Source: Sandaracinus amylolyticus
Lineage (GTDB): Bacteria; Myxococcota_A; Polyangia; Polyangiales; Sandaracinaceae
Length of the DNA: 64,000 bases
Assembly (NCBI RefSeq): GCF_021631985.1
Contig: NZ_CP070225.1
Coordinates: 4,092,001 to 4,156,000, forward strand
Direction of reading: 5' to 3'
The notes below the pieces were generated by a model. That model searched no databases, was not told where the DNA came from, and worked only from the letters and a program-made list of their open reading frames with translations. A program made the translations under genes and the position numbers. Of the stretch, positions 1-64,000 are shown one piece after another. Numbering within the stretch: the first letter of the stretch is position 1; each line of letters opens with the position of its first letter.

Positions 1-156
1 GCGCAGCGCTCCGCGCTTTGCTCGCTCGCATTCGCGGGCCTCGCCGAGACTGGTCGGCGCTGCGGACGCGAAGCACGGACGACGCGAAGCGGCGGCCGGG
101 CGTGAGCGCAATGCTCGACACGCGACGAAGGAGCGGGTCGAGCAGCAACTGCGCGC

Positions 157-284
157 GGGCCCCCTCCCCGCGCCCCGGCTGGCAAGGCTTCGGCCGCGCG
201 CGGAGGTGAACGCAGCTCGGTGTGGTGGGGGGACGCGTGCTGACTCGCCCTTCGGGCATCGTGGAGCCGATTGATCGGGCTCGC
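157..284 (+). repeat. Intergenic repeat copy 1 (inverted partner at 4259-4433)
   Basis: Positions 242-284 match the reverse complement of 4259-4300 with one inserted base and two mismatches. Similarity continues leftward through blocks such as GGCTTCGGCCGC, GGTGTGGTG and GGACGCGTG to about 157. This copy lacks the perfect 16-bp hairpin that interrupts the other copy at 4305-4349. There is no coding capacity. It behaves like a short palindromic or MITE-like intergenic element, but its mobility is only inferred. Confidence 0.7.
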
Positions 285-358
285 GCTGCGCGCCTCGCCC
301 CGATGAGTCGCGACCGAACGCGATCGTGGTGACGGGATCGCCCGGCATGCCCGAGACG

Positions 359-535
359 GTCGCGCTCTCGCGCTCTCTCGCGCTCTCTCGCTCACTCGCT
401 CTCTCGCTCTCTCGCTCTCTCGCGCTCTCGCGCTCTCTCGCGCTCTCGCTCGCTCTCTCGCTCACTCGCGCTCTCTCGCTCACTCGCGCTCTCTCGCGCT
501 CTCGCTCGCGCGCTCTCTCTCGCTGTCTCTCACCC
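359..535 (+). repeat. CT-rich polypyrimidine tract
   Basis: This is a simple-sequence tract made of CTCGCGCTCT, CTCTCGCT and CACTCGC variants. Purine and pyrimidine are strongly skewed between strands, with almost no A on the plus strand. It lies directly upstream of the CCCTCG array and the lipoprotein gene. No protein-like reading frame is present, since the translations are only Leu/Ala/Ser/Arg repeats. Confidence 0.85.
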
Positions 536-540
536 GCACG

Positions 541-663
541 CGCCCCCGCCCTCGCCCTCGCCCTCGCCCTCGCCCTCGCCCTCGCCCTCGCACGCGCCCT
601 CGCCCTCGCCCTCGCCCCCGCCCTCGCCCCCGCCCCCGCCCTCTCCCCCGCCCCCCGCCCTCC
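541..663 (+). repeat. CCCTCG hexanucleotide microsatellite, G4-capable on minus strand
   Basis: About twenty hexamer units, mostly CCCTCG with some CCCCCG, run in tandem up to about 55 bases before the ATG at 717. The minus strand therefore carries many GGG runs separated by three-base loops, which satisfies the G3-N3 pattern for G-quadruplex formation. Because the unit is six bases, copy-number change would alter promoter spacing or the untranslated leader without affecting any reading frame. Confidence 0.85.
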
Positions 664-716
664 TGTGCGTCCGCTCTCGCCCTTCCGCGCGCGCAGTTCC
701 GCTACTCTCCCGCGCC

Positions 717-1763
717 ATGCATGGCCACCGCTCGCTTCCAGGCTCTCTGATGCTCGCGTCCGCTCTCGTGCTCTCGACCGCGTGCGGGGGCTCCGAGGCG
801 GCCGAGGACGCGGTCGACACGACGCCCATCGTCGGCGTGATGGAGCTGCCGATCTCGCATCGCGGCGACGCGACCGCGCCGAGCGATGCGCTGCGCGTCG
901 AGATCAGCCCGACCGAGCTGCGCCTCGAGAGCCGTCCCGTCTACACGCTCGAGCGCGGGCGCGTGCCCGCCGCCGAGGTGACCGCCGACGGGCTCACCCA
1001 GCTGCGCACCGCGCTCCAGGCCGCGCCCGCGCGCCCCCGCGTCGCGCTCACCGCCCACGGCATGGTGCCCTACGGGACGCTGGTGCGGACCATCCAGACG
1101 CTCACCGCCGCGGGCTATCGCGACATCCTCCTCGCGGTGCGTCCGGTCTCGGGCACCGGCGCCGCGCCCACCGCGCCGAGCTGGATGCCGATCTCGTCGC
1201 CCCAGATCGCGCCCTTCGGCCCCGAGCCCGTCGACCCCGCGACCTACGGCGGACCGGCGCGCGGATGGGGCGACTTCACGTCGCGCTGGGAGGAGTCGTA
1301 CGACGCGTGCCGCGCCGCCGGCGCCGGCCAGTACACCGACTGCGATCCCAAGGCCTCGGTGACGCCCGAGGACGGCCAGATGCAGGTCGTGCTCTGGGCC
1401 CGCGGGCGCGGCATGCAGGTGCGCTTCAACCGCGTCGGCGCGCCCCCGCCCGAGCCCAGCAAGGCACCGAGCGGCCCCGCGCTCATCGAGGGCGTCCGCG
1501 CCGCACCGACCGGCGAGGGCGAAGAGATCCCGCCCGACCCGTCGACGACCGGCGCCTTCGCGTTCCGCGCCGAGGTCGCGACCGCGGCCGACTCCGCGAT
1601 CTCCGGCGTCACCCGCCCGGTGTGCGGCGCCTCGCCGTGCCCCACCGTCGTCGAGGCCGACGAGGAGACGCCGGTGATGCGCGTCGTGTCGCTGCTCGGC
1701 GCGGCGTTCCCCAACGGCTCGAGCCCGCCGCACCTCGTGCTGCGACTGCCCGCCGCGCGCTGA
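717..1763 (+). CDS. Lipoprotein with ExbD/TolR-like periplasmic domain
   Basis: This 348-residue protein has a signal peptide ending in the lipobox LSTAC at about residues 19-23, so it should be a lipid-anchored envelope protein. Residues about 60-145 resemble the periplasmic domain of ExbD/TolR: a VEISPTELRLESRPV strand, then a segment ending in TAHGMVPYGTLVRTIQTL, which matches the family pattern of a strand followed by 'vpyg.lv..id.l..aG'. ExbD normally has an N-terminal membrane helix rather than a lipid anchor. The rest is Pro/Gly-rich with a possible disulfide pair in CGASPC near the C-terminus. There is no ExbB or TonB gene beside it. The ExbD assignment is from pattern similarity; the function is unknown. 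Confidence 0.6.
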   Translation: MHGHRSLPGSLMLASALVLSTACGGSEAAEDAVDTTPIVGVMELPISHRGDATAPSDALRVEISPTELRLESRPVYTLERGRVPAAEVTADGLTQLRTALQAAPARPRVALTAHGMVPYGTLVRTIQTLTAAGYRDILLAVRPVSGTGAAPTAPSWMPISSPQIAPFGPEPVDPATYGGPARGWGDFTSRWEESYDACRAAGAGQYTDCDPKASVTPEDGQMQVVLWARGRGMQVRFNRVGAPPPEPSKAPSGPALIEGVRAAPTGEGEEIPPDPSTTGAFAFRAEVATAADSAISGVTRPVCGASPCPTVVEADEETPVMRVVSLLGAAFPNGSSPPHLVLRLPAAR

Positions 1764-1764
1764 G

Positions 1765-2760
1765 CTACGGCGCGACGAGCCAGTTGCGGTGGCCCTCGCT
1801 CTCGGGCGGCAGGACCTCGATGCAGCCCACCACCGCGTCCCCACACCGGCGCGCCTCGGACAGCGCGCCGGCGACGCGCTCGAGCGGGCCGTACCGCCGC
1901 CGGTGCTCGCGGGCCAGCGCGTTGTACTCCGTGACGAGCGCGCCCAGGTCGTCGCCCGCCGCCCACCCGATCGGGCCGATGCCCTCTCCGTGATCACGCA
2001 CGGCGAGGAACGTCGGCCCGAGCGCGTGCACCCGTCCTCGCGGCACCAGCGGCGCCGCGCCGAGCGCGGGCACGAGCGTCTCGAGCGCGTCCTCGCGAGA
2101 TGCCGCGTCCAGCTGCCCAACATCGACGCCGAGCAGCTCCGCCACGTCGCTCACCCCGAGGCCGAGCTCGACGACGTCGCGCCCCGATGGCCCGTCGCGC
2201 AGACACGCCTCGAGCCCCACCCGCAAGAGCCCCGCGCACCCGCGCGACCAGTCGGGCGTCTCGTCCCAGGGCGGCGGAGGCGACCTCCATCCCTCGAGCT
2301 TGCGCGCGAGGAGCACCGCCTCGTTGCCGAGGAAGATCGCGGGCCCCCCGAGCTCACGCATCCGCGCGAGGCGCTCGACGCTCTCCTCGAGCGCGTGCTG
2401 GGTCGCGCGCGGGATCATGCCGACGCCGCCGAGCGCGCCGCGCAGCGTGCGCTCGACGTCCTCGCGCTCGAGGTCGTCGACGTAGTCGAGCTGCTCGAGC
2501 GCGTCGCGCAGGCCCCGCTCGATCACGCGCCACCCATCGCCCGCGACCTCGACACGATCCGCGACCTGCCGCGCGTGGTCCTGCACGCTCCACGTCGAGA
2601 GCAGGCGCCACAGCGACGACTGTGCCTCGCCGCTCGCGGCCGCCTCGGTCCCGCCGCGCGCGACGGCGCGCGCCATCGCGCCGTACCCCGTCACGAACGC
2701 GCGCACGCGCTCGGGGTCGGCGGCGACCAGCGTGTGCGCGAGGATCGCCGGCTCGCTCAT
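1765..2760 (-). CDS. Hypothetical protein (331 aa)
   Basis: I do not recognise this family. It is a soluble acidic/Arg-rich protein without signal peptide or membrane segment. Its start codon overlaps the stop of the upstream minus-strand gene in an ATGA (2757-2760), so the two are very probably translationally coupled. A longer open frame continues upstream to 3750, but it is in a different frame from the real upstream gene and has shadow composition. The C-terminal part (WAAGDDLGALVTEYN, then ending in NWLVAP) looks like a compact domain. A role together with its partner gene is the only context clue. Confidence 0.6.
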   Translation of the reverse strand: MSEPAILAHTLVAADPERVRAFVTGYGAMARAVARGGTEAAASGEAQSSLWRLLSTWSVQDHARQVADRVEVAGDGWRVIERGLRDALEQLDYVDDLEREDVERTLRGALGGVGMIPRATQHALEESVERLARMRELGGPAIFLGNEAVLLARKLEGWRSPPPPWDETPDWSRGCAGLLRVGLEACLRDGPSGRDVVELGLGVSDVAELLGVDVGQLDAASREDALETLVPALGAAPLVPRGRVHALGPTFLAVRDHGEGIGPIGWAAGDDLGALVTEYNALAREHRRRYGPLERVAGALSEARRCGDAVVGCIEVLPPESEGHRNWLVAP

Positions 2761-3713
2761 GACGCCGCGGGCTCCTCGTCCTCGCCCTCTTCGTCCTCGC
2801 TCGCGTCCCGCGCGCTGACGACGAAGCGCTCGAGGCCGCCCAGCGAGGGCAGCGAGATCGACGCGCCCTCGCTCTGGGCGTTGCGCAGCGCCCCGACGAT
2901 CGCGCGCAGGATCGCGAGGACCAGCCCGTCCTGACGATCGAGCGCGCGCTGATCGATGTGCTGCGGCGGCGTGAGCGCCGCGCCGGTGCCGGCGAGGCGC
3001 TCGGTCTCGTCGGCGAGCTCGCGCAGGCGAGCGACGAGCGCGTCGTCGTAGCCGTACGCATCGAGGACGAGCGTGTGCTGAGGGTCGGCGCGCAGCTCCT
3101 CGAGGATGCGCGCGACCGTGCGCGCGCTCGCGACGGCGGCCGAGGCGGTGGGGGCCTTCGCCGACGCGCGCTGGAGCTCGGCACGGTGCGGCGAGTCGAG
3201 CGCGACCACGTTGCGGGCGAGGTGGGTCGCGACGACGCGGCGCTCGCGCAGCGCCCTCCCCTTCGCGACCTTCAGCGCGTCGCGTCGCCCCGCGATCTCG
3301 CTCGCGACATCGCGCAGCTGCTGCTCGTACGCGAGGTCGATCCGGGCGAGCTCGCGTCCCTCGACCACCAGCAGCCTCAGCAGCTCGGGGGCGAGCCCGC
3401 GCGGCGGCGGGTCGAGCGTGCGCAGCGCGTGGAGCGCGGACGCGGCGACGTTCGGCGCGACGGCGAGGATCTCCTCGGTGCGGTAGGTCGCGCCGATGTC
3501 GACGAGCTTCTCGTTGCCGTAGGCGCGCGCGAGCGCCTCGCGCACCGCGGCGACGCGCGCCTCGGAGGTCGGCGGCAGGTCGCGCTCGATCTCGTCGAGC
3601 GACCACGCGCGGCTCGTGTCGAGCCCAACCGCGGCTCGTGTCGGGGCCTTCTTGGTCGCGCGCTTCTTCGCCGCGACCTTCGTTGTCTTCTTGGTCTTCT
3701 TCGTGGCAGCCAT
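2757..3713 (-). CDS. Hypothetical protein with Lys-rich N-terminal tail (318 aa)
   Basis: The first roughly 25 residues are a Lys/Ala/Thr-rich tail (KKTKKTTKVAAKKRATKK) resembling histone H1-like or nucleic-acid-binding extensions. The middle (about 60-200) is mostly predicted helix with many Arg and Glu residues, and the C-terminus is an acidic DEEGEDEEP tail. I do not recognise a named domain. It is coupled to the downstream 331-residue gene by a 4-base overlap. Upstream lies the 41-bp repeat array, so its promoter must lie in or near that array. DNA or RNA binding through the basic tail is an inference only. Confidence 0.6.
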   Translation of the reverse strand: MAATKKTKKTTKVAAKKRATKKAPTRAAVGLDTSRAWSLDEIERDLPPTSEARVAAVREALARAYGNEKLVDIGATYRTEEILAVAPNVAASALHALRTLDPPPRGLAPELLRLLVVEGRELARIDLAYEQQLRDVASEIAGRRDALKVAKGRALRERRVVATHLARNVVALDSPHRAELQRASAKAPTASAAVASARTVARILEELRADPQHTLVLDAYGYDDALVARLRELADETERLAGTGAALTPPQHIDQRALDRQDGLVLAILRAIVGALRNAQSEGASISLPSLGGLERFVVSARDASEDEEGEDEEPAAS

Positions 3714-3784
3714 GCGCGCGACGGTAGAGGACGAGCCCGCGGCCGCGCAAACGCCCGCCGGGGAAGGGACGGTGTCGAGCGCGG

Positions 3785-4240
3785 GATCGTCGGTGTCCGC
3801 GCCGGGGATCGCCGGCGTCCGCGCCGGGATCGCCGGTGTCCGCGCCTCGCGCAGCGTCTCCGCGCCAGGTTCATCGCTCTCCGCGGCTCGCGCAGCGTCT
3901 CCGCGCCACGATCATCGCTCTCCGCGCCTCGTGCAGCGTCTCCGCGCCAGGTTCATCGCTCTCCGCGCCTCGCGCGGCGTCTCCGCGCCAGGTTCATCGC
4001 TCTCCGCGCCTCGCGCGGCGTCTCCGCGCCAGGTTCATCGCTCTCCGCGCCTCGTGCAGCGTCTCCGCGCCACGATCATCGCTCTCCGCGCCTCGCGCAG
4101 CGTCTCCGCGCCACGATCATCGCTCTCCGCGCCTCGTGGGGCGTCTCCGCGCCAGGTTCGCCGCTCTCCGCGCCTCGTGCGGCGTCTCCGCGCCACGATC
4201 ATCGCTCTCCGCGCCTCGTGCAGCGTCTCCGCGCCGCGAT
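3785..4240 (+). repeat. 41-bp direct-repeat array (dimer of a 20/21-bp monomer)
   Basis: Units begin at about 3851, 3892, 3933, 3974, 4015, 4056, 4097, 4138, 4179 and 4220 (the last partial), each starting GCAGCGTCTCCGCGCC or GCGGCGTCTCCGCGCC. Two main unit types alternate irregularly: one continues AGGTTCATCGCTCTCC, the other ACGATCATCGCTCTCC. Each unit holds two copies of the core TCTCCGCGCC 20-21 bases apart, and the flanking 3785-3850 segment carries the same core as single 21-bp monomers (GTGTCCGCGCC). The array therefore looks like a higher-order repeat that grew from a 21-bp monomer. There are no unique spacers, so it is not CRISPR. Confidence 0.9.
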
Positions 4241-4258
4241 CGAGGCGATGCCCGAAGG

Positions 4259-4433
4259 GCGAGCCCGGCCAATCGGCTCACGATGCCCGAAGGGCGAGTC
4301 GGTCCGCGTGACGACGCGAGCGCGCGAAGCGCTCTCGCGTCGTCACGCGTCCGCCCTCTTCACCACACCGCGCGCCGTTCCTCGTTCGCGTGCGGCCGAA
4401 GCCTCACCAGCAGGGCGCGTGGCAGGGGGCCCG
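4259..4433 (-). repeat. Intergenic repeat copy 2 (inverted relative to 157-284)
   Basis: Reading the minus strand, this segment aligns with 157-284 over its whole length, apart from a roughly 46-base insertion that forms the hairpin at 4305-4349. The shared ends are GACTCGCCCTTCGGGCATCG and a GGGCCCCCT block. The two copies bracket the ExbD-like lipoprotein and the two unknown genes. Confidence 0.7.
4305..4349. repeat. Perfect 16-bp stem hairpin inside repeat copy 2
   Basis: CGCGTGACGACGCGAG (4305-4320) and CTCGCGTCGTCACGCG (4334-4349) are exact reverse complements separated by 13 bases. Three further pairs can form inside the loop if a CT bulge is allowed. There is no T-run on either side, so it is not a canonical intrinsic terminator, although it could still act as a 3' end-stabilising structure or recombination site. 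Confidence 0.8.
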
Positions 4434-4587
4434 AGCGCTTCCGCAGCGACCCACCCGACGGCAGCCACCTACCCGCCCGGTTCTCGGCATCGCATCCGCG
4501 ATGCCGAGAACGATCCCGCCTCCCGACGCCCCAGCGCTCACCGCAAGCCGGTCGCGAGGCTCAGCGAGGGCCCCCTGCCACGCGCCC
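4413..4587. repeat. Nested inverted repeats: 20-bp ends around a 14-bp hairpin
   Basis: 4413-4432 and 4568-4587 are perfect 20-bp inverted repeats (GGGCCCCCTGCCACGCGCCC). Almost exactly midway, GTTCTCGGCATCGC (4480-4493) and GCGATGCCGAGAAC (4498-4511) form a perfect 14-bp stem with an ATCC tetraloop. The structure ends 10 bases after the stop of the sigma factor gene, so the read-through RNA of that gene would fold it. A terminator role or a MITE-like origin are both possible; neither is proven. Confidence 0.75.
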
Positions 4588-4597
4588 CCGCCGAGAC

Positions 4598-5479
4598 CTA
4601 TCCCCGCGCGGAGATCCCCGAGAGCTTCGAGGGGTTCACCACCAGATCGATCTCCACGACCCGATCCCCGTCGACCGTCAGCGCGAGCACCCCGAGCAAC
4701 CCACCCGCGTTGCTCCACCCGATCCCGGTGCGCCCGTTGATCTCCATCAGCTCGAACTTCACGTCGGCCGACGCCTTCCGCGAGAGCCCCATCACGAAGC
4801 GCGCGACCCGATCGTCGCCGTGCACCGCGCGGCGCGCCGCCTTCGCGCGACCGCCGCCGTCGGAGCGCGCGACCACGTCCTTCGCGAGCAGCGACTGCAG
4901 CCCTCCGAGGTCGCCCTGCCCGATCGCCATCGCGAAGCGCATCACGAGCTCGCGATGTCGATCGGGATCCGCGGGGAAGCGCGGCCGCCCTTCCTTCACG
5001 TGCGCCCTCGCGCGCGACATCAGCTGCCGCACCGCGACCTCGTCGCGCTCGAGGATCGCCGCGACCTCGGCGTGCGAGTAGTCGAACACCTCGTGCAGCA
5101 GGAACACCGCGCGCTCGAGCGGAGAGAGCCGCTCGAGCAAGAGCAGGAACGCGAGCGAGAGCGACTCGGCGTCCTCGGGATCGCGCGGCTGCACCACCGC
5201 GCCGGGGAGGTCGGTGCGCACCGGCTCGGGCAGCCAGTCACCGGTGTACTGCTCGCGCCGCACGCGCGCCGAGCGCAGCTGATCGAGGCAGATGCGCGTG
5301 ACCACCGTCGCGAGCCAAGCGCGCGGCGAGGCCACGTCGTCGGTGGGTGCGCTCTGGGCGCGCACGAACGCTTCCTGCACCGCGTCCTCGGCCTCGGCGA
5401 CGCTGCCGAGCATGCGGTACGCGAGCCCGATCAGGAACGAGCGGTGCTCGCTGTAGAGCGCGGCAGGATCGTTCTTCAT
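4598..5479 (-). CDS. ECF41-type sigma factor (SigJ-like) with SnoaL-like C-terminal domain
   Basis: An alternative RNA polymerase sigma factor of 293 residues. Region 2 (about residues 8-75, with LAYRMLGSVAEAEDAVQE) and region 4 (about 115-170, with the HAEVAAILE helix-turn-helix) are followed by a roughly 120-residue SnoaL-like extension. Three signatures described for group ECF41 are visible: WLPEP in the linker, DGGGR in the extension and NPSKL near the C-terminus. In that group the fused domain controls activity in place of an anti-sigma factor. The ATG at 5479 was chosen because it overlaps the stop of the upstream oxidoreductase (ATGA). An upstream in-frame start would add 26 Pro/Arg-rich residues. 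Translation is coupled to the oxidoreductase, the usual ECF41 partner type. Confidence 0.9.
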   Translation of the reverse strand: MKNDPAALYSEHRSFLIGLAYRMLGSVAEAEDAVQEAFVRAQSAPTDDVASPRAWLATVVTRICLDQLRSARVRREQYTGDWLPEPVRTDLPGAVVQPRDPEDAESLSLAFLLLLERLSPLERAVFLLHEVFDYSHAEVAAILERDEVAVRQLMSRARAHVKEGRPRFPADPDRHRELVMRFAMAIGQGDLGGLQSLLAKDVVARSDGGGRAKAARRAVHGDDRVARFVMGLSRKASADVKFELMEINGRTGIGWSNAGGLLGVLALTVDGDRVVEIDLVVNPSKLSGISARG

Positions 5480-6672
5480 GCGGCCTCGCGGGGCGACGGG
5501 AGCTCGCGCGACGGGAGCGCGTGGAGGCGGACCCGCAGGAAGCGGTAGTCCCACCATCCGTCGCGCTCGAGCTCGACGCTGCGCACCGTGTAGCGGCAGA
5601 TCATCTCCTTCACCATCGCACCGAGGCGGCCCGACAGGAAGGTCGCGCGCGGCGTGCCCTGCGGCGTCATGAGCTGCACGAGCCCGTCGCGGCGGCCGAG
5701 GCTGATGCAGTAGGCCGTGTCGGACCAGTCGATCGCGCGCTCGGGCTCGTCGCGCAGCGAGCGCACCGCGTTCTCGGCGGCGTGCACGCCCATCGGCATC
5801 GCGCTCTTGCAGCCGAAGGGGAGCTCGGAGCCGAGCACGCCGCTCGGCGCGGCGCAGTCGCCCGCGACGTAGACGTCGGACACGCCCTCGAGGCGCAGCA
5901 TCGCGTCGACGCGGGCACGGCCGCGGGCGTCGACCGGGAAGCCCCAGGTGCGCAGCGACTCGGGGATCGCGAAGCCGACCGCGCCGACGCAGACGTCGAA
6001 GGGCACGCGCTCGCCGGCGATCACGACGGCGTCGGGATCGACGCGCTCGACGCGGGCGTGCTCGCGCAGCGTGATGCCGAGGCGCGCGAAGGTGCGGCGC
6101 AGGTGATCGACGGCGCGCGGCGCGAGGCCGGGGCCGATCGCGCCCGACGTCACCAGCGTCACGCGCAGGCCGCGGTGGCGCTCGGCGAGCTCGGTGGCGC
6201 CCTCGATGCCGGTGAGCCCGCCGCCGATCACGACCAGATGGCCTTCGCGGCGCGCGGCCTCGCGCACGGCGATCTCGAGCTCGGCGAAGCCGTCGGGCTC
6301 GAGCGTGTGCGCGTGCTCGCGCGCGCCGGGGATCGCGCTCGCGTCGACGCGGCTGCCGATCGCGACGATCAGGCGATCGAAGCGCATGCGCTCGCCGCCC
6401 GAGAGCGTGATCTCGTGCCCGACGCGATCGACCGACTCCACGCGGGCGCGGACGATGCGCACCGAGGTGCCGCGCAGCAGCTTCGCGAGGGGGCGCGCGG
6501 GATCGACGATGCCGGCCGCCGCCTCGTGGAGGCGCACGCGCTCGATCATCGCGTCGCGATCCGAGACGAGCACGACCTCGCCGCGATGGCGCAGGCGGCG
6601 CGCTGCGCGCAGCGCGGCCATCACTCCGGCGTACCCACCGCCGACCACGATCACCCGGGGCTTGGTCTCCAT
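5476..6672 (-). CDS. NAD(P)/FAD-dependent oxidoreductase (NDH-2-like), ECF41 partner
   Basis: A two-dinucleotide-binding-domain flavoprotein of 398 residues. The FAD-binding GGGYAG lies at the N-terminus, the NAD(P)-binding GGGLTG at about 150-155, and the second FAD motif VYVAGDC at about 265. The family includes type II NADH dehydrogenases and related quinone or carotenoid-type oxidoreductases; the exact substrate is unknown. The C-terminal part (MVKEMICRYTVRSVELERDGWWDYRF) matches the usual end of this NDH-2-like subgroup. The ATG at 6672 has an AAGGAG ribosome site about 9 bases upstream. It is the first gene of a two-gene operon with the sigma factor and lies about 25 bases downstream of the probable transcription start of an ECF41 promoter. 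Confidence 0.88.
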   Translation of the reverse strand: METKPRVIVVGGGYAGVMAALRAARRLRHRGEVVLVSDRDAMIERVRLHEAAAGIVDPARPLAKLLRGTSVRIVRARVESVDRVGHEITLSGGERMRFDRLIVAIGSRVDASAIPGAREHAHTLEPDGFAELEIAVREAARREGHLVVIGGGLTGIEGATELAERHRGLRVTLVTSGAIGPGLAPRAVDHLRRTFARLGITLREHARVERVDPDAVVIAGERVPFDVCVGAVGFAIPESLRTWGFPVDARGRARVDAMLRLEGVSDVYVAGDCAAPSGVLGSELPFGCKSAMPMGVHAAENAVRSLRDEPERAIDWSDTAYCISLGRRDGLVQLMTPQGTPRATFLSGRLGAMVKEMICRYTVRSVELERDGWWDYRFLRVRLHALPSRELPSPREAA

Positions 6673-6703
6673 CTTCGCCTTCTCCTTCGTCGTTCGCCCC
6701 GAG

Positions 6704-6730
6704 GACGAGGCAGCGCGGCGGGACGTGACA
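6704..6730 (-). promoter_or_regulatory. Probable ECF41 autoregulated promoter
   Basis: On the minus strand, TGTCACG (6730-6724) is followed after exactly 16 bases by CGTC (6707-6704). Published ECF41 target promoters have a TGTCACA-like -35 and CGTC -10. It sits about 30 bases ahead of the oxidoreductase ATG in the expected orientation, so the sigma factor probably drives its own operon. Confidence 0.75.
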
Positions 6731-6760
6731 TCGCGGGAAAGGACTGAGACGATCACCTCC

Positions 6761-8179
6761 ATGCGCGGTCGCTTCGCACGTCTTCTGATGGTCTCGGTGC
6801 TGGCGCTGGGGGGTCCCGGATGCAGCACGATCGTCGACCCCGACGAAGGTCGTCTCGATCCTCCGACGGGGAGCGACGGCGGCGGCGTCGACGGCGGTGC
6901 GGTGGACGGAGGTGGCGACCCCGGGGTCGACGGAGGGCCTCCTCCGATCGACGGGGGCGGCGGGTGCGTGCCGAGCTGCGAGGGGTCGACGCTGACGCGC
7001 TGCGAGGGCGACCGGCCGGTGGTCGAGACGTGCACGCTGCCGTGCGCCACCGAGGGCGCGCGCTGCGGCGAGATGATCCCGTCGAACGTGAGCGCGGAGC
7101 TGTGGACGAGCGAGGCGCGCGACGTGGTGGTCGCGGGGACGGCGCGCTTCGACACGAGCACGTGCATGTCGACGATGTCGCTCGCGGGCGTGGTGCCGCA
7201 GGGCGCGGGGCCCTCGGTGTGCGTGCTCCAGGTGCGCAACCTGCGCGTGGAGAGCGGCGCGGAGCTGAGCGTGACGGGGAGCTTGCCGCTCGCGATCCTG
7301 GCGACCGGCGACGTGGAGATCCGAGGGACGCTCGACGCGAGCGCGGCGCTGGAGCGGCCGGGGCCGGGCGGGGGCGCGGGCGGACGGCCGGGCGCGATCG
7401 ACGGCAGCGGCTGGGGCCCGGGGCGCGGCGGCGCGCGGATGGGCAGCTTCGACGACGGCGGGGGCGGCGGCGGCGGGCTCTGCGGGGCGGGCGGCAGCGG
7501 AGGCGCGGGCGGCGACGCGGCGGGCGGGATGGGAGGCGCGGCGACCGACGCGCAGCTCTTGATCCCGCTGCGCGGTGGGAGCGGCGGCGGCCTGGGGCTC
7601 GGGGCGACGGGCGGCGGCGCGGGGGCGACCGGGACGTTCGGGCTCGGCGGAGCAGGCGGCGGGGGCGTTCAGATCAGCGCGCTGGGCCGCATCCGGATCG
7701 AGGGCGCGATCCTGGTCGGGGGCGGCGGCGGGCGCGCGGGGCGCAGCGTGGAGAGCGGCAACTGGGGCGCGGGCGGAGGCGGCGGCAGCGGCGGCGGCAT
7801 CCTGCTCGAGGCGCCGGAGGTGGTGTTCGAGGGCAGCGCGACGCTGGGCGCGACGGGCGGCGGCGGAGGCGGGAGCGCGAGCGCGCTGGTGAGCGGCGAC
7901 GACGGCGAGGACGGGCGCGTCTCGCTGACGTCGGCGAGCGGCGGTGAGGGCGGCGGAGCGGAGTACGGCGCGGCGGGCGGGGACTCGGGCGGCGGCGAGG
8001 TGCTCGAGGGGCGCGACGGCGAGAGCAACGAGACGCGCAGCGCGAACGGCGGCGGCGGCGGCGGCGGCGCGGGCTGCATCGTGGTGCGCACCGCCGAGGG
8101 GACGTTGCCGCCGGGGATCGAAGACGGATGGAGCCCGAGCGCGGACGGCGTCTTCGTCGCGAGAGTGTTGGTGCGCTGA
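6761..8179 (+). CDS. Gly-rich surface lipoprotein
   Basis: A 472-residue exported protein. The N-terminus is a signal peptide with a cysteine at residue 21 (GGPGCST), followed by an Asp/Gly linker (DGGGVDGGAVDGGGDPG) typical of myxobacterial cell-surface lipoproteins. A small Cys cluster (CVPSCEGSTLTRC) comes next, then a region of about 300 residues made of GGGGGG runs alternating with short beta-like segments (LRVESGAELSVTGSL, RIRIEGAILVGGGGG, PEVVFEGSATLGATG). This pattern suggests a right-handed beta-helix with glycine-rich turns. Function is unknown; surface display or adhesion is an inference. It is transcribed divergently from the ECF41 operon, with only 88 bases between the two start codons. 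Confidence 0.75.
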   Translation: MRGRFARLLMVSVLALGGPGCSTIVDPDEGRLDPPTGSDGGGVDGGAVDGGGDPGVDGGPPPIDGGGGCVPSCEGSTLTRCEGDRPVVETCTLPCATEGARCGEMIPSNVSAELWTSEARDVVVAGTARFDTSTCMSTMSLAGVVPQGAGPSVCVLQVRNLRVESGAELSVTGSLPLAILATGDVEIRGTLDASAALERPGPGGGAGGRPGAIDGSGWGPGRGGARMGSFDDGGGGGGGLCGAGGSGGAGGDAAGGMGGAATDAQLLIPLRGGSGGGLGLGATGGGAGATGTFGLGGAGGGGVQISALGRIRIEGAILVGGGGGRAGRSVESGNWGAGGGGGSGGGILLEAPEVVFEGSATLGATGGGGGGSASALVSGDDGEDGRVSLTSASGGEGGGAEYGAAGGDSGGGEVLEGRDGESNETRSANGGGGGGGAGCIVVRTAEGTLPPGIEDGWSPSADGVFVARVLVR

Positions 8180-8189
8180 ACGTACCGGG

Positions 8190-9482
8190 TCAGCTCGAGC
8201 GGGCCAGGCGCGCTTCGGCGATCGCGAGGCCGGGCGCGCGATCGAGGACGCGCTGCCATGCGGCGCGCGCGGCGTCGCGGTCGCCCTGGCGCTCGCGCAG
8301 CAGCGCGAGGTTCATCAGCGGGTTCGGATCGCTGGGGTCGAGCTGCGCGGCGTGCTCGAGCGTCGTCTCGGCGTCGGTGGCGCGATTCAGGTGGACCAGG
8401 CACGCGCCGAGGCCGTTGTGGGCCGCCGCGAGCTCGGGCGCGCGCACGATCGCCTCGCGGAACGCCGCCGCGCCGGCGTCGTACTGCTCGAGCAGCGCGA
8501 GCGCGTTGCCGAGCTTGAGCCACGACGCCGCGTCGGCGTCCTCGCGCTCGATCGCGCGGCGGTACACGTCGACCGACTCGCTCACCCGACCGAGGTCGCG
8601 CAGCAGATCGCCGAGCGCGAGGAGCGGCTCGGCGTCGTTCGGGACGAGCTCCGACGCGCGCTCGAAGTCCGCGACCGCGCCCTCGAGATCGCCGGTGGCC
8701 GCGCGCGCGAGACCGCGCCCGAGGTGCGCGCCTCCGTCGGCCGGCGCGCGGGTGATCGCCTCGCCGAACGCATCGCGCGCGTCCTCGTGACGACGCGCGA
8801 CCCGCAGCAGACGACCGAGGTTGATCCACGGGTCCTGCCCCAGCGGATCGAGCTCGGTCGCGCGCCGGTACGCCGCCTCCGCGCCCTCCGCGTCGCCCTG
8901 CTGCTCGCGCGCGAGCCCGAGGCGGTTCCACACCGGCGCGCAGCGCGGCTCCAGCGACGCGAGCACGTCGAGGTGCGCACGCGCCGCCCCGCCGTCGCCG
9001 GCGTCGAGCGCGAGGTCCGCCGCGAGCATGCGGCCCCGCGCGTGGTCGGGCGCGGACTCGAGCGCGGCCTCGACCTCGCGACGCGCCTCGGCGTCGAGCA
9101 GGCGACCGCGCGAGAGCGCCGCCGCGAGGACGTGCAGATCGGGGGTCTCGCCGAGGTGCGTGAGCGCCGTCGCGAGCTCGCCCTCGGCGAGGATCAGATC
9201 GCCGCGCTGGAGATCCTCGATCGCCTCGGCGTAGTGGGTCAGGCCCCGCAGCTCGGCGTCGTCGCGCCCGAGATCCCGCGCGCGCTCGAGCAGCGAGATC
9301 GCGGTCGAGGCCTGGATGCGATCGAGCGTGGGCGCCTCGACGAAGGGCGCGTCGAGGCGCGCGCGCGCGTCGGCGACGAGCTGGTCCGCCGTCGCGTCGC
9401 GATGGGCGCCGAGCGCGAGCGCACCGGCGGTGACGAGCGCGGTGCTGATCGTGGCGACGAGGGCGATGCGGCGCTGGCGCAT
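8190..9482 (-). CDS. Membrane-anchored TPR protein
   Basis: A protein of 430 residues with an N-terminal hydrophobic segment (about 5-25, IALVATISTALVTAGALAL) that is either a signal anchor or a signal peptide. At least eight tetratricopeptide repeats follow from about residue 90 to the end, recognisable by repeated units such as AYRRATELDPLGQDPW, FERASELVPNDAEP, YRRAIEREDADAASW and LEHAAQLDPSDPNP. TPR arrays mediate protein contacts; no enzymatic domain is present. It is tail-to-tail with the Gly-rich lipoprotein (10 bases between stops). The ATG at 9482 is the only start that precedes the hydrophobic segment. Confidence 0.8.
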   Translation of the reverse strand: MRQRRIALVATISTALVTAGALALGAHRDATADQLVADARARLDAPFVEAPTLDRIQASTAISLLERARDLGRDDAELRGLTHYAEAIEDLQRGDLILAEGELATALTHLGETPDLHVLAAALSRGRLLDAEARREVEAALESAPDHARGRMLAADLALDAGDGGAARAHLDVLASLEPRCAPVWNRLGLAREQQGDAEGAEAAYRRATELDPLGQDPWINLGRLLRVARRHEDARDAFGEAITRAPADGGAHLGRGLARAATGDLEGAVADFERASELVPNDAEPLLALGDLLRDLGRVSESVDVYRRAIEREDADAASWLKLGNALALLEQYDAGAAAFREAIVRAPELAAAHNGLGACLVHLNRATDAETTLEHAAQLDPSDPNPLMNLALLRERQGDRDAARAAWQRVLDRAPGLAIAEARLARSS

Positions 9483-9520
9483 GAGGGGAGGAGATCGGGC
9501 CCGCCGAGCCAGGTCAAGAA

Positions 9521-9560
9521 ATCGGCTCGCCGCTCCGGGCCCTCCGGGACGAGCACTCCT
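9521..9560 (+). repeat. Short palindromic intergenic element, copy a
   Basis: The segment begins ATCGGCTCGC, has GGGCCCTCC in the middle and ends GAGCACTCCTG. The same ordered blocks occur at 12202-12240, 14905-14987 and, shortened and inverted, at 46301-46326. It sits in the 135-bp divergent gap between the TPR gene and the methyltransferase gene. Confidence 0.65.
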
Positions 9561-9617
9561 GTCGGCGCGACAGATCAACATGGCAACGCGGGGGCGCCCG
9601 CGATATCCACGCTCGGC

Positions 9618-10259
9618 ATGGACCCCGACTTCTGGCGGACGCGCTGGGCGGAAGGACGCACCGGGTGGCACCAGGGCGCGCCCAGCCCGCACCTCGTCGC
9701 GCATGCGCGCGTGCTCGAGGGCGCGCGCCGAGCACTGGTCCCGCTCTGCGGGAAGTCGGTCGATCTCGCGTGGATCGCGGCCCGGCCCGGTGGGCCCTCG
9801 GTGGTGGGCGTCGAGCTGGTCGAGGAAGGCGCGCGCGCGTTCTTCGAGGAGCAGTCGATCCCGATGCACCGCACCCACGACGGGCCCTTCGTGCGCTACG
9901 AGGGCGGCACGATCGAGATCGTGGTCGGCGACTTCTTCGAGATCACCGCGGCCGAGATCGGGCGCTTCGAGGCGTGCTTCGATCGCGCCGCGCTCGTCGC
10001 GATGCCGCCGTCGATGCGCCCTTCGTACGTCGCGCACCTGCGCTCGCTGATGGAGCCCGGGGCGCGCGTGCTGCTCGTGGCGTTCGAGCACGACGCGCCC
10101 GACGGACCGCCGTTCTCGGTGTCCGAGGACGAGGTGCGCACGCTCTACGCGGGCGCGAAGGTGACCCGCCTCGGCGCGATGGAGACCGAGACTTCGGCGT
10201 CGCTCGCCGCGCGAGGCGCGCGCGACGTGCGCGAGGTCGCGTACGAGATCGAGCTGTGA
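9618..10259 (+). CDS. tpm: Thiopurine S-methyltransferase family protein
   Basis: A SAM-dependent methyltransferase of 213 residues. The N-terminal WRTRWAEGRTGWHQGAPSPHL segment and LVPLCGKSVDLAWIA followed by VVGVELVEEGARAFFEEQ match the bacterial thiopurine/selenium/tellurite methyltransferase family, including its SAM-binding CGKS and the acidic VGVE strand end. Family members methylate thiopurines and confer tolerance to tellurite or selenite; the native substrate is uncertain. The stop codon overlaps the ATG of the downstream binding protein (TGATG), so it opens a four-gene operon with an ABC importer, an unusual partnership. Confidence 0.85.
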   Translation: MDPDFWRTRWAEGRTGWHQGAPSPHLVAHARVLEGARRALVPLCGKSVDLAWIAARPGGPSVVGVELVEEGARAFFEEQSIPMHRTHDGPFVRYEGGTIEIVVGDFFEITAAEIGRFEACFDRAALVAMPPSMRPSYVAHLRSLMEPGARVLLVAFEHDAPDGPPFSVSEDEVRTLYAGAKVTRLGAMETETSASLAARGARDVREVAYEIEL

Positions 10260-11179
10260 TGCGCGACCTGGCGACGCCGATCGCATGCGCGCTCGCGCTG
10301 GCGGCGTCGGCCACGCTGGGCGCGCTGGCGCCCGAGTCGACGTGGGCGCCGCAGCCGGTCGCGCCTCCGCCGCGTCCCTCGCGCATCGTGTCGCTCACGC
10401 TGCCCGCCGACGAGATCGTGCTCGCGCTGGTCTCGCCCGATCGCGTGCTCGCGCTCGAGGCGTACGTCGACGACGCGCAGGCCTCGAACGTCGTCGCGGA
10501 CGCGCGCGCGGTGCGCGGTCGGATGCACCAGCCGATCACGGCGGAGGCGGTGATCGCGGCGCGCCCCGATCTCGTGCTCTTGTCGGGGTGGTCGGATCCC
10601 CAGCTCGAGGCGCTGCTGGGGGTGCAAGGAGTGCCGGTCGAGCGGGTGATCTCCGCGCAGTCGCTCGAGGGCACGCGCGCCCAGATCACCCGCATCGGCG
10701 CGCTGCTCGACGAGCCGCAGCGAGCGCGCGAGGTGATCGCGGCGATGGACGCGCGCATCGACGTGGTGCGCGCGCACGGCGCGGCGCGCCGGTCGCGTCC
10801 GCGCGTGCTGCTCTTCTCGTGGAGCGGGCACACGCCCGCGGAGGGCACGCTGTTCTGCGAGCTCGCCGTGCTCGCGGGCGCGACCTGCGCGAGCACCGAG
10901 GCCGGCCTCAGCGGCTATGCGCCGCTCACGATCGAGCACCTGCTCGAGCTCGATCCCGACGTGATCGTGACCAACCGCTATCGCGCCGACGGCCGCGCGC
11001 GCGCCGTGGTGCCCGAGCCGGCGCTCGAGGACGATCCGCGGCTGCGCACGCTGCGCGCGGTGCGCGAGGATCGCGTGATCGCGCTGCCGAGCGCGCACCT
11101 GCTCGCGACCAGCCACCACGTCGCGTCGCTCGCCGAGGATCTCTCTCGCGCGCTCGACGCGCTCGAGCCGCCGCGATGA
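10259..11179 (+). CDS. ABC importer substrate-binding protein (BtuF/HmuT/FepB class)
   Basis: A periplasmic metal-chelate binding protein of 306 residues. A signal peptide (about 1-25) is followed by PSRIVSLTLPADEIVLALV, the start of a helical-backbone (cluster A-II) binding protein domain. AARPDLVLLSGWSD and LLELDPDVIVTNRYRAD match the paired lobe motifs of the family that carries cobalamin, haem or ferric siderophores. No Cys lipobox is apparent, so it may be freely periplasmic. It is coupled by overlaps to the methyltransferase before it and the permease after it. The ligand cannot be read from sequence; no TonB-dependent receptor or riboswitch was seen nearby. Confidence 0.85.
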   Translation: MRDLATPIACALALAASATLGALAPESTWAPQPVAPPPRPSRIVSLTLPADEIVLALVSPDRVLALEAYVDDAQASNVVADARAVRGRMHQPITAEAVIAARPDLVLLSGWSDPQLEALLGVQGVPVERVISAQSLEGTRAQITRIGALLDEPQRAREVIAAMDARIDVVRAHGAARRSRPRVLLFSWSGHTPAEGTLFCELAVLAGATCASTEAGLSGYAPLTIEHLLELDPDVIVTNRYRADGRARAVVPEPALEDDPRLRTLRAVREDRVIALPSAHLLATSHHVASLAEDLSRALDALEPPR

Positions 11180-12189
11180 AGCGCGTGCTCCCCGCGTCGA
11201 TCGTCGCGCTGGCGCTGATCGCGCTCGCGATCCCGCTCGCGACCGCGATCGGGCCGAGCACGCTCGCCGTCGATCGGGTGCTCGCGGTGCTGCTCGGCGT
11301 CGCACGCGACGTGGCGCCCTGGGAGCGCGCGGTGGTGCTCGACGTGCGACTGCCGCGCGTGGTGGTCGCGCTGCTCGGCGGAGCGGCGCTCGGGCTCTCG
11401 GGCGCGGCGATGCAGGGGCTCTTCCGCAATTCGCTGGCCGAGCCCGGCGTGCTCGGGGTGTCGGGCGGCGCGACGCTCGGCGCGATCGTCGCGCTCTATG
11501 CGGGCGCGGCGCTGCCGCTCGTCGTGGTGCCGGGCGCGGCGTTCGCGGGCGCGCTGGGGTGCGCGCTCGTCGTGTACCGGCTCGCCAGCGCGGGCGGGCG
11601 CGCGCGCACCGCATCGCTCTTGCTCGCCGGCGTCGCAGTGAGCGGTGTCGCGACGGCCCTCGCGTCGATGGTGCTCTCGATCGCGGTCGCGGACTGGGAG
11701 CTGGGGCGACAGATGCTCTCCTGGATGATGGGCGGGCTCGAGGGTCGCAGCTGGACCCACGCCGCGATCGTCGCGCCCCCGATCGTCGTCGGTGGTGGGC
11801 TGCTCTTCGCGCGGGCACGCGAGCTCGATGCGCTCGCGCTCGGAGAAGAGAGCGCGGCGGGGCTCGGCGTCGACGTGCCGGCGCTGCGGCGCGCGGTGTT
11901 GATGCTGGTTGCGCTCGCGACCGGCGCGACGGTCGCGGTGATGGGCGCGATCGCGTTCCTCGGGCTGATGGCGCCGCACGTGGTGCGGCTGATCGTCGGG
12001 CCCGCGCATCGGCGCGTGCTCGTCGGATCGGCGGTCGCGGGCGGGCTCGGCCTCGTCGCGGCGGACGCGCTCTGCCGCGCGGTCGCGGGCAGCGTCGATC
12101 TGCGGCCCGGCGTGGTCACCGCGATCCTCGGCGGGCCCTTCTTCTTGTGGCTCCTGGTGCGCGATCGCGCGGCGGGAGGCGAGGAGTGA
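11176..12189 (+). CDS. ABC importer permease, FecCD/BtuC family
   Basis: A membrane protein of 337 residues with about ten predicted transmembrane helices, the type II importer permease that pairs with the preceding binding protein. Family motifs include LPRVVVALLGGAALGLSGAA followed by MQGLFRNSLAEPGVLGVSGGA at about 55-100, and GAIAFLGLMAPHVVRLIVGP at about 255-275, the coupling region that contacts the ATPase. Start and stop codons both overlap neighbouring genes (ATGA and GTGA). It imports a cobalamin-, haem- or siderophore-type substrate. Confidence 0.93.
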   Translation: MKRVLPASIVALALIALAIPLATAIGPSTLAVDRVLAVLLGVARDVAPWERAVVLDVRLPRVVVALLGGAALGLSGAAMQGLFRNSLAEPGVLGVSGGATLGAIVALYAGAALPLVVVPGAAFAGALGCALVVYRLASAGGRARTASLLLAGVAVSGVATALASMVLSIAVADWELGRQMLSWMMGGLEGRSWTHAAIVAPPIVVGGGLLFARARELDALALGEESAAGLGVDVPALRRAVLMLVALATGATVAVMGAIAFLGLMAPHVVRLIVGPAHRRVLVGSAVAGGLGLVAADALCRAVAGSVDLRPGVVTAILGGPFFLWLLVRDRAAGGEE

Positions 12190-13022
12190 AGGAGCCCGAA
12201 GATCGGCTCGCGGGCGCGGGGCCCTCGAGCACTCCCGCTGGAGTGAGCCCGCGGCTCGAGCTCGATCGGGTCGAGGCCGGCTATCGCGGTCGCGCGGTGC
12301 TGCGCGAGGTGTCGCTCGCGCTCGCGCCGGGCGAGGTGGTGGGGCTCGTCGGTCCGAACGGCGCGGGCAAGAGCACGCTGCTGCGCGTGGCGTCGGGCGC
12401 GCTCGCAGCGCGCGCGGGCACGGTGCGGCTCGAGGGCGCGACGATGGCCTCGATGTCGCGGCGCGACGTGGCGCGCCGGCTCGCGTGGCTGCCCCAGGCC
12501 CAGAGCACCGACCTCGCGTTCCGGGCGCGCGAGGTGGTCGCGATGGGACGGCTGCCTCACCTCGGGCCTTACGCGCCGGCGGGCGCGCACGATCGCGCGG
12601 CGGTCGATGCCGCGATCGCGGCGACGAGCATCGAGGCGCTCGCCGATCGCACGTTCCCGACGCTCAGCGAGGGCGAGAAGCAGCGCGTGCTGCTCGCCCG
12701 CTGTCTCGCGCAGGAGCCCGCGGTGCTCTTGCTCGACGAGCCCACCGCCGCGCTCGACGTACGTCACGCGTGGTCGCTGATGCGCGTGGTGCGCGAGCGC
12801 GCGAGCGCGGGGATCGCGGTGCTCGCGGCGATCCACGATCTCGCGCTCGCGGCGCGCACCTGTGATCGCGTGATCGTGATCGCGGCAGGGCGCGTGGTGC
12901 GCGACGGGCGCCCCGAGGACGCGCTCGACGCCGCGGTGATCGCCGAGACGTTCGGCATGCGGGCCCGGGTGCAGCGCGAGGAGGCCGGCATCGCGATCAC
13001 GATCCTCGGCCCCAGCGGGTGA
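12186..13022 (+). CDS. ABC importer ATP-binding protein (BtuD/HmuV class)
   Basis: The nucleotide-binding subunit of the importer, 278 residues from the GTG at 12186. Walker A is GPNGAGKST, the Q-loop lies in LAWLPQAQSTD, the signature is LSEGEKQRV, Walker B is VLLLDEPT, and the H-loop is AAIHDLALAA. Residues about 6-19 are encoded by copy b of the palindromic element, and a second in-frame GTG at 12243 would start the protein right at VSPRLELDRV, where family members normally begin. The long start keeps the GTGA overlap with the permease; the short start excludes the element. Both remain possible. Confidence 0.92.
   Translation: MKEPEDRLAGAGPSSTPAGVSPRLELDRVEAGYRGRAVLREVSLALAPGEVVGLVGPNGAGKSTLLRVASGALAARAGTVRLEGATMASMSRRDVARRLAWLPQAQSTDLAFRAREVVAMGRLPHLGPYAPAGAHDRAAVDAAIAATSIEALADRTFPTLSEGEKQRVLLARCLAQEPAVLLLDEPTAALDVRHAWSLMRVVRERASAGIAVLAAIHDLALAARTCDRVIVIAAGRVVRDGRPEDALDAAVIAETFGMRARVQREEAGIAITILGPSG
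12202..12240 (+). repeat. Short palindromic element, copy b (inside ATPase 5' end)
   Basis: It has the same blocks as copy a: ATCGGCTCGC, GGGCCCTC and GAGCACTCCCGCTG. Just beyond, CACTCCCGCTGGAGTG forms a small palindrome. It lies between two in-frame GTG start candidates of the ATPase gene. Confidence 0.65.
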
Positions 13023-13365
13023 AAGAGCCGCCACCGGCGCCCCGATTTGGGGACAGCGAGCGTCCGAGAGCGCAATCGAGGCCTCGGAATCGCCGTTCGT
13101 GACGTCCCGAGAGCGCTCTCCGGACGCCGGAACGCGCTCTCGGACGGTCGCGGAGGCCTCTCGAAGCGCCGGAACCCGCTCTCGAGACGTCCGGGGAGGC
13201 CTCTCGAAGCGCCGGAACGCGCGCTCGGGACGTCCGGGGAGCTCGTTCCGGGCGCCGGCTCGGCCTCTCGGACCCGCGCGGAGGCGATTCCGGCGGCCCG
13301 ATTGCGCCTCCCGGCGCCTGGGCCGGTGTTTCGCGCTTCCGGGCCGGTGTACTAGAGATCCCGCG
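13023..13365. repeat. Intergenic region with degenerate 43-bp tandem repeats
   Basis: There is no gene. GGAGGCCTCTCGAAGCGCCG starts at 13152 and again at 13195, and about one further degraded unit precedes them from about 13100. Each unit carries CGGAACGCGCTCTCGG-like and GACGTCC-like blocks with several small palindromes. Only a few tens of bases remain between the repeats and the ATG at 13366, so any promoter must be embedded in or adjacent to the repeats. Confidence 0.75.
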
Positions 13366-14166
13366 ATGCCCCGCTTCCGCGCTCGTACCGCGCCGCCCGA
13401 CGTGATCTCGATCGACGGTCTGCAGGTGGACTGCGTCGTCGGCGTCTATCCCCACGAGCGGCACGAGCCGCAGCCGCTGCGCGTCGATCTCAAGCTGATG
13501 CTCGACACCGCGGTCGCGGGCGAGACCCAGCGCCTGCGCATGACCGTCGACTACGCGATGATCGCGTCGCAGCTCGCGTTCCTGCTGCAGAGCTGTCGCT
13601 TCCACCTGCTCGAGACCGCGGCGCACGCGCTCACGCGCTACCTGCTCGCGCCGCCGGCCCTCGGCGAGGATCGACCGCGCGTGCAGGGCGTCACGCTGCG
13701 CCTCACCAAGCCCAACGCGCTCGGCGGCAACGGCGTGCCCTCGCTCGAGGTGCACCGCGTCCCCGCCGACGTGCGGCTGCGCCACGAGACGAAGCCGTGG
13801 GGCACCGTCGACGTGGTGCACGAGACGAAGACCGAGGGCATCTACCGCCTCAACGTCGCGCCGGGCCAGCACATCCCGCTGCACGCGCACCACGAGATGC
13901 AGGAGTCCGAGATGGCGCTCGGGGACGGGCTCGTGCTCAGCGGCAAGCGCATCCCCGCGGGTCAGGTGCATCGCTGGCCGCACGGCAAGAAGCACCTCTG
14001 GGAGAACCCGAGCGATCGCTGGCAGTCGATCCTCTGCGTGGACTCGCCGCCCTTCCTGCCGCACGACGAGCAGCTCGCCGAGGGCGTGCCCGACGAGGTC
14101 GCGCCCGAGCCGCCCTTCCTGCCGCTGCACTCCGTCGACGCTTCGAGCGGTGTGGTGCCGACGTGA
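13366..14166 (+). CDS. folB: Dihydroneopterin aldolase fused to a cupin domain
   Basis: A bifunctional-looking protein of 266 residues. Residues about 13-125 are a FolB-type domain: GVYPHERHEPQPLRVDLKL carries the family Glu, and VTLRLTKPNALGG carries the catalytic-type Lys. Residues about 145-225 are a cupin: HIPLHAHHEMQESE gives the first HxH...E motif, and PHGKKHLWEN is an exact PxGxxHxxxN second motif, so a metal site is likely. FolB converts 7,8-dihydroneopterin to 6-hydroxymethyldihydropterin in folate synthesis. The cupin's role is unknown; it could act on a pterin or regulate the aldolase. The stop overlaps the GTG of the next gene. Confidence 0.8.
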   Translation: MPRFRARTAPPDVISIDGLQVDCVVGVYPHERHEPQPLRVDLKLMLDTAVAGETQRLRMTVDYAMIASQLAFLLQSCRFHLLETAAHALTRYLLAPPALGEDRPRVQGVTLRLTKPNALGGNGVPSLEVHRVPADVRLRHETKPWGTVDVVHETKTEGIYRLNVAPGQHIPLHAHHEMQESEMALGDGLVLSGKRIPAGQVHRWPHGKKHLWENPSDRWQSILCVDSPPFLPHDEQLAEGVPDEVAPEPPFLPLHSVDASSGVVPT

Positions 14167-14891
14167 GGGCGATCGAGAGCGTGATCGTCACCGGCGCGAG
14201 CCGGGGGATCGGTCGGGCGACCGCCGAGCGCTTGATCGCGAGCGGACGTCGGGTCGCCGCGGTCGCGCGCGACGCGCGCGCGCTCGATGCGCTGGTCGCG
14301 TCGTCGGCCGGTCGAGCGGTCGCGATCGATGCGGACCTCGCGTCGCTCGACGCGCTGCGCACCGTCGTGCCGCGCGCGATCGAGGCGCTCGGGGACGTCG
14401 ACGCGCTGGTGTCGTGCGCGGGCATCGCGAAGCATCGCCCCCTCGCCGCGATCGACGAGGCGCTCTTCGAGGAGCACGTCGCGCTCAACCTGCGCGCGCC
14501 GCTCTTCCTCTCGCGCGATCTCGCGCGCCACCTCGATGCGCGCGATGCGTCGGGCGCGATCGTCCACCTCGCGTCCACGCTCGCGCTGCAGGGCGTGGCC
14601 GGCACCAGCGTGTACGCCGCGACCAAGGGCGCGATCGTCGCGCTCGCGCGTGCTCTCGCGATCGAGCTCGCGCCGCGGGTGCGGGTCTCGTGCATCGCGC
14701 CGGGCGCGGTCGACACCGAGATGATCCGCGCGCCGCGCAGCGAAGAGAGCCTGCGCGAGCTCGCCGCGCTGCATCCGGTCGGCCGCATCGGCACCGCCGA
14801 CGAGATCGCCGAGGCCGCGGAGTACCTGCTCGAAGCGCGCTTCGCGACCGGCACCCTGCTCGTGCTCGACGGCGGCCTGACCGCAGCGTGA
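14163..14891 (+). CDS. Short-chain dehydrogenase/reductase coupled to folB-cupin
   Basis: A classical SDR of 242 residues: TGASRGIG cofactor loop near the N-terminus, SCAG in place of NNAG at about 83, and the catalytic set Ser (LASTLALQG), YxxxK (YAATK). It ends in the usual LDGGLTAA. The GTG start overlaps the folB-cupin stop (GTGA), so the two are made together. Some SDRs reduce pterins (FolM, PTR1), but those typically carry TGxxxRxG rather than the TGASRGIG seen here, so pterin reduction is only suggested by context. Confidence 0.85.
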   Translation: MRAIESVIVTGASRGIGRATAERLIASGRRVAAVARDARALDALVASSAGRAVAIDADLASLDALRTVVPRAIEALGDVDALVSCAGIAKHRPLAAIDEALFEEHVALNLRAPLFLSRDLARHLDARDASGAIVHLASTLALQGVAGTSVYAATKGAIVALARALAIELAPRVRVSCIAPGAVDTEMIRAPRSEESLRELAALHPVGRIGTADEIAEAAEYLLEARFATGTLLVLDGGLTAA

Positions 14892-14904
14892 GCGAGTGTC
14901 CAAC

Positions 14905-14987
14905 ATCGGCTCGCCGGCGCAGGGCCCTCCCGTCCGCGTGGGCCGCACGCTCCCGTGCGGGCCCTCCGCCAGCGAGCACTCCCGCTG
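14905..14987 (+). repeat. Short palindromic element, copy c (with internal insertion)
   Basis: It begins ATCGGCTCGCCGGCGC then GGGCCCTCC, and ends GAGCACTCCCGCTG. In between lies extra sequence with its own GC-rich palindromic segment (GGGCCGCACG...CGTGCGGGCCC). It sits between the SDR stop and the aminotransferase start, and could form the 3' hairpin of the folB operon. Confidence 0.65.
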
Positions 14988-15015
14988 CGCTGACGCCGTC
15001 TGCTACGGTGCGCGC

Positions 15016-16281
15016 ATGTCGAGCACCCACGACGGGTCGCCGCGTCTCAACGCCTTCCGCCCCGTCCCGCGCACCGGCGTGATCTACGTGACCGCGGAGG
15101 CCACGCGCCGCGGCTACCGGCAGGACGATCCGGACTGGTGCAACCTCGGACAGGGCCAGCCCGAGACCGGCCCGCTGCCCGGCGCGCCCGCGCGCGTGAC
15201 GCACGTCGACATCGATCCGGCCGATCAGGAGTACTCGCCGGTGCCCGGGCTGTGGGAGCTCCGCGAGACCGTCGCGTCGCTCTACAACAAGCTCTACCGG
15301 CGCGGCCTGCCCTCGCAGTACAGCGCGGAGAACGTCGCGATCGGCGGCGGAGGTCGCGTCTCGGTCATGCGCGCGTGCGCCGCGGTCGGCGGCGTGCACA
15401 TGGGCCACTTCCTGCCCGACTACACCGCGTACGAAGAGCTGCTCGACGTCTTCCGGCGCTTCACGCCGATCCCGATCCTGCTCGATCCCGAGACCGGCTA
15501 CGACTTCAGCGTGCGCCAGCTGCGCCGCGAGATCCTCGGCCGCGGCCTCGGCGCGCTGCTCCTCAGCAACCCGTGCAATCCGACCGGCAAGGTCATCGCC
15601 GGCGAAGAGCTGCGGGCGTGGGTCACGCTCGCGCGCGAGCTCGACTGCGCGATGCTGATGGACGAGTTCTACTCGCACTACGTGTGGAAGGACGGCGTGA
15701 CGATGTCGTCCGCCGCGCAGTACGTGGAGGACGTCGATCACGATCCGATCGTGCTCTTCGACGGGCTCACCAAGAACTGGCGCTACCCGGGCTGGCGCAT
15801 CTGCTGGACCGTCGGCCCCAGGAGCGTGATCCAGGCGATGTCGAGCGCGGGATCGTTCCTCGACGGCGGCCCCTCGCGCCCGATGCAGCGCGCCGCGATC
15901 GCGCTGCTCGACGAGGAGAGCACGCGCGCCGAGACCGAGGCCATCCACGCGTCGTTCCTCGCGAAGCGCCAGGTGCTGCTCCAGGGCCTGCGTCGCCTCG
16001 GCGTGCGCTTCGATCTCGAGCCCGAGGGCACGTTCTACTGCTGGGGCGACGTGAGCGGGCTGCCCGCGTCGCTGCGCACCGGCGAGCAGTTCTTCCAGGC
16101 CGCGCTCGAGCGCCGGATCATCACCGTGCCGGGCGTGTTCTTCGACGTCGATCCCGGCAAGCGCCGGGGCGGGCGGCCGAGCCGGTTCCAGCACCACGTG
16201 CGCTTCTCGTTCGGCCCCTCGATGCCGACGCTCGAGCGCGCGCTCGTTCGGCTCGGCGAGATGATCGCCGACGCCGCCTGA
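15016..16281 (+). CDS. Class I/II pyridoxal-phosphate aminotransferase
   Basis: A fold-type I PLP enzyme of 421 residues. LGQGQPETG begins the domain, LSNPCNPTGK carries the substrate- and cofactor-binding Asn-Pro-Thr-Gly, DEFYSHYVW supplies the cofactor Asp and Tyr, and the Schiff-base Lys lies in DGLTKNWRYPGWRICW. The C-terminal FYCWGDVSGL and RFSFG segments are also typical. Substrate is not evident. It has its own 124-base leader containing element copy c, so it may be transcribed separately from the SDR. Confidence 0.88.
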   Translation: MSSTHDGSPRLNAFRPVPRTGVIYVTAEATRRGYRQDDPDWCNLGQGQPETGPLPGAPARVTHVDIDPADQEYSPVPGLWELRETVASLYNKLYRRGLPSQYSAENVAIGGGGRVSVMRACAAVGGVHMGHFLPDYTAYEELLDVFRRFTPIPILLDPETGYDFSVRQLRREILGRGLGALLLSNPCNPTGKVIAGEELRAWVTLARELDCAMLMDEFYSHYVWKDGVTMSSAAQYVEDVDHDPIVLFDGLTKNWRYPGWRICWTVGPRSVIQAMSSAGSFLDGGPSRPMQRAAIALLDEESTRAETEAIHASFLAKRQVLLQGLRRLGVRFDLEPEGTFYCWGDVSGLPASLRTGEQFFQAALERRIITVPGVFFDVDPGKRRGGRPSRFQHHVRFSFGPSMPTLERALVRLGEMIADAA

Positions 16282-16318
16282 TCCATCGCCCGCGCGATCG
16301 GCGCTACGCTCGGTGCGC

Positions 16319-17698
16319 ATGGCCCTTCGCTTCGCGCTCGCCGCCGCGCTGTCCCTCGTCACCGCGTGCTGCGTGAGCCCGGTGGAGCCGACGCCGGTGC
16401 CACCCAGCGACCCCTGCGGCTTCCGGCCCTGCTTCGCCGACGCGGGCGGCCCCTTCTTCCCCGACGGCAGCGGACCGTTCCCCGGCGCGTGCGGGCTCAG
16501 CGGCTTCGGCTCGCCCTGCGAGCGCGAGTGCGTCGACGCGCAGCTCACGTGCTTCCGCGAGCGCCACGCGACCGCCGAGGTCGAGCACGAGGGCGGCACC
16601 GCGACGCTGGACGTCGTCGCGTTCCCGAACGGCCTGTGCAGCACGTCGTGCTCGGTCGACGCGGACTGCGGCGAGTGCGCGCGCTGCGTGCCCTACGCGC
16701 TCGCGGGGCGCGCGCGCCTGCAGGGCATCGTCGGCGGAACGGGCGTGTGCCGGCCGCGCTGCTTCTCGTTCGAGTGCGGCGCCGGGTACGCCTGCGATCC
16801 GACGGTCGGCGCGTGCCTCGAGGCGTGCACCGCGGACGAGCAGTGCCGCTTCACGACGATCGACAGCAACGGCGACGGGCAGGACGACGCGCTCGCGTAC
16901 GACGCGGAGAGCACGCTCGTGTGCGCGAGCGGCGTGTGCACCGCCGACGCGGTGTCGGTCGGTCCCGCGTGCTTCGAGGGCTTCGACTGCCCCGCGGGGT
17001 TCGAGTGCCTGCGCGACGCCGCGCACATGAGCACCGGTCAGTGCGGCCGCGTGGGCTGCTCGAGCGACGAGAGCTGCGGCGCGAACGCGGCGTGCATCGC
17101 ACGCGAGGACGGCACCAGCATCTGCACGAACGCGTGCACGCTCGGCGCCGATCGCCCCGAGTTCCGCATCGGCCGCGAGGGCCGCGGCGCGGCATGCCCT
17201 CAGGGCTTCGCGTGCCTGCACCACGGCCCGGGCACGACCGAGGGCGCGTGCCTGCCCGGCTCGTACAACGACGTGCTCGACGCCAACGTCGGCGCGCGCT
17301 GCACCGGCGACCACGAGTGCTACTCGCCGTACGGCCGCGGTCACTGCCTGCGTGCGCGCCTCGGCGAAGCCGACGGCACCTGCGTGGTCGACGACTGCAT
17401 CGCGGGCCAGGCGGACCAGCTCTGGCCCGGCGTGACCGTGCCCGCGCCGACCGTCTGCGATCAGACCGCCGCGACGTGCCTTCCGATCACCGAGAGCCGA
17501 TCGCGCACGCTCTGCGCGCCGACCTGCGCCGTCGCGAACGACTGCCTGCCGGGCTGGGCGTGCGTCGCGCTGCCGGGCGGCGATCGCGCGTGCTTCCCGG
17601 GCTGCACCGTCGACGCCGACTGTCGCTCGGGCACGACGTGCCGCGCCGCCGACGACACACGCTGCGACGGCGCGGACCGCAACTGCGTCTGCGAGTGA
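16319..17698 (+). CDS. Cys-rich surface lipoprotein
   Basis: An exported protein of 459 residues: signal peptide with lipobox LVTAC at about 14-18, then more than 35 cysteines in short spaced groups (CSVDADCGECARC, CTADEQCRFTT, CSSDESCGANAAC, CTVDADCRSGTTC). These resemble the 'C.xDxDC..G..C' repeats common in myxobacterial secreted proteins and are expected to form disulfides outside the cytoplasm. DSNGDGQDD at about 181-189 could bind calcium. The ATG at 16319 was taken over the GTG two codons earlier. No enzymatic domain is recognised. Confidence 0.8.
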   Translation: MALRFALAAALSLVTACCVSPVEPTPVPPSDPCGFRPCFADAGGPFFPDGSGPFPGACGLSGFGSPCERECVDAQLTCFRERHATAEVEHEGGTATLDVVAFPNGLCSTSCSVDADCGECARCVPYALAGRARLQGIVGGTGVCRPRCFSFECGAGYACDPTVGACLEACTADEQCRFTTIDSNGDGQDDALAYDAESTLVCASGVCTADAVSVGPACFEGFDCPAGFECLRDAAHMSTGQCGRVGCSSDESCGANAACIAREDGTSICTNACTLGADRPEFRIGREGRGAACPQGFACLHHGPGTTEGACLPGSYNDVLDANVGARCTGDHECYSPYGRGHCLRARLGEADGTCVVDDCIAGQADQLWPGVTVPAPTVCDQTAATCLPITESRSRTLCAPTCAVANDCLPGWACVALPGGDRACFPGCTVDADCRSGTTCRAADDTRCDGADRNCVCE

Positions 17699-17710
17699 AG
17701 CGAGTCGGGC

Positions 17711-18037
17711 TCACTTCTCCGCGACCGCGTGCGCCAGCCGCGCGGGGCGCGCGACGATCTCGCGATAGACGAGATAGCCGAGCGGCGCGATCGACCCGAA
17801 CAGCGCGGTCCCGATCACCCAGGGCCAGAGCGCGAGCCCGCGCTCGCGCGCGTCCTTCGCGAGCCCGCGCAGGACGAGCACGAAACAGATCACGAGGTCG
17901 ATCAGCATCTGCATGCCCCACGGCTCCTCGCGCGCGACCGAGAGGAACCCGAGGTAGCCCTCCTCGAGCACCACCATCCCGCTGAAGAGCGCGAAGGGAA
18001 CGAGCACGAGGAGCGGCACGATCATCCGGACGTTCAT
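17711..18037 (-). CDS. Small integral membrane protein (DUF2834-like)
   Basis: A protein of 108 residues with three predicted membrane helices: MIVPLLVLVPFALFSGMVV, LIDLVICFVLVLRGLA and LWPWVIGTALFGSIAPLGYL. The arrangement and the GYLGFL / PWVIG...APLGYL segments resemble the DUF2834 family of unknown function. A GGAGG ribosome site precedes the ATG at 18037. It is divergently oriented from the XRE regulator, with 102 bases between start codons, so it is a likely regulatory target. Confidence 0.75.
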   Translation of the reverse strand: MNVRMIVPLLVLVPFALFSGMVVLEEGYLGFLSVAREEPWGMQMLIDLVICFVLVLRGLAKDARERGLALWPWVIGTALFGSIAPLGYLVYREIVARPARLAHAVAEK

Positions 18038-18069
18038 GACGAGCACCTCCGATGCTCCGAACCTGTCGT

Positions 18070-18081
18070 CGTCGCGCGACG
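18070..18081. promoter_or_regulatory. Candidate operator in XRE/membrane-protein divergent region
   Basis: CGTCGCGCGACG is a perfect 12-bp palindrome roughly midway between the two divergent start codons. CG-rich palindromes are frequent by chance at this base composition, so this is a weak candidate for XRE regulator binding. Confidence 0.3.
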
Positions 18082-18139
18082 CGAACCATGACGTGCGAGG
18101 TAAGGACGCTCGGACGCGCCGCGTTCTAGTCTCCGCGAC

Positions 18140-18955
18140 ATGGATCTCGCCCACGCCCGCTTCGGCCCGATGCTCAAGCGCTTCCGCGGCTCGCGCGGCC
18201 TCAGCCAGGAGCGCCTCGCGGAGCACGCGGAGGTCTCGCCGCGCCACGTGAGCTTCCTCGAGAACGGCCGTGCCGCGCCGAGCCGCGAGATGGTGCTCGT
18301 GCTCGCGAGCGCGCTCGATCTGCCGCTGCGCGAGCGCAACACGCTGCTCGTCGCCGCGGGGTTCGCGCCGGTCTACGCGAGCTCGCCGATCGAGAGCGCG
18401 ATGCTCGAGCCGGTGCGCCGCGCGCTCGATCACCTGCTGCGCGCGCACGAGCCGTTCGGAGCGCTGGTCGTCGATCGCGACTGGAACGTGGTGCGCATGA
18501 ACGCGGGCGCGACGCGCCTGCTCGGCTGGGCGCTCGAGGGCATGACCCCGCCTCCCGAAGCACTCGGCAACCTGCTCGTCGCGATCTTCCATCCCGAGGC
18601 GCTGCGCCCGCGCATCGCGAACTTCGACGAGATCGCGAGCGCGATGATCGAGCGCCTCGAGCACGAGCTGCAGCTCGAGACCGACGACACACGCCGCACG
18701 CGCATGACGTCGCTGCTCGGCTCGCTGCACGACGTCCCGCGCGTCGCGCACCCGAGCGCGGGCCCTGCCCTTCCCTTCCTCCCGGTGCGCCTACGCCGCG
18801 GCGATCGCGAGCTGCGCCTCTTCACGACGCTCACGACGCTGGGCACGCCGCTCGACGTGACCGCGCAGGAGCTGCGCATCGAGTCGTACTTCCCGGCCGA
18901 CGCCGAGACCGAGCGCGCGCTGCGCGACCTCGCGGGCGAGACGTTCAGCGCGTGA
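18140..18955 (+). CDS. XRE-family regulator with MmyB-like ligand-binding domain
   Basis: A transcriptional regulator of 271 residues. The N-terminal helix-turn-helix (about 8-65, LKRFRGSRGLSQERLAEHAE then VSPRHVSFLENGRAAPS) is followed by a PAS-like MmyB/MLTR ligand-binding domain (about 95-265) with the diagnostic GALVVDRDWNVVRMNAGATRLL and a late HPSAGPALPFLPVRLRRGDREL segment. Members of this group sense small molecules, possibly fatty-acid derivatives, and often control an adjacent divergent gene. The stop abuts the stop of the carbamoyltransferase with no gap (TGATCA). Confidence 0.88.
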   Translation: MDLAHARFGPMLKRFRGSRGLSQERLAEHAEVSPRHVSFLENGRAAPSREMVLVLASALDLPLRERNTLLVAAGFAPVYASSPIESAMLEPVRRALDHLLRAHEPFGALVVDRDWNVVRMNAGATRLLGWALEGMTPPPEALGNLLVAIFHPEALRPRIANFDEIASAMIERLEHELQLETDDTRRTRMTSLLGSLHDVPRVAHPSAGPALPFLPVRLRRGDRELRLFTTLTTLGTPLDVTAQELRIESYFPADAETERALRDLAGETFSA

Positions 18956-20806
18956 TCACGCGGTCTGCGCGACGTGGAGATCGCGCGAGCGCGACGGGCG
19001 GTCGATCACCACCGCGCGCTTGTCGAGGATCAGATCGTCGAGCACGAGCAGGTCGATCTGCGTGCCGAGGAAGCAGCGGATCGCGTCCATCGGCGTGTTC
19101 ACGATCGGCTCGCCCTTCACGTTGAACGACGTGTTCATGATCACCGGCACGCCGGTGAGCTCGAAGAACGCGCGCAGGATCTCGTGGAAGCGCGCGTTGT
19201 CCTCGCGCCGCACCGTCTGCACGCGCGCGCTGCCGTCGACGTGGGTGACCGCGGGGATGCGCTCGCGACGATGCTCGTGCACCGGCACCGTGAAGAGCAT
19301 GTACGGGCTCTCGCCGCCGAGGCCGCTGAGATCGAACCAGGCATCGGCCTCTTCGATCAGCACGGCGGGCGCGAACGGACGGAACCCCTCGCGCAGCTTC
19401 ACCGCGTGGTTGACGATGTCCTTCATGTCCGCGCGCCGCGGATCGGCGAGGATGCTGCGGTTGCCGAGCGCGCGCGGGCCCCACTCCATGCGGCCCTGGT
19501 AGAAGCCGACGACCTTCCCGTCCGCGATCGCCTGCGCGACGGTGCGCGCGAGGTCGCCGGGACGGCTCGCGCGCACCGCGTGCCGCATCTCGCGCACCGC
19601 CGAGCGCGCCTCCATCGTCGTGTACGAGGGCCCGAGATACACCTTCGCGCGGCGCTCGCGGATCGGCTGCTTCGGCGGCCCTTCGAGGATCGCGTGGTAG
19701 CCGTAGAGCGCCGCGCCCGCGGCGGTGCCCGCGTCGTGCGAGGCCGGCGCGACGTGCACGCCCTCGAACATGCCCGAGCGCGCGATCTTGCCGTTCATCG
19801 TGCAGTTCAGCGCGACGCCGCCCGCGAGGCACAGGTGCTTCTCGCCGGTGCGATCGCGCAGCGTCGCGAGCCAGCGCATCACCGCGCGCTCGAGCGCTTC
19901 CTGCAGCGCGGCCGCGAGGTCCATGTGCCGCTGCTCGATGGGCTCGTCGTCGCGGCGCGGCATGCCGAGCTCGCGCAGCATCGACGACGGGTAGCCGATT
20001 CCCGCGCGCAAGAGCCCGTCGCGCACCACGAGCCACCCGAGCCACTCGGGATCGATCACGAAGCGACCGCCCGCGCCGGTGCGCACCACGCGCTCGAAGA
20101 AGCGGCGATAGCGCGCGGGATCACCGTACGGCGCGAGCCCCATCACCTTGTACTCGTCGCCCGTCTCGAACCCGAGGAAGTACGTGATCGACTGATAGAG
20201 ATAGCCGACGCTGTTCGGCGCGAACGTCTCGTCGACGAGGTGCAGTCCGCGCGCATCGCCGACGAACGCGGTGCTCGAGTGGCTCTCGCCCTGCGCGTCG
20301 AGCGCGACGCACAGCGCGCGCTCGAACGGCGACTCGTAGAACGCGCTCGCTGCGTGCGCGAGGTGGTGCCAGAGGACGCGGTACTTTCCGGTCGGCGGCG
20401 CCCATCCGGTGCGCTCGGCGAACGTGCGCGCGGTGCGCGCGTCGTCGAGCTTCGATGCGCGATGCACGGCGCGCAGACCGCTCACCGCGCCGGTGAGAAG
20501 CGCGCGACCGAGCGGGCTCATGCGCGGCGCGTTCTCCCGGATCATCCCGGGCTGCCACATCCGATCGTGCGAGTGGTAGTAGCAGACGAGATCGAGCTCC
20601 TCGAAGCTGCGCAGCCCCGCTTCCTCGAGGCAGTACTCCATCGCGCGGATCGGGAACGCGCCCGAGTGCTTGTCGCGATCGAAGCGCTCTTCTTCGGCCG
20701 CCGCGACGAGCTCTCCGTCGATCACCAGCGCGGCTGCGGAGTCGTGGCTCGAGCCGAACCTCGCGACGTACCCGTCGAGCCCGCCGTTGTACCCCAGGAC
20801 CTTCAT
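18956..20806 (-). CDS. NodU/CmcH/TobZ-family O-carbamoyltransferase
   Basis: A carbamoyltransferase of 616 residues. The N-terminal Kae1-like domain begins MKVLGYNGG and contains GSSHDSAAALVIDG, AAEEERFDRDKHSGAFP and HHLAHAASAFYESPF (metal-binding His residues). The C-terminal domain has GFYQGRMEWGPRALGNRSIL and MNTSFNVKGEPIV. These enzymes use carbamoyl phosphate and ATP to carbamoylate a hydroxyl on an antibiotic, Nod factor or glycan. No biosynthetic cluster or glycan genes are adjacent, so the acceptor is unknown. The ATG at 20806 was chosen because family proteins begin with this MxxLG motif. Confidence 0.92.
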   Translation of the reverse strand: MKVLGYNGGLDGYVARFGSSHDSAAALVIDGELVAAAEEERFDRDKHSGAFPIRAMEYCLEEAGLRSFEELDLVCYYHSHDRMWQPGMIRENAPRMSPLGRALLTGAVSGLRAVHRASKLDDARTARTFAERTGWAPPTGKYRVLWHHLAHAASAFYESPFERALCVALDAQGESHSSTAFVGDARGLHLVDETFAPNSVGYLYQSITYFLGFETGDEYKVMGLAPYGDPARYRRFFERVVRTGAGGRFVIDPEWLGWLVVRDGLLRAGIGYPSSMLRELGMPRRDDEPIEQRHMDLAAALQEALERAVMRWLATLRDRTGEKHLCLAGGVALNCTMNGKIARSGMFEGVHVAPASHDAGTAAGAALYGYHAILEGPPKQPIRERRAKVYLGPSYTTMEARSAVREMRHAVRASRPGDLARTVAQAIADGKVVGFYQGRMEWGPRALGNRSILADPRRADMKDIVNHAVKLREGFRPFAPAVLIEEADAWFDLSGLGGESPYMLFTVPVHEHRRERIPAVTHVDGSARVQTVRREDNARFHEILRAFFELTGVPVIMNTSFNVKGEPIVNTPMDAIRCFLGTQIDLLVLDDLILDKRAVVIDRPSRSRDLHVAQTA

Positions 20807-21063
20807 CGAAGACCTCGCACGCGCCGCGGAGGCGATGCGCGACGGCGCACCTCCACCCCGTGGCATCCCGCGCGTCTCTCCGTGTGCAGCGCACGTGCCC
20901 TGCTACGGCGGGCCGGGAATCGCGCTGATTTCGCGCGACGCGAGTGCCTCGCTGCTGCCTCATCGCTGCCTCGGGCGAGGCAGGACGCACCGTTGATCCC
21001 ACTCGCGGACCCGTGATCGAGCGAGGCTCGCGGCCTCGGCTCGTCGCTTTTTTCTCAGGTCGG
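20807..21063. other. Divergent intergenic region ahead of dam
   Basis: There is no gene in this 257-base gap between the start codons of the carbamoyltransferase and the adenine methylase. Its last 45 bases contain a terminator-like hairpin with a T-run. The rest shows nothing distinctive apart from GCTGCCTCATCGCTGCCTCG, a short direct repeat. Confidence 0.6.
21019..21053 (+). terminator. Terminator-like hairpin in the dam leader
   Basis: GAGCGAGGC (21019-21027) pairs with GCCTCGGCTC (21033-21042, one bulged G) around a TCGCG loop. Five bases later comes a run of six T residues (21048-21053), rare in this genome. It is on the same strand as dam and 11 bases before its first ATG, with no upstream plus-strand gene to terminate, so attenuation of dam is a possible role. 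Confidence 0.5.
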
Positions 21064-22011
21064 ATGATGTCGGATAGCGTCCGACTCATGCCGACATCCG
21101 CTGCCGTCGCCCGGGTCTCGCTCGTTCGTCCTTCGCTCCCGCACCTCGCGCGTCCTGCCAAGTCGCGCGCGAGCGTCCCCGCGACCCGCGAGGCGTCGCC
21201 CTTCATCAAGTGGGTCGGCGGAAAGGGCAAGTTGCTGGGGCAGCTGCTCCCGCTGCTCCCGCCGGGCGCCGAGCTGATGCGCCACGTCGAGCCCTTCGCG
21301 GGCGGTGCGGCGATGTTCTTCGCGCGTGGTCCTGCGCGCGCGATGCTCTGCGACGTGAACCCCGCGCTCGTCGACACGTACCTCGCGGTGCGCGACGAGG
21401 TCGACGAGGTGATGGCCGCGCTCGAGCCGCTCGCGCAGAAGCACGAGGCCGCGAACGGCACGTACTACGAGGTCCGCGAGCGCTACAACGCGCGCCGTGG
21501 CCTGTCGCGCGCGCAGCGCGCCGCGATGTTCGTCTACCTCAACAAGACGTGCTTCAACGGCCTGCACCGCGTGAACCGCAAGGGCGAGTTCAACGTGCCC
21601 GAGGGCCGCTACAAGAACCCGCGCATCCTCGATCACGACACGCTGCGCGCGGCATCGGCGGCACTGCAGGGCTGCGAGATCGTGAACCAGGGCTTCGAGC
21701 AGCTGCTCGGCACCGCGAAGCCCGGCGACTTCGTGTACCTCGACCCGCCCTACGAGCCGGTCTCGCGCACCAGCAACTTCACGAGCTACGCCGAGGAAGG
21801 CTTCTCGCAGCGCGATCAGGAGCGCCTGCGCGACGTGTACGCGGAGCTCGATCGCCGCGGCTGCAAGCTGATGCTGAGCAACAGCGACGTGCCGTTCATC
21901 CGCGGCCTCTACGCGAAGTGGCGCATCGATCTCGTCGCCGCGCCGCGCGCGGTGAGCTGCGACGCGCGCGGCCGCGGGCTGGTGAGCGAGGTCGTGGTCC
22001 GCAACTACTGA
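21064..22011 (+). CDS. dam: Dam-like DNA adenine-N6 methyltransferase (D12 class)
   Basis: A methyltransferase of 315 residues in the M.EcoDam/M.DpnII (D12) class. PFIKWVGGKGKLL opens the SAM-binding fold, VEPFAGGAAMFF is motif I, FVYLNKTCFNGLHRVN followed by KGEFNVPEGRYK is the target-recognition region, and YLDPPYEP holds the catalytic DPPY. GATC is the usual target of the class. There is no partner endonuclease, so it is an orphan. Start candidates are ATGs at 21064, 21067 and 21088; the first 45 residues are poorly structured. A short inverted repeat, GTCGGA (21069-21074) with TCCGAC (21080-21085), lies between the candidates and would be promoter or leader if 21088 is real. Confidence 0.92.
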   Translation: MMSDSVRLMPTSAAVARVSLVRPSLPHLARPAKSRASVPATREASPFIKWVGGKGKLLGQLLPLLPPGAELMRHVEPFAGGAAMFFARGPARAMLCDVNPALVDTYLAVRDEVDEVMAALEPLAQKHEAANGTYYEVRERYNARRGLSRAQRAAMFVYLNKTCFNGLHRVNRKGEFNVPEGRYKNPRILDHDTLRAASAALQGCEIVNQGFEQLLGTAKPGDFVYLDPPYEPVSRTSNFTSYAEEGFSQRDQERLRDVYAELDRRGCKLMLSNSDVPFIRGLYAKWRIDLVAAPRAVSCDARGRGLVSEVVVRNY

Positions 22012-22091
22012 TCGACCCGCTGAGGAGAGCAGAAAGCCGAAGGGCCCGCTGCATCCACTGCGCTCGAACGAGGAGAGTTTTTCTAAGGAAA

Positions 22092-22254
22092 GCAGGAGGG
22101 TTAGGAAGACCACGTCGATGGGTCTTCCGATCGACCCGCTGCATCCACCGCGCCTCCGAAGGTGAACGATCGATCGCCTTCGGCTGGAGAGCACTGCGGG
22201 ACGCGCCGCGATGACCAGGCGAGCTCGGTGCCGTGGTCTTCCTAACCCTCCTGC
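22092..22254. repeat. Perfect 22-bp inverted repeat with competing inner hairpin
   Basis: 22092-22113 is the exact reverse complement of 22233-22254 (core AGGAGGGTTAGGAAGACC), with similarity continuing outward. Within the left arm, GGAAGACC (22104-22111) can pair instead with GGTCTTCC (22121-22128). The two foldings exclude each other, as in attenuators, but the region could equally be a short mobile element. Confidence 0.7.
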
Positions 22255-22342
22255 TCTCCTGAGAAATTCCCCTTCGCTTCTCCTGAGGGGCGCTCGGCAG
22301 ACGCTGGGCGCCCCGTTCGCGTTCTGGGCGAGAGGTTGCGTT

Positions 22343-22365
22343 AAATGAATATCGGCTCATGATTG
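22343..22365 (+). promoter_or_regulatory. Candidate TetR operator, site 1
   Basis: Immediately ahead of the tetR GTG (22374), AAATGAATATCGGCTCATGA matches site 2 (23008-23030), which precedes the SDR gene, at 17 or more of 23 positions. AT-rich shared sequences in a genome this GC-rich are unlikely by chance. Position suggests autorepression. Confidence 0.65.
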
Positions 22366-22373
22366 GGTGAGCC

Positions 22374-22946
22374 GTGCGACGACGCGACGAAGAGAAGGAG
22401 CGCCGCATCCTCGCGAGCACGCTCGCGCTCGTCGCGCAGCAAGGGCTCGCCGGGCTCTCGATGGAGGCGGTCGCGCGCACCGCGGGCGTCGCGATCGGCA
22501 CCGTCTACATCTACTTCGAGAGCAAGGAAGCGCTGCTCAACGCGCTCTACCTCGAGACCAAACGCGCGTTCTCGCGCGAGGTGTTCGGGCACGCGAGCGC
22601 GACCGAGCCGGTGCGCCCCGCGTTCGAGCGGGTGTGCATCGCGTACATGAAGTACGTCGCGGCGCACCGCGCAGAAGTGCTGCTGATGCAGCAATTCCGC
22701 AACTCGCCCTTCGTGCTCGAGGGGACCCTCGCGGCGTCCGAGGACGCGACCGCGCCGCTCCTCGCGCTGCTCGAGCGCGGCAAGGCCGAGGGGCTGCTCA
22801 AGGACGTCCCGACACCGCTGATGATCGCGTTCCTGCAGGCGACGCTCGCCGAGCTCACCGCGTACGTCGGCAGCGAGCCGAGCCGTCATCATCGCGAGCG
22901 CTACGCCCAGATCGCACGCCTCGCCTGGGACGCGCTGAAAGCCTGA
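22374..22946 (+). CDS. TetR-family transcriptional regulator
   Basis: A regulator of 190 residues. The helix-turn-helix is RRILASTLALVAQQGLAGLS through VARTAGVAIGTVYIYFESKE (about 10-55), the standard TetR pattern ending in YxYFxSKE. The C-terminal ligand-binding domain (about 75-185) begins with PAFERVCIAYMKYVAAH and resembles the TetR_C_11-type region. The start is GTG at 22374. It lies 95 bases ahead of a co-oriented SDR gene; both have near-identical operator-like sites upstream, so it probably represses itself and the SDR until it binds a small hydrophobic ligand. Confidence 0.9.
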   Translation: MRRRDEEKERRILASTLALVAQQGLAGLSMEAVARTAGVAIGTVYIYFESKEALLNALYLETKRAFSREVFGHASATEPVRPAFERVCIAYMKYVAAHRAEVLLMQQFRNSPFVLEGTLAASEDATAPLLALLERGKAEGLLKDVPTPLMIAFLQATLAELTAYVGSEPSRHHRERYAQIARLAWDALKA

Positions 22947-23007
22947 ACCGAACCCGGGCGCGCGCACCGCGTCGATCGCGGTGTTCGCGCCCTCTCGTTC
23001 GCTCCTA

Positions 23008-23030
23008 AAACGAATATCTATTCATGAAAG
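23008..23030 (+). promoter_or_regulatory. Candidate TetR operator, site 2
   Basis: AAACGAATATCTATTCATGA contains the inverted repeat GAATA-TC-TATTC and aligns with site 1 without gaps. It ends just before the GAGGAGG ribosome site of the SDR gene, so binding would block its transcription. Confidence 0.65.
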
Positions 23031-23041
23031 AGGAGGCTCCC

Positions 23042-23851
23042 ATGTCCCCCACGATCTTCATCACCGGCGCGTCCACCGGGCTCGGCCGCGCGACGGCGCT
23101 GCTCTTCGCGGAGCGCGGCTGGAAGGTGATCGCGACCATGCGCCGCCCCGAGGACGGAGCCGATCTCGCTTCGAAGCCGGGCATCACCGTGCTCCCGCTC
23201 GACGTGACCGACCTCGCGCAGATCCACGAAGCGGCGCGCCGCGCGATCGAGCTCGGCGGCATCGACGTGCTCTTCAACAACGCGGGGTACGGCCTCGCCG
23301 GGCCGCTCGAGGGCATCGACGACGCGATGCTGCGCCGGCAGATCGACACGAACCTGCTCGGCGTGATCCGCACCACGCAGGCATTCCTCCCGCACTTCCG
23401 CGAGAAGCGCGCGGGCGTCGTGATCACGACCACGTCGATCGGCGGGCTCGCGACGTTCCCGATCAACTCCGTCTATCACGCGACGAAGTGGGCCCTCGAG
23501 GGCTGGACCGAGAGCATGTCGTTCGAGCTGGGCCAGCTCGGCGTCGCGATGAAGACGGTCGCGCCCGGCGGCATCAAGACCGACTTCCTCAGCCGCTCGC
23601 TCGTGCTCGCGCAGCACCCGGCATATCAGTCGCTCGTCGAGCGCGTGCTCGCGGTGTTCACGTCGCCCGAGCGCGCCGCGGGCTACTCGACCGGCGAGCA
23701 GATCGCCGAGGTCGTCTGGGAGGCCGCGACCGACGGCAAGGATCAGGTGCGCTACGTCGCGGGCCAGGACGCGAAGGCGATGTACGCGCAGCGTCTGGAG
23801 CTCGGCGCGGAGGCGTTCCGCAAGTCGATCCGCACGATGTTCTTCGGCTGA
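23042..23851 (+). CDS. Short-chain dehydrogenase (retinol-dehydrogenase-like SDR)
   Basis: A classical SDR of 269 residues: TGASTGLG cofactor loop, NNAG at about 80, catalytic Ser in TTTSIGGLATFP and YHATK. The extended C-terminal region after PGGIKTDF suits SDRs acting on larger hydrophobic substrates. The ATG at 23042 is preceded by a strong GAGGAGG ribosome site; an ATG at 23024 lies inside the candidate operator and is less likely. It is probably repressed by the adjacent TetR protein. Confidence 0.88.
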   Translation: MSPTIFITGASTGLGRATALLFAERGWKVIATMRRPEDGADLASKPGITVLPLDVTDLAQIHEAARRAIELGGIDVLFNNAGYGLAGPLEGIDDAMLRRQIDTNLLGVIRTTQAFLPHFREKRAGVVITTTSIGGLATFPINSVYHATKWALEGWTESMSFELGQLGVAMKTVAPGGIKTDFLSRSLVLAQHPAYQSLVERVLAVFTSPERAAGYSTGEQIAEVVWEAATDGKDQVRYVAGQDAKAMYAQRLELGAEAFRKSIRTMFFG

Positions 23852-23906
23852 GCGAAGCGCGACGGAGCTCGACGCGCGCACGAGTGCGCGCGTCGCAACC
23901 TCGGAG

Positions 23907-24215
23907 CTACTGAGCCGCCGCGGCCGGAGCGGTCGCGCCCGGCGCGGAGTTGAGGACCCAGGTGCAGTTGAGGCGCGAGCCCCAGCCGCCGCGATCGCAG
24001 TGCTCGACGTAGGTCGCGCGTCGGCCGCACCCCGACACGCCCGCGGCCTCGCCCGGCAAGTCAGTCGCTTCGATCTGGGCCTCGGGACAGTCGATGTCGA
24101 AGGCGGCGCGCTGCCGCAACGTGGTCATGTTCGGCCCGCGAGCGCATGCCCCGACGGAGGCGGCGAAGGCCAAACCAGCGAGCACCAGCGCGAGTGGCTT
24201 CGGGATTCGATTCAT
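23907..24215 (-). CDS. Small lipoprotein (102 aa)
   Basis: A signal peptide with lipobox SVGAC (about 20-24) and a mature part of about 78 residues with four cysteines (CPEA...CGRR...CDRGG...CTWV). The pattern DCPEAQIEATDLPGEAAGVSGCGRRATYVEHC resembles a small Cys-paired domain seen in other myxobacterial lipoproteins. It ends in an Ala/Pro tail. The function is unknown. The ATG at 24215 is chosen because it precedes the hydrophobic stretch; an upstream start would place 24 polar residues before the signal. Confidence 0.7.
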   Translation of the reverse strand: MNRIPKPLALVLAGLAFAASVGACARGPNMTTLRQRAAFDIDCPEAQIEATDLPGEAAGVSGCGRRATYVEHCDRGGWGSRLNCTWVLNSAPGATAPAAAAQ

Positions 24216-24318
24216 GGACCCGCTTCTATCACCACCTGCCCGTGAATGGGAACCGTATCCGTGATTCGCGTCCCGGAGCGCGAGCACGCGACGACTGCGC
24301 CGCGTGAACGTCGTCGAA

Positions 24319-24876
24319 TCAGCCCCGCGCCCGCCGGATGAATTGCGCAGTGAGCTGGGCGTTCAGCGCTGCGCACTCGCTCATGCGGTTGAGCACCGTG
24401 GGGTTGCGAAGATCGGCGCCGCGCGTCGAGCGGATCTCGATCTCGTCGACCACGACCCCGCCCATCGCGAAGACCAGGTGCATGTCGAGCCGCGAGTCGC
24501 GCGCGACGAGCACGCGATGGAACCCGAGCTCGAGGAAGCCGGGCATGACGACGAGCTGGATCGGCTCCGCGCCCGTCGACGCGACGACCTGCACACCGGC
24601 CGCCTGCCGCTGCAGCTCGAGAACGTAGGTCGCCTCGATCGCGGTGCGGACCTCCACGTAATTCGAACGTTCGTCTGCGGGCAGGCCGGCGAGGTACTGC
24701 TGCTCGGGCGCGCCGCCCACGAGCGCACGCGACCAGTCGAACGACACGCCGATCACCGACGCCGACGCAAGCGCGGAGGGCGGGCCCGACGCGCGGATCA
24801 CGCGCCACGGTGGACCACAGCCCGCGAGCAGGAGAAGCGGGATCGCGAGGAACGCGAAGCGGAATCGAGAGGTCAT
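24319..24876 (-). CDS. Lipoprotein (185 aa), function unknown
   Basis: Signal peptide FLAIPLLLLAGCGPP with the lipobox LAGC at about 17-20. The mature part mixes strands and helices (VIGVSFDWSRALVGG, ADERSNYVEVRTAIEATYVLEL, LHRV/LDMHLVFAMGGVVVDEIEIRS) and ends in a basic RRARG. I do not recognise a named domain. It shares orientation with the neighbouring small lipoprotein but is separated from it by 103 bases. Confidence 0.7.
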   Translation of the reverse strand: MTSRFRFAFLAIPLLLLAGCGPPWRVIRASGPPSALASASVIGVSFDWSRALVGGAPEQQYLAGLPADERSNYVEVRTAIEATYVLELQRQAAGVQVVASTGAEPIQLVVMPGFLELGFHRVLVARDSRLDMHLVFAMGGVVVDEIEIRSTRGADLRNPTVLNRMSECAALNAQLTAQFIRRARG

Positions 24877-24920
24877 TGCGCGCGGAGAATATCAATCCGC
24901 GGAGCGCGCGCCCGCTCGGC

Positions 24921-25694
24921 TCACTCCATCTTCACGCCCGATGCGACGAGGAAGTCGCGCACGACCTGCTTGTCGGTGCGCAGGATCTCGTCGGGCGTGC
25001 ACGACTCCTCGATGCGCCCCTGGTACAGCATGTTCACGCGGTGCCCGATCTTGAACACCGACGCCATGTCGTGGGTGATCACGACCGAGCTCACGCCGTA
25101 CTTCGAGCTCGTCTCCGCGATCAGATCGTCGACGAGGCGCGAGCTCACCGGATCGAGCCCGCTCGTCGGCTCGTCGTAGACGAGGATCTCGGGCTCGAGC
25201 ACCAGCGCCCGCGCGAGCGCCACGCGCTTCGCCATGCCGCCCGAGATCTGCCCCGGGAGCTTCTTCGCCGCGTGCGCGACGTTGAGATCGGCGAGGCGCT
25301 GCATCACGCGCTCCTCGATCTCCTTGCGCTTCATCTTCGTGTGCTCGCGCAGTGGGAACGCGACGTTCTCGAAGCACGTCATCGAGTCGAAGAGCGCGCC
25401 GAACTGGAAGACCATCCCGAACTTCTTGCGGATCGGCACGAGCTGCCAGTCGTCGAGCGGCACGATGTCGACTCCGTCGACCTCGATGCGCCCCGAGTCC
25501 GGCTGCTCGAGCCGCAGGAGCTGCCGCGTGAACACGCTCTTGCCCGCGCCCGAGCCGCCGATGACGATGTTGATCTTCCCGCGGTACACGTCGAACGTGA
25601 CGCCGCGCAGGACCTCGGCGCCGTCGTAGCTCTTCTTGAGATCGACGACGCGGACCTGGATCGGATCCTTCTCCGCGCTCTTCGCGTCGCTCAT
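24921..25694 (-). CDS. mlaF: MlaF-type lipid-transport ABC ATPase
   Basis: An ATP-binding protein of 257 residues. Walker A is GGSGAGKSV, the Q-loop lies in KKFGMVFQFGALFDSMT (characteristic of MlaF), the signature is ISGGMAKRVALARAL, Walker B is EILVYDEPT, and the H-loop is VITHDM. MlaF energises phospholipid transport across the envelope. The ATG at 25694 overlaps the stop of the permease gene (ATGA). The open frame continues far upstream, but that is antisense to the histidine kinase and not coding. No MlaD substrate-binding gene follows. Confidence 0.93.
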   Translation of the reverse strand: MSDAKSAEKDPIQVRVVDLKKSYDGAEVLRGVTFDVYRGKINIVIGGSGAGKSVFTRQLLRLEQPDSGRIEVDGVDIVPLDDWQLVPIRKKFGMVFQFGALFDSMTCFENVAFPLREHTKMKRKEIEERVMQRLADLNVAHAAKKLPGQISGGMAKRVALARALVLEPEILVYDEPTSGLDPVSSRLVDDLIAETSSKYGVSSVVITHDMASVFKIGHRVNMLYQGRIEESCTPDEILRTDKQVVRDFLVASGVKME

Positions 25695-26548
25695 CCGCCC
25701 TGGCCCAGGAAGATCGCGGTCACGACGTAGTCGAGCAAGAGCACCGCGACCGCGCTCTGCACGACCGCGCGGTTCGTCGCCTGCCCCACGCCCGCCGCAC
25801 CGCCGGTCGCGTAGTAGCCCTGACGGCACGCGATCATCGTGACCGCGATGCCGAACACCGCGGCCTTCACCAGGCCCTGCGCGAGATCGCTGCCCTCGAC
25901 GAACCAGCGCGCGCGCTCCTCGAACACGCCACCGTCGAGCCCGAAGAGCTTCACCGCGACGAAGTACGCGCCGCCATAGCCCACGAGATCGAAGACCAGC
26001 GCGAGCGCGGGCACCATCGTGAAGCCCGCGATCACGCGCGGCACGATGAGGTACTGCACCGGGCTCACCGACATCGTCGTGAGCGCGTCGATCTGGTTCG
26101 TGACCCGCATCGATCCGAGCTCGGTCGCGATCGCGCTGCCGGCGCGGCTCGAGACCATGAGCGCCGCGAACACCGGGCCGAGCTCGCGCGCGAGCGCGAC
26201 GCTCACGATCGATCCGGTCTGGCTCTCGGCGCCGAAGTCGCGCAGCGAGTCGACGAGCTGCAGCCCGAACACCGCGCCGACGAACGTGCCGGTGAGCCCG
26301 ACGATGAAGATCGACTGCACGCCGATGAACTCCATCGCGTCGACGAGCTGACGGCCGCGATAGGGCGGGCGCGCCATCCACCGCACGGTCTCGTACGCGA
26401 GCCGCGCCATCGTCCCGACCTCCGCGAGGAGCGCGATCGGGATCGCGAGCAGCGCGTCCGCGGCGCGCTCCCACAGCCTCGGCCCGGCGGGCTCCGCGGC
26501 CACCACCGGGCTCGTCTTCGTCTCGGCCTCCGGCGCGTTCGACGCCAC
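25691..26548 (-). CDS. mlaE: MlaE-type permease
   Basis: An inner-membrane permease of 285 residues with five to six predicted helices. MEFIGVQSIFIVGLTGTFVG, ARELGPVFAALMVSSRAGSAIATELGSMRVTNQIDALTTM and SPVQYLIVPRVIAGF match the MlaE/YrbE family; the ARELGP-to-EQIDAL stretch is the family's hallmark. It is coupled to mlaF. The start is GTG at 26548, with an Ala/Pro-rich 25-residue lead. It forms the membrane part of a phospholipid transporter. Confidence 0.93.
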   Translation of the reverse strand: MASNAPEAETKTSPVVAAEPAGPRLWERAADALLAIPIALLAEVGTMARLAYETVRWMARPPYRGRQLVDAMEFIGVQSIFIVGLTGTFVGAVFGLQLVDSLRDFGAESQTGSIVSVALARELGPVFAALMVSSRAGSAIATELGSMRVTNQIDALTTMSVSPVQYLIVPRVIAGFTMVPALALVFDLVGYGGAYFVAVKLFGLDGGVFEERARWFVEGSDLAQGLVKAAVFGIAVTMIACRQGYYATGGAAGVGQATNRAVVQSAVAVLLLDYVVTAIFLGQGG

Positions 26549-26702
26549 GAAGGACTCTTACCACGCCTCCCGAGTCGGCCCGGTATCTCGCGCGCATCTC
26601 CTCCGAATGCGGAGGGTCCACCCGACCTTCGGGCTCGCGGGGCGTCGCCGCGTGCTCCGAACGTGCTCTGGATGACCCGCGGAGGGGTATGCTTCGCGCC
26701 TC

Positions 26703-28676
26703 GTGAGCTCGACGTTCGTCGCGTACCTCACCGTCGGCAACTACCTGCTGCTGACGCTGCTCTGGTCGGCGATCGTCGTCCTCTACCTGCGGTCGCGACG
26801 GCTCGCGCGGAGCGTCGATCCCCTGGTCGCGACCCTCGCCGCGGTGCTCGCGCTCGACGCGACGAAGAGCGCGATCGAGAGCGCGTACTTCGGCGTGGTC
26901 TGGGCCTCGGAGTACGAGATCGCGCTCACGGCGCTCGGCGCGATCCTCGCGCGGCCGGAGATGCTCATCGCACCGAAGATCCTCAACCTCGTCACCGCGG
27001 TCACGGTGCTCGCGGTGATCGTGCGGCGATGGATCCCGCGCGAGCTGAGAGAACGACGCGAGCGCGCCGAGTCCGACGCGCGCCTGCGGCGCGAGCTCGA
27101 GGCGTCGCTCGCCGACGTGCGCGCCGCGGAAGAACGCTGGGACCTCGCGATCCGCGCGAACCAGGACGGCATCTGGGACTGGGATCTCACGACGAACCGC
27201 GTGTGGATCTCGCCGCGCCTGGAGGAGCAGCTCGGATATGCGCACGGCGAGCTCGCGCCACGCTTCGGGCCCGAGATCTGGAAGGACCTGGTGCACGAGG
27301 AGGACGCGGAGCAGCTCGGCGCGGCGCGCGAGGCGTTCGTGCGCGGCACGACGCGCGACTTCGACGTGGAGGTCCGGCTGCGCTGCAAGGCGGGCGACCA
27401 CCGCACGTTCCGCGCGCGCGCCGCGGCCCAGCGCGCACCGAGCGGCGAGGCGCTCCGCGTGGTCGGCTCGCTCTCCGACGTCACCGAGCAACGTCGCGTC
27501 GAGGCATCGCTCGCGCGGCGGCGCAGCATCGAGCGGCTCGGGCTCGTCGCGAGCGGCGTCGCGCACGACGTGAACAACCTGCTCGCGGTGGTGCGCGCGA
27601 ACGTGGAGCTCGCGCGCACCACGACGTCGAGCGACTCGCGCGTCGCCGCGGCGCTCGCCGACATCGACGACGCGGTCACGCGCGGCGCGACGCTGACCTC
27701 GCGACTGCTCGCGTCGACGGGCCGCGGGCGCTTCGCGGTCACCGAGGTCGACGTGGGCGCGCTCGCGCAGGAGATGACCCGGCTGCTCGCCGGCTCCGCG
27801 CCCCGGGCCGTGCGCATCGAGACCGCGATCTCGCGCCCCGTCCCCACGGTCGAGGCCGACGCCGCGCAGGTGCAGCAGGTCGTGATGAACCTCGTGACCA
27901 ACGCGATCGAGGCCGTCGATCCCGAGCACGGCAAGGTGCGCGTGAGCGTGCGCGCCGAGGCCGTGCGCGAGCCGGTGCCCGCGGCGGTCGCCGACGAGGC
28001 TGCGCTGCCGCCCGGACGTTACGTCGTGCTCGAGGTCGACGACGACGGCGTCGGCATGAGCGACGCGGTGCGCGCGCAGATGTTCGAGCCCTTCTTCACG
28101 ACGAAGCCCGAGGGACGCGGCCTCGGCCTCGCGGCGATGCTGAGCACGCTGCGCGCCCACCGCGCAGGGCTGCGGCTGCGCAGCGCGCCCGGCCAGGGCA
28201 CGACCTTCACGGTGCTCTTCCCGGCGAGCGAGCGCGCGAGCCAGGAGGCGCGCCCTCCCCGCGACATCCGCGCGCGACGCAGCCGCTGCGCGCTGATCGT
28301 CGACGACGACGAGAGCGTGCGCACCGCGGTGAGCCGCATGACCGAGCTGCTCGGGCTCGAGCCGCGCGTCGTGGGCAGCGGCGCCGCCGCGCTCGACGTG
28401 CTGGACGAGCACGGCGAGCTCGCCGTCGTTCTCCTCGATCTGCGCATGCCCGGCGGGTTCGACGGGCACGACGTGCTCCTGCGGATCCGCGAGCGCCGCC
28501 CCGAGCTGCGCGTCGTGATGATGAGCGGGTTCCACAAGTTCGTCCCGATGAGCGACGCGCGGACCACCGCGCTCCAGAAGCCGTTCTCGATGGAGCAGCT
28601 GCGCGACGCGCTCGCGCGCGTCGGCGTCGAGGTCGGGCCCTTCGAGGCCGCCAACGAGGCGCCCCGCGGAGCGTGA
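26703..28676 (+). CDS. Hybrid sensor histidine kinase (membrane, PAS, HisKA/HATPase, receiver)
   Basis: A protein of 657 residues. Residues 1-110 hold about three membrane helices (the first is YLTVGNYLLLTLLWSAIVVLYL). After a short Arg/Glu-rich helix comes a PAS domain (about 140-265, NQDGIWDWDLTTNRVWISP). The H-box is GLVASGVAHDVNNLLAVVRA with His288, the N-box QQVVMNLVTNAIEAV, then VDDDGVGM, PFFTTK and GRGLGL. The C-terminal receiver (about 537-650) has VDDDES, phospho-acceptor Asp579 in VVLLDLRMPG and Lys in LQKPF. No output domain or separate regulator is adjacent, so phosphotransfer to a distant protein is expected. The start is GTG. Confidence 0.92.
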   Translation: MSSTFVAYLTVGNYLLLTLLWSAIVVLYLRSRRLARSVDPLVATLAAVLALDATKSAIESAYFGVVWASEYEIALTALGAILARPEMLIAPKILNLVTAVTVLAVIVRRWIPRELRERRERAESDARLRRELEASLADVRAAEERWDLAIRANQDGIWDWDLTTNRVWISPRLEEQLGYAHGELAPRFGPEIWKDLVHEEDAEQLGAAREAFVRGTTRDFDVEVRLRCKAGDHRTFRARAAAQRAPSGEALRVVGSLSDVTEQRRVEASLARRRSIERLGLVASGVAHDVNNLLAVVRANVELARTTTSSDSRVAAALADIDDAVTRGATLTSRLLASTGRGRFAVTEVDVGALAQEMTRLLAGSAPRAVRIETAISRPVPTVEADAAQVQQVVMNLVTNAIEAVDPEHGKVRVSVRAEAVREPVPAAVADEAALPPGRYVVLEVDDDGVGMSDAVRAQMFEPFFTTKPEGRGLGLAAMLSTLRAHRAGLRLRSAPGQGTTFTVLFPASERASQEARPPRDIRARRSRCALIVDDDESVRTAVSRMTELLGLEPRVVGSGAAALDVLDEHGELAVVLLDLRMPGGFDGHDVLLRIRERRPELRVVMMSGFHKFVPMSDARTTALQKPFSMEQLRDALARVGVEVGPFEAANEAPRGA

Positions 28677-28722
28677 GCGATCCGGGTCTCGTTCACCGAT
28701 CTGGTGCTAGGCTCGCCGCGCG

Positions 28723-28923
28723 ATGCGCATCGAGGTGAACGGCGAGCCGCGCGACGTCGCGGACGGGCTCACGGTGCGCGAGCTGCTCGTGCTGCTCGCG
28801 CTCGGCGATCAGCTGGTCGCGGTCGAGCGCAACGAGGAGATCGTGCCGCGTGCCGAGCACGCGAGCGTGCGTATCTCGGAGGGCGATCGGCTCGAGATCG
28901 TCCACTTCGTCGGTGGAGGCTGA
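28723..28923 (+). CDS. thiS: ThiS sulfur-carrier protein
   Basis: A ubiquitin-like protein of 66 residues ([20 protein letters not shown] through [12 protein letters not shown]) ending in the Gly-Gly that is thiocarboxylated and donates sulfur to thiazole formation by ThiG. The tail reads GGG, one glycine more than usual. The gene is three bases ahead of thiG. No adenylating ThiF/MoeB or ThiO/ThiH gene is adjacent. Confidence 0.92.
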
Positions 28924-28926
28924 AGC

Positions 28927-29724
28927 GTGGAGACCCCGCAGGAAGATCGCATCGTCGTCGGACGCTACTCGTTCCGCTCGCGGCTCTTCGTCGGGACGGG
29001 CAAGTACCGCGACGCGCAGGAGACGCGCGAGGCCCTCGCGGCGTCGGGCGCGGAGGTCGTGACGCTCGCGGTGCGCCGCGTCGATCTCGGGGCGCGGGGC
29101 GAGGGCTCGGTCGTCGGGCACCTCGTCTCGAGCGGCTACGCGATCCTGCCCAACACCGCGGGCTGCTACAGCACCGAGGACGCGCTGCGCACCGCGCGCC
29201 TCGCGCGCGAGATGCTCGGCACCGACCTCGTGAAGCTCGAGGTGATCGGCGACCCGAAGACGCTCTTTCCCGACGTGGTCGCGACGCTCGAGGCGGCGCG
29301 CGTGCTCGTGAAGGAAGGCTTCACGGTGCTGCCGTACATCACGGACGATCCGATCTCGTGCAAGAAGCTCGAGGACATCGGGTGCGCCGCGGTGATGCCG
29401 CTCGCCGCGCCGATCGGCAGCGGGCTCGGCATCCGCAACCCCTACAACCTCGAGATCATCCTCGAGAACGCGAAGGTGCCGGTGATCGTCGACGCCGGCG
29501 TGGGCACCGCGTCCGACGCGGCGATCGCGATGGAGATGGGCTGCCACGGCGTGCTCATGAACACCGCGATCGCGGGGGCGCGCGAGCCGGTGCGCATGGC
29601 GCGCGCGATGAAGCTCGCGGTCGAGGCGGGGCGCGATGCGTACCTCGCGGGTCGCATCCCGAAGCGCCTCTATGCGACCGCGTCGAGCCCGCTCGAGGGC
29701 GTGATCGGCAGCACGAAGACCTGA
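28927..29724 (+). CDS. thiG: Thiazole synthase ThiG
   Basis: A TIM-barrel enzyme of 265 residues that builds the thiazole phosphate of thiamine from deoxyxylulose phosphate, dehydroglycine and ThiS-thiocarboxylate. Conserved segments are [17 protein letters not shown], the Schiff-base Lys103 in [37 protein letters not shown] and [20 protein letters not shown]. The GTG start follows the thiS stop by three bases, and the stop overlaps the ATG of the small lipoprotein gene (TGATG). Confidence 0.95.
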
Positions 29725-29987
29725 TGCGCGCGCTCGCGGTGGTGCTCGCGGCGTCGTTCGCGTTCGCGCCGCTCCAGTGCGGGTCGGCGCCCGATCCCGA
29801 TCGGCGCCGCGAGGACTCGCCCGCAGAGGCGCTGCTCGGGCTCGCGGAGCGCTTCGGGGAAGAAGGCGACGACGACGCGCGACGCACCACGCTGCGCCAC
29901 CTGATCGAGCGCTATCCCGACTCGCGCGAGGCCGAGCGCGCGCGGATGTGGCTCGAGCAGGACGAGGCGAGCACGGGCGCACCGTGA
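29724..29987 (+). CDS. Small exported TPR-like protein inside the thi operon (87 aa)
   Basis: The N-terminal hydrophobic stretch [20 protein letters not shown] looks like a signal peptide ending at a Cys, although PLQC is not a classical lipobox. The mature part (ALLGLAERFGEEGDDDARRTTLRHLIERYPDSREAERARM) resembles one TPR repeat as found in YbgF/BamD-type proteins. It overlaps thiG at the start and thiE at the end, so it is translated with thiamine enzymes even though it appears to be exported. Function is unknown. Confidence 0.75.
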   Translation: MRALAVVLAASFAFAPLQCGSAPDPDRRREDSPAEALLGLAERFGEEGDDDARRTTLRHLIERYPDSREAERARMWLEQDEASTGAP

Positions 29988-30604
29988 CGTTCGATCTGCT
30001 GCTGATCACCGATCCGTCGATCGCAGGATGGCGCGACGCGACGATCGCGGTGATCGAGCACGCGCCGCCGGGGCGCATCGCGCTGCAGGTGCGCGACGTG
30101 CGCGCCGGTGCGGCCGAGCTCGCGATGCTCGCGCGATCGCTGCGCGAGGTGACGCGGACCCACGGCGTGCCGCTCCTCGTGAACGATCGGGCCGACGTCG
30201 CGCGCGCCGTCGGCGCCGACGGAGTGCACCTCAAGGAGCACGGGCTCGAGGTGGACGACGCGCGCATGGTGCTCGGCGAGCGCGCGATCGTGGGCGCGTC
30301 GTGCCACGACGAGGCCGGGCTCGCGCGACGCGACGCGGCCGACTACGTCGTGCTCGGTCCGTATGCCGAGGTGCCGGGCAAGGGCGACGCGCTGGGCGCG
30401 GCGCGCTTCGCGTCGATGGTGCGCACCACGCACGTCCCGGTGCTCGCGCTCGGCGGGATCGACACGGCGCGCGCCGAGGAGGCGGTGCGCGCCGGCGCGC
30501 GTGGAGTCGCGGTGATCCGCTCGGTGCTCGCGGCGCGCGATCCCGTCGAGGCGGTGCGCGCGCTGCTCGACGCGATCAGAACAGGATCGGCGCCCTCGTC
30601 GTGA
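29984..30604 (+). CDS. thiE: Thiamine-phosphate synthase ThiE
   Basis: A TIM-barrel protein of 206 residues that joins hydroxymethylpyrimidine-PP with thiazole-P. Visible family features include LLLITDPS at the start, LLVNDRADVARAVGADGVHL, VGASCHDEAGL, DYVVLGPYAEVPGKG and VLALGGIDTARA. It lacks the usual GP..pT.TK form; GPYAEVPGKG replaces it, so it may belong to a divergent ThiE/TenI-like branch. The GTG start overlaps the preceding stop (GTGA). Its 3' end overlaps the next gene on the other strand by 29 bases. Confidence 0.87.
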   Translation: MTFDLLLITDPSIAGWRDATIAVIEHAPPGRIALQVRDVRAGAAELAMLARSLREVTRTHGVPLLVNDRADVARAVGADGVHLKEHGLEVDDARMVLGERAIVGASCHDEAGLARRDAADYVVLGPYAEVPGKGDALGAARFASMVRTTHVPVLALGGIDTARAEEAVRAGARGVAVIRSVLAARDPVEAVRALLDAIRTGSAPSS

Positions 30605-31448
30605 CGCCCGCGCCCCAGTACGAGTCGATCCCGGTCGCGATCGAGACGATGGTGCCGCTGCCGCTGTCGGGGTCGAGCCGCACCAGCTCGCCCGAGTTCG
30701 AGAAGCCGTAGAGCGAGTCGCCCCAGGAGCCGAGCCCGAAGAGCTGCCGGAACCACGTCGAGCCGAGCTCGCGCACCGTGCTGCGCCCGCTCGCGTCGAA
30801 CGTGATCTCCGCGAGCACGTCGGGCGCGTCGAGGTTCTCGGGATCCTTCAGCGTCGCGAACGCGCGCCCACCGACCGACACGATGTCGCCGCTCGAGATC
30901 CAGCCGTCGGGGTACTGGCCGAGCCGCTGCGTCGACGCGTCGGAGCGATCGATCTCGTGGTAGACGCCCTCGTTCGTCGCGCCGATCAGCGTCTCCACCG
31001 GCCGGATGACGCCCTCGCCGAGGAAGGTCAGCGCGAAGAAGCTCTCGTCGACGTCGAAGTCGCCCACCCGCGTCAGGGCCGCGGTCTCGGGGTCGACCCG
31101 GAAGAGCGCGTCGTAGCCCGCCACGTACACCTCGCCGTCGGCGTTCACCGCGAGGTCGATGATCGCGGTCGGCTCGTCGTCGCCCGGGAGCATGAACGGG
31201 CCGATCTCCTCGACCGTGTTGGTGTAGGGCGAGAACGTGAAGAGCACGTCGCGCGAGTGCGCGTAGATCAGCACGTTCGAGAGCTGCGGGCCGGAGTCGG
31301 GGCGCGGACCGCTGTCCGTCGTGGTCGTGCTGCCGCCGTCGAAGGTGCCCGCGTCGAACGGCGGCAGTGGGTCACCGCCGGTGCGGTCGGTGCAGCCCGT
31401 GAGCGACGCGACGACGAAGAGCACGAGGAGAGCGGTACGGCTACGCAT
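30576..31448 (-). CDS. Lipoprotein with beta-propeller-like domain
   Basis: A protein of 290 residues: signal peptide with lipobox SLTGC, an Asp/Gly/Thr linker (FDAGTFDGGSTTTTDSG), then a domain of repeated strands such as AIIDLAVNADGEVYVAGYDALFRVDPETAAL and FGLGSWGDSLYGFSNSGELVRLDPDSGSG, a pattern of NHL/SMP-type propeller blades. It is probably an extracytoplasmic binding or sensing protein. The stop lies inside the 3' end of thiE (29-base tail-to-tail overlap). Confidence 0.72.
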   Translation of the reverse strand: MRSRTALLVLFVVASLTGCTDRTGGDPLPPFDAGTFDGGSTTTTDSGPRPDSGPQLSNVLIYAHSRDVLFTFSPYTNTVEEIGPFMLPGDDEPTAIIDLAVNADGEVYVAGYDALFRVDPETAALTRVGDFDVDESFFALTFLGEGVIRPVETLIGATNEGVYHEIDRSDASTQRLGQYPDGWISSGDIVSVGGRAFATLKDPENLDAPDVLAEITFDASGRSTVRELGSTWFRQLFGLGSWGDSLYGFSNSGELVRLDPDSGSGTIVSIATGIDSYWGAGVTTRAPILF

Positions 31449-31586
31449 GGCGGCGGGTGTAACCCGGACGGTTTTCTGCGCCAAGCGGTGCCCCGGCAGG
31501 TGCGTGCGTAGGCTCTCCTCCCGCACATGGACGAGCACTCCGGCCGAAGAGTTGACCCTCCCCGGTGTGCACGGCAGCTTGCCTCC

Positions 31587-32483
31587 ATGCGCTCCGCCGT
31601 CGCCCTGGGGACCCTCGCGCTGGTGATCGCGCCCGCGCTCGCGCACGCCGATCAGGAGCGCCCGGTCGCGACGCTCGAGTCGCTGCAGGACGCGTGTCGC
31701 ATCGCGCAGGCGCGGCCGGCGCGCGAGCTGTTGGTCGTCGACGTCGAGCCGGGATGGACGTTCGGCACGCTGAGCGAGGACGGCTTCCTCGCGATCGAGT
31801 CGCGCCGGAACTTCCGCGCGCTCGGCGGGCGCGTGGAGCTCTACCCGGCGCGCCTCGAGCCGCTGGGGCTCGTCGCGACCCCCGAGCGCGCCGACGAGCT
31901 CGAGGCCGCGAGGCAGCGCGGCGCGCGGCTGCGCATCGGGTTCTTCCTGGGCTTCGACGAGCCGGAGCGCACCGCGTGCGTGCTCCGCTCGCGCCACGCG
32001 GTGAGCACGGTCCGCATGGACGTCGGCTACGTCGAGCTGCTCGGCGAGGACGGCACCGTGATCGCGCGCGAGGACACCGAGCGCTATCGCGCGTGGCGCG
32101 ACGACGCGGAGCGCCAGGCGGTGCCGGGCGAAGGTCCGCGCGCGGCGCTCGGCACGCCGAGCACTCCGTCGGGCCCGGTGCCCGAGCCGTGGCAGCAAGG
32201 CGTGGTCACCGCGGGAACGGGCGAGGTCGCGCGTGCGCTCGCGGTCTGTCATCGCGACGGCATCGCGCGCGGCGCCGAGACCACGGGGCGCATCGTGGTG
32301 CGGGTGCGCGTCGACGGCCGCACCGGCCGCGTGGTGGAGAGCCGCCCCGCCATCTCGGACATCGGCGACAGCACGGAGGCCGAGTGCATCGCGGGCGCGC
32401 TGCGCGCGATCACGCTCCCGCCGGTCACGAGCGACGCGCGCACGTTCGACCTCGACGTGCCGGTGCGCGTGGTCGCCGACTAG
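31587..32483 (+). CDS. Periplasmic protein with TonB/AgmX-type C-terminal domain
   Basis: A signal peptide (about 1-22, ending HADQ) is followed by a unique domain of about 160 residues, and a C-terminal domain (about 212-298) of the AgmX/PglI TonB-like type found in myxobacterial gliding and envelope proteins: an initial VCHRDGIARGAETTGRIVVRVRV, then GRVVESRPAISDIGDSTEAECI and GALRAITLPPV. There is no N-terminal TonB membrane helix beyond the signal. Function is not known. An in-frame ATG at 31527 would add 20 polar residues ahead of the signal and is less likely. Confidence 0.78.
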   Translation: MRSAVALGTLALVIAPALAHADQERPVATLESLQDACRIAQARPARELLVVDVEPGWTFGTLSEDGFLAIESRRNFRALGGRVELYPARLEPLGLVATPERADELEAARQRGARLRIGFFLGFDEPERTACVLRSRHAVSTVRMDVGYVELLGEDGTVIAREDTERYRAWRDDAERQAVPGEGPRAALGTPSTPSGPVPEPWQQGVVTAGTGEVARALAVCHRDGIARGAETTGRIVVRVRVDGRTGRVVESRPAISDIGDSTEAECIAGALRAITLPPVTSDARTFDLDVPVRVVAD

Positions 32484-32920
32484 TCAGCAGAGCTCGGCTG
32501 TGCGCGCATCCGCGGCAGAGCGCGCGGAATTCGGCTGCGGCGAGATGGCCCCCGCGTCGCGGAACGGCCCCCCACCCTCGAACATCCGGCCGCCCCGGCT
32601 CGGACGATCGAGCCCCCCGCGTCGCGTGATGGGCCCCCGCGGTCCGCGATCTCACCCCCCGCGATCGGCACGATGATCCCCCGCCTCCGCCGACTCGGCC
32701 CCCGGCTCGATCGTTCACGGTCCCGCGGGGACCATGAACGCTCGAAGCGGGGCACGGAGCCTCCGAAGGTGGTCGCCCCGATGCCCGAGCCCCGGGCGCG
32801 CAGTGGCCGTCGCGCTCGGCGCACCGCGCGACGCGCGCCCGACGCGGCGCGGCACGTCTCATCGCGAGCCGGACGCGGGAAATCGGTCGCCCGATGCCCG
32901 TACCGAATGCGCGAGACCCC
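32484..32920. repeat. Gene-free region with degenerate 21-24-bp C-run repeats and a hairpin
   Basis: From about 32540 to 32720 a weak tandem repeat of roughly 22 bases recurs, each unit starting with a run of five or six C (GGCCCCCGCG, GAGCCCCCCGCG, GGCCCCCGCGG, CACCCCCCGCGATCGG) and ending in a GATC- or CGAT-containing piece. It is followed by a hairpin with arms GTTCA-GGTCCC (32713-32724) and GGGACC-TGAAC (32728-32739), one mismatched pair and a GCG loop. The minus strand has regularly spaced G-runs. No coding sequence is supported. Confidence 0.65.
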
Positions 32921-33502
32921 TCACGCGCCGCGCTGCACCCGATCGAGCTCGCTCCAATAACGATCCGCCAGCTGCACGATCCCCCGGATCGCGCTCCGGA
33001 ACGCCCGTCGATCGAAGTTCGAGTCGGTGTTGAGCACCATCGCGAGCCGCACTTCGCCGTCGCTCGGATCCCACTCGAGCTTGCCCAGCAGCATCTGCCA
33101 GTTGAGCTCCATCAGGCGACGCATCACCGCGTCGGTCGTCGGGGCGTCCTGCGGCGCCACGAGGAAACGCTCGACGTAGACGTACACGGTGTCGGTGCGA
33201 TCGCTGTACGCCGTGCGGATGCGGAACTCGCGCTGCGAGCTCGGTCCACGCTGCGTGAGCTCGCACGTCGCGCGCTGCGCGTCGGTCGCGTTGCAGGCGA
33301 AGCCCTCGATGCCCATGTGCTCGAGCTCGGTGCGCATCGCCGCGAGATAACGCGGCTGCCCCTCGGGCACCGTCTCGGTCGCGTGCGCCGGCGCCTCTTC
33401 GGTGCCCTCCTGCGCGAGCGCCGGCACCACGTCCACGAGCCTGCCGATCGCGACGCCGAGGAGGAGCATCGCGATCCCGAGCACACGGTTCCGCATCGTC
33501 AT
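32921..33502 (-). CDS. Exported protein with YbjN-like domain (193 aa)
   Basis: A signal peptide or anchor (about 5-30, VLGIAMLLLGVAIGRLVDVVPALA) precedes a mature domain of about 160 residues. The segment DTVYVYVERFLVAPQDAPTTDAVMRRLMELNWQMLLGKLEWDPSDGEVRLAMVL is typical of YbjN / type III secretion chaperone-like folds, here apparently exported. One Cys pair (CNATDAQRATC) could form a disulfide. The signal-peptidase-like gene lies 22 bases upstream in the same orientation, so the two are probably co-transcribed. Confidence 0.7.
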   Translation of the reverse strand: MTMRNRVLGIAMLLLGVAIGRLVDVVPALAQEGTEEAPAHATETVPEGQPRYLAAMRTELEHMGIEGFACNATDAQRATCELTQRGPSSQREFRIRTAYSDRTDTVYVYVERFLVAPQDAPTTDAVMRRLMELNWQMLLGKLEWDPSDGEVRLAMVLNTDSNFDRRAFRSAIRGIVQLADRYWSELDRVQRGA

Positions 33503-33524
33503 GATGCGGCCTGGAATCTCACGA

Positions 33525-34163
33525 TCAGTCGAGGATGTCGAGCATCCCGTGGGGGATCTCCGCGGGCAGCCCGCCCTCCGCGGCGGTGAGCCGGATGAAC
33601 ACCTGACCGCGGCATCCGCTCGCCTGCACCGGGCCGAACGTGCGGCTGTCCTCGCCGACGTGCGCGCGGTTGTCGCCGAGCAGATAGAGGCCGTTCATGC
33701 GCGTCATCGCGCGGATCGCGAGCTGACGATCCGAGCGATCGAAGAACAGGTGCTCCTCGTAGTCGTCGAACTCCTCGATGCCCCAGGCCATCGGGTACGT
33801 GTGCCCCGTCTCGCCGTCGGTGAACTGCACCTGGCCGCGCACGTCGTGGGTCACACGATCACGCCCGAGCCGCAGCTGCCCGCGCTCCGCCGCGATCTCG
33901 CCGCCGGGCATCACCGCGACGCGTCCGATCACCCATCGCGCGGGATCCTGGGGATGACGGCAGAGCCCGATGTCGTTGCGCTCGAGCTCGGCGTCGCGCC
34001 ACACGAGCACGCGATCCCCGAGGACCATCGTCGGCGCCATCCCGTTGTGCCGCACCGTCACCACGTCGACGAACCAGACGCGCAGCACCGCGATCGCGAT
34101 CCCGCCGATCACGGCGAAGAACGCGAGCACCTTGAAGAGCCCTTTCCAGAACCCGCGCGGCAT
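33525..34163 (-). CDS. Signal-peptidase-I-like protein lacking both catalytic residues
   Basis: A protein of 212 residues with one N-terminal membrane helix (VLAFFAVIGGIAIAVLRVWF, about 12-31). The S26 family framework is clear: HNGMAPTMVLGDRVLV aligns with box B (SGSMxPTL-GD), WVIGRVAVMPGGE with box D (YIKRVVGLPGD), and YLLGDNRAHVGEDSRTFGPV with box E (GDNRxxSxDSRxxG). However, the catalytic Ser aligns with Gly41 and the general-base Lys with Gly80. It should therefore be inactive as a Ser/Lys protease and may act as a binding or regulatory homologue. The ATG at 34163 begins directly at the membrane anchor. Confidence 0.8.
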   Translation of the reverse strand: MPRGFWKGLFKVLAFFAVIGGIAIAVLRVWFVDVVTVRHNGMAPTMVLGDRVLVWRDAELERNDIGLCRHPQDPARWVIGRVAVMPGGEIAAERGQLRLGRDRVTHDVRGQVQFTDGETGHTYPMAWGIEEFDDYEEHLFFDRSDRQLAIRAMTRMNGLYLLGDNRAHVGEDSRTFGPVQASGCRGQVFIRLTAAEGGLPAEIPHGMLDILD

Positions 34164-34206
34164 CCGCGGCGAGCGTAGATCAGGTGCGCCGCGATCGAGA
34201 CATTTC

Positions 34207-35238
34207 TCAGAGCGCGGACGCGAGGATCGCGCACGCACGATCGAGCGTGATCGGCTGCGCATCGCGCGTCGCGGGCAGCGCCGCGGTGCGTCCCTGCACG
34301 ATCTCGAGATCGCCGATCTCGACGCGCCCCGCGAGCACCGTGATCGAGCGCAGCGCATCGTGCGGCGGGAGCACCAGCGCACCGGTGCCCGAGACGCGCC
34401 ACACCTCGAGCGCATCCGACGTCAGCGCGGCGTCGCGCGCACCCGCGAGCGCCTCGAGCCGCGGCGCGCCCGCGAGCTCCGGCGCGCCCGCGCGACGTCG
34501 TGCCCGCGCCAGGAACGCATCGCCGCGCGGTGCGCTCCAGTCGGTCACCGCGAGCGCGTCGTCGACGTGGAGGGCGCGCGGCGCGCCCTTCGGATCGACG
34601 CGCCCGTCCGCGTCGTAGCGGCGGTTCCAGTCCCAGTAGCGATAGGTCACGCCGCGCCGCCCCGGCAGCACGCGCTGGGGCTCGACCAGCGTCACGCCCG
34701 CGCCGATCGCGTGCGGTGTGCCCGCCTGCACCAGCACGAAGTCGCCCTCCGAGACCGGCACGAACGAGAGCAGCGCCGACAGATCCTCGCCCTCGGCGAT
34801 CGCACGCGCGACCGCATCGCGCGTCGCGTGCGGCGCGAGCCCGAGGAAGATCCCCGCGCCCTCCTCCGCGTGCTCGACGTACCAGCTCTCCGGCTTGCCC
34901 GACTCACCCTCCGCGAGCCGTGCGTAGTCGTCGCTCGGATGGATCTGCACCGAGAGCGGCTCCGCGGCGTCGAGGACCTTCACGAGCAGCGCGGTGCCTC
35001 CGCGCGACGCCTCGCGACCGAGGAGCGCGGGCGCGGCACCGAGCACGTCGGCGAGCGTGCGCGCATCGGTGTCGAGCCGCGAGGGAAGCTCGGGCCCCGC
35101 CGAGAGCTCCCACGACTCGCCGATGCGCACGTGCTCGTCGATGCGCCCGTGCTTGAGCACGCGCGCGATCCGATGCCCGCCCCAGGGTGTGCGAGCGGGC
35201 GAGGTGACGTTGCCTTCGGCGAGGAGCAGCGGGATCAC
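34207..35238 (-). CDS. manA: Mannose-6-phosphate isomerase, class I
   Basis: A cupin-type zinc enzyme of 343 residues that interconverts fructose-6-P and mannose-6-P. Family features: TPWGGHRIARVL then IGESWELSAGP near the N-terminus, LLVKVLDAAEPLSVQIHPSDDYA with the zinc-binding Gln-His, KPESWYVEHAEEGAGIFLGL with the metal Glu, and VQAGTPHAIGAGVTLVEPQ with the second His. The GTG at 35238 (VIPLLLAEG) was taken as the start because it gives the usual N-terminus and leaves 65 bases to the divergent gene. An upstream in-frame ATG near 35319 would overlap that gene. Confidence 0.87.
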   Translation of the reverse strand: MIPLLLAEGNVTSPARTPWGGHRIARVLKHGRIDEHVRIGESWELSAGPELPSRLDTDARTLADVLGAAPALLGREASRGGTALLVKVLDAAEPLSVQIHPSDDYARLAEGESGKPESWYVEHAEEGAGIFLGLAPHATRDAVARAIAEGEDLSALLSFVPVSEGDFVLVQAGTPHAIGAGVTLVEPQRVLPGRRGVTYRYWDWNRRYDADGRVDPKGAPRALHVDDALAVTDWSAPRGDAFLARARRRAGAPELAGAPRLEALAGARDAALTSDALEVWRVSGTGALVLPPHDALRSITVLAGRVEIGDLEIVQGRTAALPATRDAQPITLDRACAILASAL

Positions 35239-35303
35239 GTGTCGAGAACTTGGTGGGTCGATGTGGGATGCGTAGTCTCGAAGACGCTCAGGAGGTCGTC
35301 CGC

Positions 35304-35636
35304 ATGTCCGAGAGCGCAATGGTCCAGGCCGAGCGTCGTATCCACAAGGTCTTCGTGACGCGCAACACCGAGTACCACGTCCGCCGCGACGTCTGCGTGG
35401 CGGTGCGCGATCGCCGCAGTGGCGAGTGGCTCCGCGGGCACCTCGCGCTGCGCCAGCGCGTGCACGGCGGGCTGAAATTCACGCGCGCAGGCGGGATCCT
35501 GCCGAACCTCGGTCAGCCGGGCGTCGGCGAGTCGATCTTCTTCCACGCGGGCGGCCGCGATCTCGTGACGAGCCCGGTGCTCTCGGTCGAGCGCCCCGAG
35601 AAGCGCGTCGTCTCGACCTACCCCGCGACGCGCTGA
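35304..35636 (+). CDS. Small conserved-looking hypothetical protein (110 aa)
   Basis: I do not recognise the family. It is a soluble basic protein: HKVFVTRNTEYHVRRDVCVAVRDRRSGEW is followed by ALRQRVHGGLKFTRAGGILPN and GESIFFHAGGRDLVTSPVLSVERP. This strand-rich layout suggests a small beta domain. An AGGAGG ribosome site lies about 9 bases before the ATG. Its stop abuts the stop of the formyltransferase-like gene on the other strand. Confidence 0.65.
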   Translation: MSESAMVQAERRIHKVFVTRNTEYHVRRDVCVAVRDRRSGEWLRGHLALRQRVHGGLKFTRAGGILPNLGQPGVGESIFFHAGGRDLVTSPVLSVERPEKRVVSTYPATR

Positions 35637-36521
35637 CTAGCCCAGCAGCTGCGCGATCTCGGCGCCCTCGAGGACCTCGTCGTCGTCCTCGACGCGCACG
35701 CGCTCGAGCAGCACCCCGCCCGATCGCGCCCGCACCACGACGCCCTCGGGCGCGACGAACGCCTCGCCTGCGCGCAGCGCGCTCGGGAACGCGCCTCGCC
35801 ACGGTCGGGCGCGCTGCACCGTGACCAGCGTCTCCTCGAGCAGCGCGCTCGCGCCGGGCTCGGGCGCCGCGGCGCGCACGCGACGGCAGAGCGCGTCGGC
35901 GTCCTCGTCCACGAAGCGGAGCGCGAGCTCCTCCTCGCCGGGCGGCGGCGCTTCGGTCACGAGCGCCGGATCCTGCGCCTCACCGCCGAGCGAGAGCCCC
36001 GCGTCGAGCACGTCCGCGCAGGTGACGAGCAGCCCGAGCGAGGGCCGATCGAGCCGCCGCGCGAGCGTCCACGCGGTGTCGTCGTCGCGGATCGGCACGC
36101 TCACCCGCGCGATCACCGCGCCGGTGTCGTAGTCGGCCTCGAGCCGGTGCAGCGACACGCCGGTCGTGTGATCCCCGGCTGCGATCGCGTGGAAGTACGG
36201 ATCGGGCCCGCGCCATCGGGGGAGCAGCGAGGGATGCACCCCGAACGCGCCGCGCGGCGCCGCCCGGATCAGCTCGATCGGGATGCGCTTCGGCCAGAAC
36301 CACGAGAGCAGCGCGTCGTAGCGGGTGCTCAGCAGCGCGTCGCGCACCGCGGGATCGGAGAGCGAAGGACGCCCGAGCAGGAGCGTCTCGCGCGGCAGCC
36401 TCCGCCGCAGCCGGGGCATGCCCGGCGCGTCGGGATGGCCGATCACGCACGCGACCGGCACGTGGCCCGCGCGGAGCAGCACGGTCGCGCCGAGCGGCAG
36501 CCCGAGATACAGGAAGCGCAC
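35637..36521 (-). CDS. Formyltransferase-like protein (Fmt/ArnA fold) missing the catalytic Asn
   Basis: A protein of 294 residues, GTG start. The N-terminal Rossmann-like formyltransferase fold ends in GVHPSLLPRWRGPDPYFHAIAAGDHTTGVSLHRLEADYDTGAVI, the hallmark of methionyl-tRNA and sugar formyltransferases. The catalytic triad is Asn-His-Asp; here the His (GVHPS) and Asp (DYDTG) are present, but the Asn two residues before His is Gly. The C-terminal part (about 205-294) looks like an Fmt C-terminal beta domain. Because a real Fmt should exist elsewhere, this is more likely a paralogue with another substrate or altered activity. It is divergent from the NUDIX gene. Confidence 0.75.
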   Translation of the reverse strand: MRFLYLGLPLGATVLLRAGHVPVACVIGHPDAPGMPRLRRRLPRETLLLGRPSLSDPAVRDALLSTRYDALLSWFWPKRIPIELIRAAPRGAFGVHPSLLPRWRGPDPYFHAIAAGDHTTGVSLHRLEADYDTGAVIARVSVPIRDDDTAWTLARRLDRPSLGLLVTCADVLDAGLSLGGEAQDPALVTEAPPPGEEELALRFVDEDADALCRRVRAAAPEPGASALLEETLVTVQRARPWRGAFPSALRAGEAFVAPEGVVVRARSGGVLLERVRVEDDDEVLEGAEIAQLLG

Positions 36522-36585
36522 GGAAGTGGTATACCCGCCCGTCTCGCCCGGCGCCGACGGTCGAGCCGCCGAGACGCCGAGAACC

Positions 36586-36996
36586 ATGTCCGAGCCGCGC
36601 AGAACCATCCGCGTCGTCGCAGCCGTCGTCGAGCGCAACGGCCGCTACCTCATCACGCAGCGGAGGCCCAACGCGGTGCTCCCGCTCCTCTGGGAGTTCC
36701 CCGGCGGCAAGGTCGAGGCCGGCGAGACCGACAGCGAGGCGCTCCGGCGCGAGCTGCTCGAGCGCCTGGGCGTCGACTCCGAGGTGGGCGAGTGGATCTC
36801 GGAGACGGTCTGGGACTACGAGCACTACCGCGTGGAGCTCACGCTCTACGAGTGCACGGTGCGTGGCCCGGCGGATCTCCAGGCGCTCGCGGTGCACGCG
36901 TACCGCTGGGTCACGTCGGACGAGTTCGATCAGTACGAGTTCACGCCGGCGGACGAAGCGAGCATGAACAAGCTGCTCGGCGTCTGCGACGCGTGA
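36586..36996 (+). CDS. NUDIX hydrolase (MutT-like)
   Basis: A protein of 136 residues. VVAAVVERNGRYLITQRRP and WEFPGGKVEAGETDSEALRR match 8-oxo-dGTP diphosphatase-type NUDIX proteins. The NUDIX box is G-x5-E-x7-RELLERLGV; the consensus REUxEExGU would have Glu where Arg stands (LLER), so one of the paired metal-ligand Glu residues is replaced. The substrate is uncertain. It starts a probable operon with the DUF4920 lipoprotein and zinc-ribbon genes (14- and 4-base gaps). Confidence 0.85.
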   Translation: MSEPRRTIRVVAAVVERNGRYLITQRRPNAVLPLLWEFPGGKVEAGETDSEALRRELLERLGVDSEVGEWISETVWDYEHYRVELTLYECTVRGPADLQALAVHAYRWVTSDEFDQYEFTPADEASMNKLLGVCDA

Positions 36997-37010
36997 GGAC
37001 GAGGAGAACG

Positions 37011-37571
37011 ATGCGCGGTGGTGTTCTGGGCGCGGCTGGTCTTCTGAAGACGGCAGTGATCGCGCTGGCGATGATCGGGTGTGGCGGCAACGAGCCGAGC
37101 TTCGAGGGCGCGGGCGAGCACCACGAGGCCCACCACGAGGCCGCCGCGCAGCATGCCGAAGCTCCTGCTGCGCCGAGCGGTCCTCGCCCCACCCGCGTGA
37201 TGGACGACGGCGCGCGCCTCTTCGGCGCGGAGCTCGGCGAGGCGCCGGTGGTCGCGCTCTCCGACATCACCACGAGCCCCGATCGCTACGCGGGCCAGGT
37301 GGTGCGCACCGAGGGCACGATCGAGCGCGTCTGCCAGGCGATGGGCTGCTGGATGGAGCTGCGCGGCGAGAACGCGCCCGCGGTGCGGGTCCCGATGGCG
37401 GGCCACGCGTTCTTCCTTCCGCGCGACGTCGCGGGACGCGCCGCGACGATCGAAGGCCGCGTCGCGGTGCAGGCGCTCAGCCCCGACATGCGCGCGCACC
37501 TCGAGTCCGAGGGCGCGCTCGCGACGGCGTCGTCGCTCTCGATCGACGCGACCGGCGTCGTCGTGCGTTGA
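37011..37571 (+). CDS. Lipoprotein with DUF4920-type OB-like domain
   Basis: Signal peptide with lipobox AMIGC (about 20-24), a His/Glu-rich linker (EHHEAHHEAAAQH) that could bind metal, then a domain (about 75-186) reading ALSDITTSPDRYAGQVVRTEGTIERVCQAMGCWMELRG and VRVPMAGHAFFLPRDVAGR, matching DUF4920. The VCQAMGCW Cys pair is conserved in the family and may bind a metal or form a disulfide. It is envelope-located; the function is unknown. It is co-oriented with the NUDIX gene upstream and the zinc-ribbon gene downstream. Confidence 0.8.
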   Translation: MRGGVLGAAGLLKTAVIALAMIGCGGNEPSFEGAGEHHEAHHEAAAQHAEAPAAPSGPRPTRVMDDGARLFGAELGEAPVVALSDITTSPDRYAGQVVRTEGTIERVCQAMGCWMELRGENAPAVRVPMAGHAFFLPRDVAGRAATIEGRVAVQALSPDMRAHLESEGALATASSLSIDATGVVVR

Positions 37572-37575
37572 AGGG

Positions 37576-38343
37576 ATGAGCGACGCGCCCACCAAGTGCC
37601 CCACGTGCGGCACCGCGGTCCCCGCGGGCGCAGCGCGATGCCCGGGCTGCGGGCGCGTCTTCGGCGAGGCGAACCGCTGCCCGCACTGCAACGCGATCGC
37701 GGCGGTGCGGCGCAAGGGCGCGGGCTACGTGTGCGTCGCGTGTGGTGGCGCGCGGCAGGTCGGTCCGGGCACGACGGTGCTCGGCGACGAGGGTCCGACG
37801 CGCGTCGAGCAGCTCACGGTGGCCGGGGTCGATCCTGCGAGCCGCGCGCTCGCTCGTCTGGTGCGCCTCGCGGGCGTGATGCTGGTCGCGGCGGGCCTCG
37901 TCGCGGGCGCCGCGGGCTTCGTGGCGCCGGGCGCGCCGATCGTGCTCATGATGGTCGTGGCGGCGGCGCTCGGGATCAGCGGGATCACCGCGATGAGCCA
38001 GGCCGCGCGCGTGGAGACTCGCGCGCGCGAGCGCCGCAAGGCGCAGCTCGAGCGGCGCATCCTCGGGCTCGCGGAGCTGCGCGGCGGCGAGCTCACCGCG
38101 ACCGACGTCGCGAAGGAGCTGCACCTCGGGCTCGAAGAAGCGGACGCGACGCTCACCGCGATGGCGGACGGGGCGCGCGTGTCGGTCGAGGTCGATGCGG
38201 ACGGGATCGTCCACTACGTGTTCCGCGAGATCGTCGCGAAGCGCGGACCGAAGGTCCGCGTCGAGACGAGCGAGGCCGAGGAGATCGCAGCCGAAGCAGC
38301 GGCGCGCGTCGAGCGCGAGCTCCAGAAGCGCGAGCGGCTGTAG
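37576..38343 (+). CDS. Zinc-ribbon membrane protein with winged-helix-like C-terminus
   Basis: A protein of 255 residues. The first 60 residues hold four CxxC knuckles (CPTCG, CPGCG, CPHCN, CVACG), enough for two zinc ribbons. Two membrane helices follow (LVRLAGVMLVAAGLVAGAAGFV and VLMMVVAAALGISGITAM, about 95-140). The C-terminal cytoplasmic region (about 165-225, LRGGELTATDVAKELHLGLEEADATLTAMADGARVSVEV) reads like a winged helix. I know no named family with this order; a membrane-tethered regulator is an inference. It is 4 bases after the DUF4920 gene. Confidence 0.72.
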   Translation: MSDAPTKCPTCGTAVPAGAARCPGCGRVFGEANRCPHCNAIAAVRRKGAGYVCVACGGARQVGPGTTVLGDEGPTRVEQLTVAGVDPASRALARLVRLAGVMLVAAGLVAGAAGFVAPGAPIVLMMVVAAALGISGITAMSQAARVETRARERRKAQLERRILGLAELRGGELTATDVAKELHLGLEEADATLTAMADGARVSVEVDADGIVHYVFREIVAKRGPKVRVETSEAEEIAAEAAARVERELQKRERL

Positions 38344-38423
38344 TCAGCCCCTGGCGTGCGACGTCGCGGAGCGCACGCAGATCGATCGGGCGCGTCGGCC
38401 GACGACCGCGCTATGCTGCCTCC

Positions 38424-39005
38424 GTGCGCTTCGTGCTCAAGGCCGCGCTGCGTCCCGTTCCACGCCACGCGGTCGTGGACGAGGTCGCCATCTCCGGCGT
38501 CGAAGAACAGCTCGGCGAAGAGGGCGAAGAGCTGCAGGAGATGCTCGACGCGACGTATCGCGAGATGGATCGCAAGCAGCCCGCGCTCGCATCGTGGCTC
38601 GGCGAGCAGGTGTCGAGCCGCACCGACGACCTCGCGCAGTCGCTCGGCTACTTCCTCGTCGTGACCGTCTACATGGCGTTCCGCGAGGCGTTCCCCACGC
38701 GTCTCACCGAAGTCGACGAGACGAACCTGAAGCTCGCGATCGACACGCTCGCCGCCGACGAGGAGCTGCGCGCGAACGATCCCGCCGAGGTGATGGAGAG
38801 CGACGACGTCGTCGCGATGGGCCAGCCGGTGCTCCTGCACTTCGTGCAGCACCACCTCGAGCAGGCGCTCTCGCAGGCGGGCGAAGATCCCGACCTCGAG
38901 GCCTTCGATCACATCTACCGTGCGGTGCTGGTCGAGGTGATCGCGCTGAGCCACGCGGTGAAGTCGCCCGACGGCACCGCGCCGCAGGACGAGATCCTCG
39001 CGTAG
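38424..39005 (+). CDS. Hypothetical protein (193 aa)
   Basis: An acidic helical protein with a GTG start and no signal or membrane segment. Segments such as EEQLGEEGEELQEMLDATYREMDRKQPALASWL and YFLVVTVYMAFREAFPTRL suggest an all-helical fold. I do not recognise a family. It is 80 bases after the zinc-ribbon gene, and its stop abuts the stop of the PilZ gene on the other strand. Confidence 0.6.
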   Translation: MRFVLKAALRPVPRHAVVDEVAISGVEEQLGEEGEELQEMLDATYREMDRKQPALASWLGEQVSSRTDDLAQSLGYFLVVTVYMAFREAFPTRLTEVDETNLKLAIDTLAADEELRANDPAEVMESDDVVAMGQPVLLHFVQHHLEQALSQAGEDPDLEAFDHIYRAVLVEVIALSHAVKSPDGTAPQDEILA

Positions 39006-39752
39006 TCACTCCGCGTGGCGCGCGATCGCGGCCGCGTCCTCGCGCGACACGCGCAGGAAGCGCACGCCCATCCCCTCGGCGCGTCCGTCGTGCGGTCCGC
39101 GCACCCAGCTCACGACGGCGTCGACCACCACGCGATGGCCGTCGGGCAGCAGGAGCCCGAGCGTGAGCTCGGTGCCGATCGGCAGCGGATCGCCGGTCGC
39201 GACGAAGAGCCCACCGGTCGAGAGATCGCTCGCCTCGCCCGCGACGAACGTGGCGCCGCTCTGCGCGCCGATCGCGCCCTCGATGCGCACCCGCGGCGCG
39301 TTCCTGCGCTCGTCGCGCGGCAAACCTCGGGGCACGGGCGCGGTGAGCGCCTCGGGTGCGTTCGAGGGCGGCGTCGCGCTCGGAGGCACCTCGCGCAGCG
39401 CACGCTCGAGCTCGGCGCGCGCCGGGTGCAGGATCGCGAGGCTCCGCGCGACCAAGGGCCCCGCACGGTCGAGCAGCGCCGTCGCGCCGGGGGCGTGCAG
39501 CGCGGCGAGCGCATCGCCCAGCACCGTCGCGGCGTCGACCAGGCGATCACGCACGGCCTCGGGCTCTCCGATCTCGGCGCGATAGAGCGCCGCGACCGCG
39601 ACCGTCACGCGCGCCGCGATCGCGCGCCCGAGCTCGGTCGATGCGACCTCGGCATCGAGCACCGCGATCGCCTCGGCGAGCACGGTGCGAGCGTCACGGG
39701 CGGCCGCGACACCAGCCTTCCGGAGCTCCTTGCGCCGCGCTCGATCGCTCAA
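39006..39752 (-). CDS. PilZ-domain protein, TTG start (248 aa)
   Basis: The N-terminal roughly 125 residues are a helical region, then a linker, then a PilZ domain (about 148-245): RRNAPRVRIEGAIGA carries the RxxxR c-di-GMP motif in the form RRNAPR, and ASDLSTGGLFV the (D/N)xSxxG motif. Both binding motifs are intact, so c-di-GMP binding is expected. The start appears to be TTG (39752), since no ATG or GTG in frame lies between it and the upstream PilZ gene, which ends 7 bases earlier. Confidence 0.85.
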   Translation of the reverse strand: MSDRARRKELRKAGVAAARDARTVLAEAIAVLDAEVASTELGRAIAARVTVAVAALYRAEIGEPEAVRDRLVDAATVLGDALAALHAPGATALLDRAGPLVARSLAILHPARAELERALREVPPSATPPSNAPEALTAPVPRGLPRDERRNAPRVRIEGAIGAQSGATFVAGEASDLSTGGLFVATGDPLPIGTELTLGLLLPDGHRVVVDAVVSWVRGPHDGRAEGMGVRFLRVSREDAAAIARHAE

Positions 39753-39759
39753 GCGCGGA

Positions 39760-40671
39760 TCACTCGTCGTAGAACATCGGCGGGCGCTTGCGGATGAAGC
39801 GCAGGATCAGCTCGCGCGCTTCGTGATCGAGCGACTCGAACTGGATGCCCATGCCGGGCTCGCTCTCCGACATCATGTCCATCGGGTCGCGCACGAAGCG
39901 CACGGTGCCGAGGATCGTGTGCTCGAAGTTGCCGGGCAGCGTGATCAGCGCGCGGATCTTCGTGCCGCGCTGGAAGATGTTGTAGGTCGCGGCGAACACG
40001 CCGCCCTCGGCGATCTCGCCCGAGAACCCGACGTAGAAGTTCGACTCGGTGGTCGCGCCGATGTTGACCTCGAGCGCCTCGCGCGGGACGTCGCCGCGAT
40101 AGCTCGGCTCGGCGGGGGCCGGTGCGGACGTGCGCGGCGCCGCGACCGGCGGCGTGAAGCCTCCCTGCGGCGCCGACGCGGCGGGCGCGGGGATCGGCGC
40201 GGTGAAGCCGGCGCCGTGCGAGGGCGCGACCTCGTCGCGGATGGTCGTGTTCGCGTCGGTGATCGGCGAGCCGGTCACGACGGGCACCGCAGCGGGCGGC
40301 GGCGCGTACGCGGGCTGCGCCTGTGCGCTCGGCGGCGGGACGCGCGAGGGCTGCGTGCTCAGCGGGAACAGCATCGAGAGCGTCTGCGCGATCGCCTCGG
40401 TCGCGGTGCCCACGCCCGCGTGCTGGCCGCGGACCTCCTGGAGCAGCGCGAGCGTCTGGCTCACGAACCCGAGCGCGCTCTTCACGCTCGCCTTGCCATC
40501 GGGCTCCGACGACGCGCGCTCCGCCTCGAAGAGCGCGCCCACTGCCTGCGCGATGTTCTGCGCGACCGCGAGCACGTCGGGCGGGATGTTCGGGTCCTCC
40601 TGGAGGGCGGCCAGCGCCTTGCTGAGGTTCTCGCGCGCTTGGCGCGCCGTGCTCGCACCGGAGTAGGCCAT
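39760..40671 (-). CDS. PilZ-like domain protein, myxobacterial paralogue type (303 aa)
   Basis: A helical N-terminal region (1-110) similar in layout to the downstream PilZ protein, a Pro/Ala-rich linker (about 110-195, VPPPSAQAQPAYAPPPAA), and a C-terminal PilZ-related domain (about 200-300): NIGATTESNFYVGFSGEIAEGGVFAATYN and GTVRFVRDP. This matches the TIGR02266-type PilZ domain common in Myxococcota, which often lacks the RxxxR motif, and no RxxxR is visible here. The two PilZ genes probably form an operon and may act as a pair, one ligand-binding and one not. Confidence 0.83.
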   Translation of the reverse strand: MAYSGASTARQARENLSKALAALQEDPNIPPDVLAVAQNIAQAVGALFEAERASSEPDGKASVKSALGFVSQTLALLQEVRGQHAGVGTATEAIAQTLSMLFPLSTQPSRVPPPSAQAQPAYAPPPAAVPVVTGSPITDANTTIRDEVAPSHGAGFTAPIPAPAASAPQGGFTPPVAAPRTSAPAPAEPSYRGDVPREALEVNIGATTESNFYVGFSGEIAEGGVFAATYNIFQRGTKIRALITLPGNFEHTILGTVRFVRDPMDMMSESEPGMGIQFESLDHEARELILRFIRKRPPMFYDE

Positions 40672-41106
40672 GTTCCGATCTCTCTCCCCGCTCGACGCGC
40701 GATGCTAGTCCGCGACGCGAGCGGATCCAAGCGCGGAAGGCGGGGCGCGGGTGCGGCGGCGCGGGCGAGTGCGGCGGCGCGGGCGAGTGCGCGTGCGAGT
40801 GCGGGTGCGACGGCGCGGGCGGCGGCGCGGGCGGGTGCGGGTGCAGCGGCGCGGGCGAGTGCGGCGGCGCGGGCGGCTGCGAGTGCGGCGGCGCGGGCGA
40901 GTGCGGCGGCGCGGGTGAGGCGGCGCGTGCGCGTGCGGCGACCGCGCGTGCGAGTGCGATGGCGCCTGCAAGTGCGGCGGCGCGTGCCGGCACGAACCCG
41001 GCGCCCGAGCAAGCGGGGCTGGGGCCCCGCGCGCAGCGCGAAGCGGCCGGGTCGAGAGGGGGCGGAGTTCCCGGGGAAAGCCCAGCGCGGAGCCCCCCGG
41101 GCAAAC
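40672..41106. repeat. Gene-free region with GCGGGC/GAGTGC simple repeats
   Basis: From about 40737 to 40990 the plus strand is a degenerate hexamer/dodecamer array of GCGGGCGAGTGC, GCGGCGCGGGCG and related pieces, with no C-runs and many G-runs. The last 100 bases (41000-41100) contain GC-rich palindromic stretches such as GGGGCTGGGGCCCCGC and GGAGCCCCCCGGG. Long open frames on the minus strand here (Pro/His/Arg repeats) are simple-repeat translations. No gene is supported. Confidence 0.75.
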
Positions 41107-41556
41107 TCAGAGCATCTTCGTGAAGACGATGCGCGTGCGGTTCGGGCCCGCGTAGTCGTGGTCCTCGACGACGGCGAAGCCGAGCGCGCGGTGGAACTCG
41201 ATCGAGCCCTCGTTGCCGACGTTCGTGATCGCCTTCACGCGCTGCGCGCCCGCCTGACGGGCGCGCTCGACGAACACCTCGTAGAGCCGCTTGCCCACGC
41301 CGCGGCGACGGTGCTCGGGGTGGATGCCGACGAGGTGCACGTACGCGGTGTGCGGCACGTCGCCGCCCGCGCTCGGTGCGAGGAACCCGAGCAGGAACCC
41401 GATGACCTCGCCCTCGTCGTCCGCGATCAGCGCGTGCTCGCCGAGCTCGTAGAAGAAGATCGGGTGCGCCTGCTCGCGCGATGGCCCGCCCCACCAACGA
41501 TCGAGGACCGACACGACATGGTCGTAGTCCGTCTTCGTGATCCCGCGGATCTGCAT
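41107..41556 (-). CDS. GNAT-family N-acetyltransferase (149 aa)
   Basis: A complete single GNAT domain. HALIADDEGEVIGFLLGFL forms the central strands, HLVGIHPEHRRRGVGKRLYEVFVERARQAG contains the acetyl-CoA pyrophosphate loop (RRRGVG), and NEGSIEFHRALGF the C-terminal motif. The substrate is unknown. It begins with MQIRGITKTDYD, the usual GNAT N-terminus. It is well separated by repeats from the PilZ genes downstream. Confidence 0.9.
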   Translation of the reverse strand: MQIRGITKTDYDHVVSVLDRWWGGPSREQAHPIFFYELGEHALIADDEGEVIGFLLGFLAPSAGGDVPHTAYVHLVGIHPEHRRRGVGKRLYEVFVERARQAGAQRVKAITNVGNEGSIEFHRALGFAVVEDHDYAGPNRTRIVFTKML

Positions 41557-41585
41557 CGCGAAGCGACCTTAGCACGAACGAGGTG

Positions 41586-42221
41586 TCAGCCTCGCTCGAG
41601 GCGCTCCAGCGCGTCGCGGAACGCGCTCGCGTCGGCACGGCGCAGCGCGAGCAGCGCGGCGATGCGCTGGAGGCGCTTCTCGGCTGCATCGGCGCGCGCG
41701 AGCGCCTCGCCCGCAGAGCGCGCCGCGGTGCGATCGAGCCACGCTGCCGCCGCGAGCGCGAGCGCCACGCCGAGCGCGAGCGCGCCCGCTGCCGCCCAGA
41801 GCTGGCCCGCGGTCGCATCGGTGCCGAAGAGCCCGCGGATGCCGCCCAGCAACGAGAGGCCGAGCCCGCCGGTGAGCCCCACCAGCGTCGCGCCGACCGC
41901 GATGCTGCGCGACGCGCCGGGACGCATCGCGCGCACCGCCACGCTGCGCCAGAAGTCCGCCTCGCGATCGATGCGCACCGCGAGCTCCGCGATCGGATCC
42001 TCGCCGCGCACGTCGGGCAGCTCGGAGCGCGCGAGGAAGCGCTGCCAGTCCTCACGCTCGGCGTCGAAGCGGCGCGTCGCCTCCTGCAGCCCGCCGCTCA
42101 CGCTGCGCAGCGCGGCCTCGGCCGTCGCCGCGGTGCGCGAGCCGACCGAGGTCGTCGTGCTCGTCGGGACCTCTGCGGAGGACAGCGCCTCGTCCTCGGT
42201 ACGGACCGCGGCTTCGGACAT
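41586..42221 (-). CDS. Hypothetical membrane protein (211 aa)
   Basis: A Ser/Thr-rich N-terminus and a helical region (about 35-95) precede two adjacent membrane helices (SIAVGATLVGLTGGLGLSLLGGI and LWAAAGALALGVALALAAAAWL, about 105-160), then an Arg/Ala-rich coiled-coil-like tail (RSAGEALARADAAEKRLQRIAALLALRRADA). I do not recognise a family. It is 78 bases downstream of another small membrane protein on the same strand. Confidence 0.62.
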   Translation of the reverse strand: MSEAAVRTEDEALSSAEVPTSTTTSVGSRTAATAEAALRSVSGGLQEATRRFDAEREDWQRFLARSELPDVRGEDPIAELAVRIDREADFWRSVAVRAMRPGASRSIAVGATLVGLTGGLGLSLLGGIRGLFGTDATAGQLWAAAGALALGVALALAAAAWLDRTAARSAGEALARADAAEKRLQRIAALLALRRADASAFRDALERLERG

Positions 42222-42299
42222 CGCACCAGCATAGATCGAAGCGCGTCGCCTCCGGCACCCTCGACCGCTGACGGTGCACCGGTCCGGCGCGAGCGGACC

Positions 42300-42716
42300 T
42301 CAGCGCGATCGCCGCAGCGCGCGACGTCGCCACAGCAGCGCGGCCCCGCCGATCGGGAGCGCGCTGCCGATGACGACCCACTTCGGTCGCGTGCTCTCGC
42401 GCATGCGCGCGACCTCGTCGGCGACGATCTGCTCCGCGCCTGCGCTCGCGCGGGTCGAGAGCCGATCGAGCTCGCTCGTGCCGAGCGCGACGCCGACGAT
42501 CAGGAACCCGGCGGTGAACGCCATCGCGGCCCCGAGGAAGAGGTGCACCTCGGGCCCGTCGGGATCGCGCACCACGCCTGCGCCGAGCGCGCCCACGAGC
42601 AGCGGGAACGCCGCGGCGACGCCCCACCCCGGCTCCCACAGTCCGAGCGACGCCGCGAGCGCCGCGCCGAGCGCGCCACACGTCGCGATCGCGAGCGGGC
42701 CCCATCGGATGCGCAT
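42300..42716 (-). CDS. Small membrane protein (138 aa)
   Basis: Three to four predicted helices: WGPLAIATCGALGAALAASLGL, WGVAAAFPLLVGALGAGVV, FLGAAMAFTAGFLIVGVAL and WVVIGSALPIGGAALLW near the C-terminus, which ends RRRALRRSR. The ATG at 42716 was chosen; an upstream ATG would translate the tandem palindromes at 42730-42769. There is no recognised family. Confidence 0.6.
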   Translation of the reverse strand: MRIRWGPLAIATCGALGAALAASLGLWEPGWGVAAAFPLLVGALGAGVVRDPDGPEVHLFLGAAMAFTAGFLIVGVALGTSELDRLSTRASAGAEQIVADEVARMRESTRPKWVVIGSALPIGGAALLWRRRALRRSR

Positions 42717-42729
42717 CTCAGCCTCCGAG

Positions 42730-42769
42730 CCAGTGCCACGGTGGCACTGCCAGTGCCATCGTCGCACTC
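42730..42769. repeat. Two tandem 20-bp palindromic units
   Basis: CCAGTGCCACGGTGGCACTG (42730-42749) is followed directly by CCAGTGCCATCGTCGCACTC (42750-42769), with 16 of 20 positions identical. CAGTGCCAC-G-GTGGCACTG is a perfect palindrome; the second unit is imperfect. They lie in the 90-base gap between two minus-strand genes, so they are either a dyad operator or an intercistronic hairpin. Confidence 0.7.
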
Positions 42770-42806
42770 GCGCCGCGCGCAGCCCCTCGGGGACGAACGG
42801 TGGCGC

Positions 42807-44111
42807 TCACCCCAGCTGCTCGTCGAGCTTCGCGATCTTCGCCTCGACGTCGGCGAGGATCTCGGGCTGCCCTTCCGCGAGCGCAGCAGCGCGCGTCAGC
42901 ATGCGACGCGCCTCGGCGAGCAGGCCGAGCTCGGTCAGCACGCGCGCGGCGTCGCGGTGGTACGCGAGGTGGTTCGCGCGATCGCTGCCGTTGGCGAGGC
43001 CGCGATAGAGATCGGCGGCGCGCTCGAGACGACCTGCCTTCTCGTGCAGCTCGGCGAGCGGCCGCGCGGTCGACGAAGGGAAGTCGAGGCGCGAGCGCGC
43101 CACGAAGAAGCGAAGCACCTTCTCGAGCAGGTCGATCGCCTCGGCGTCGTGGCCCGCGTCGCGCTTCGCGAGGCCGAGCTCCTGGAACGCCTCCCAGCTC
43201 GGGCGATCCTCGTCCATCAGCTCGATCGCGGTCTCGAGCACCTCGACCGCCTCCTCGGCGTGGCCCTTCTGCCGCAGGTACACGCCGAGCTGCAGGAACG
43301 GGCGCGGATCTCCGGGCATCACGTCGATGCCCTGCTGGAGCCACTCGATCGCCTTCTCCTCGTCGCCCTGCTTGTCGGCGAGCGCGGCGAGCGCGACGTG
43401 CGCAGCGAGGCGCGCATCGGCGTTGCCGTCCTCGCCCACGCGCTCGAGGAACGCGCCGAGCGCCTTCGCGCCGCCCTCTTCGTCGCCGTCGATCAAACGT
43501 GCGCGCCCGACCTCGAGCCAGAGGTAGACCGCGTCGGCGTCCGACTCGACCAGGCGCTCGAGCACCGCGCGCGCGCTCTTCGCGCGCACCTTCTGCTGCT
43601 CGACGTCGGTCTCGTCGGCGACCGCGTGCACCGCGAGGATCGCGGCGCGCCCCTCGTCGCCGTGCGCGTCGAGCTCGTCGAGCTGCGCCTCGTCCCAGTT
43701 GCCCGCGATCACCGCCCAGCGCTCGTCGTCGGTGAGCTCGGGCACCGCAGTCGCCTGCTCCACGGCGTCGCGCCGCTCGAGCATCTCCATCGCGCGGCGC
43801 GCGCGCTCGCGCACCTTCGGGCTGCGCGCGAGATCGATCGCGGTCGAGAGCTCACCACGCGCGATCTCGATCTGTCCGTCGCGGCGCAGCGCCTCGGCCT
43901 CCTCGATGCGCGCCTCGGCCATCGCATCGGCGCACGCGACGAGCCGCGCCTCGCAGTGCTCGCGCAGCTCGCCCCCGCCCTTCGCCTTCTCGATCGCGCG
44001 CTCGTAGGCCTGGCGCGCCTGGAAGAAGTCCTTCGCGCCCCAGAGGCGATCGCCCTCGCGACGCTCGTCCTCCGCGCTCGCACCACCGAACATCCTCTTG
44101 AGGAACGACAT
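42807..44111 (-). CDS. Cytoplasmic TPR protein (434 aa)
   Basis: It starts with a short amphipathic segment MSFLKRMFGGASAED, then several TPR units: FFQARQAYERAIEKAKGGGE (about 28-47), RLIDGDEEGGAKALGAFLERVGED, KAIEWLQQGIDVMPGDPRPFLQLGVYL, EAVEVLETAIELMDED and RLERAADLYRGLANGSD, up to a final TPR-like pair near residue 410. There is no signal peptide. It follows the HEAT-like gene by two bases and probably forms an operon with it. Confidence 0.78.
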   Translation of the reverse strand: MSFLKRMFGGASAEDERREGDRLWGAKDFFQARQAYERAIEKAKGGGELREHCEARLVACADAMAEARIEEAEALRRDGQIEIARGELSTAIDLARSPKVRERARRAMEMLERRDAVEQATAVPELTDDERWAVIAGNWDEAQLDELDAHGDEGRAAILAVHAVADETDVEQQKVRAKSARAVLERLVESDADAVYLWLEVGRARLIDGDEEGGAKALGAFLERVGEDGNADARLAAHVALAALADKQGDEEKAIEWLQQGIDVMPGDPRPFLQLGVYLRQKGHAEEAVEVLETAIELMDEDRPSWEAFQELGLAKRDAGHDAEAIDLLEKVLRFFVARSRLDFPSSTARPLAELHEKAGRLERAADLYRGLANGSDRANHLAYHRDAARVLTELGLLAEARRMLTRAAALAEGQPEILADVEAKIAKLDEQLG

Positions 44112-44113
44112 GA

Positions 44114-45229
44114 TCAGCCACTGCCCTTCTTCGCGACGCGCTGCGCGGCTGCGGTCTTCACCGCGGCGGAGACTCCTCGGCTCCGCGCCAGCGTGCGCAG
44201 GTCGCCGATCTGCAAGTGCGACAGGAACTTCATCGCGATGCCGACCGGCGTCTTCGGGTTGAACACGAGGGCCTTCTTCACCTCGTAGTTGCCCAGCCAC
44301 TCGCGCTTGTTGCCGATGAAGCGCAGCACTTCCTCGGGCACCTGACGGCTGTTCGCGATGCCCGAGGCCTCGGCCTCGGTGGTCATCGGCGAGGCGATCG
44401 CGGCCATCGCGACGATGCGGTTCGAGTCGCGCACGAGGAGCGCGCGCGCCGCGGCGTTGCCGACGAGCGTGAGGCGCAGCTTCTCCTGCAGCGTCATCTG
44501 CGCGATGCGCAGCGAGAGCGGGCGGAACTCGTCCTTCACCGCCTCGGTGCCCTCGACCGCGTCCTGATCGATCGCCTCGGCGTCGCGATCCTCGGAGAGC
44601 GCCTCGCCGAACATCTGATCGCCGGGGAGCGGCTCGTCGCTCGGCTCGGGCAGGAGCTGGCCCTGGATCGCCTCGACGTGCGCCTGGTACGTGTGGACAC
44701 CCTCGAGCTCGACGCCGTGACGCGCCGCGAGCTCGACGAGGCGATCGACCGTCGACATGCGCGTGCTGCGGTTCTTGTAGAGCGCCTCGATGATCGCGGG
44801 CGCGCCGAGCACGCGCTGCTCGTTGAGCGCGATGCGCTCGCACACCCGCTCGGGGCAGGTGCGCGCGATGCGCGCGACCGTCGCGTCGGCGGTCGCGGCG
44901 TTCGCGACGATGCGCTCGAGGCGATCGCTGCTCTCCGCGATGCGATCCGCGAGCGCGTCGAGGAAGGGCGCGGGCATCGGCGCATCGCACGCCGCGTCGA
45001 GCACCTCGGGCGGGAGCTTCTCGAGCGTGCCGCGCGCGCTCTCGGCGATCTCGGGCGCGGGATCCGCCGCGAGCTGCAGGAGCAGCATCACGAGGTCGCC
45101 GCCCTTGAGCGGGACCAGGCCGCGCGCCGCCATCGTGCGCGCCGGAGTCGGTGCCTGCGGATCGCCGAAGCGCCGCAGCGACTCCGGCAGCTCGTCGCGC
45201 GTCAGCGGGAGCGGCTTGACGACATCCAT
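44114..45229 (-). CDS. Helical-repeat (HEAT/DUF2336-like) protein (371 aa)
   Basis: A soluble protein. The N-terminal part (about 30-160) shows HEAT-like helical pairs (VMLLLQLAADPAPEIAESARGTLEKLPPE, DRLERIVANAATADATVARIARTCP). The C-terminal part (about 235-360) has LSLRIAQMTLQEKLRLTLVGNAAARALLVRDSNRIVAMAAIASPM followed by FNPKTPVGIAMKFLSHLQIGDLRTLARSRGVS. This latter arrangement recurs in proteins I associate with Myxococcota, but no function is known. It is two bases upstream of the TPR gene. Confidence 0.65.
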   Translation of the reverse strand: MDVVKPLPLTRDELPESLRRFGDPQAPTPARTMAARGLVPLKGGDLVMLLLQLAADPAPEIAESARGTLEKLPPEVLDAACDAPMPAPFLDALADRIAESSDRLERIVANAATADATVARIARTCPERVCERIALNEQRVLGAPAIIEALYKNRSTRMSTVDRLVELAARHGVELEGVHTYQAHVEAIQGQLLPEPSDEPLPGDQMFGEALSEDRDAEAIDQDAVEGTEAVKDEFRPLSLRIAQMTLQEKLRLTLVGNAAARALLVRDSNRIVAMAAIASPMTTEAEASGIANSRQVPEEVLRFIGNKREWLGNYEVKKALVFNPKTPVGIAMKFLSHLQIGDLRTLARSRGVSAAVKTAAAQRVAKKGSG

Positions 45230-45272
45230 GAGCGCCGAAGGTGTACCACAGGCGTTCGCACGCCCGACGCGC

Positions 45273-46274
45273 TCACCAGAGGACGTCTTGGTCCTCGACC
45301 ACGCCGGGCACGTTCTCGATCACGAGCGTGCGATCGCCCGCGCGAACGGCGCCGCGGAACGTGCCCGAGGGCTGCACGAAGCGCGACTTCACGAGGCGCA
45401 GATCGAGGTCCTCGCGGTGGATGCCCGAGACCTCGAACGCGAGATCGACCGCGCCGTCCGGCGTGGTGATGCGCCACGCACGATCGTACGCGTCGCGATC
45501 GAATTCGAAGCGCCCCTCGGGCAGCGGCGCGAGCGCGCCGTCGATCCACAGCGCGCACTCGGGCTCGCCGACGAAGCCCTGCACCAGGTTGAACGCCACG
45601 CGCTCGCCGCTCTGGGCACGGCCCATCGCGAACGCCCAGTTCCACTGGGTGCGGCGCGCGAGCAGGCCGTGGGTGTGATCGTATCCGCCGAGCGCGTCGT
45701 CGAGCGAGACGCGACGTCCTGCGATCAGCGCGGCACCACGCACCGCCATCAGCGCGCGCTTCTCGGTGGTGTTCACCACGCCCCGCGGGACCGGCGCGAC
45801 CGCGGTGAGCGCGGGCGGCGCGCCGCGCTCGTCGAGCGTCGCGTGCACCTCGAGATCGGGCAGCTCGATCGCGACCTCGATGCCGGGCTCTCCGTCGCGC
45901 GCACGCACCCGCAGCGAGCCGCGCGGATGCACGAACCGCGCGTCGATGCGCGCGTCCTTCGTGGAGCGCACCCGGCAGAGGCGCGGCACGCCGACGAGCG
46001 AGCGATCGACGACCAGACCGCGCCCCGCTTCCCACACGAACGTGAACGCGCTCGCGGCGTACCCGAGGTCGACGATCGCGAACGCGATCATGCGATCGGG
46101 CTGGGTGATCGAGCCCCAGAACCAGCGCTTCTCGGTGGCGAGCCGCTCGAAGCGATCGCGCGAGAGCGCGCCGACCTCGGTGCGGCGGAACGCGCCGCGA
46201 TAGGAGCCGAACGCGGGCGCGCCGGTGCGTGGATCGAGGAGGGTGCTCGGGATGTCGACGAGGGTGCGGGTCAC
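45273..46274 (-). CDS. DUF2804 family protein (333 aa)
   Basis: Matches the DUF2804 pattern: [58 protein letters not shown] early, [39 protein letters not shown] in the middle and [18 protein letters not shown] late. The fold is lipocalin/AttH-like by family relation, suggesting binding of a hydrophobic ligand, but the activity is unknown. GTG start. The ends are separated from neighbours by short gaps, one of which holds palindromic element copy d. Confidence 0.88.
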
Positions 46275-46300
46275 GAGGCGCGCATCATGTCACACGCCGG

Positions 46301-46326
46301 TCCCGCTGGAGTGCTCGCGAGCCGAT
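46301..46326 (-). repeat. Short palindromic element, copy d (shortened, inverted)
   Basis: The minus strand reads ATCGGCTCGCGAGCACTCC followed by AGCGGGA, joining the outer blocks of copies a-c without their middle part. The plus strand, CCCGCTGGAGTG..., matches the end of copy b. It lies in the 65-base gap between the DUF2804 and PP2C genes. Confidence 0.6.
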
Positions 46327-46339
46327 CTCGGACACACTC

Positions 46340-47488
46340 TCAGTCGTCGTCGTCGTCGACCAGCGTGAGCGCCGGCGGCTCGGCGTCCTGGGCGTCTTCG
46401 TCGGCGCGCGCGCGCGGCTCACCCTCGGGCTCGGGGCGCGGGAAGCGCTTGCGCGGGCGAGGACGCGGGAGGACCACGTCGTGGAGCGCGTCGAGCATGC
46501 CGGGCGGCACGCTCGCGGGGACGATGTGGAGCGCGGGCTCGTCGTCGTCGGGCTCGTTCTCGAGCACGACGATCTCGGGGTCGTGCCAGCTGTCGCCAGG
46601 CAACGTCGCGCGCGGCGGCGCACCGCTCGGCGGGCGCGTCGGGTGCGGGCGCGTGGCGTGGCGCTTGGGCACCGCGAGCGCGCCGGGGAGCGCGTCGAAG
46701 CGGACCACCGCGATCGCGACGTTGTCGTCGGCGGGCGCGGCCTTCGCGCGCCCGAGCAGCGCCGAGACCTGACCGCGCACGCTGTTCGTGGTGAGCAGCG
46801 TCTCCGCGATCTCCTCGTCGGAGAGCACGTCCGTCAGGCCATCGGTGCAGAGCACGAACACGTCGCCGAGCGCGAGGTCGAACGAGCGCACCGAGACGCG
46901 CACCGTCTCGCTCATCCCGAGGGCGCGCGTGATCACGTTCTGCGGGAGCTTCGCGGCCTTGTCCTCGTCGATCTCGGGCGAGAGCTCGAGCACGTCCTGC
47001 GCGAGCGAGTGATCCTGCGTGAGCAGCTCGAGACGCCCGGCGCGGAGGCGATAGCAGCGCGAGTCGCCGACGTGCGCGACGTGCAGCACCGCGGTCTCGA
47101 GGTCGGGCGCGAGCGCGACCATCGTCGTGCCCATGCCGCGGTATCGATCGGCGGAGCGCGCGATCTCGAGCACCTCGCGGCTCGCGCGGTGGATGCCCGC
47201 GGAGAGCCGCCGCGCGAGGAGCGGCAGTCCGAGGCGATCGAAGGTCTGGGTGGTGCGCGCGCTCTTCTGGGTGGCCTCGAAGTGACGCGCGAGGCTCGCG
47301 AGCGCGATGCTGCTCGCGACGTTGCCCGCGTTCTCTCCGCCGGCACCGTCGGCGACCGCGAACAGCGCGAGATCCGGGCGCAGAAGGAAGCCGTCCTCGT
47401 CGTGCTCGCGACCGCCGATGTCCTTGTCGGCCGCAGCCATCACCTCGAGCGCGGGGGCGGGGGACGGCTGGCTCTCCGTCGACGTCAT
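46340..47488 (-). CDS. PP2C-type protein phosphatase (382 aa)
   Basis: A metal-dependent Ser/Thr phosphatase domain occupies about residues 18-270: [26 protein letters not shown] holds the metal Asp residues and [17 protein letters not shown] the GTT strand, [48 protein letters not shown] and [11 protein letters not shown] complete the PP2C motifs. The C-terminal about 110 residues form a Pro/Arg then acidic tail (TLVDDDDD). A Ser/Thr kinase gene lies about 6 kb away, but substrate pairing is unknown. Confidence 0.93.
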
Positions 47489-47572
47489 CGACGCGGGAGT
47501 CTATCAAAGGCGGGTCGCTCGCCGTGCGAGGATCGCTCGGCAGGGCGTGCTAGGATCGGGTCGCGTTCTTCG

Positions 47573-47776
47573 ATGACCCCGAGCTGTCCCATCTGTCATC
47601 GCGCGTTGCCGGCGCCGGACCAGAACCCGACGCACCCGTTCTGCTCCGCGCGCTGCAAGCTCATCGACCTCGGCAACTGGCTCGACGGCGCGTACCGCAT
47701 CGCCGGACCGAGCGCGTTCGTCGAGAACGACGCTGCGTTTGCCGAGAACGCCGACGGCGAGAACGCGCCCTCGTAG
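47573..47776 (+). CDS. yacG: YacG-type zinc-finger DNA gyrase inhibitor
   Basis: A protein of 67 residues with CPICHRALP and [19 protein letters not shown], the CxxC...FCSxRCxxxDLxxWxxGxYxI signature of YacG. E. coli YacG binds zinc and inhibits DNA gyrase through GyrB; the acidic C-terminal tail here ([10 protein letters not shown]) fits the flexible tail of the family. It is divergent from the PP2C gene and 22 bases ahead of the outer-membrane protein gene. Confidence 0.92.
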
Positions 47777-47798
47777 CTTCTTCTGCCAAGGAGTCCGC

Positions 47799-48668
47799 AT
47801 GCGCTCGAGCTCGTTCGCTCCGGTCGTGCTCGCGATGGTCCTGCTGCCGAGCCTGGTTCCAGCGAGCGCAGAGGCGCAGGAAGGCGGAGGGACGACGGGC
47901 GGAGGCGGGACCACCACGACGGCGCCGACGTCGAGCCCGAGCACGACGCCGCCGGCGCGCACCGAGCACACACGCTCGGAGACGAGCGGCTCGACCGCGA
48001 CCATCACGCGCGGAGGTGATCCTTCGAGCGCGCCGGTGCGAGAGCGCCGTCCCCCGGCAGAGGAAGAAGAGGTGCCCGTCAACGAAGAGGACGACGGGCG
48101 CAAGGCCGACTTCATTTGGCTCGAGGTCGAGGGTGGCGTCTCGTACGTCGATCTGATCGCGTTCCAGCAGGACAACTTCAGCGCGCCCGACGGCACGACG
48201 GTCGACGGCTTCGAAGAGGTCACGGGCGTCGGGCCGATGGTCGGCGTCGGGCTCGGCTTCCGCGTGTTCTTCTTCGCGATGGGCGCGCGGGCGACGCTCG
48301 CGAGCTATCCGGGGTTCGAGATCGGCACGGTCGGCGGCGAGGTGCAGTTCCGGCTGCCGACGCCGATCATCGAGCCGTGGATCCGCCTCGGCGCGGGCTA
48401 CGCATGGATGGGCAGCGCGAACTACACGGACGCGCGCGCGAGCCAGACGACGGTGTACGGGTGGATGCTCGACGGCGCGATCGGCCTCGACTTCTTCATC
48501 ACGTGGTGGCTGACGCTCGGCGTCGGCGCGAGCCTCGACGTGCTGAACATGACGCGGCAGCCGATCAACTCGCTCGAGTGCCCGCCCAACGAGTTCTGCC
48601 CGACGCAGGACGGCGACGCGATCGGCGCGCAGGCGCGTGGGTTCGCGCAGCTGGGGCTGCACTTCTAG
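47799..48668 (+). CDS. Outer-membrane beta-barrel-type protein (289 aa)
   Basis: Signal peptide (about 1-26, ending ASAEAQ), a low-complexity Gly/Thr/Ser/Pro/Glu region (about 27-105), then a strand-rich domain of about 185 residues ending in the aromatic GFAQLGLHF, typical of outer-membrane barrels. Alternating segments include FIWLEVEGGVSYVDLIAFQQ, VTGVGPMVGVGLGFRVFFFAMGARATL, PWIRLGAGYAWMGSANYT and WLTLGVGASLDVLNM. An AAGGAG ribosome site supports the ATG at 47799. There is one CPPNEFC pair. The function is unknown. Confidence 0.72.
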   Translation: MRSSSFAPVVLAMVLLPSLVPASAEAQEGGGTTGGGGTTTTAPTSSPSTTPPARTEHTRSETSGSTATITRGGDPSSAPVRERRPPAEEEEVPVNEEDDGRKADFIWLEVEGGVSYVDLIAFQQDNFSAPDGTTVDGFEEVTGVGPMVGVGLGFRVFFFAMGARATLASYPGFEIGTVGGEVQFRLPTPIIEPWIRLGAGYAWMGSANYTDARASQTTVYGWMLDGAIGLDFFITWWLTLGVGASLDVLNMTRQPINSLECPPNEFCPTQDGDAIGAQARGFAQLGLHF

Positions 48669-48669
48669 G

Positions 48670-49755
48670 TCACCACGCCAGCGGGGCGTCGGGGACGAAC
48701 GGGCGCGGGATGCGCGCGGTGGTGAGGAGCGCGCGGCGCGCGGTGACGTAGCGCTCGAGATCGGCAGGCGATGCGAGCTCGGGCGCGCGCGCGGTGCGGT
48801 GGACGACCGTGCCGACCAGGTCGGGGACGATCGCGCTGGATGACGTGTCGAGGGTCCATGCGAGCGTGCGCACGGAGGCATGGGTCGCGACGTGGGCGAG
48901 GAGCGGCTCGAGCTCGCGCGCGTCGCGCACGACGAGCAGGCCTTCGGGGATGCCGGCGCGCGCGGTGACGAGCTCGACGTCGAGGCGTGTCGCGAGCTCC
49001 GTCGCGACGGCGCGATCGGTGGTGATGATGCGGCGCGGGCGATCGTCGAGCGCGTCGAGCGAGGCGACGACGCTCGGGGTGAGGATGCGCGCGACGTGAT
49101 CGGGATCGACGGGCGCGCGCGGAGCGCTCCCGTCGAGCAGCAGCGCACCGTGCTCGACGAAGAGCCAGTCGCGCAGATCGCGTGGCGGTGGCACCGCGTC
49201 GGCGCGATCGAGCGCGGCCTCGAGGACCATCGCGAGCGGGTGCGCGTCGTCGTGCTCCGCGAGCTGCGGGACGCACTCGCGCGCGGCGCGATGATCGCCC
49301 GCGAGCAGGCTGCTCCACGCGAACTGGAAGAGGGCGCCGGGATCGTCGGCGAGGCACGGGTGCAGCGCGAGCGTCGCGGCGCTCTCCGCGGGACGCGCCG
49401 CGCGCGCGAGGAGGATCGCGAGCTCGGAGCGCAGCACCGCGTCGAAGGGCGACATCGCGAGCGCGTCCTCGAGCGTCGTGATCGCCGCGTCGAGCTCGCC
49501 CTGGCGCGCGAGCGCGCCCGCGAGATCGAAGAGTCGCTCGGTGTCGGCGGGATCGTCGGCCGCGCGATCGAGGCGCACCGCGAGCTCGATCATCCCGCGC
49601 GCACGCGCCGCGCGCGACGCGATGCGGCGCGCGTCGACGCTCTTCGAGCGCAGCGCCGCGTTCCACGCGTCCTCGTGCGCGCCGCGCTCGATCGCCGCGC
49701 GCGCCTCTTCGAGCGCGAGATCGCGACGCCCGAAGAGACGACGCCAGAGGCTCAC
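48670..49755 (-). CDS. TPR-like protein coupled to hemY (361 aa)
   Basis: It starts MSLWRRLFGRRDLALEEARAAIERG; residues about 10-200 are TPR-type helical pairs (RLFDLAGALARQGELDAAITTLEDALAMSPFDAVLR is the clearest), and about 200-361 form an unrecognised domain (RRIITTDRAVATELATRLDVELVTARAGIPEGLLVV). The GTG start overlaps the hemY stop (GTGA), so it is translated with the haem enzymes. It has no haem-related motif. The N-terminal MSLWRRLFG resembles MSFLKRMFG of the TPR protein at 42807-44111. Confidence 0.7.
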   Translation of the reverse strand: MSLWRRLFGRRDLALEEARAAIERGAHEDAWNAALRSKSVDARRIASRAARARGMIELAVRLDRAADDPADTERLFDLAGALARQGELDAAITTLEDALAMSPFDAVLRSELAILLARAARPAESAATLALHPCLADDPGALFQFAWSSLLAGDHRAARECVPQLAEHDDAHPLAMVLEAALDRADAVPPPRDLRDWLFVEHGALLLDGSAPRAPVDPDHVARILTPSVVASLDALDDRPRRIITTDRAVATELATRLDVELVTARAGIPEGLLVVRDARELEPLLAHVATHASVRTLAWTLDTSSSAIVPDLVGTVVHRTARAPELASPADLERYVTARRALLTTARIPRPFVPDAPLAW

Positions 49756-51170
49756 GCGCCGCGCACCGACGCGAGCACGCGCTCCGCCGCGCGCTCACCG
49801 CTCGCGATCGCGTCGGGGATGCCGACGCCGCGCATGCCGTTGCCCGCGAGCCCGAGCCGCTCGTGACGCGACGCGCGCGCTTCGATCGCCTCCACGCGCG
49901 CGATGTGCCCCACCTGGTAGACCGGCATCGCGCGCGGGTAGCGCATCACCTTGGTGAACGCGGGGCTCGCCTCGATGCCCATCAGCGCGCGGAGCTCGCG
50001 GCGTGCGCTGCGCACCAGCGCGTCGTCGTCGCGATCCGCGGCGTCGGGATCGTGCAATCCGCCGACGAAGGCGCGGATCAGCGCCCATCCCGCGGGCGCG
50101 CGGTTCGGCCACTTCGTGCTCGCCCACGTCGATGCGAGGATCGAGCGACGCTCCACCGCGGGCACCACGAAGCCGAACGCATCGAGCGGGTGCGGCACCT
50201 CGCTCTCGCGCCACGCGAACGTGACCGTCGCGGCCGAGCCGTGGGGGATCGCGTCGAGCCCGTCGGCGAGCGCACCGTCGACCTCGCGCAGCATCGACGC
50301 GATGCGGTGCGACGCGACCGCGAGCACCACCGCGTCGCACTCGCGGGCCTCGTCCGACTCGAGCACCACGCGCCACCCTTCCCCGTGGCGCTCGATCGCG
50401 CGCACCGGTGAATTCGTGCGGAGCCGCGGACCGATCGCGCGCACCAGCGCGTCGATCATCACCTGCATGCCGCGATCGAAGCCGATGAAGAGCCCGTAGC
50501 GCGCACCGCTCGCCGCATCCTGCTTCTTCGTGCTCGTCGCTGCGGCGCGCATCGCGCGGGTCACGCTGCCGCGCTCGCGCTCCATGCGCGTGAAGCGTGG
50601 CATCGTCGCCTCGAGCGAGAGCGTCTCGGCGTCGCTGCCGTAGATGCCCGAGATCATCGGCTGCGCGAGCCGCTCGAGCAGCTCGGCGCCGAAGCGACGA
50701 CGCACGAAGCGCGCGAGGCTCTCCTCGCCCTCTCTCGCGCGCCGGGGCGGCACGACCACCTCGAGCCCGGCGCGCATCTTCGCGCTCGGCGAGACGACCT
50801 GCGACGCGAGGAACGCGAACGGATCGACCGGCGCCATCATCGAGAAGCCCTCGGGGATGCGCACGAGGCGTCCTCCCGAGACGACGTACGCGCCGCGCTT
50901 CGCGGCGTTCGTGGAGACGACGCGATCCTCGATCCCGAGGCGCTTCACGAGCGAGAGCGCGTGCGGCTTCTCGGTGAGGATCGAGTCGGGCCCGAGCTCG
51001 ATCACGAACCCGTCGCGCTCCTCGGTGCGCAGCCATCCGCCGGGGCGCGCGCCGCCCTCGAGCACCTCGAGCTCGATCGACGGATCCTGCTCGAGCAGTC
51101 GGAACGCGGCCGCGAGGCCGCTGATCCCGGCGCCGACGACGATCACCCGCCGCGCGCCGCGCGCGCTCAT
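49752..51170 (-). CDS. hemY: Protoporphyrinogen oxidase, oxygen-dependent type
   Basis: A flavin enzyme of 472 residues. VIVVGAGISGLAAAFRLLE binds FAD; VLEGGARPGGWLRTEERDGFVIELGPDSIL, SLARFVRRRFGAELLERLAQPMISGIYGSDAETLSLEATMPRF and LAGNGMRGVGIPDAIASGERAA are characteristic of HemY/PPOX. It oxidises protoporphyrinogen or coproporphyrinogen in haem synthesis, usually at the membrane. Overlaps couple it to hemE upstream (ATGA) and to the TPR gene downstream. Confidence 0.93.
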   Translation of the reverse strand: MSARGARRVIVVGAGISGLAAAFRLLEQDPSIELEVLEGGARPGGWLRTEERDGFVIELGPDSILTEKPHALSLVKRLGIEDRVVSTNAAKRGAYVVSGGRLVRIPEGFSMMAPVDPFAFLASQVVSPSAKMRAGLEVVVPPRRAREGEESLARFVRRRFGAELLERLAQPMISGIYGSDAETLSLEATMPRFTRMERERGSVTRAMRAAATSTKKQDAASGARYGLFIGFDRGMQVMIDALVRAIGPRLRTNSPVRAIERHGEGWRVVLESDEARECDAVVLAVASHRIASMLREVDGALADGLDAIPHGSAATVTFAWRESEVPHPLDAFGFVVPAVERRSILASTWASTKWPNRAPAGWALIRAFVGGLHDPDAADRDDDALVRSARRELRALMGIEASPAFTKVMRYPRAMPVYQVGHIARVEAIEARASRHERLGLAGNGMRGVGIPDAIASGERAAERVLASVRGA

Positions 51171-52189
51171 CGCGAAGACGCCTCGTGCACGTGATCGACG
51201 AGCGCGCGCGCCTGCGCGAGATCGACCTGCGGGACCACACCGTGGCCGAGGTTGAACACGTGACCGGGACGACCACCCGCGGCGCGCAGCACCGCATTCG
51301 CCTTCTCGATCATCACCTCGCGCGGCGCGAGCAGCGCGATGGGATCCATGTTGCCCTGGACCGCGACGTCGCCGAGCGCGCGCCACGTCGAGCCCAGCTC
51401 GCAGCGCTGATCGAGCCCGATCACGTGACCCCCCGCCTGCTTCATGAGCGGATAGAGCGCGGGGTTGCCGGTGCCGAAGTGGATCGCGGGCACGCGATCC
51501 CCGAGCGCGGCGAAGATCGACGCGACGTGGGGCTGCACGTAGCGCGCGTAGTCGTCGGGCCCGAGCGCGCCGACCCACGAGTCGAAGAGCTGGACCGCCT
51601 CGGCGCCCGCATCGATCTGCGCGAGGAGGTACGCCGTGATCGCGCTCGAGAGCCGCCGCATCAGCTCGTGCCACGCGCCTTCGTCGGCGTACATGAAGCG
51701 CTTGGTCTGCGAGTACTCGCGCGAGCCGCCGCCCTCGATGACGTACGACGCGAGCGTGAACGGCGCGCCCGAGAACCCGATCAGGGGCACGCGCCCCGCG
51801 AGCGCCTTCTTGGTGCGGCGCACCGACTCCATCACGTAGCCGAGCGACGCGTTCGCATCGATCGACGGCGACACGCGATCGACGTCCGAGGCGAGTCGCA
51901 CGGGGCGCTCGATGCGCGGGCCGTCGTCCTTCGTGAACTCGAAGCCGATGCCGAGCGGCTCGAGCACGAGCAGGATGTCGGCGAACACGATCGCCGCGTC
52001 GACCCCGAGATCGTCGACCGCGCGGAGCGCGACCTGCGCGCAGAGATCGGGGTCGTGACAGAGCTCGAGGAACGAGACCTTCTCGCGGATCGCGCGGTAC
52101 GAAGGTTGGTATCTCCCCGCCTGCCGCATGAGCCACACGGGCGTGTAGGGAGTAGGCTTGCCGCGGCACGCATCGAGGAAGACCGACAT
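51167..52189 (-). CDS. hemE: Uroporphyrinogen decarboxylase
   Basis: A protein of 340 residues that decarboxylates uroporphyrinogen III to coproporphyrinogen III. Family landmarks are PVWLMRQAGRYQPSYR near the N-terminus, DAAIVFADILLVLEPLGIGFEF, GFSGAPFTLASYVIEGG, LFDSWVGALGPDDYARYVQP and ALYPLMKQAGGHVIGLD. It is the first gene of the coupled hemE-hemY-TPR unit. No hemN, hemH or hemB is present in the window. Confidence 0.96.
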   Translation of the reverse strand: MSVFLDACRGKPTPYTPVWLMRQAGRYQPSYRAIREKVSFLELCHDPDLCAQVALRAVDDLGVDAAIVFADILLVLEPLGIGFEFTKDDGPRIERPVRLASDVDRVSPSIDANASLGYVMESVRRTKKALAGRVPLIGFSGAPFTLASYVIEGGGSREYSQTKRFMYADEGAWHELMRRLSSAITAYLLAQIDAGAEAVQLFDSWVGALGPDDYARYVQPHVASIFAALGDRVPAIHFGTGNPALYPLMKQAGGHVIGLDQRCELGSTWRALGDVAVQGNMDPIALLAPREVMIEKANAVLRAAGGRPGHVFNLGHGVVPQVDLAQARALVDHVHEASSR

Positions 52190-52226
52190 GGGCCCGGCAG
52201 TCTACGCGCGCCGCGCGGCGCGCGCA

Positions 52227-53990
52227 TCAGGCGTCGGGCTCGCCTTCGAGCGCGGTCGCGAGCGCCTCGTAGCGCGCAGCAGCGAACGTCGCGAACGACG
52301 ACGCGCCCGTGGCTTCGCGCAGGGGATCCGCGGGCGCGAGCTGCGCGTGCTCGAGGCGCGCGATCAGGGAGCGCACCTCGCGCTCGTCGAGATCGACCCG
52401 CGCCGCGACGACGTCGGGTGGGATGGGATCGCTGGTCGCGAGCACGACGAGCGAGGGATCGCCCGACGCGCCGTGCGACGCGATGCGCCCGCTGCGATCG
52501 AGGTACGCGTACATGCCCGCGACGTCGGCGCTGCCCTCGCGCAGCGCGGCGAGCGCGGCCTTGTACGAGCCGACGAAGCGCTGCTCGAGGAAGGTCTGCT
52601 CGGGCTCGATGCCCGCAGCGCGCAGCACCACGCGCGGCATCGTGTAGCCCGCGGCCGACCAGCGATCGACCCACGCGGCGCGCGTCCCCGTGAGCGCGAA
52701 GCGCTCGAGCCGCGGCGCGCGCGCGCGATGCCCGACGAGCACGCCCGCGTAGTCGTCGGCGTCCTCGAGCTCCACACACGCGAGGCCGCGCGCGATCTCG
52801 TTCTGGTTCGCGCGCGCGAACGCGACCGGAGAGAGCCACGCGAGATCGAGCTCGCCCACGTCGAGCGCCTCGACGAGATCGGCGTGGCTCGCATGACGCA
52901 ACAACGTGATCTCGATGCCGAGATGCGAGCCCAGCGCGAGCGCGGTCTGCGGCGAGAGGTCGCGCTCCTTGCTGGCGACCAGGCCGAGCCGCAGGCGACC
53001 GGCGCGCGCTGCGATCGCCGCGCGGACGCGGGCGCCACGACGCGCGAACATCGTGGGCTCCGCCTCGTCGAAGGGCTCCGGCTCGAGATCGTCGAGCGGC
53101 ACGTCGATCGAGGGCGCGATCGGCTTCCACGCGCGCAGCGCGCTCTCGATCGCGCTGCGCAGCTCGTCCATCGTCGCCCACCGTCGCTCCCGCTCGCGCA
53201 GCAGCGCGCGATCGATCGCAGCCGCGAGTGCCGAGGACGCCGACGGCGCGCGGCTCGCGAGCGGCGGAGGACGTCCCTCGACGATGCGAAACGCGACGTC
53301 CGCGACGCGATCACCCTCGAAGGGCAGGCGTCCCGAGAGCGTCTGGTACCAGACCACGCCCATCGACCACACGTCGGTCTGCGGGCCGACCTCCTTGGGC
53401 GCGACGAGCTGCTCGGGCGACATGTGGCTCGGCGTGCCGACGACGAGCCCGGTCGCGGTGTAGTCGCCGTCGTCCTGCTCGAACGACTTCGTGAGACCGA
53501 AGTCGATCAGCTTCGGCACCAGCTCGTCCGAGCCGCGACCGCGCCACGCGAGGTAGATGTTCGATGGCTTCACGTCGCGATGCACGAGCCCCGCGGCGTG
53601 CGCGGCCGAGAGCGCGTCCATCACCGGCACGAGGATCTGCGCGGCGCGCGCGGGCGCGAGCGGGCCTTCGCGCCGCAGGCACGTGATGAGGTCCTCGCCG
53701 ACGAGGAGCTCCTGGACGAGATAGAGCCAGCCGCGATCGGGATCGCGATCGGCGTCGAGCACCGTGACGACGTTCGGATGCACGAGGCGCGCGGCGTGGC
53801 GGGCCTCGCGCAGGAAGCGCGCGGTCGCGGCCTCGTCGTGCTCGGGCGCGGCGAGCAGCTTGATCGCGACGCGGCGCTCGGTCGCCTCGTTCTCGGCCTC
53901 GAACACGACGCCGAAGGCGCCTCGCCCGAGCTCCCGCACCACGCGGTACTTGCGCGCGATCCTCGCGCCTCGCTCGAGCCCGAAGTGCAT
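52227..53990 (-). CDS. Ser/Thr protein kinase fused to a PhnD-like ligand-binding domain
   Basis: A protein of 587 residues. Kinase domain about 14-280: ELGRGAFGVVFEAEN glycine loop, VAIKLL Lys, HRDVKPSNIYL catalytic loop, IDFGLTKS, GTPSHMSPEQ. A Pro/acid-rich linker follows, then about 335-565 a phosphonate/phosphite-binding-protein (PhnD) type domain: LRLGLVASKERDLSPQTALALGSHLGIEITLL, ELDLAWLSPVAFARA, AAGYTMPRVVLRAAGIEPE and FVGSYKAALAALREGSADVAGMYAY. No membrane helix or signal separates them, so the sensor half must be cytoplasmic. The natural reading is a one-component kinase whose activity is set by a small ligand. Confidence 0.88.
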   Translation of the reverse strand: MHFGLERGARIARKYRVVRELGRGAFGVVFEAENEATERRVAIKLLAAPEHDEAATARFLREARHAARLVHPNVVTVLDADRDPDRGWLYLVQELLVGEDLITCLRREGPLAPARAAQILVPVMDALSAAHAAGLVHRDVKPSNIYLAWRGRGSDELVPKLIDFGLTKSFEQDDGDYTATGLVVGTPSHMSPEQLVAPKEVGPQTDVWSMGVVWYQTLSGRLPFEGDRVADVAFRIVEGRPPPLASRAPSASSALAAAIDRALLRERERRWATMDELRSAIESALRAWKPIAPSIDVPLDDLEPEPFDEAEPTMFARRGARVRAAIAARAGRLRLGLVASKERDLSPQTALALGSHLGIEITLLRHASHADLVEALDVGELDLAWLSPVAFARANQNEIARGLACVELEDADDYAGVLVGHRARAPRLERFALTGTRAAWVDRWSAAGYTMPRVVLRAAGIEPEQTFLEQRFVGSYKAALAALREGSADVAGMYAYLDRSGRIASHGASGDPSLVVLATSDPIPPDVVAARVDLDEREVRSLIARLEHAQLAPADPLREATGASSFATFAAARYEALATALEGEPDA

Positions 53991-54063
53991 CCGCGCCGTC
54001 GAGGATACCAGTCCCGACCGGGCGCTTGCGGACGTCGCGAGCTTGCCTTCTCATTCGCCCCGC

Positions 54064-55410
54064 ATGGCTACCCGAGCACGTGTCCTCGTCATCGGCGCCG
54101 GCCTCGCCGGCCTGCGCACCGCCGACCTCCTCGTCCGACGTGGTGAGACCGACGTGCTGGTCCTCGAGGCGCGCGATCGGGTCGGCGGTCGCACACTGTC
54201 GCGCCCGCTCGGGAAGGCGACGTTCGATCTCGGCGGGCAGTGGATCGGCCCCTCGCAGCGCCGCGCGCAGGCGCTGGTGCGCGAGCTCGGGATCGCGACG
54301 TTCCCGACCTACGACACCGGCGCGAAGGTGCTCGATCTCGCGGGCAAGCTCTCGCGCTACGAGGGCACGATCCCGCGCCTCGATCCGCTCTCGCTGCTCG
54401 AGCTGCAGGTCGTGCTCTCGCGCATCGACTCGCGCCGCAAGGCCGTGCGCACCGACGCGCCGCACGAGTCGCCGCGCGCGGCCGAGGACGACTCGCGCAC
54501 CGTCGCGTCGTGGGCGCGCACCCGCGTCCGATCGCCGCACGTGCGCGCGCTGCTCGAGGCCTCGGCGCGCGTGGTGTTCGGCGCGGAGCTCGGGGAGATC
54601 TCGCTGCTCCACTTCCTGTTCTACGCGCAGGCGGCGGGCGGGCTGATGCCGCTCGTCGAGATCCAGGGCGGCGCGCAGGAGACGCGCTTCGTGGGCGGCG
54701 CGCAGGAGATCTCGACGCGCATCGCGAGCTCGCTCGGCGACCGGGTGCGGCTCTCGACGCCGGTGCGTCGGATCTCGGTGCGCGGCGGCGAGGTGATGGT
54801 CGACGCGGATCGCGGCACCTACCTCGCCGAGCGCGTCGTGGTCGCGGTGCCGCCGGTGCTGGCGCGCACGATCGAATTCGATCCGCTCCTGCCGACGCAG
54901 CGCGCGCACCTGTTCGAGCGCGCGTTCCAGGGCAGCACGATCAAGTGCCTCGCGCTCTACGATCGTCCGTTCTGGCGCGAGCGCGGCTTGTCCGGTGAAG
55001 CGGTGAGCGATCGTGGGCCGCTGGCGGTGGCGTTCGACAACACCTCGCACGACGGCGCGCAGCCCGCGCTGCTCGGGTTCTCGGTGGGCGCCCTCGCGCG
55101 CGAGCACGCGGCGCGGTCGCGCGCCGATCGCCGGCGCGTGGTGCTCGAGCGCTTCGCGCGGTGGTACGGCGAGGAGGCGCTGCGCCCGCTCGAGTACGTG
55201 GAGCACGACTGGAGCGAGGAGCCTTGGAGCCGCGGCTGTCCGATCAGCCTCTTCGGCACCGGCGCGCTCAGCGAGAGCGGCGCCGCGCTGCGCACGCCGT
55301 GTGGCCCGATCCACTGGGCCGGCACCGAGACCGCGCGCGAGCACCACGGCTTCCTCGAGGGCGCGCTGGAGAGCGCGGAGCGCGTCGTCCACGAGATCGC
55401 GGCGCGCTGA
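54064..55410 (+). CDS. Flavin monoamine oxidase family protein
   Basis: A FAD-dependent amine oxidase of 448 residues. VLVIGAGLAGLRTADLLVRRGETDVLVLEARDRVGGRT is the N-terminal FAD fold and DLGGQWIGPSQ the second FAD loop. SLLHFLFYAQAAGGLMPLVEIQGGAQETRFVGGAQEIS is typical of plant/animal MAO-like proteins, and PIHWAGTETAREHHGFLEGALESAERV is the C-terminal FAD motif. No Cys for covalent flavin is visible. Substrate may be a primary amine or polyamine. It is divergent from the kinase gene (73-base gap). Confidence 0.9.
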   Translation: MATRARVLVIGAGLAGLRTADLLVRRGETDVLVLEARDRVGGRTLSRPLGKATFDLGGQWIGPSQRRAQALVRELGIATFPTYDTGAKVLDLAGKLSRYEGTIPRLDPLSLLELQVVLSRIDSRRKAVRTDAPHESPRAAEDDSRTVASWARTRVRSPHVRALLEASARVVFGAELGEISLLHFLFYAQAAGGLMPLVEIQGGAQETRFVGGAQEISTRIASSLGDRVRLSTPVRRISVRGGEVMVDADRGTYLAERVVVAVPPVLARTIEFDPLLPTQRAHLFERAFQGSTIKCLALYDRPFWRERGLSGEAVSDRGPLAVAFDNTSHDGAQPALLGFSVGALAREHAARSRADRRRVVLERFARWYGEEALRPLEYVEHDWSEEPWSRGCPISLFGTGALSESGAALRTPCGPIHWAGTETAREHHGFLEGALESAERVVHEIAAR

Positions 55411-55413
55411 TCG

Positions 55414-55905
55414 TCACAGCATCTTCTGCAGGTACACGACGTCGAGCCAGCGATCGTACTTGCGCCCCACCTCGCGCAGGCGCGCGACCTCGACGAAGCC
55501 GTGCGCCGCGTGGAGCGCGATGCTCGCGTCCTGATCCGCCGACGCGCCTGCGATGATCGTGTGGTGCCCCAGCGCCCGCGCCCGCTCGATCAAGGTGGAG
55601 AGCAGCGCGCGCCCGATGCCCTTCCCGCGCTGATCGTCGCGCACGTAGATCGAGTCCTCGACGGTGCGCGCGTAGCCGCGGCGCGGGTTGTACGTCGAGA
55701 GCGATCCCCACGCGACGACCTCGCCCTCCTCTTCGACGACGAGCACGGGGTGCATCGGACCGTGCGCGTCGAGCCACGCGCGGCGCTCGTCGAGCGTCTC
55801 CTCCTCGAGCGCGTACGTGCAGGTCGAGGTCCTCACGTAGAAGTTGTAGATGCGCGAGATCGCCGCGGCGTCCGCGGGTGTCGCGTCCCGGATCGTGCGA
55901 GTCAT
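55414..55905 (-). CDS. GNAT-family acetyltransferase, PAT/MnaT type (163 aa)
   Basis: TIRDATPADAAAISRIYNFYV and the STCTYALEEETLDERRAWL segment match the phosphinothricin/methionine-sulfone acetyltransferase branch; DSIYVRDDQRGKGIGRALLSTLIERARALGHHTIIAG is the acetyl-CoA loop (QRGKGIG) and ALHAAHGFVEVARLREVGRKYDRWLDVVYLQ the characteristic end. Members acetylate amino-acid-like toxins, though the native substrate is often unknown. It is divergent from the LysR gene, so the LysR protein may regulate it. Confidence 0.9.
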   Translation of the reverse strand: MTRTIRDATPADAAAISRIYNFYVRTSTCTYALEEETLDERRAWLDAHGPMHPVLVVEEEGEVVAWGSLSTYNPRRGYARTVEDSIYVRDDQRGKGIGRALLSTLIERARALGHHTIIAGASADQDASIALHAAHGFVEVARLREVGRKYDRWLDVVYLQKML

Positions 55906-55963
55906 GCGCGCACTCTGGCGATGGCGGACGCGATGCGTCCAAGACATCGTTCGCATCGGATCG

Positions 55964-55978
55964 ATACCCGGAGGGTAT
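55964..55978. promoter_or_regulatory. LysR box ATAC-N7-GTAT ahead of the LysR gene
   Basis: ATACCCGGAGGGTAT is a perfect inverted repeat (ATACCC / GGGTAT, GGA centre) and fits ATAC-N7-GTAT, the recognition sequence established for BenM/CatM-type LysR proteins. It overlaps the ribosome site and ends two bases before the lysR ATG, so binding would block the gene's own expression. The divergent GNAT start is 59 bases away. Confidence 0.72.
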
Positions 55979-55980
55979 GG

Positions 55981-56892
55981 ATGGAGCTGCGGCACCTTCG
56001 CTACTTCGTGGCCGTCGCGGAAGAAGGGAACGTCGGTCGCGCCGCGCGACGTCTCCACATCACGCAGCCTCCGCTGAGCCGTCAGATCCACGAGCTCGAA
56101 GCGGAGATCGGCGCGCCGCTCTTCGAGCGCGTGCCGCGCGGCGTCGTGCTCACCGCGGTGGGCGAGGAGCTGCTGCGCAGCGCGCGCGACGTGCTCGCCT
56201 CCGCGGATCGCGCGCTCGATCGCGCGCGTCGCGTCGCGAAGGGCGAGGTCGGTCACCTGCGCGTCGCGTTCGTCGACACCGCGACCTACGACGGGGTGCC
56301 GATCGCCATCTACCGTCGCTTCCGGCAGCGCTTCCCGGGCATCGCGCTGGAGCTGCTGCCCTCGACGTCGATGGGTCAGTGGCACGCGCTGCAGGAGAAG
56401 CGCGTGGACCTCGGGTTCCTCTATCACCTACCGCCCGCGGATCGCGGCATCGCGTCGCGCGCGATCAGCCGCGACGAGGTGGTGCTCGCGATGCCGAAGG
56501 GACACCCGCTGTCGCGCTGTCGCAGCGTCTCGGTGAAGCAGCTCGACGGCGAGCCGATGGTGTGGTTCCCGCGCGCGATCAGCCCGGCGTACCAGGACGC
56601 GATCCTCGGTCAGTGCCAGGCGAAGGGCGTGACGATCCGGATCGTGCAGGAGGCGATCACCGACTCGACGGTGCTGAGCCTCGTCGCGGGCGGGATGGGC
56701 ATGGCGTTCGCGGTGGGCGCGACGCGCCATCGCAAGCCGCCCGCCGTGGTGACGCGCCCGATCCGCGACCTCTCGATGCCGCTCACGGTCTCGGTGGTGT
56801 GGCGGCGCGACGACCGCAGCGCGGCGGTGCGCTCGTTCCTGCAGGTCGTCGACGAGGTCGTCTCGAGCACGCGCCGTCGCGCGGCGAAGTGA
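55981..56892 (+). CDS. LysR-family regulator, BenM/CatM/CbnR-like
   Basis: A protein of 303 residues. MELRHLRYFVAVAEEGNVGRAARRLHITQPPLSRQIHELEAEIGAPLFER is the winged-helix region and follows the BenM/CatM-type start closely (MELRHLRYFV). The effector domain (about 90-295) includes GHLRVAFVDTATYDGVPIAIYRRFRQRFPGIALELLPSTSMGQWHALQEKRVDLGFL. BenM/CatM relatives sense aromatic or related acids. It is followed four bases later, tail-to-tail, by fabD. Confidence 0.9.
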   Translation: MELRHLRYFVAVAEEGNVGRAARRLHITQPPLSRQIHELEAEIGAPLFERVPRGVVLTAVGEELLRSARDVLASADRALDRARRVAKGEVGHLRVAFVDTATYDGVPIAIYRRFRQRFPGIALELLPSTSMGQWHALQEKRVDLGFLYHLPPADRGIASRAISRDEVVLAMPKGHPLSRCRSVSVKQLDGEPMVWFPRAISPAYQDAILGQCQAKGVTIRIVQEAITDSTVLSLVAGGMGMAFAVGATRHRKPPAVVTRPIRDLSMPLTVSVVWRRDDRSAAVRSFLQVVDEVVSSTRRRAAK

Positions 56893-56895
56893 CGC

Positions 56896-57840
56896 TCAGC
56901 CGCGCGCGGTCGCGATCGCTTCGCGCGCCGCGTCGAAGTCGCCGGGCGTCTGCACGCTCACCGACACCGCGCGATCGGTCGTGCGCTTGATCATCCCCGA
57001 GAGCGCGCTGCCCACGCCGATCTCGACGAAGAGCGTCACGCCGTCCTCGACCATGCGCAGCACCGACTCGTCCCAGCGCACCGGGCGCGCGACCTGGCGC
57101 ACCAGCGCGTCGCGCGCGACGTCGCCCTTCGTCACCGGCGCCGCGTCGACGTTCACGTAGACCGGCACGCGCGGATCGACGAACGCGATCGCCGCGAGGT
57201 GCGGCGCGAGCTTCTCCTCCGCGGGCTTCATGAGCGACGAGTGGAACGGCGCGCTCACCGGCAGCGGCATCACGCGACCGCCCGCGGCCTTGCACTTCTC
57301 GCTCGCGAGCTCGACCGCGCGCGTCTCGCCCGCGATCACGATCTGCCCCGGCGAGTTGTAGTTCACCGGCTGCACGATCCCGTCGATCGAGCGGCAGATC
57401 TCCTCGAGCGGAGCGCGCTCCATCTTGAGCACGGCGGCCATCGCGCCCTGCCCGACCGGCACCGCCTCCTGCATGAGCTCGCCGCGGATGCGCACGAGGC
57501 GCACCGCATCGTCGAACGCCATCGTGCCCGCCGCGACGTGCGCGCTGTACTCGCCGAGCGAGTGTCCCGCGACCACGTCGGGCGTCTGATCGAACGCGCG
57601 CAGCAGCGCGACCGAGCTCGTCAGCACCGCGGGCTGGGTGTTGCGCGTGAGGCGCAGCTGCTCGTCGGGTCCTTCGAAACAGAGCTTCGAGAGCGCTTCG
57701 CCGAGCGCGCGATCGGCGGCCTCGAACACACCGCGCGACGCATCGGACGCGTCGAACGCCTCGCGGCCCATGCCGACCTTCTGCGAGCCCTGTCCCGGGA
57801 AGACGAACGCCACCTTCCCCTTCTGGATCGACTTGCTCAT
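56896..57840 (-). CDS. fabD: Malonyl-CoA:ACP transacylase
   Basis: A protein of 314 residues. AFVFPGQGSQKVGMG is the oxyanion loop, VVAGHSLGEYSAHVAAG carries the nucleophile Ser, RGELMQEAVPVGQGAMAAVL the malonyl-binding Arg, and PVSAPFHSSLMKPAEE the catalytic His. It loads malonyl groups onto acyl carrier protein in fatty acid synthesis. The fabH, fabG and acpP genes usually found beside it are absent; it is instead the last gene of an operon with two proteins of unknown function (1-base gap). Confidence 0.95.
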   Translation of the reverse strand: MSKSIQKGKVAFVFPGQGSQKVGMGREAFDASDASRGVFEAADRALGEALSKLCFEGPDEQLRLTRNTQPAVLTSSVALLRAFDQTPDVVAGHSLGEYSAHVAAGTMAFDDAVRLVRIRGELMQEAVPVGQGAMAAVLKMERAPLEEICRSIDGIVQPVNYNSPGQIVIAGETRAVELASEKCKAAGGRVMPLPVSAPFHSSLMKPAEEKLAPHLAAIAFVDPRVPVYVNVDAAPVTKGDVARDALVRQVARPVRWDESVLRMVEDGVTLFVEIGVGSALSGMIKRTTDRAVSVSVQTPGDFDAAREAIATARG

Positions 57841-57841
57841 C

Positions 57842-58459
57842 TCAACCCTTGAAGTCGTGCTTCTTCAGTCGCTTCAGCACGAAGAAGCTCACCGGGATCC
57901 GCACCGGACCGAGCGCGAGGTACGCCTTGCCGAGGAGCAGATCGGGATCGTCGGGATACACCTGCACGATGTAGTCGCGCAGCGGCGGGCCGAAGAGGCC
58001 GTTGCCGCCGAGCCCGTAGTCGAGCAGCAGCGCGTTCGGATACCGGGCGTCGCGCGCCTGCGGATCGACGGCGTGCACGCGATAGAAGCCGTGGCGCTTG
58101 GGCGCGGCGTCGCTCGGCACGTACTCGTGCGGCGCCTCGTCGCCGTTCTGGCGCACGACGATGTTGTAGCCCTGCACGAACGGCGAAGGCCCGTCGCTGC
58201 GCGGCGGACCCTCGTAGAAGCCCTTCGTGAACTTGCGGATGCCGATCAGCTTGGTGAGCCCGAGCGCGTTCGCGCCCGCGAACTCCCAGCCGACGAGATC
58301 CTCGAAGCGCGGCGCGGTGCCGCGCATCATCAGCGTCTCGCGCTCGCCCTGGCCGATCTCGCGGAGGATCTCGATCCACGAGTAGCGCTTGCGCGGCTCG
58401 ATCGCGCCTGTGTTGCGATCCGTGGGGACGATCGCCGCGGAGCCAGTGTCGGTGCTCAT
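57842..58459 (-). CDS. Hypothetical protein in fabD operon (205 aa)
   Basis: A soluble protein. Recognisable segments include RKRYSWIEILREIGQGERETLMMRGTAPRFEDLVGWEFAGANALGLTKLIGIRKFTKGFY, then HGFYRVHAVDP and PNALLLDYGLGGNGLFGPPLRDYIVQVYPDDPDLLLGKAYLALG near the C-terminus. This layout (hydrophobic pocket, strand-rich) could be a ligand-binding barrel. I do not recognise a named family. It lies between a DUF6918 gene and fabD with 14- and 1-base gaps, so a lipid-related role is suggested by context only. Confidence 0.68.
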   Translation of the reverse strand: MSTDTGSAAIVPTDRNTGAIEPRKRYSWIEILREIGQGERETLMMRGTAPRFEDLVGWEFAGANALGLTKLIGIRKFTKGFYEGPPRSDGPSPFVQGYNIVVRQNGDEAPHEYVPSDAAPKRHGFYRVHAVDPQARDARYPNALLLDYGLGGNGLFGPPLRDYIVQVYPDDPDLLLGKAYLALGPVRIPVSFFVLKRLKKHDFKG

Positions 58460-58473
58460 GGGCGCGGAGAGTA

Positions 58474-58914
58474 TCAGCCCGCGTGCTTCTCGATCAGCTT
58501 GCCGAGGCGCGGAACGGCCGACTCGACGTTCTTCTTCGCGGTGCCGCGCAGGCGATCGTAGGTGGCCTTCACCACGCCGCTCTTGGTGCGCTTGGCCTTC
58601 TCGTCGGTGATCGCGAGCAGGCCGTCAGCGACGCGACCCGCGTTCGACGAGAAGTGATCGCTCACCCCGCGCGACTGCGACCTCGCCTCTTGGTAGACGG
58701 GATCGAGCGCCTTCGCGAACTCGGGGAGCAGATCGGTGACGACCTGCTTGAGGAACCCCGGGCGGATGCTCTTCACCGCGGCGTAGCCGGCCTTGATGGC
58801 CATGCCCGAGATGCCGCCCTTGTCCTCGACCTCCTGGTCGATGAGCACGAGGCAGTCATCGACCACCTGCGCCTTCTTCGCGTCGCTCGTCAGGACCTCG
58901 GCCAAGGCTGCCAT
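58474..58914 (-). CDS. DUF6918-like protein (146 aa)
   Basis: The pattern DAKKAQVVDDCLVLIDQEVEDKGGISGMAIKAGYAAVKSIRPGFLKQVVTDLLPEFAKALDPVYQEARS, then GRVADGLLAITDEKAKRTKSGVVKATYDRLRGTAKKNVESAVPRLGKLIEKHA, matches a family of small cytoplasmic proteins that I recall as DUF6918. It is all-helical, lacks a signal peptide, and has no known function. It heads the operon that ends in fabD. Confidence 0.78.
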   Translation of the reverse strand: MAALAEVLTSDAKKAQVVDDCLVLIDQEVEDKGGISGMAIKAGYAAVKSIRPGFLKQVVTDLLPEFAKALDPVYQEARSQSRGVSDHFSSNAGRVADGLLAITDEKAKRTKSGVVKATYDRLRGTAKKNVESAVPRLGKLIEKHAG

Positions 58915-59016
58915 CGCGATTCGTCCTCCAAGTAGGCGGCCCGAGTGAAACCACGGATCACGCGGTGCGTCCAGCGCGCGCCTGCGCGCGCTCACCGCAT
59001 CACGACGTCGTGCGCG

Positions 59017-60501
59017 TCAACGGGCGCGCCCGCGGCGCGGCGGCGCGCCCTCTTCGGGGCATCCGTCGGCGTCCTCGAACCCGTCGCGATCCTCGGCCTG
59101 CTCGGGACACTGATCGGACTCGTCGGGCACGCGGTCGTCGTCGAAGTCGGTCTCGGGACAGCCGTCCTCGTCGGCGAGCCCGTCGGTGTCCTCGGCCGCG
59201 TCGGGGCACGGGTCGCGCGCGTCGTCGATGCGATCGCGATCGCGATCGTCCTCGGGGCATCCGTCGTTGTCGCGATCGCCGTCGCGATCCTCGGCGGCGC
59301 TCGGGCACGAGTCGTAGCCGTCGGCGATTCCGTCGCCGTCGTCGTCGCCGTCGGGGCAGCCGTCGTCGTCCTCGTGATCGTCGCGATCCTCGGCCTCGGT
59401 CGGACAGCGATCCTGCTCGTCGGGGATGCCGTCGCGATCGTCGTCGAGATCGGGGCAGCCGTCCTCGTCGGCGCGGCCGTCGCGATCCTCGGCGTCGCTC
59501 GGGCACGAGTCGCGATCGTCGGCGAGGCCGTCGTGATCCGCGTCGCCGCGCGGGCGCGGCTCCCACTGCACACCGCCGAGCACGCGGAAGATCGGGACGC
59601 CGATCGCGTACGCGATGCCGACGCCTGCGCCGAGCGTGAAGGTGAGATCGCCGACGCGCGCATAGCCCGCGGCGCGCACCTCGGTGGGCGCTTCGTCGTC
59701 GAAGACCAGACCGAACGTGGTCTGCATCTGGATCTCCGCCATCGCGCCCCAGACTTCGTCGAAGTCGTACGCAGCGGCGGCGCCCCACGCGAATTCCGAC
59801 ACGCGGCGGCTCTCGAGGATCTGCGCCTCCTCGCGGATCTGCGCGCCGACGTTGAGCGCGACGCGCAGGCGCTCGATGCCGAAGCCGAGCACCACGTGAC
59901 CACCGCCCGCGACGCTCGGCTCGCCGACGTAGCGGCCCGGCGCGATCGCCTGCGCGACCGGGAACGTGACGTAGCCGACGACGCCGAGACCGAAGTGCGC
60001 GCCGCCGCCGAGCTCCTCGTCGAAGATCTTCACCTTCGCGTGGATGCGCGGATCGCCGAGCGTCGTCGCGTTGCCCGAGAGGATGCGGCGCGGCGCGCCG
60101 CCCTCGGTCCACTGGTGCCCGTCGCCGAAGGTGTAGGCGATGAACGGGAGGTTGAGCCCGATCTGCACGCGATCGGCGAACGCGATCGCGGCGGTCAGCT
60201 GGAGCGTGAACGTGCCCCCGACCACGTCGAGCTCGCGCCCGGTGCACGCGGCCGACGTGCCGGTGAGGCAGTCGTAGTCGTCGAGCGCGAAGGGCAGGTG
60301 CGCGTAGTCCGCGAGCAGACCGACGCTGGGCTCCCACTCGCGACCGATCGCGAGCGAGTCGACCCCGAGGAACGTGTCGGGCCCGGGGCTCTGGTAGAAG
60401 CGGAACGCCGATGGCTCACCGAGCACCGCTTGCGCGTGTGCGGTCGAGGTCAGCGTGAGGAGCGTGAGCGCGAGGATCGAAGCGAAGGACTGCGAGCGCA
60501 T
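59017..60501 (-). CDS. Outer-membrane protein with thrombospondin type-3 calcium repeats
   Basis: Signal peptide (about 1-23), a beta-barrel-like domain of about 290 residues (strand pairs such as FTLQLTAAIAFADRVQIGLNLPFIAY, GLGVVGYVTFPVAQ, RLRVALNVGAQI), then about 150 residues of calcium-binding TSP3 repeats: DADHDGLADDRDSCPSDAEDRDGRADEDGCPD and at least five more units (DGIPDEQDRCP, DGIADGYDSCP, DRIDDARDPCP, DRVPDESDQCP). Such proteins usually end in an OmpA peptidoglycan-binding domain; here the chain stops soon after the last repeat (EEGAPPRRGRAR). Confidence 0.85.
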   Translation of the reverse strand: MRSQSFASILALTLLTLTSTAHAQAVLGEPSAFRFYQSPGPDTFLGVDSLAIGREWEPSVGLLADYAHLPFALDDYDCLTGTSAACTGRELDVVGGTFTLQLTAAIAFADRVQIGLNLPFIAYTFGDGHQWTEGGAPRRILSGNATTLGDPRIHAKVKIFDEELGGGAHFGLGVVGYVTFPVAQAIAPGRYVGEPSVAGGGHVVLGFGIERLRVALNVGAQIREEAQILESRRVSEFAWGAAAAYDFDEVWGAMAEIQMQTTFGLVFDDEAPTEVRAAGYARVGDLTFTLGAGVGIAYAIGVPIFRVLGGVQWEPRPRGDADHDGLADDRDSCPSDAEDRDGRADEDGCPDLDDDRDGIPDEQDRCPTEAEDRDDHEDDDGCPDGDDDGDGIADGYDSCPSAAEDRDGDRDNDGCPEDDRDRDRIDDARDPCPDAAEDTDGLADEDGCPETDFDDDRVPDESDQCPEQAEDRDGFEDADGCPEEGAPPRRGRAR

Positions 60502-60519
60502 CTGTGGGCCGAGGTTAGA

Positions 60520-63006
60520 TCACATGACGCCGTCGCACCGCACGTCGCGGACGATGCTCACGTTGTTGCTCTCGCGGCACTCGCCTGCCTCGCCGGCGGG
60601 ATCGGCGACGATCCACACGTCGGTCGCGGTGGAGGGCGGCGATGTCCAGGCGCACGAGAGCGGCTCGCACGCGCCGGGGCGCAGATCGCCGGTCGTGACC
60701 GCGCTGCAGATCGCGCTGCCGCCTGCGCCGGGATCGCCCGCGTAGAACGTCGCGCTCACGCCCGCGCCGATCGGCGATGCGCCGCGGTTGCAGAGCGTCG
60801 CGCGCAGCATCGCGGTGCCGCCGGTCGCGTCGCACAGGCGCGTGTCGCCGCGCGAGGTGAGATCGGGTGCGGCGCCGGGGATCGCGTCGCCCTGCACGTT
60901 CGCGCGGAAGTTGTTGAGGCCGTCCTCGCGCCAGTTGAGGCCAACCTCGGAGGTGCGCGGGATCGTTCCGTCGTCGCGCACGTTGGTCACGTGATAGGCG
61001 TGCTGGCTCCAGATCATGCGCGAGCGCACCCAGCGATCGCCGCCGTCGCGGAACACGCGGATGCCGCGGGTGCCGATCGGACGCGACGCGCGACACGTGT
61101 TGCCGGTGCCGGGCGTGCCCGCGGGAGGCACCTCGCACACGAACGCGGCGGCCGCGCAGCCCGCGCCCACGCAGCACTGATCGTCGCTGGTGCAGCGACA
61201 GAAGCCGGCGTCGCACACGCCCGAGACGCAGTCGGCTCCGTCGGCGCAGCGCAGCCCCGCGAAGAGCGGATCGGTGTTGCGCGGGCCGAGCCCGAAGCGG
61301 CTGCAGTCGGTGCCGAATTCCGCGGAGCCGCAGTTGAAGTTGTCGCCCATCACGATCTCGGCGTTGAAGTCGCCGTCGACGTCCGCGATGACCGGGTTCT
61401 CGTACCAAGTGCACGACGAGCGCGACTGGCTGAAGAGCACGGAGCCGCTCTCGCCGTCGTAGACGCGCACGAAGCACTCGTCGCCGTAGACGACCTCGGC
61501 GCGACCATCGCCCTCGAAGTCGAACACGCTCGAGCCCGTGACGTTGCTCGACTGATCCTGCGAGGGCTGCGTCCACAGCACGCCGGTCGTGGTCCCGGAT
61601 GCGCACTCGCCGCCGGTGCGCGGCGTGGCGCTGCAGTCGGGATCGAACACCGAGTACGCGCTGCCGCCGGCGCTCGCGAACTCGGGGAGGCCGTCGCCGT
61701 CGAAGTCCGCGATCGTCGGAGGGCCGCCGCTGCCGCCGCCGGGCAGCGGGATCGGCGGCAGGACGATCGTTCCGTCGAGGGTCTGGATGCGCGCGTTGCC
61801 GGCGGTGATCACCGCGACCTCGGGCGCCTCGGCGGGCCACGACGCGCTGCCGGGGAACGCGCCGAAATCCGCGATCGCGACGTGCCCGTGAGGCTGACCT
61901 CCGGTGGCCCAGCTCTCCGCGACCCAGGTGCGCGACGTGCGATTCCACGACCACACGCCGTGCCCGCCGACGAGCTCGACGTCGGCGTCGGCGTCGACGT
62001 TCGCGACCACGGCGAAGGTTCCCGAGCCGTAGTTCAGGAGCGACGCGCTGCTCTCGTCGATCAGCACGCCGTTCGCGTCGAGCACGATCGCGCCGCGCAG
62101 CACCTCGGGGCGGCCGTCGTCGTCGAGATCGTAGATCGACGGGCCCGCCCAGCCGCCGCCGACCGGCTCGTAGGGGCTGCCGTCGGCGCGCGTCGATCGC
62201 CACATCACGCGCCACGCGCTCGTGTCCTCGTCGTACGTGAACGCGACGAGCCCGCCGCGCGTCGCCGGCGTGAGCCCGTCGCTCGGCGGCTCGGCCTTGT
62301 AGGCGACGATCTCGGCGCGCCCGTCCCCGTCGAGATCACCGAGCGCGACCGGCGCGCTGTGCGCGACGATCTGCAGCGATCCGAGCTCCGCGATCTGCGT
62401 GCAGGTCTCGCCGTCGAGGATGCGGATCACGCCGGTCGCGACCTCCGACGATCCGTCGACGCCGTCGTCGAACACCGCGACGATCGACGGGCGATGGGGC
62501 TCGTCGGGCCCACGATTGATCGCGAAGTCGACGACCATCGGCGTCGAGAGCACGTGCAGGTGCGTGGGGAACGGATCGCCCGCGGGCGCGGCGGTGAACT
62601 CGCACTGCACCGAGGGCGCGAACGTTCCGGCCGCGACGAGGCGCGAGCACGTCGAGTCCGCGACGTAGCCCGACGGGACGCCGTAGGGGACGCAGCGCAT
62701 GTGCGTGGGCTCGCAGTAGCTGTCGGCGCCGCACTCCTCGGACGATGCGCAGGGGCCGAGATCGGGCGCGCACACGCTCGCGACGCAGAGCTCGCCGTCG
62801 TCGCACGCGGGCGAGCACGATCCGGTCGCGCCGTCGTCGTGCGAGGCGTCGAGCACGCTCGTGGTGGTGCACATCCCGTCGATGCAGCGCTGGCCCGCGC
62901 GACAGTCGTTGGTCGAGTCACACGCACCGATCGGCGTCGAGCCGCATTCGCATCCGGCGAGCGAGAGGACGCAGGCGAAGAGGACGAAGCACCCACTGCG
63001 AGACAT
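60520..63006 (-). CDS. Large Cys-rich lipoprotein with FG-GAP/VCBS repeats
   Basis: A protein of 828 residues: lipobox SLAGC, three Cys-rich stretches (CDSTNDCRAGQRCIDGMC, CSPACDDGELCVASVC, CASSEECGADSYC), then at least five FG-GAP-like calcium-binding beta units (ALGDLDGDGRAEIVAY, IYDLDDDGRPEVLRG, IADFDGDGLPEFASAGG, VFDFEGDGRAEVVYG, IADVDGDFNAEIVMG), a further Cys-rich patch, and a CARDB-like C-terminal domain (about 715-828). It is expected to form a surface beta-propeller. The ATG at 63006 precedes a good signal peptide; the open frame upstream to 63864 is antisense to the DNA glycosylase gene. Confidence 0.87.
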   Translation of the reverse strand: MSRSGCFVLFACVLSLAGCECGSTPIGACDSTNDCRAGQRCIDGMCTTTSVLDASHDDGATGSCSPACDDGELCVASVCAPDLGPCASSEECGADSYCEPTHMRCVPYGVPSGYVADSTCSRLVAAGTFAPSVQCEFTAAPAGDPFPTHLHVLSTPMVVDFAINRGPDEPHRPSIVAVFDDGVDGSSEVATGVIRILDGETCTQIAELGSLQIVAHSAPVALGDLDGDGRAEIVAYKAEPPSDGLTPATRGGLVAFTYDEDTSAWRVMWRSTRADGSPYEPVGGGWAGPSIYDLDDDGRPEVLRGAIVLDANGVLIDESSASLLNYGSGTFAVVANVDADADVELVGGHGVWSWNRTSRTWVAESWATGGQPHGHVAIADFGAFPGSASWPAEAPEVAVITAGNARIQTLDGTIVLPPIPLPGGGSGGPPTIADFDGDGLPEFASAGGSAYSVFDPDCSATPRTGGECASGTTTGVLWTQPSQDQSSNVTGSSVFDFEGDGRAEVVYGDECFVRVYDGESGSVLFSQSRSSCTWYENPVIADVDGDFNAEIVMGDNFNCGSAEFGTDCSRFGLGPRNTDPLFAGLRCADGADCVSGVCDAGFCRCTSDDQCCVGAGCAAAAFVCEVPPAGTPGTGNTCRASRPIGTRGIRVFRDGGDRWVRSRMIWSQHAYHVTNVRDDGTIPRTSEVGLNWREDGLNNFRANVQGDAIPGAAPDLTSRGDTRLCDATGGTAMLRATLCNRGASPIGAGVSATFYAGDPGAGGSAICSAVTTGDLRPGACEPLSCAWTSPPSTATDVWIVADPAGEAGECRESNNVSIVRDVRCDGVM

Positions 63007-63155
63007 CGCGCGCGGCAACGCAAGACGGGTGCCTCGCGTCGCTCGTGCGCGCAGCCGCGATCCGAGCGTGTGCGAACGCGTTTGCGCGGTCCGAATCGGC
63101 CTACCGATCCGGCCTGCGGTCCCCAGCGCCGGTGACGCTAGACTCCACCGCCTCG

Positions 63156-64000
63156 ATGACGACGACCACGCTCTCTCGCGAGGAAGCACGCGCGTTCCTC
63201 GTCTCGCAGCTCGGGCTCGCGCGTCCTCGTCGCGAGCGCGGCGGGCGAGGTGTGCGCGCGATGCTCGACGCGCTCCGCTGCGTGCAGCTCGATCCGCTCG
63301 ATCCGATGGGCACCAACGCCGACCTCGTCGCGCTCGCGCGCGTCGACGGCATCGCGAAGGGCGATCTCTTCGCGCACACGCTGCCGGGACACGCGTTCGA
63401 GCACTTCGCGAAGGAGCGCTGTCTGCTGCCGGCGCGCGCGTTCCCTCACTATCGCGATCAGGCCGCGGAGACGCCGTGGTGGAGGCTCGGTGATCGGCTG
63501 CGTCGGCTCCCCGCGGGCGTGATCGACGCGGTGCGCGAAGAGGTCGCGGCACGCGGTCCGATCGCCGCAGGTGAGCTCGAAGATCGAGGGCGCGTCGAGC
63601 CGATCGACTGGAGCGGCTGGAAGGGCACCGGACGTGCGGCGTCGATGGCGATCGAGGTGCTCTGGACGCGCTGCGAGATCGTCGTCGCGGGGCGCACCGC
63701 GCGCGCGAAGCTGTGGGACGTGCCGCGGCGCGCGCTGCCCGATCAGCACGACGTCGACGTCGCGGGGCACGGCTTCGCGGCGTGGGCGCTGCGCGAGCGC
63801 GTCGAGGCCGCGGGCCTGCTCTCGCGCGCGGGCGGCGCGATGTGGTCGATGCTGCGCGACGCACGCACCGACGGAACGATCGAGCAGCTGTTCGACGAGG
63901 GCGCGATCGAGGAGGTCGCGATCGACGGAGCGCGTAGGAGCTACCTCGCGCCGGCCGGCTTCCGCGAGCGTCGCGTGATCGCGCCCGACGATCGGATGCG
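63156..64000 (+). CDS. YcaQ/AlkX-type DNA glycosylase, partial (cut by window end)
   Basis: The frame is open from ATG 63156 to the end of the window (281 codons visible). It reads as the winged-helix crosslink-repair glycosylase family (HTH_42/YcaQ): early motif LRCVQLDPLDPMGTNADLVALARV contains the QxD catalytic motif (QLD), and GHAFEHFAKERCLLPARAFPHYR, then EVLWTRCEIVVAGRTARAKLWDVPRRALP are further landmarks. Relatives unhook alkyl interstrand crosslinks in E. coli and Streptomyces. It is divergent from the FG-GAP lipoprotein. Confidence 0.85.
   Translation, partial: MTTTTLSREEARAFLVSQLGLARPRRERGGRGVRAMLDALRCVQLDPLDPMGTNADLVALARVDGIAKGDLFAHTLPGHAFEHFAKERCLLPARAFPHYRDQAAETPWWRLGDRLRRLPAGVIDAVREEVAARGPIAAGELEDRGRVEPIDWSGWKGTGRAASMAIEVLWTRCEIVVAGRTARAKLWDVPRRALPDQHDVDVAGHGFAAWALRERVEAAGLLSRAGGAMWSMLRDARTDGTIEQLFDEGAIEEVAIDGARRSYLAPAGFRERRVIAPDDRM

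Follow-up and report, generated by a model that had tools for sequence, protein, structure and literature searches.

Does a bacterial protein kinase that carries the fold of a phosphonate-binding protein sense phosphorus compounds inside the cell, or has the fold been turned to another ligand? The question is raised by a gene in a 64,000-nucleotide stretch of Sandaracinus amylolyticus DNA (the window), for which it had been proposed that a complete Ser/Thr kinase is joined to a PhnD-like domain, with no membrane helix or export signal, as a new one-protein sensor of phosphorus or of a small molecule. The architecture stood up to analysis; the phosphorus ligand fared less well.

Architecture and topology of the protein

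The gene and the parts of its product are as follows.

52227..53990, minus strand: soluble Ser/Thr kinase with a PhnD-like (PF12974) domain, 587 aa (open reading frame list, Pfam, AlphaFold2)
53181..53948, minus strand: Hanks-type kinase domain, residues 15-270 (PF00069, E 2.5e-45)
53007..53120, minus strand: linker, residues 291-328, without a hydrophobic segment; pLDDT <50, with a helix drawn at 314-327
52245..53000, minus strand: PhnD-like type 2 periplasmic-binding-protein (Venus flytrap) domain, residues 331-582 (PF12974, AlphaFold2)

The coordinates given in the original prediction, 52227-53990, were correct and the strand is minus, the gene running from an ATG at 53990 to a stop codon that ends at 52227. 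Its codon use fits a real gene, whereas a 662-codon open reading frame that overlaps it on the plus strand (52158-54146) failed the codon filter and was set aside as a high-GC shadow. Two further genomes from the genus were searched, and one of them (G001) contains an orthologue with 92% identity (L038); comparison with it gives a dN/dS of 0.16 overall, 0.14 for the kinase and 0.19 for the binding domain. Because third-position GC is 0.92 and dN/dS is 0.16, the gene is real and under purifying selection.

The kinase half scores 155.3 bits against a PF00069 cut-off of 31.7 and retains the full motif set (GxGxxG, VAIK, HRDVKPSN, DFG and SPE), so that the protein is predicted to be capable of phosphotransfer; the family model NF052427 (StpK7MSMEG_1200) covers this half only, at 134.7 bits against a cut-off of 900. 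In a fold comparison with the whole model (full-length AlphaFold2 pLDDT 85.9, pTM 0.83), the solved structures nearest to the kinase half were Stk1, PknA and PknB (Z 32) and the best 50 rows consisted of kinases only, for which reason the sensor domain was folded and searched separately. The structure prediction that had been proposed as a check returned a confident flytrap domain (pLDDT 93.0, pTM 0.89), and PF12974 (Phosphonate-bd) matches residues 352-546 at E 8.3e-27, with 94.5 bits against a cut-off of 27. When VIA-align was used to rank Foldseek's best 1000, ArrX came top (Z 25.0, 3.0 Å over 244 residues), followed by PtxB (Z 23.6, 3.5 Å over 243 residues, with a profile match to the same PtxB at E 3.1e-26), entries for XAC2383 (Z 23.1-23.2, 2.9 Å over 250-251 residues), HtxB, AioX and E. 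coli PhnD (Z 20.8-22.1) and then transferrins (about 18). The Prochlorococcus PtxB also gave a profile match (E 2.9e-27), and 7t1m, an entry titled "bacterial sterol transporter," appeared in the Foldseek list with a TMq of 0.72. Curated scores for the narrower families were not reached by the window protein: TIGR03431 (PhnD) gave 53.9 against 261.1 bits and TIGR01098 gave 79.4 against 112.05 bits. The C-terminal half is thus a true PhnD-family Venus-flytrap fold, with both PF00069 and PF12974 above their cut-offs in one chain, as had been predicted.

The absence of a membrane helix and of an export signal was likewise borne out. The maximum 19-residue Kyte-Doolittle mean is 1.41 across the whole open reading frame and 0.62 within the linker; the protein begins MHFGLERGARIARKYR, the kinase starts at residue 15, and neither an export nor a lipoprotein signal was seen. 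Linkers of the 14 in-frame soluble fusions described below contain no hydrophobic helix (maximum 1.25), while the same linker in five membrane-anchored relatives reaches 1.95-2.91. Since hydropathy reveals no membrane stretch and the kinase starts too close to the N-terminus for a signal peptide to precede it, the kinase and sensor domains should both be cytosolic. Neither a C-terminus of a non-PhnD kind nor a membrane segment, the two findings named beforehand as contrary to the prediction, turned up when they were looked for. Sensing inside the cell, as originally put forward, is the natural reading because no membrane segment parts the two domains and the soluble architecture recurs in relatives; the cytosolic location on which it depends is itself predicted.

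A rebuilt pocket and its distribution in myxobacteria

Two features of the sensor domain bear on the ligand.

52632..52673, minus strand: altered anion-hole motif WVDRWSAAGYTMPR, residues 440-453, replacing the S-T-S of phosphite/phosphonate binders (alignment)
52563..52565, minus strand: Tyr476, replacing the ligand-binding His of PtxB and AioX (alignment; roles as given in passages of PMC5700983 and PMC5908839)

Oxyanion contacts in Te_PtxB are listed in a passage of PMC5700983 as Tyr55, Tyr100, Ser130, Thr131, Ser132 and His160, and AioX is described in part of PMC5908839 as having Ser-x-Ser, His and two Tyr in common with PhnD. At the six Te_PtxB positions the window protein has, by alignment, His, Tyr, Ser, Ala, Ala and Tyr; Ser445, the first Ser of the motif, and Tyr414, one pocket Tyr, are therefore retained, and an Asp that is present in nearly all relatives replaces the capping Tyr of PtxB.

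The architecture search that had been advised found both a paralogue in the same genome and a set of related fusions. The genome has seven PF12974 matches, six of them over the cut-off and two fused in frame to a kinase; the paralogue (L003/L040) has 612 aa and is 41% identical overall to the window protein. With the sensor domain as the query, matches at E 1e-3 or better were obtained in 37 of 56 genomes, its own included. The motif [AV]WVD[PRN]WSA, run over 84,980 species genomes, gave 21 confirmed loci, all labelled myxobacteria or "Deltaproteobacteria," of which 8 have an in-frame kinase, 1 has the kinase in another frame (L098), 1 is cut by a contig end (L083) and 11 have the domain alone. 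After pooling, 14 nonredundant in-frame soluble fusions remained, all in one myxobacterial clade: the window protein, L003, L038, L039, L047, L048, L078 to L082, L084, L093 and L096. Loci were fetched from the domain-search list (40 places) and from a later profile-search list (20 places), and because they were picked mainly for long open reading frames the proportions of architectures are not a census. In that profile search (up to seven candidates scored per genome), 11 matches from 8 genomes scored more than 317 bits and the next one 202 bits, a gap that is partly there by construction because 10 of the 11 places had themselves contributed to the query profile. WSAAG was also sought with a strict DNA pattern, which hit 7 of 377 genomes but missed the paralogue in the window's own genome and was left out of the counts. 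One member of the soluble clade (L048:2211-5741, plus strand) joins a flytrap to a pseudokinase in which the VAIK Lys and HRD are lost and DLG replaces DFG.

Kinases are combined with the same fold in other ways. A clear hydrophobic helix separates kinase from domain in L066, L070, L071, L074 and L075, and a single genome contributes four more kinase-transmembrane-PhnD proteins (L147 to L150), an expansion of possible oxyanion receptor kinases. Two further soluble kinase-PhnD proteins, L141 and L142, come from another part of the class. PhnD-like domains also occur in one chain with an ABC permease (PF00528) in L062, L064, L065, L067, L068, L072 and L073, the permease having been identified by Pfam in L062, L064 and L067 and judged by membrane helices in the other four. 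In a 78-row tree, built after 27 rows (including AioX) had been removed as duplicates, near-duplicates, long branches or otherwise redundant, 8 membrane kinases form one group (99/94), L141 and L142 another (100/99), and 16 target-clade rows with four stand-alone rows a third (99/92). A 59-row tree built without L141, L142 and L147 to L150, after removal of 11 duplicates, agrees with it and places six rows without a kinase inside the target clade. The deepest branches are weakly supported, so that the number of fusion events stays unsettled and a single origin of the three groups is not implied.

The pocket differs between these groups. The 14 in-frame fusions together with L098 and L083 make 16 clade rows, and the S-x-S-H core is broken in every one of them: the first Ser is always kept, 15 rows have Ala and one has Gly at the third position, and the His position is occupied by Tyr in 11, Phe in 2, Asn in 1 and His in 2 (L079 and L082). 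L079 and L081 came solely from a motif search in which the first two residues of S-A-A are specified; when both are left out, each of the 14 remaining rows still has an altered third position and a broken core. WSAAG or WSAGG is present in all 12 of the soluble kinase fusions that were retrieved on overall similarity. S-x-S and His are intact, on the other hand, in all 9 membrane kinases (near-identical L066 and L071 both counted; one has Ser-Ala-Ser and two have Ser-Ser-Ser), in all 7 permease fusions, where the site takes the STS-H form, and in both L141 and L142. Because these last two are soluble and keep S-x-S-H, a soluble location alone does not go with a rebuilt pocket, and they are better candidates than the window protein for true intracellular oxyanion sensors. 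SAA-H or SAS-H pockets are found in many stand-alone and wider relatives, which indicates that the Thr and second Ser have been lost more widely than the His.

In a 16-row alignment of the sensor domain, comprising 11 kinase-fused relatives chosen by architecture and also L044, L046, L053 and L076, which were chosen for the motif, WVDxWSAAGYxxPR holds 8 of the 15 invariant columns, more than any other stretch of the domain. A 22-row alignment is no evidence for conservation of the motif, since 21 of its rows had been collected by WVDxWSA. As judged from the 12 fusions and the 16-row alignment, the altered pocket has been conserved within the soluble clade.

Stand-alone PhnD-like proteins are also numerous in myxobacteria (L001, L002, L004, L006 and others); several have no evident signal peptide by eye, and in many of them SCAG, SAAG or SASG replaces STS. 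They are possibly a family of cytosolic binding proteins.

Gene neighborhood and competing explanations

Immediately downstream of the kinase gene lies a gene of heme synthesis.

51167..52189, minus strand: hemE (uroporphyrinogen decarboxylase), starting 37 bp downstream of the kinase gene (PF01208, E 1e-121)

It is probably cotranscribed with the kinase gene and is followed on the same strand by a PF01593 flavin oxidase, which may be protoporphyrinogen oxidase; the upstream neighbor, a flavin amine oxidase gene, is divergent. The kinase-hemE order is also found in the same-genus genome, at L038, with a gap of 11 bp. When 14 window neighbors were used as queries against 61 loci (L038 to L098), most of them covering about 5 kb per side, only L038 matched at E 1e-10. 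Of five neighbors of other fusions scanned with Pfam, one had no match and the others encode a methyltransferase, a P-type ATPase, an aldehyde dehydrogenase and a second kinase; no theme links them. A PP2C/SpoIIE-type phosphatase gene is present in the window at 46340-47488 on the minus strand, about 5 kb from the kinase gene. At L040:3021-4928 (minus strand), the same-genome paralogue has immediately downstream of it a further Ser/Thr kinase gene, whose product contains a PEGA domain.

Two other contexts were considered and rejected. Phosphonate uptake or catabolism found no counterpart in the window's own genome, where the best scores were 182.4 bits against 266.1 for TIGR02315 (PhnC) and 29.3 against 216.7 for TIGR01097 (PhnE) and PF06007 (PhnJ) had no match, these three being the models tested. 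A partner ABC transporter of the PhnC/PhnE type, as PhnD- and PtxB-like proteins have, is thus missing at cut-off from the genome, and the neighbors are heme and other genes. A split version of the system, with a kinase gene beside a stand-alone sensor, was seen at 2 of 11 stand-alone loci (L089 and L090), which a rough estimate does not place clearly above expectation for kinase-rich genomes; the window's own genome alone has at least 153 kinase matches (150 of 253 candidates scored). Three divergent neighbors of stand-alone loci were scanned and proved to be an M16 peptidase, the L090 kinase and one without a match.

We suggest, with a probability of roughly 60%, that the window protein is a cytosolic, one-chain, ligand-gated Ser/Thr kinase whose remodelled pocket would accept an intracellular metabolite. 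A small molecule would close the C-terminal flytrap, closure would alter the activity or the oligomeric state of the Hanks-type kinase through the flexible linker, and the kinase would then phosphorylate Ser/Thr targets. The ligand held in the W-S-A-A-G-Y pocket would most likely not be phosphate, phosphite or phosphonate bound in the conventional manner; a phosphorus ligand is possible but less likely because the pocket has changed.

The phosphorus ligand of the original prediction is the point at which that prediction loses ground. An intracellular sensor that binds phosphate, phosphite, phosphonate or a nucleotide-like phosphorylated metabolite, and so informs the kinase of the supply of phosphorus or energy, would suit the nearest structures, which include PtxB, ArrX, AioX in a phosphate-bound form and XAC2383 (one entry titled "bound to ATP"), and would make sense of the retention of Ser445 and Tyr414. 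Against this, S-T-S has become S-A-A, the His has become Tyr and the first Tyr has become His, the capping Tyr has gone as well, and S-x-S-H is broken clade-wide; phosphate is millimolar in the cytosol, enough to keep a classical binder saturated; and the phosphonate transporter components PhnC and PhnE and the C-P lyase component PhnJ are absent from the genome at curated cut-offs. Phosphite in PtxB is held, according to the relevant passage of PMC5700983, through the very S-T-S, His and Tyr side chains, of which two of the three S-T-S residues, the His and the first Tyr are replaced here. We consider such a sensor unlikely. The same loss of oxyanion-binding side chains can also signal a protein-protein role, the flytrap acting without any small molecule as a docking scaffold for substrates or partners of the kinase, a reading to which the variable His position (Tyr 11, Phe 2, Asn 1 and His 2 of 16) and the pseudokinase of L048 lend some color; but the segment that holds the ligand site is the most conserved of the domain, with 8 of the 15 invariant columns. 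Such conservation is more in keeping with a pocket than with an exposed docking face and leaves docking rather unlikely.

Regulation of heme synthesis, in which the kinase is cotranscribed with hemE and the PF01593 oxidase and senses a tetrapyrrole or a precursor, is suggested by the 37-bp spacing and by the order kept, with an 11-bp gap, at the same-genus locus L038, but it is very unlikely given that hemE was matched at none of the 60 other loci searched, the paralogues L039 and L040 included. As for a chance fusion, an annotation artifact or a decaying gene, long shadow frames do arise in high-GC DNA, and two rows have a kinase that is out of frame (L098) or off the contig (L083); the 14 in-frame copies in one clade, the dN/dS of 0.16 and the confident folding of both domains make this extremely improbable.

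A ligand-gated cytosolic kinase remains our preferred account of the window protein, and a broader proposal can be attached to it with more reserve: that myxobacteria possess cytosolic Venus-flytrap kinases in which a periplasmic fold has been moved inside, its pocket rebuilt for an internal metabolite of a ligand class new to PF12974, and the kinase placed under direct allosteric control. This we regard as tentative, at somewhat less than even odds.

Relation to known systems

What stimulates bacterial Ser/Thr kinases is described in part of PMC6069109 as an outstanding question; a soluble chain with a kinase and a foldable, conserved ligand domain makes that question directly addressable by ligand screening. 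The same source notes single polypeptides that combine a Ser/Thr kinase with a solute-binding protein (SBP), namely, MSMEG_1200 and "a further 260 SBP kinases," with ligand control proposed as it is here, and the window protein likewise has a kinase and an SBP-fold domain in a single chain; the comparison is made without SBP family or topology, which the passage omits. With such fusions already in print (in that passage) and several types of PhnD-kinase in myxobacteria, the claim of a new one-protein sensor does not hold for the kind, to which the window protein adds a version. What is new here, going by the predicted architectures, is the PF12974 version of the kinase-SBP fusion, soluble and with a rebuilt pocket; no description of a soluble PF12974-Ser/Thr kinase was found among the matches listed, an absence that carries little weight because it concerns open-licence literature only.

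Solute-binding proteins and Ser/Thr signaling are coupled differently elsewhere. GlnH-GlnX-PknG, as outlined in PMC6069109, also lets a solute-binding protein control a soluble Ser/Thr kinase, but it does so through three proteins across the membrane and with an amino-acid ligand, whereas the window protein is one soluble chain. In Sorangium cellulosum, SpoIIE-type phosphatases with a periplasmic binding domain (pfam00532), noted in part of PMC2887360, are again myxobacterial fusions of a Ser/Thr signaling enzyme, but of a phosphatase with a different binding-protein family.

Within PF12974, the phosphite, hypophosphite and phosphonate binders PtxB, HtxB and PhnD share family and fold with the window protein; PtxB is nevertheless a transport protein with an STS-H site (in the passage of PMC5700983), and the window protein has a broken site and no export signal. 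The arsenic-oxyanion sensors AioX and ArrX show that PF12974 is used for signaling, and ArrX has the closest fold among the best 1000, but they are periplasmic, separate from their histidine kinase and retain Ser-x-Ser-His, as far as is described in part of PMC5908839, unlike the window protein. A survey mentions A. brasilense two-component proteins that contain a PF12974 domain. BstB, which binds sterols according to a passage of PMC10942540, indicates that nonoxyanion ligands occur in the family; it is there a transport protein with no kinase fusion, and its likeness to the window protein lies in the PF12974 fold. For the PhnD-like XAC2383 of Xanthomonas citri, represented by chloride-bound and ATP-bound entries, the likeness is again one of fold. 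XAC2383 is said to be a separate, periplasmic protein and reportedly works with a diguanylate cyclase.

The kinase-transmembrane-PhnD receptors of Myxococcota (L066, L070, L071, L074, L075 and L147 to L150) have the same domains in the same order and in the same phylum as the window protein, but they possess a membrane helix in the linker, where the window protein reaches a maximum of 0.62, they keep S-x-S-H, and they belong to a separate clade. Set side by side, the rebuilt-site clade, these intact-site membrane relatives and the intact-site L141 and L142 constitute a natural experiment on the change of ligand in a binding fold.
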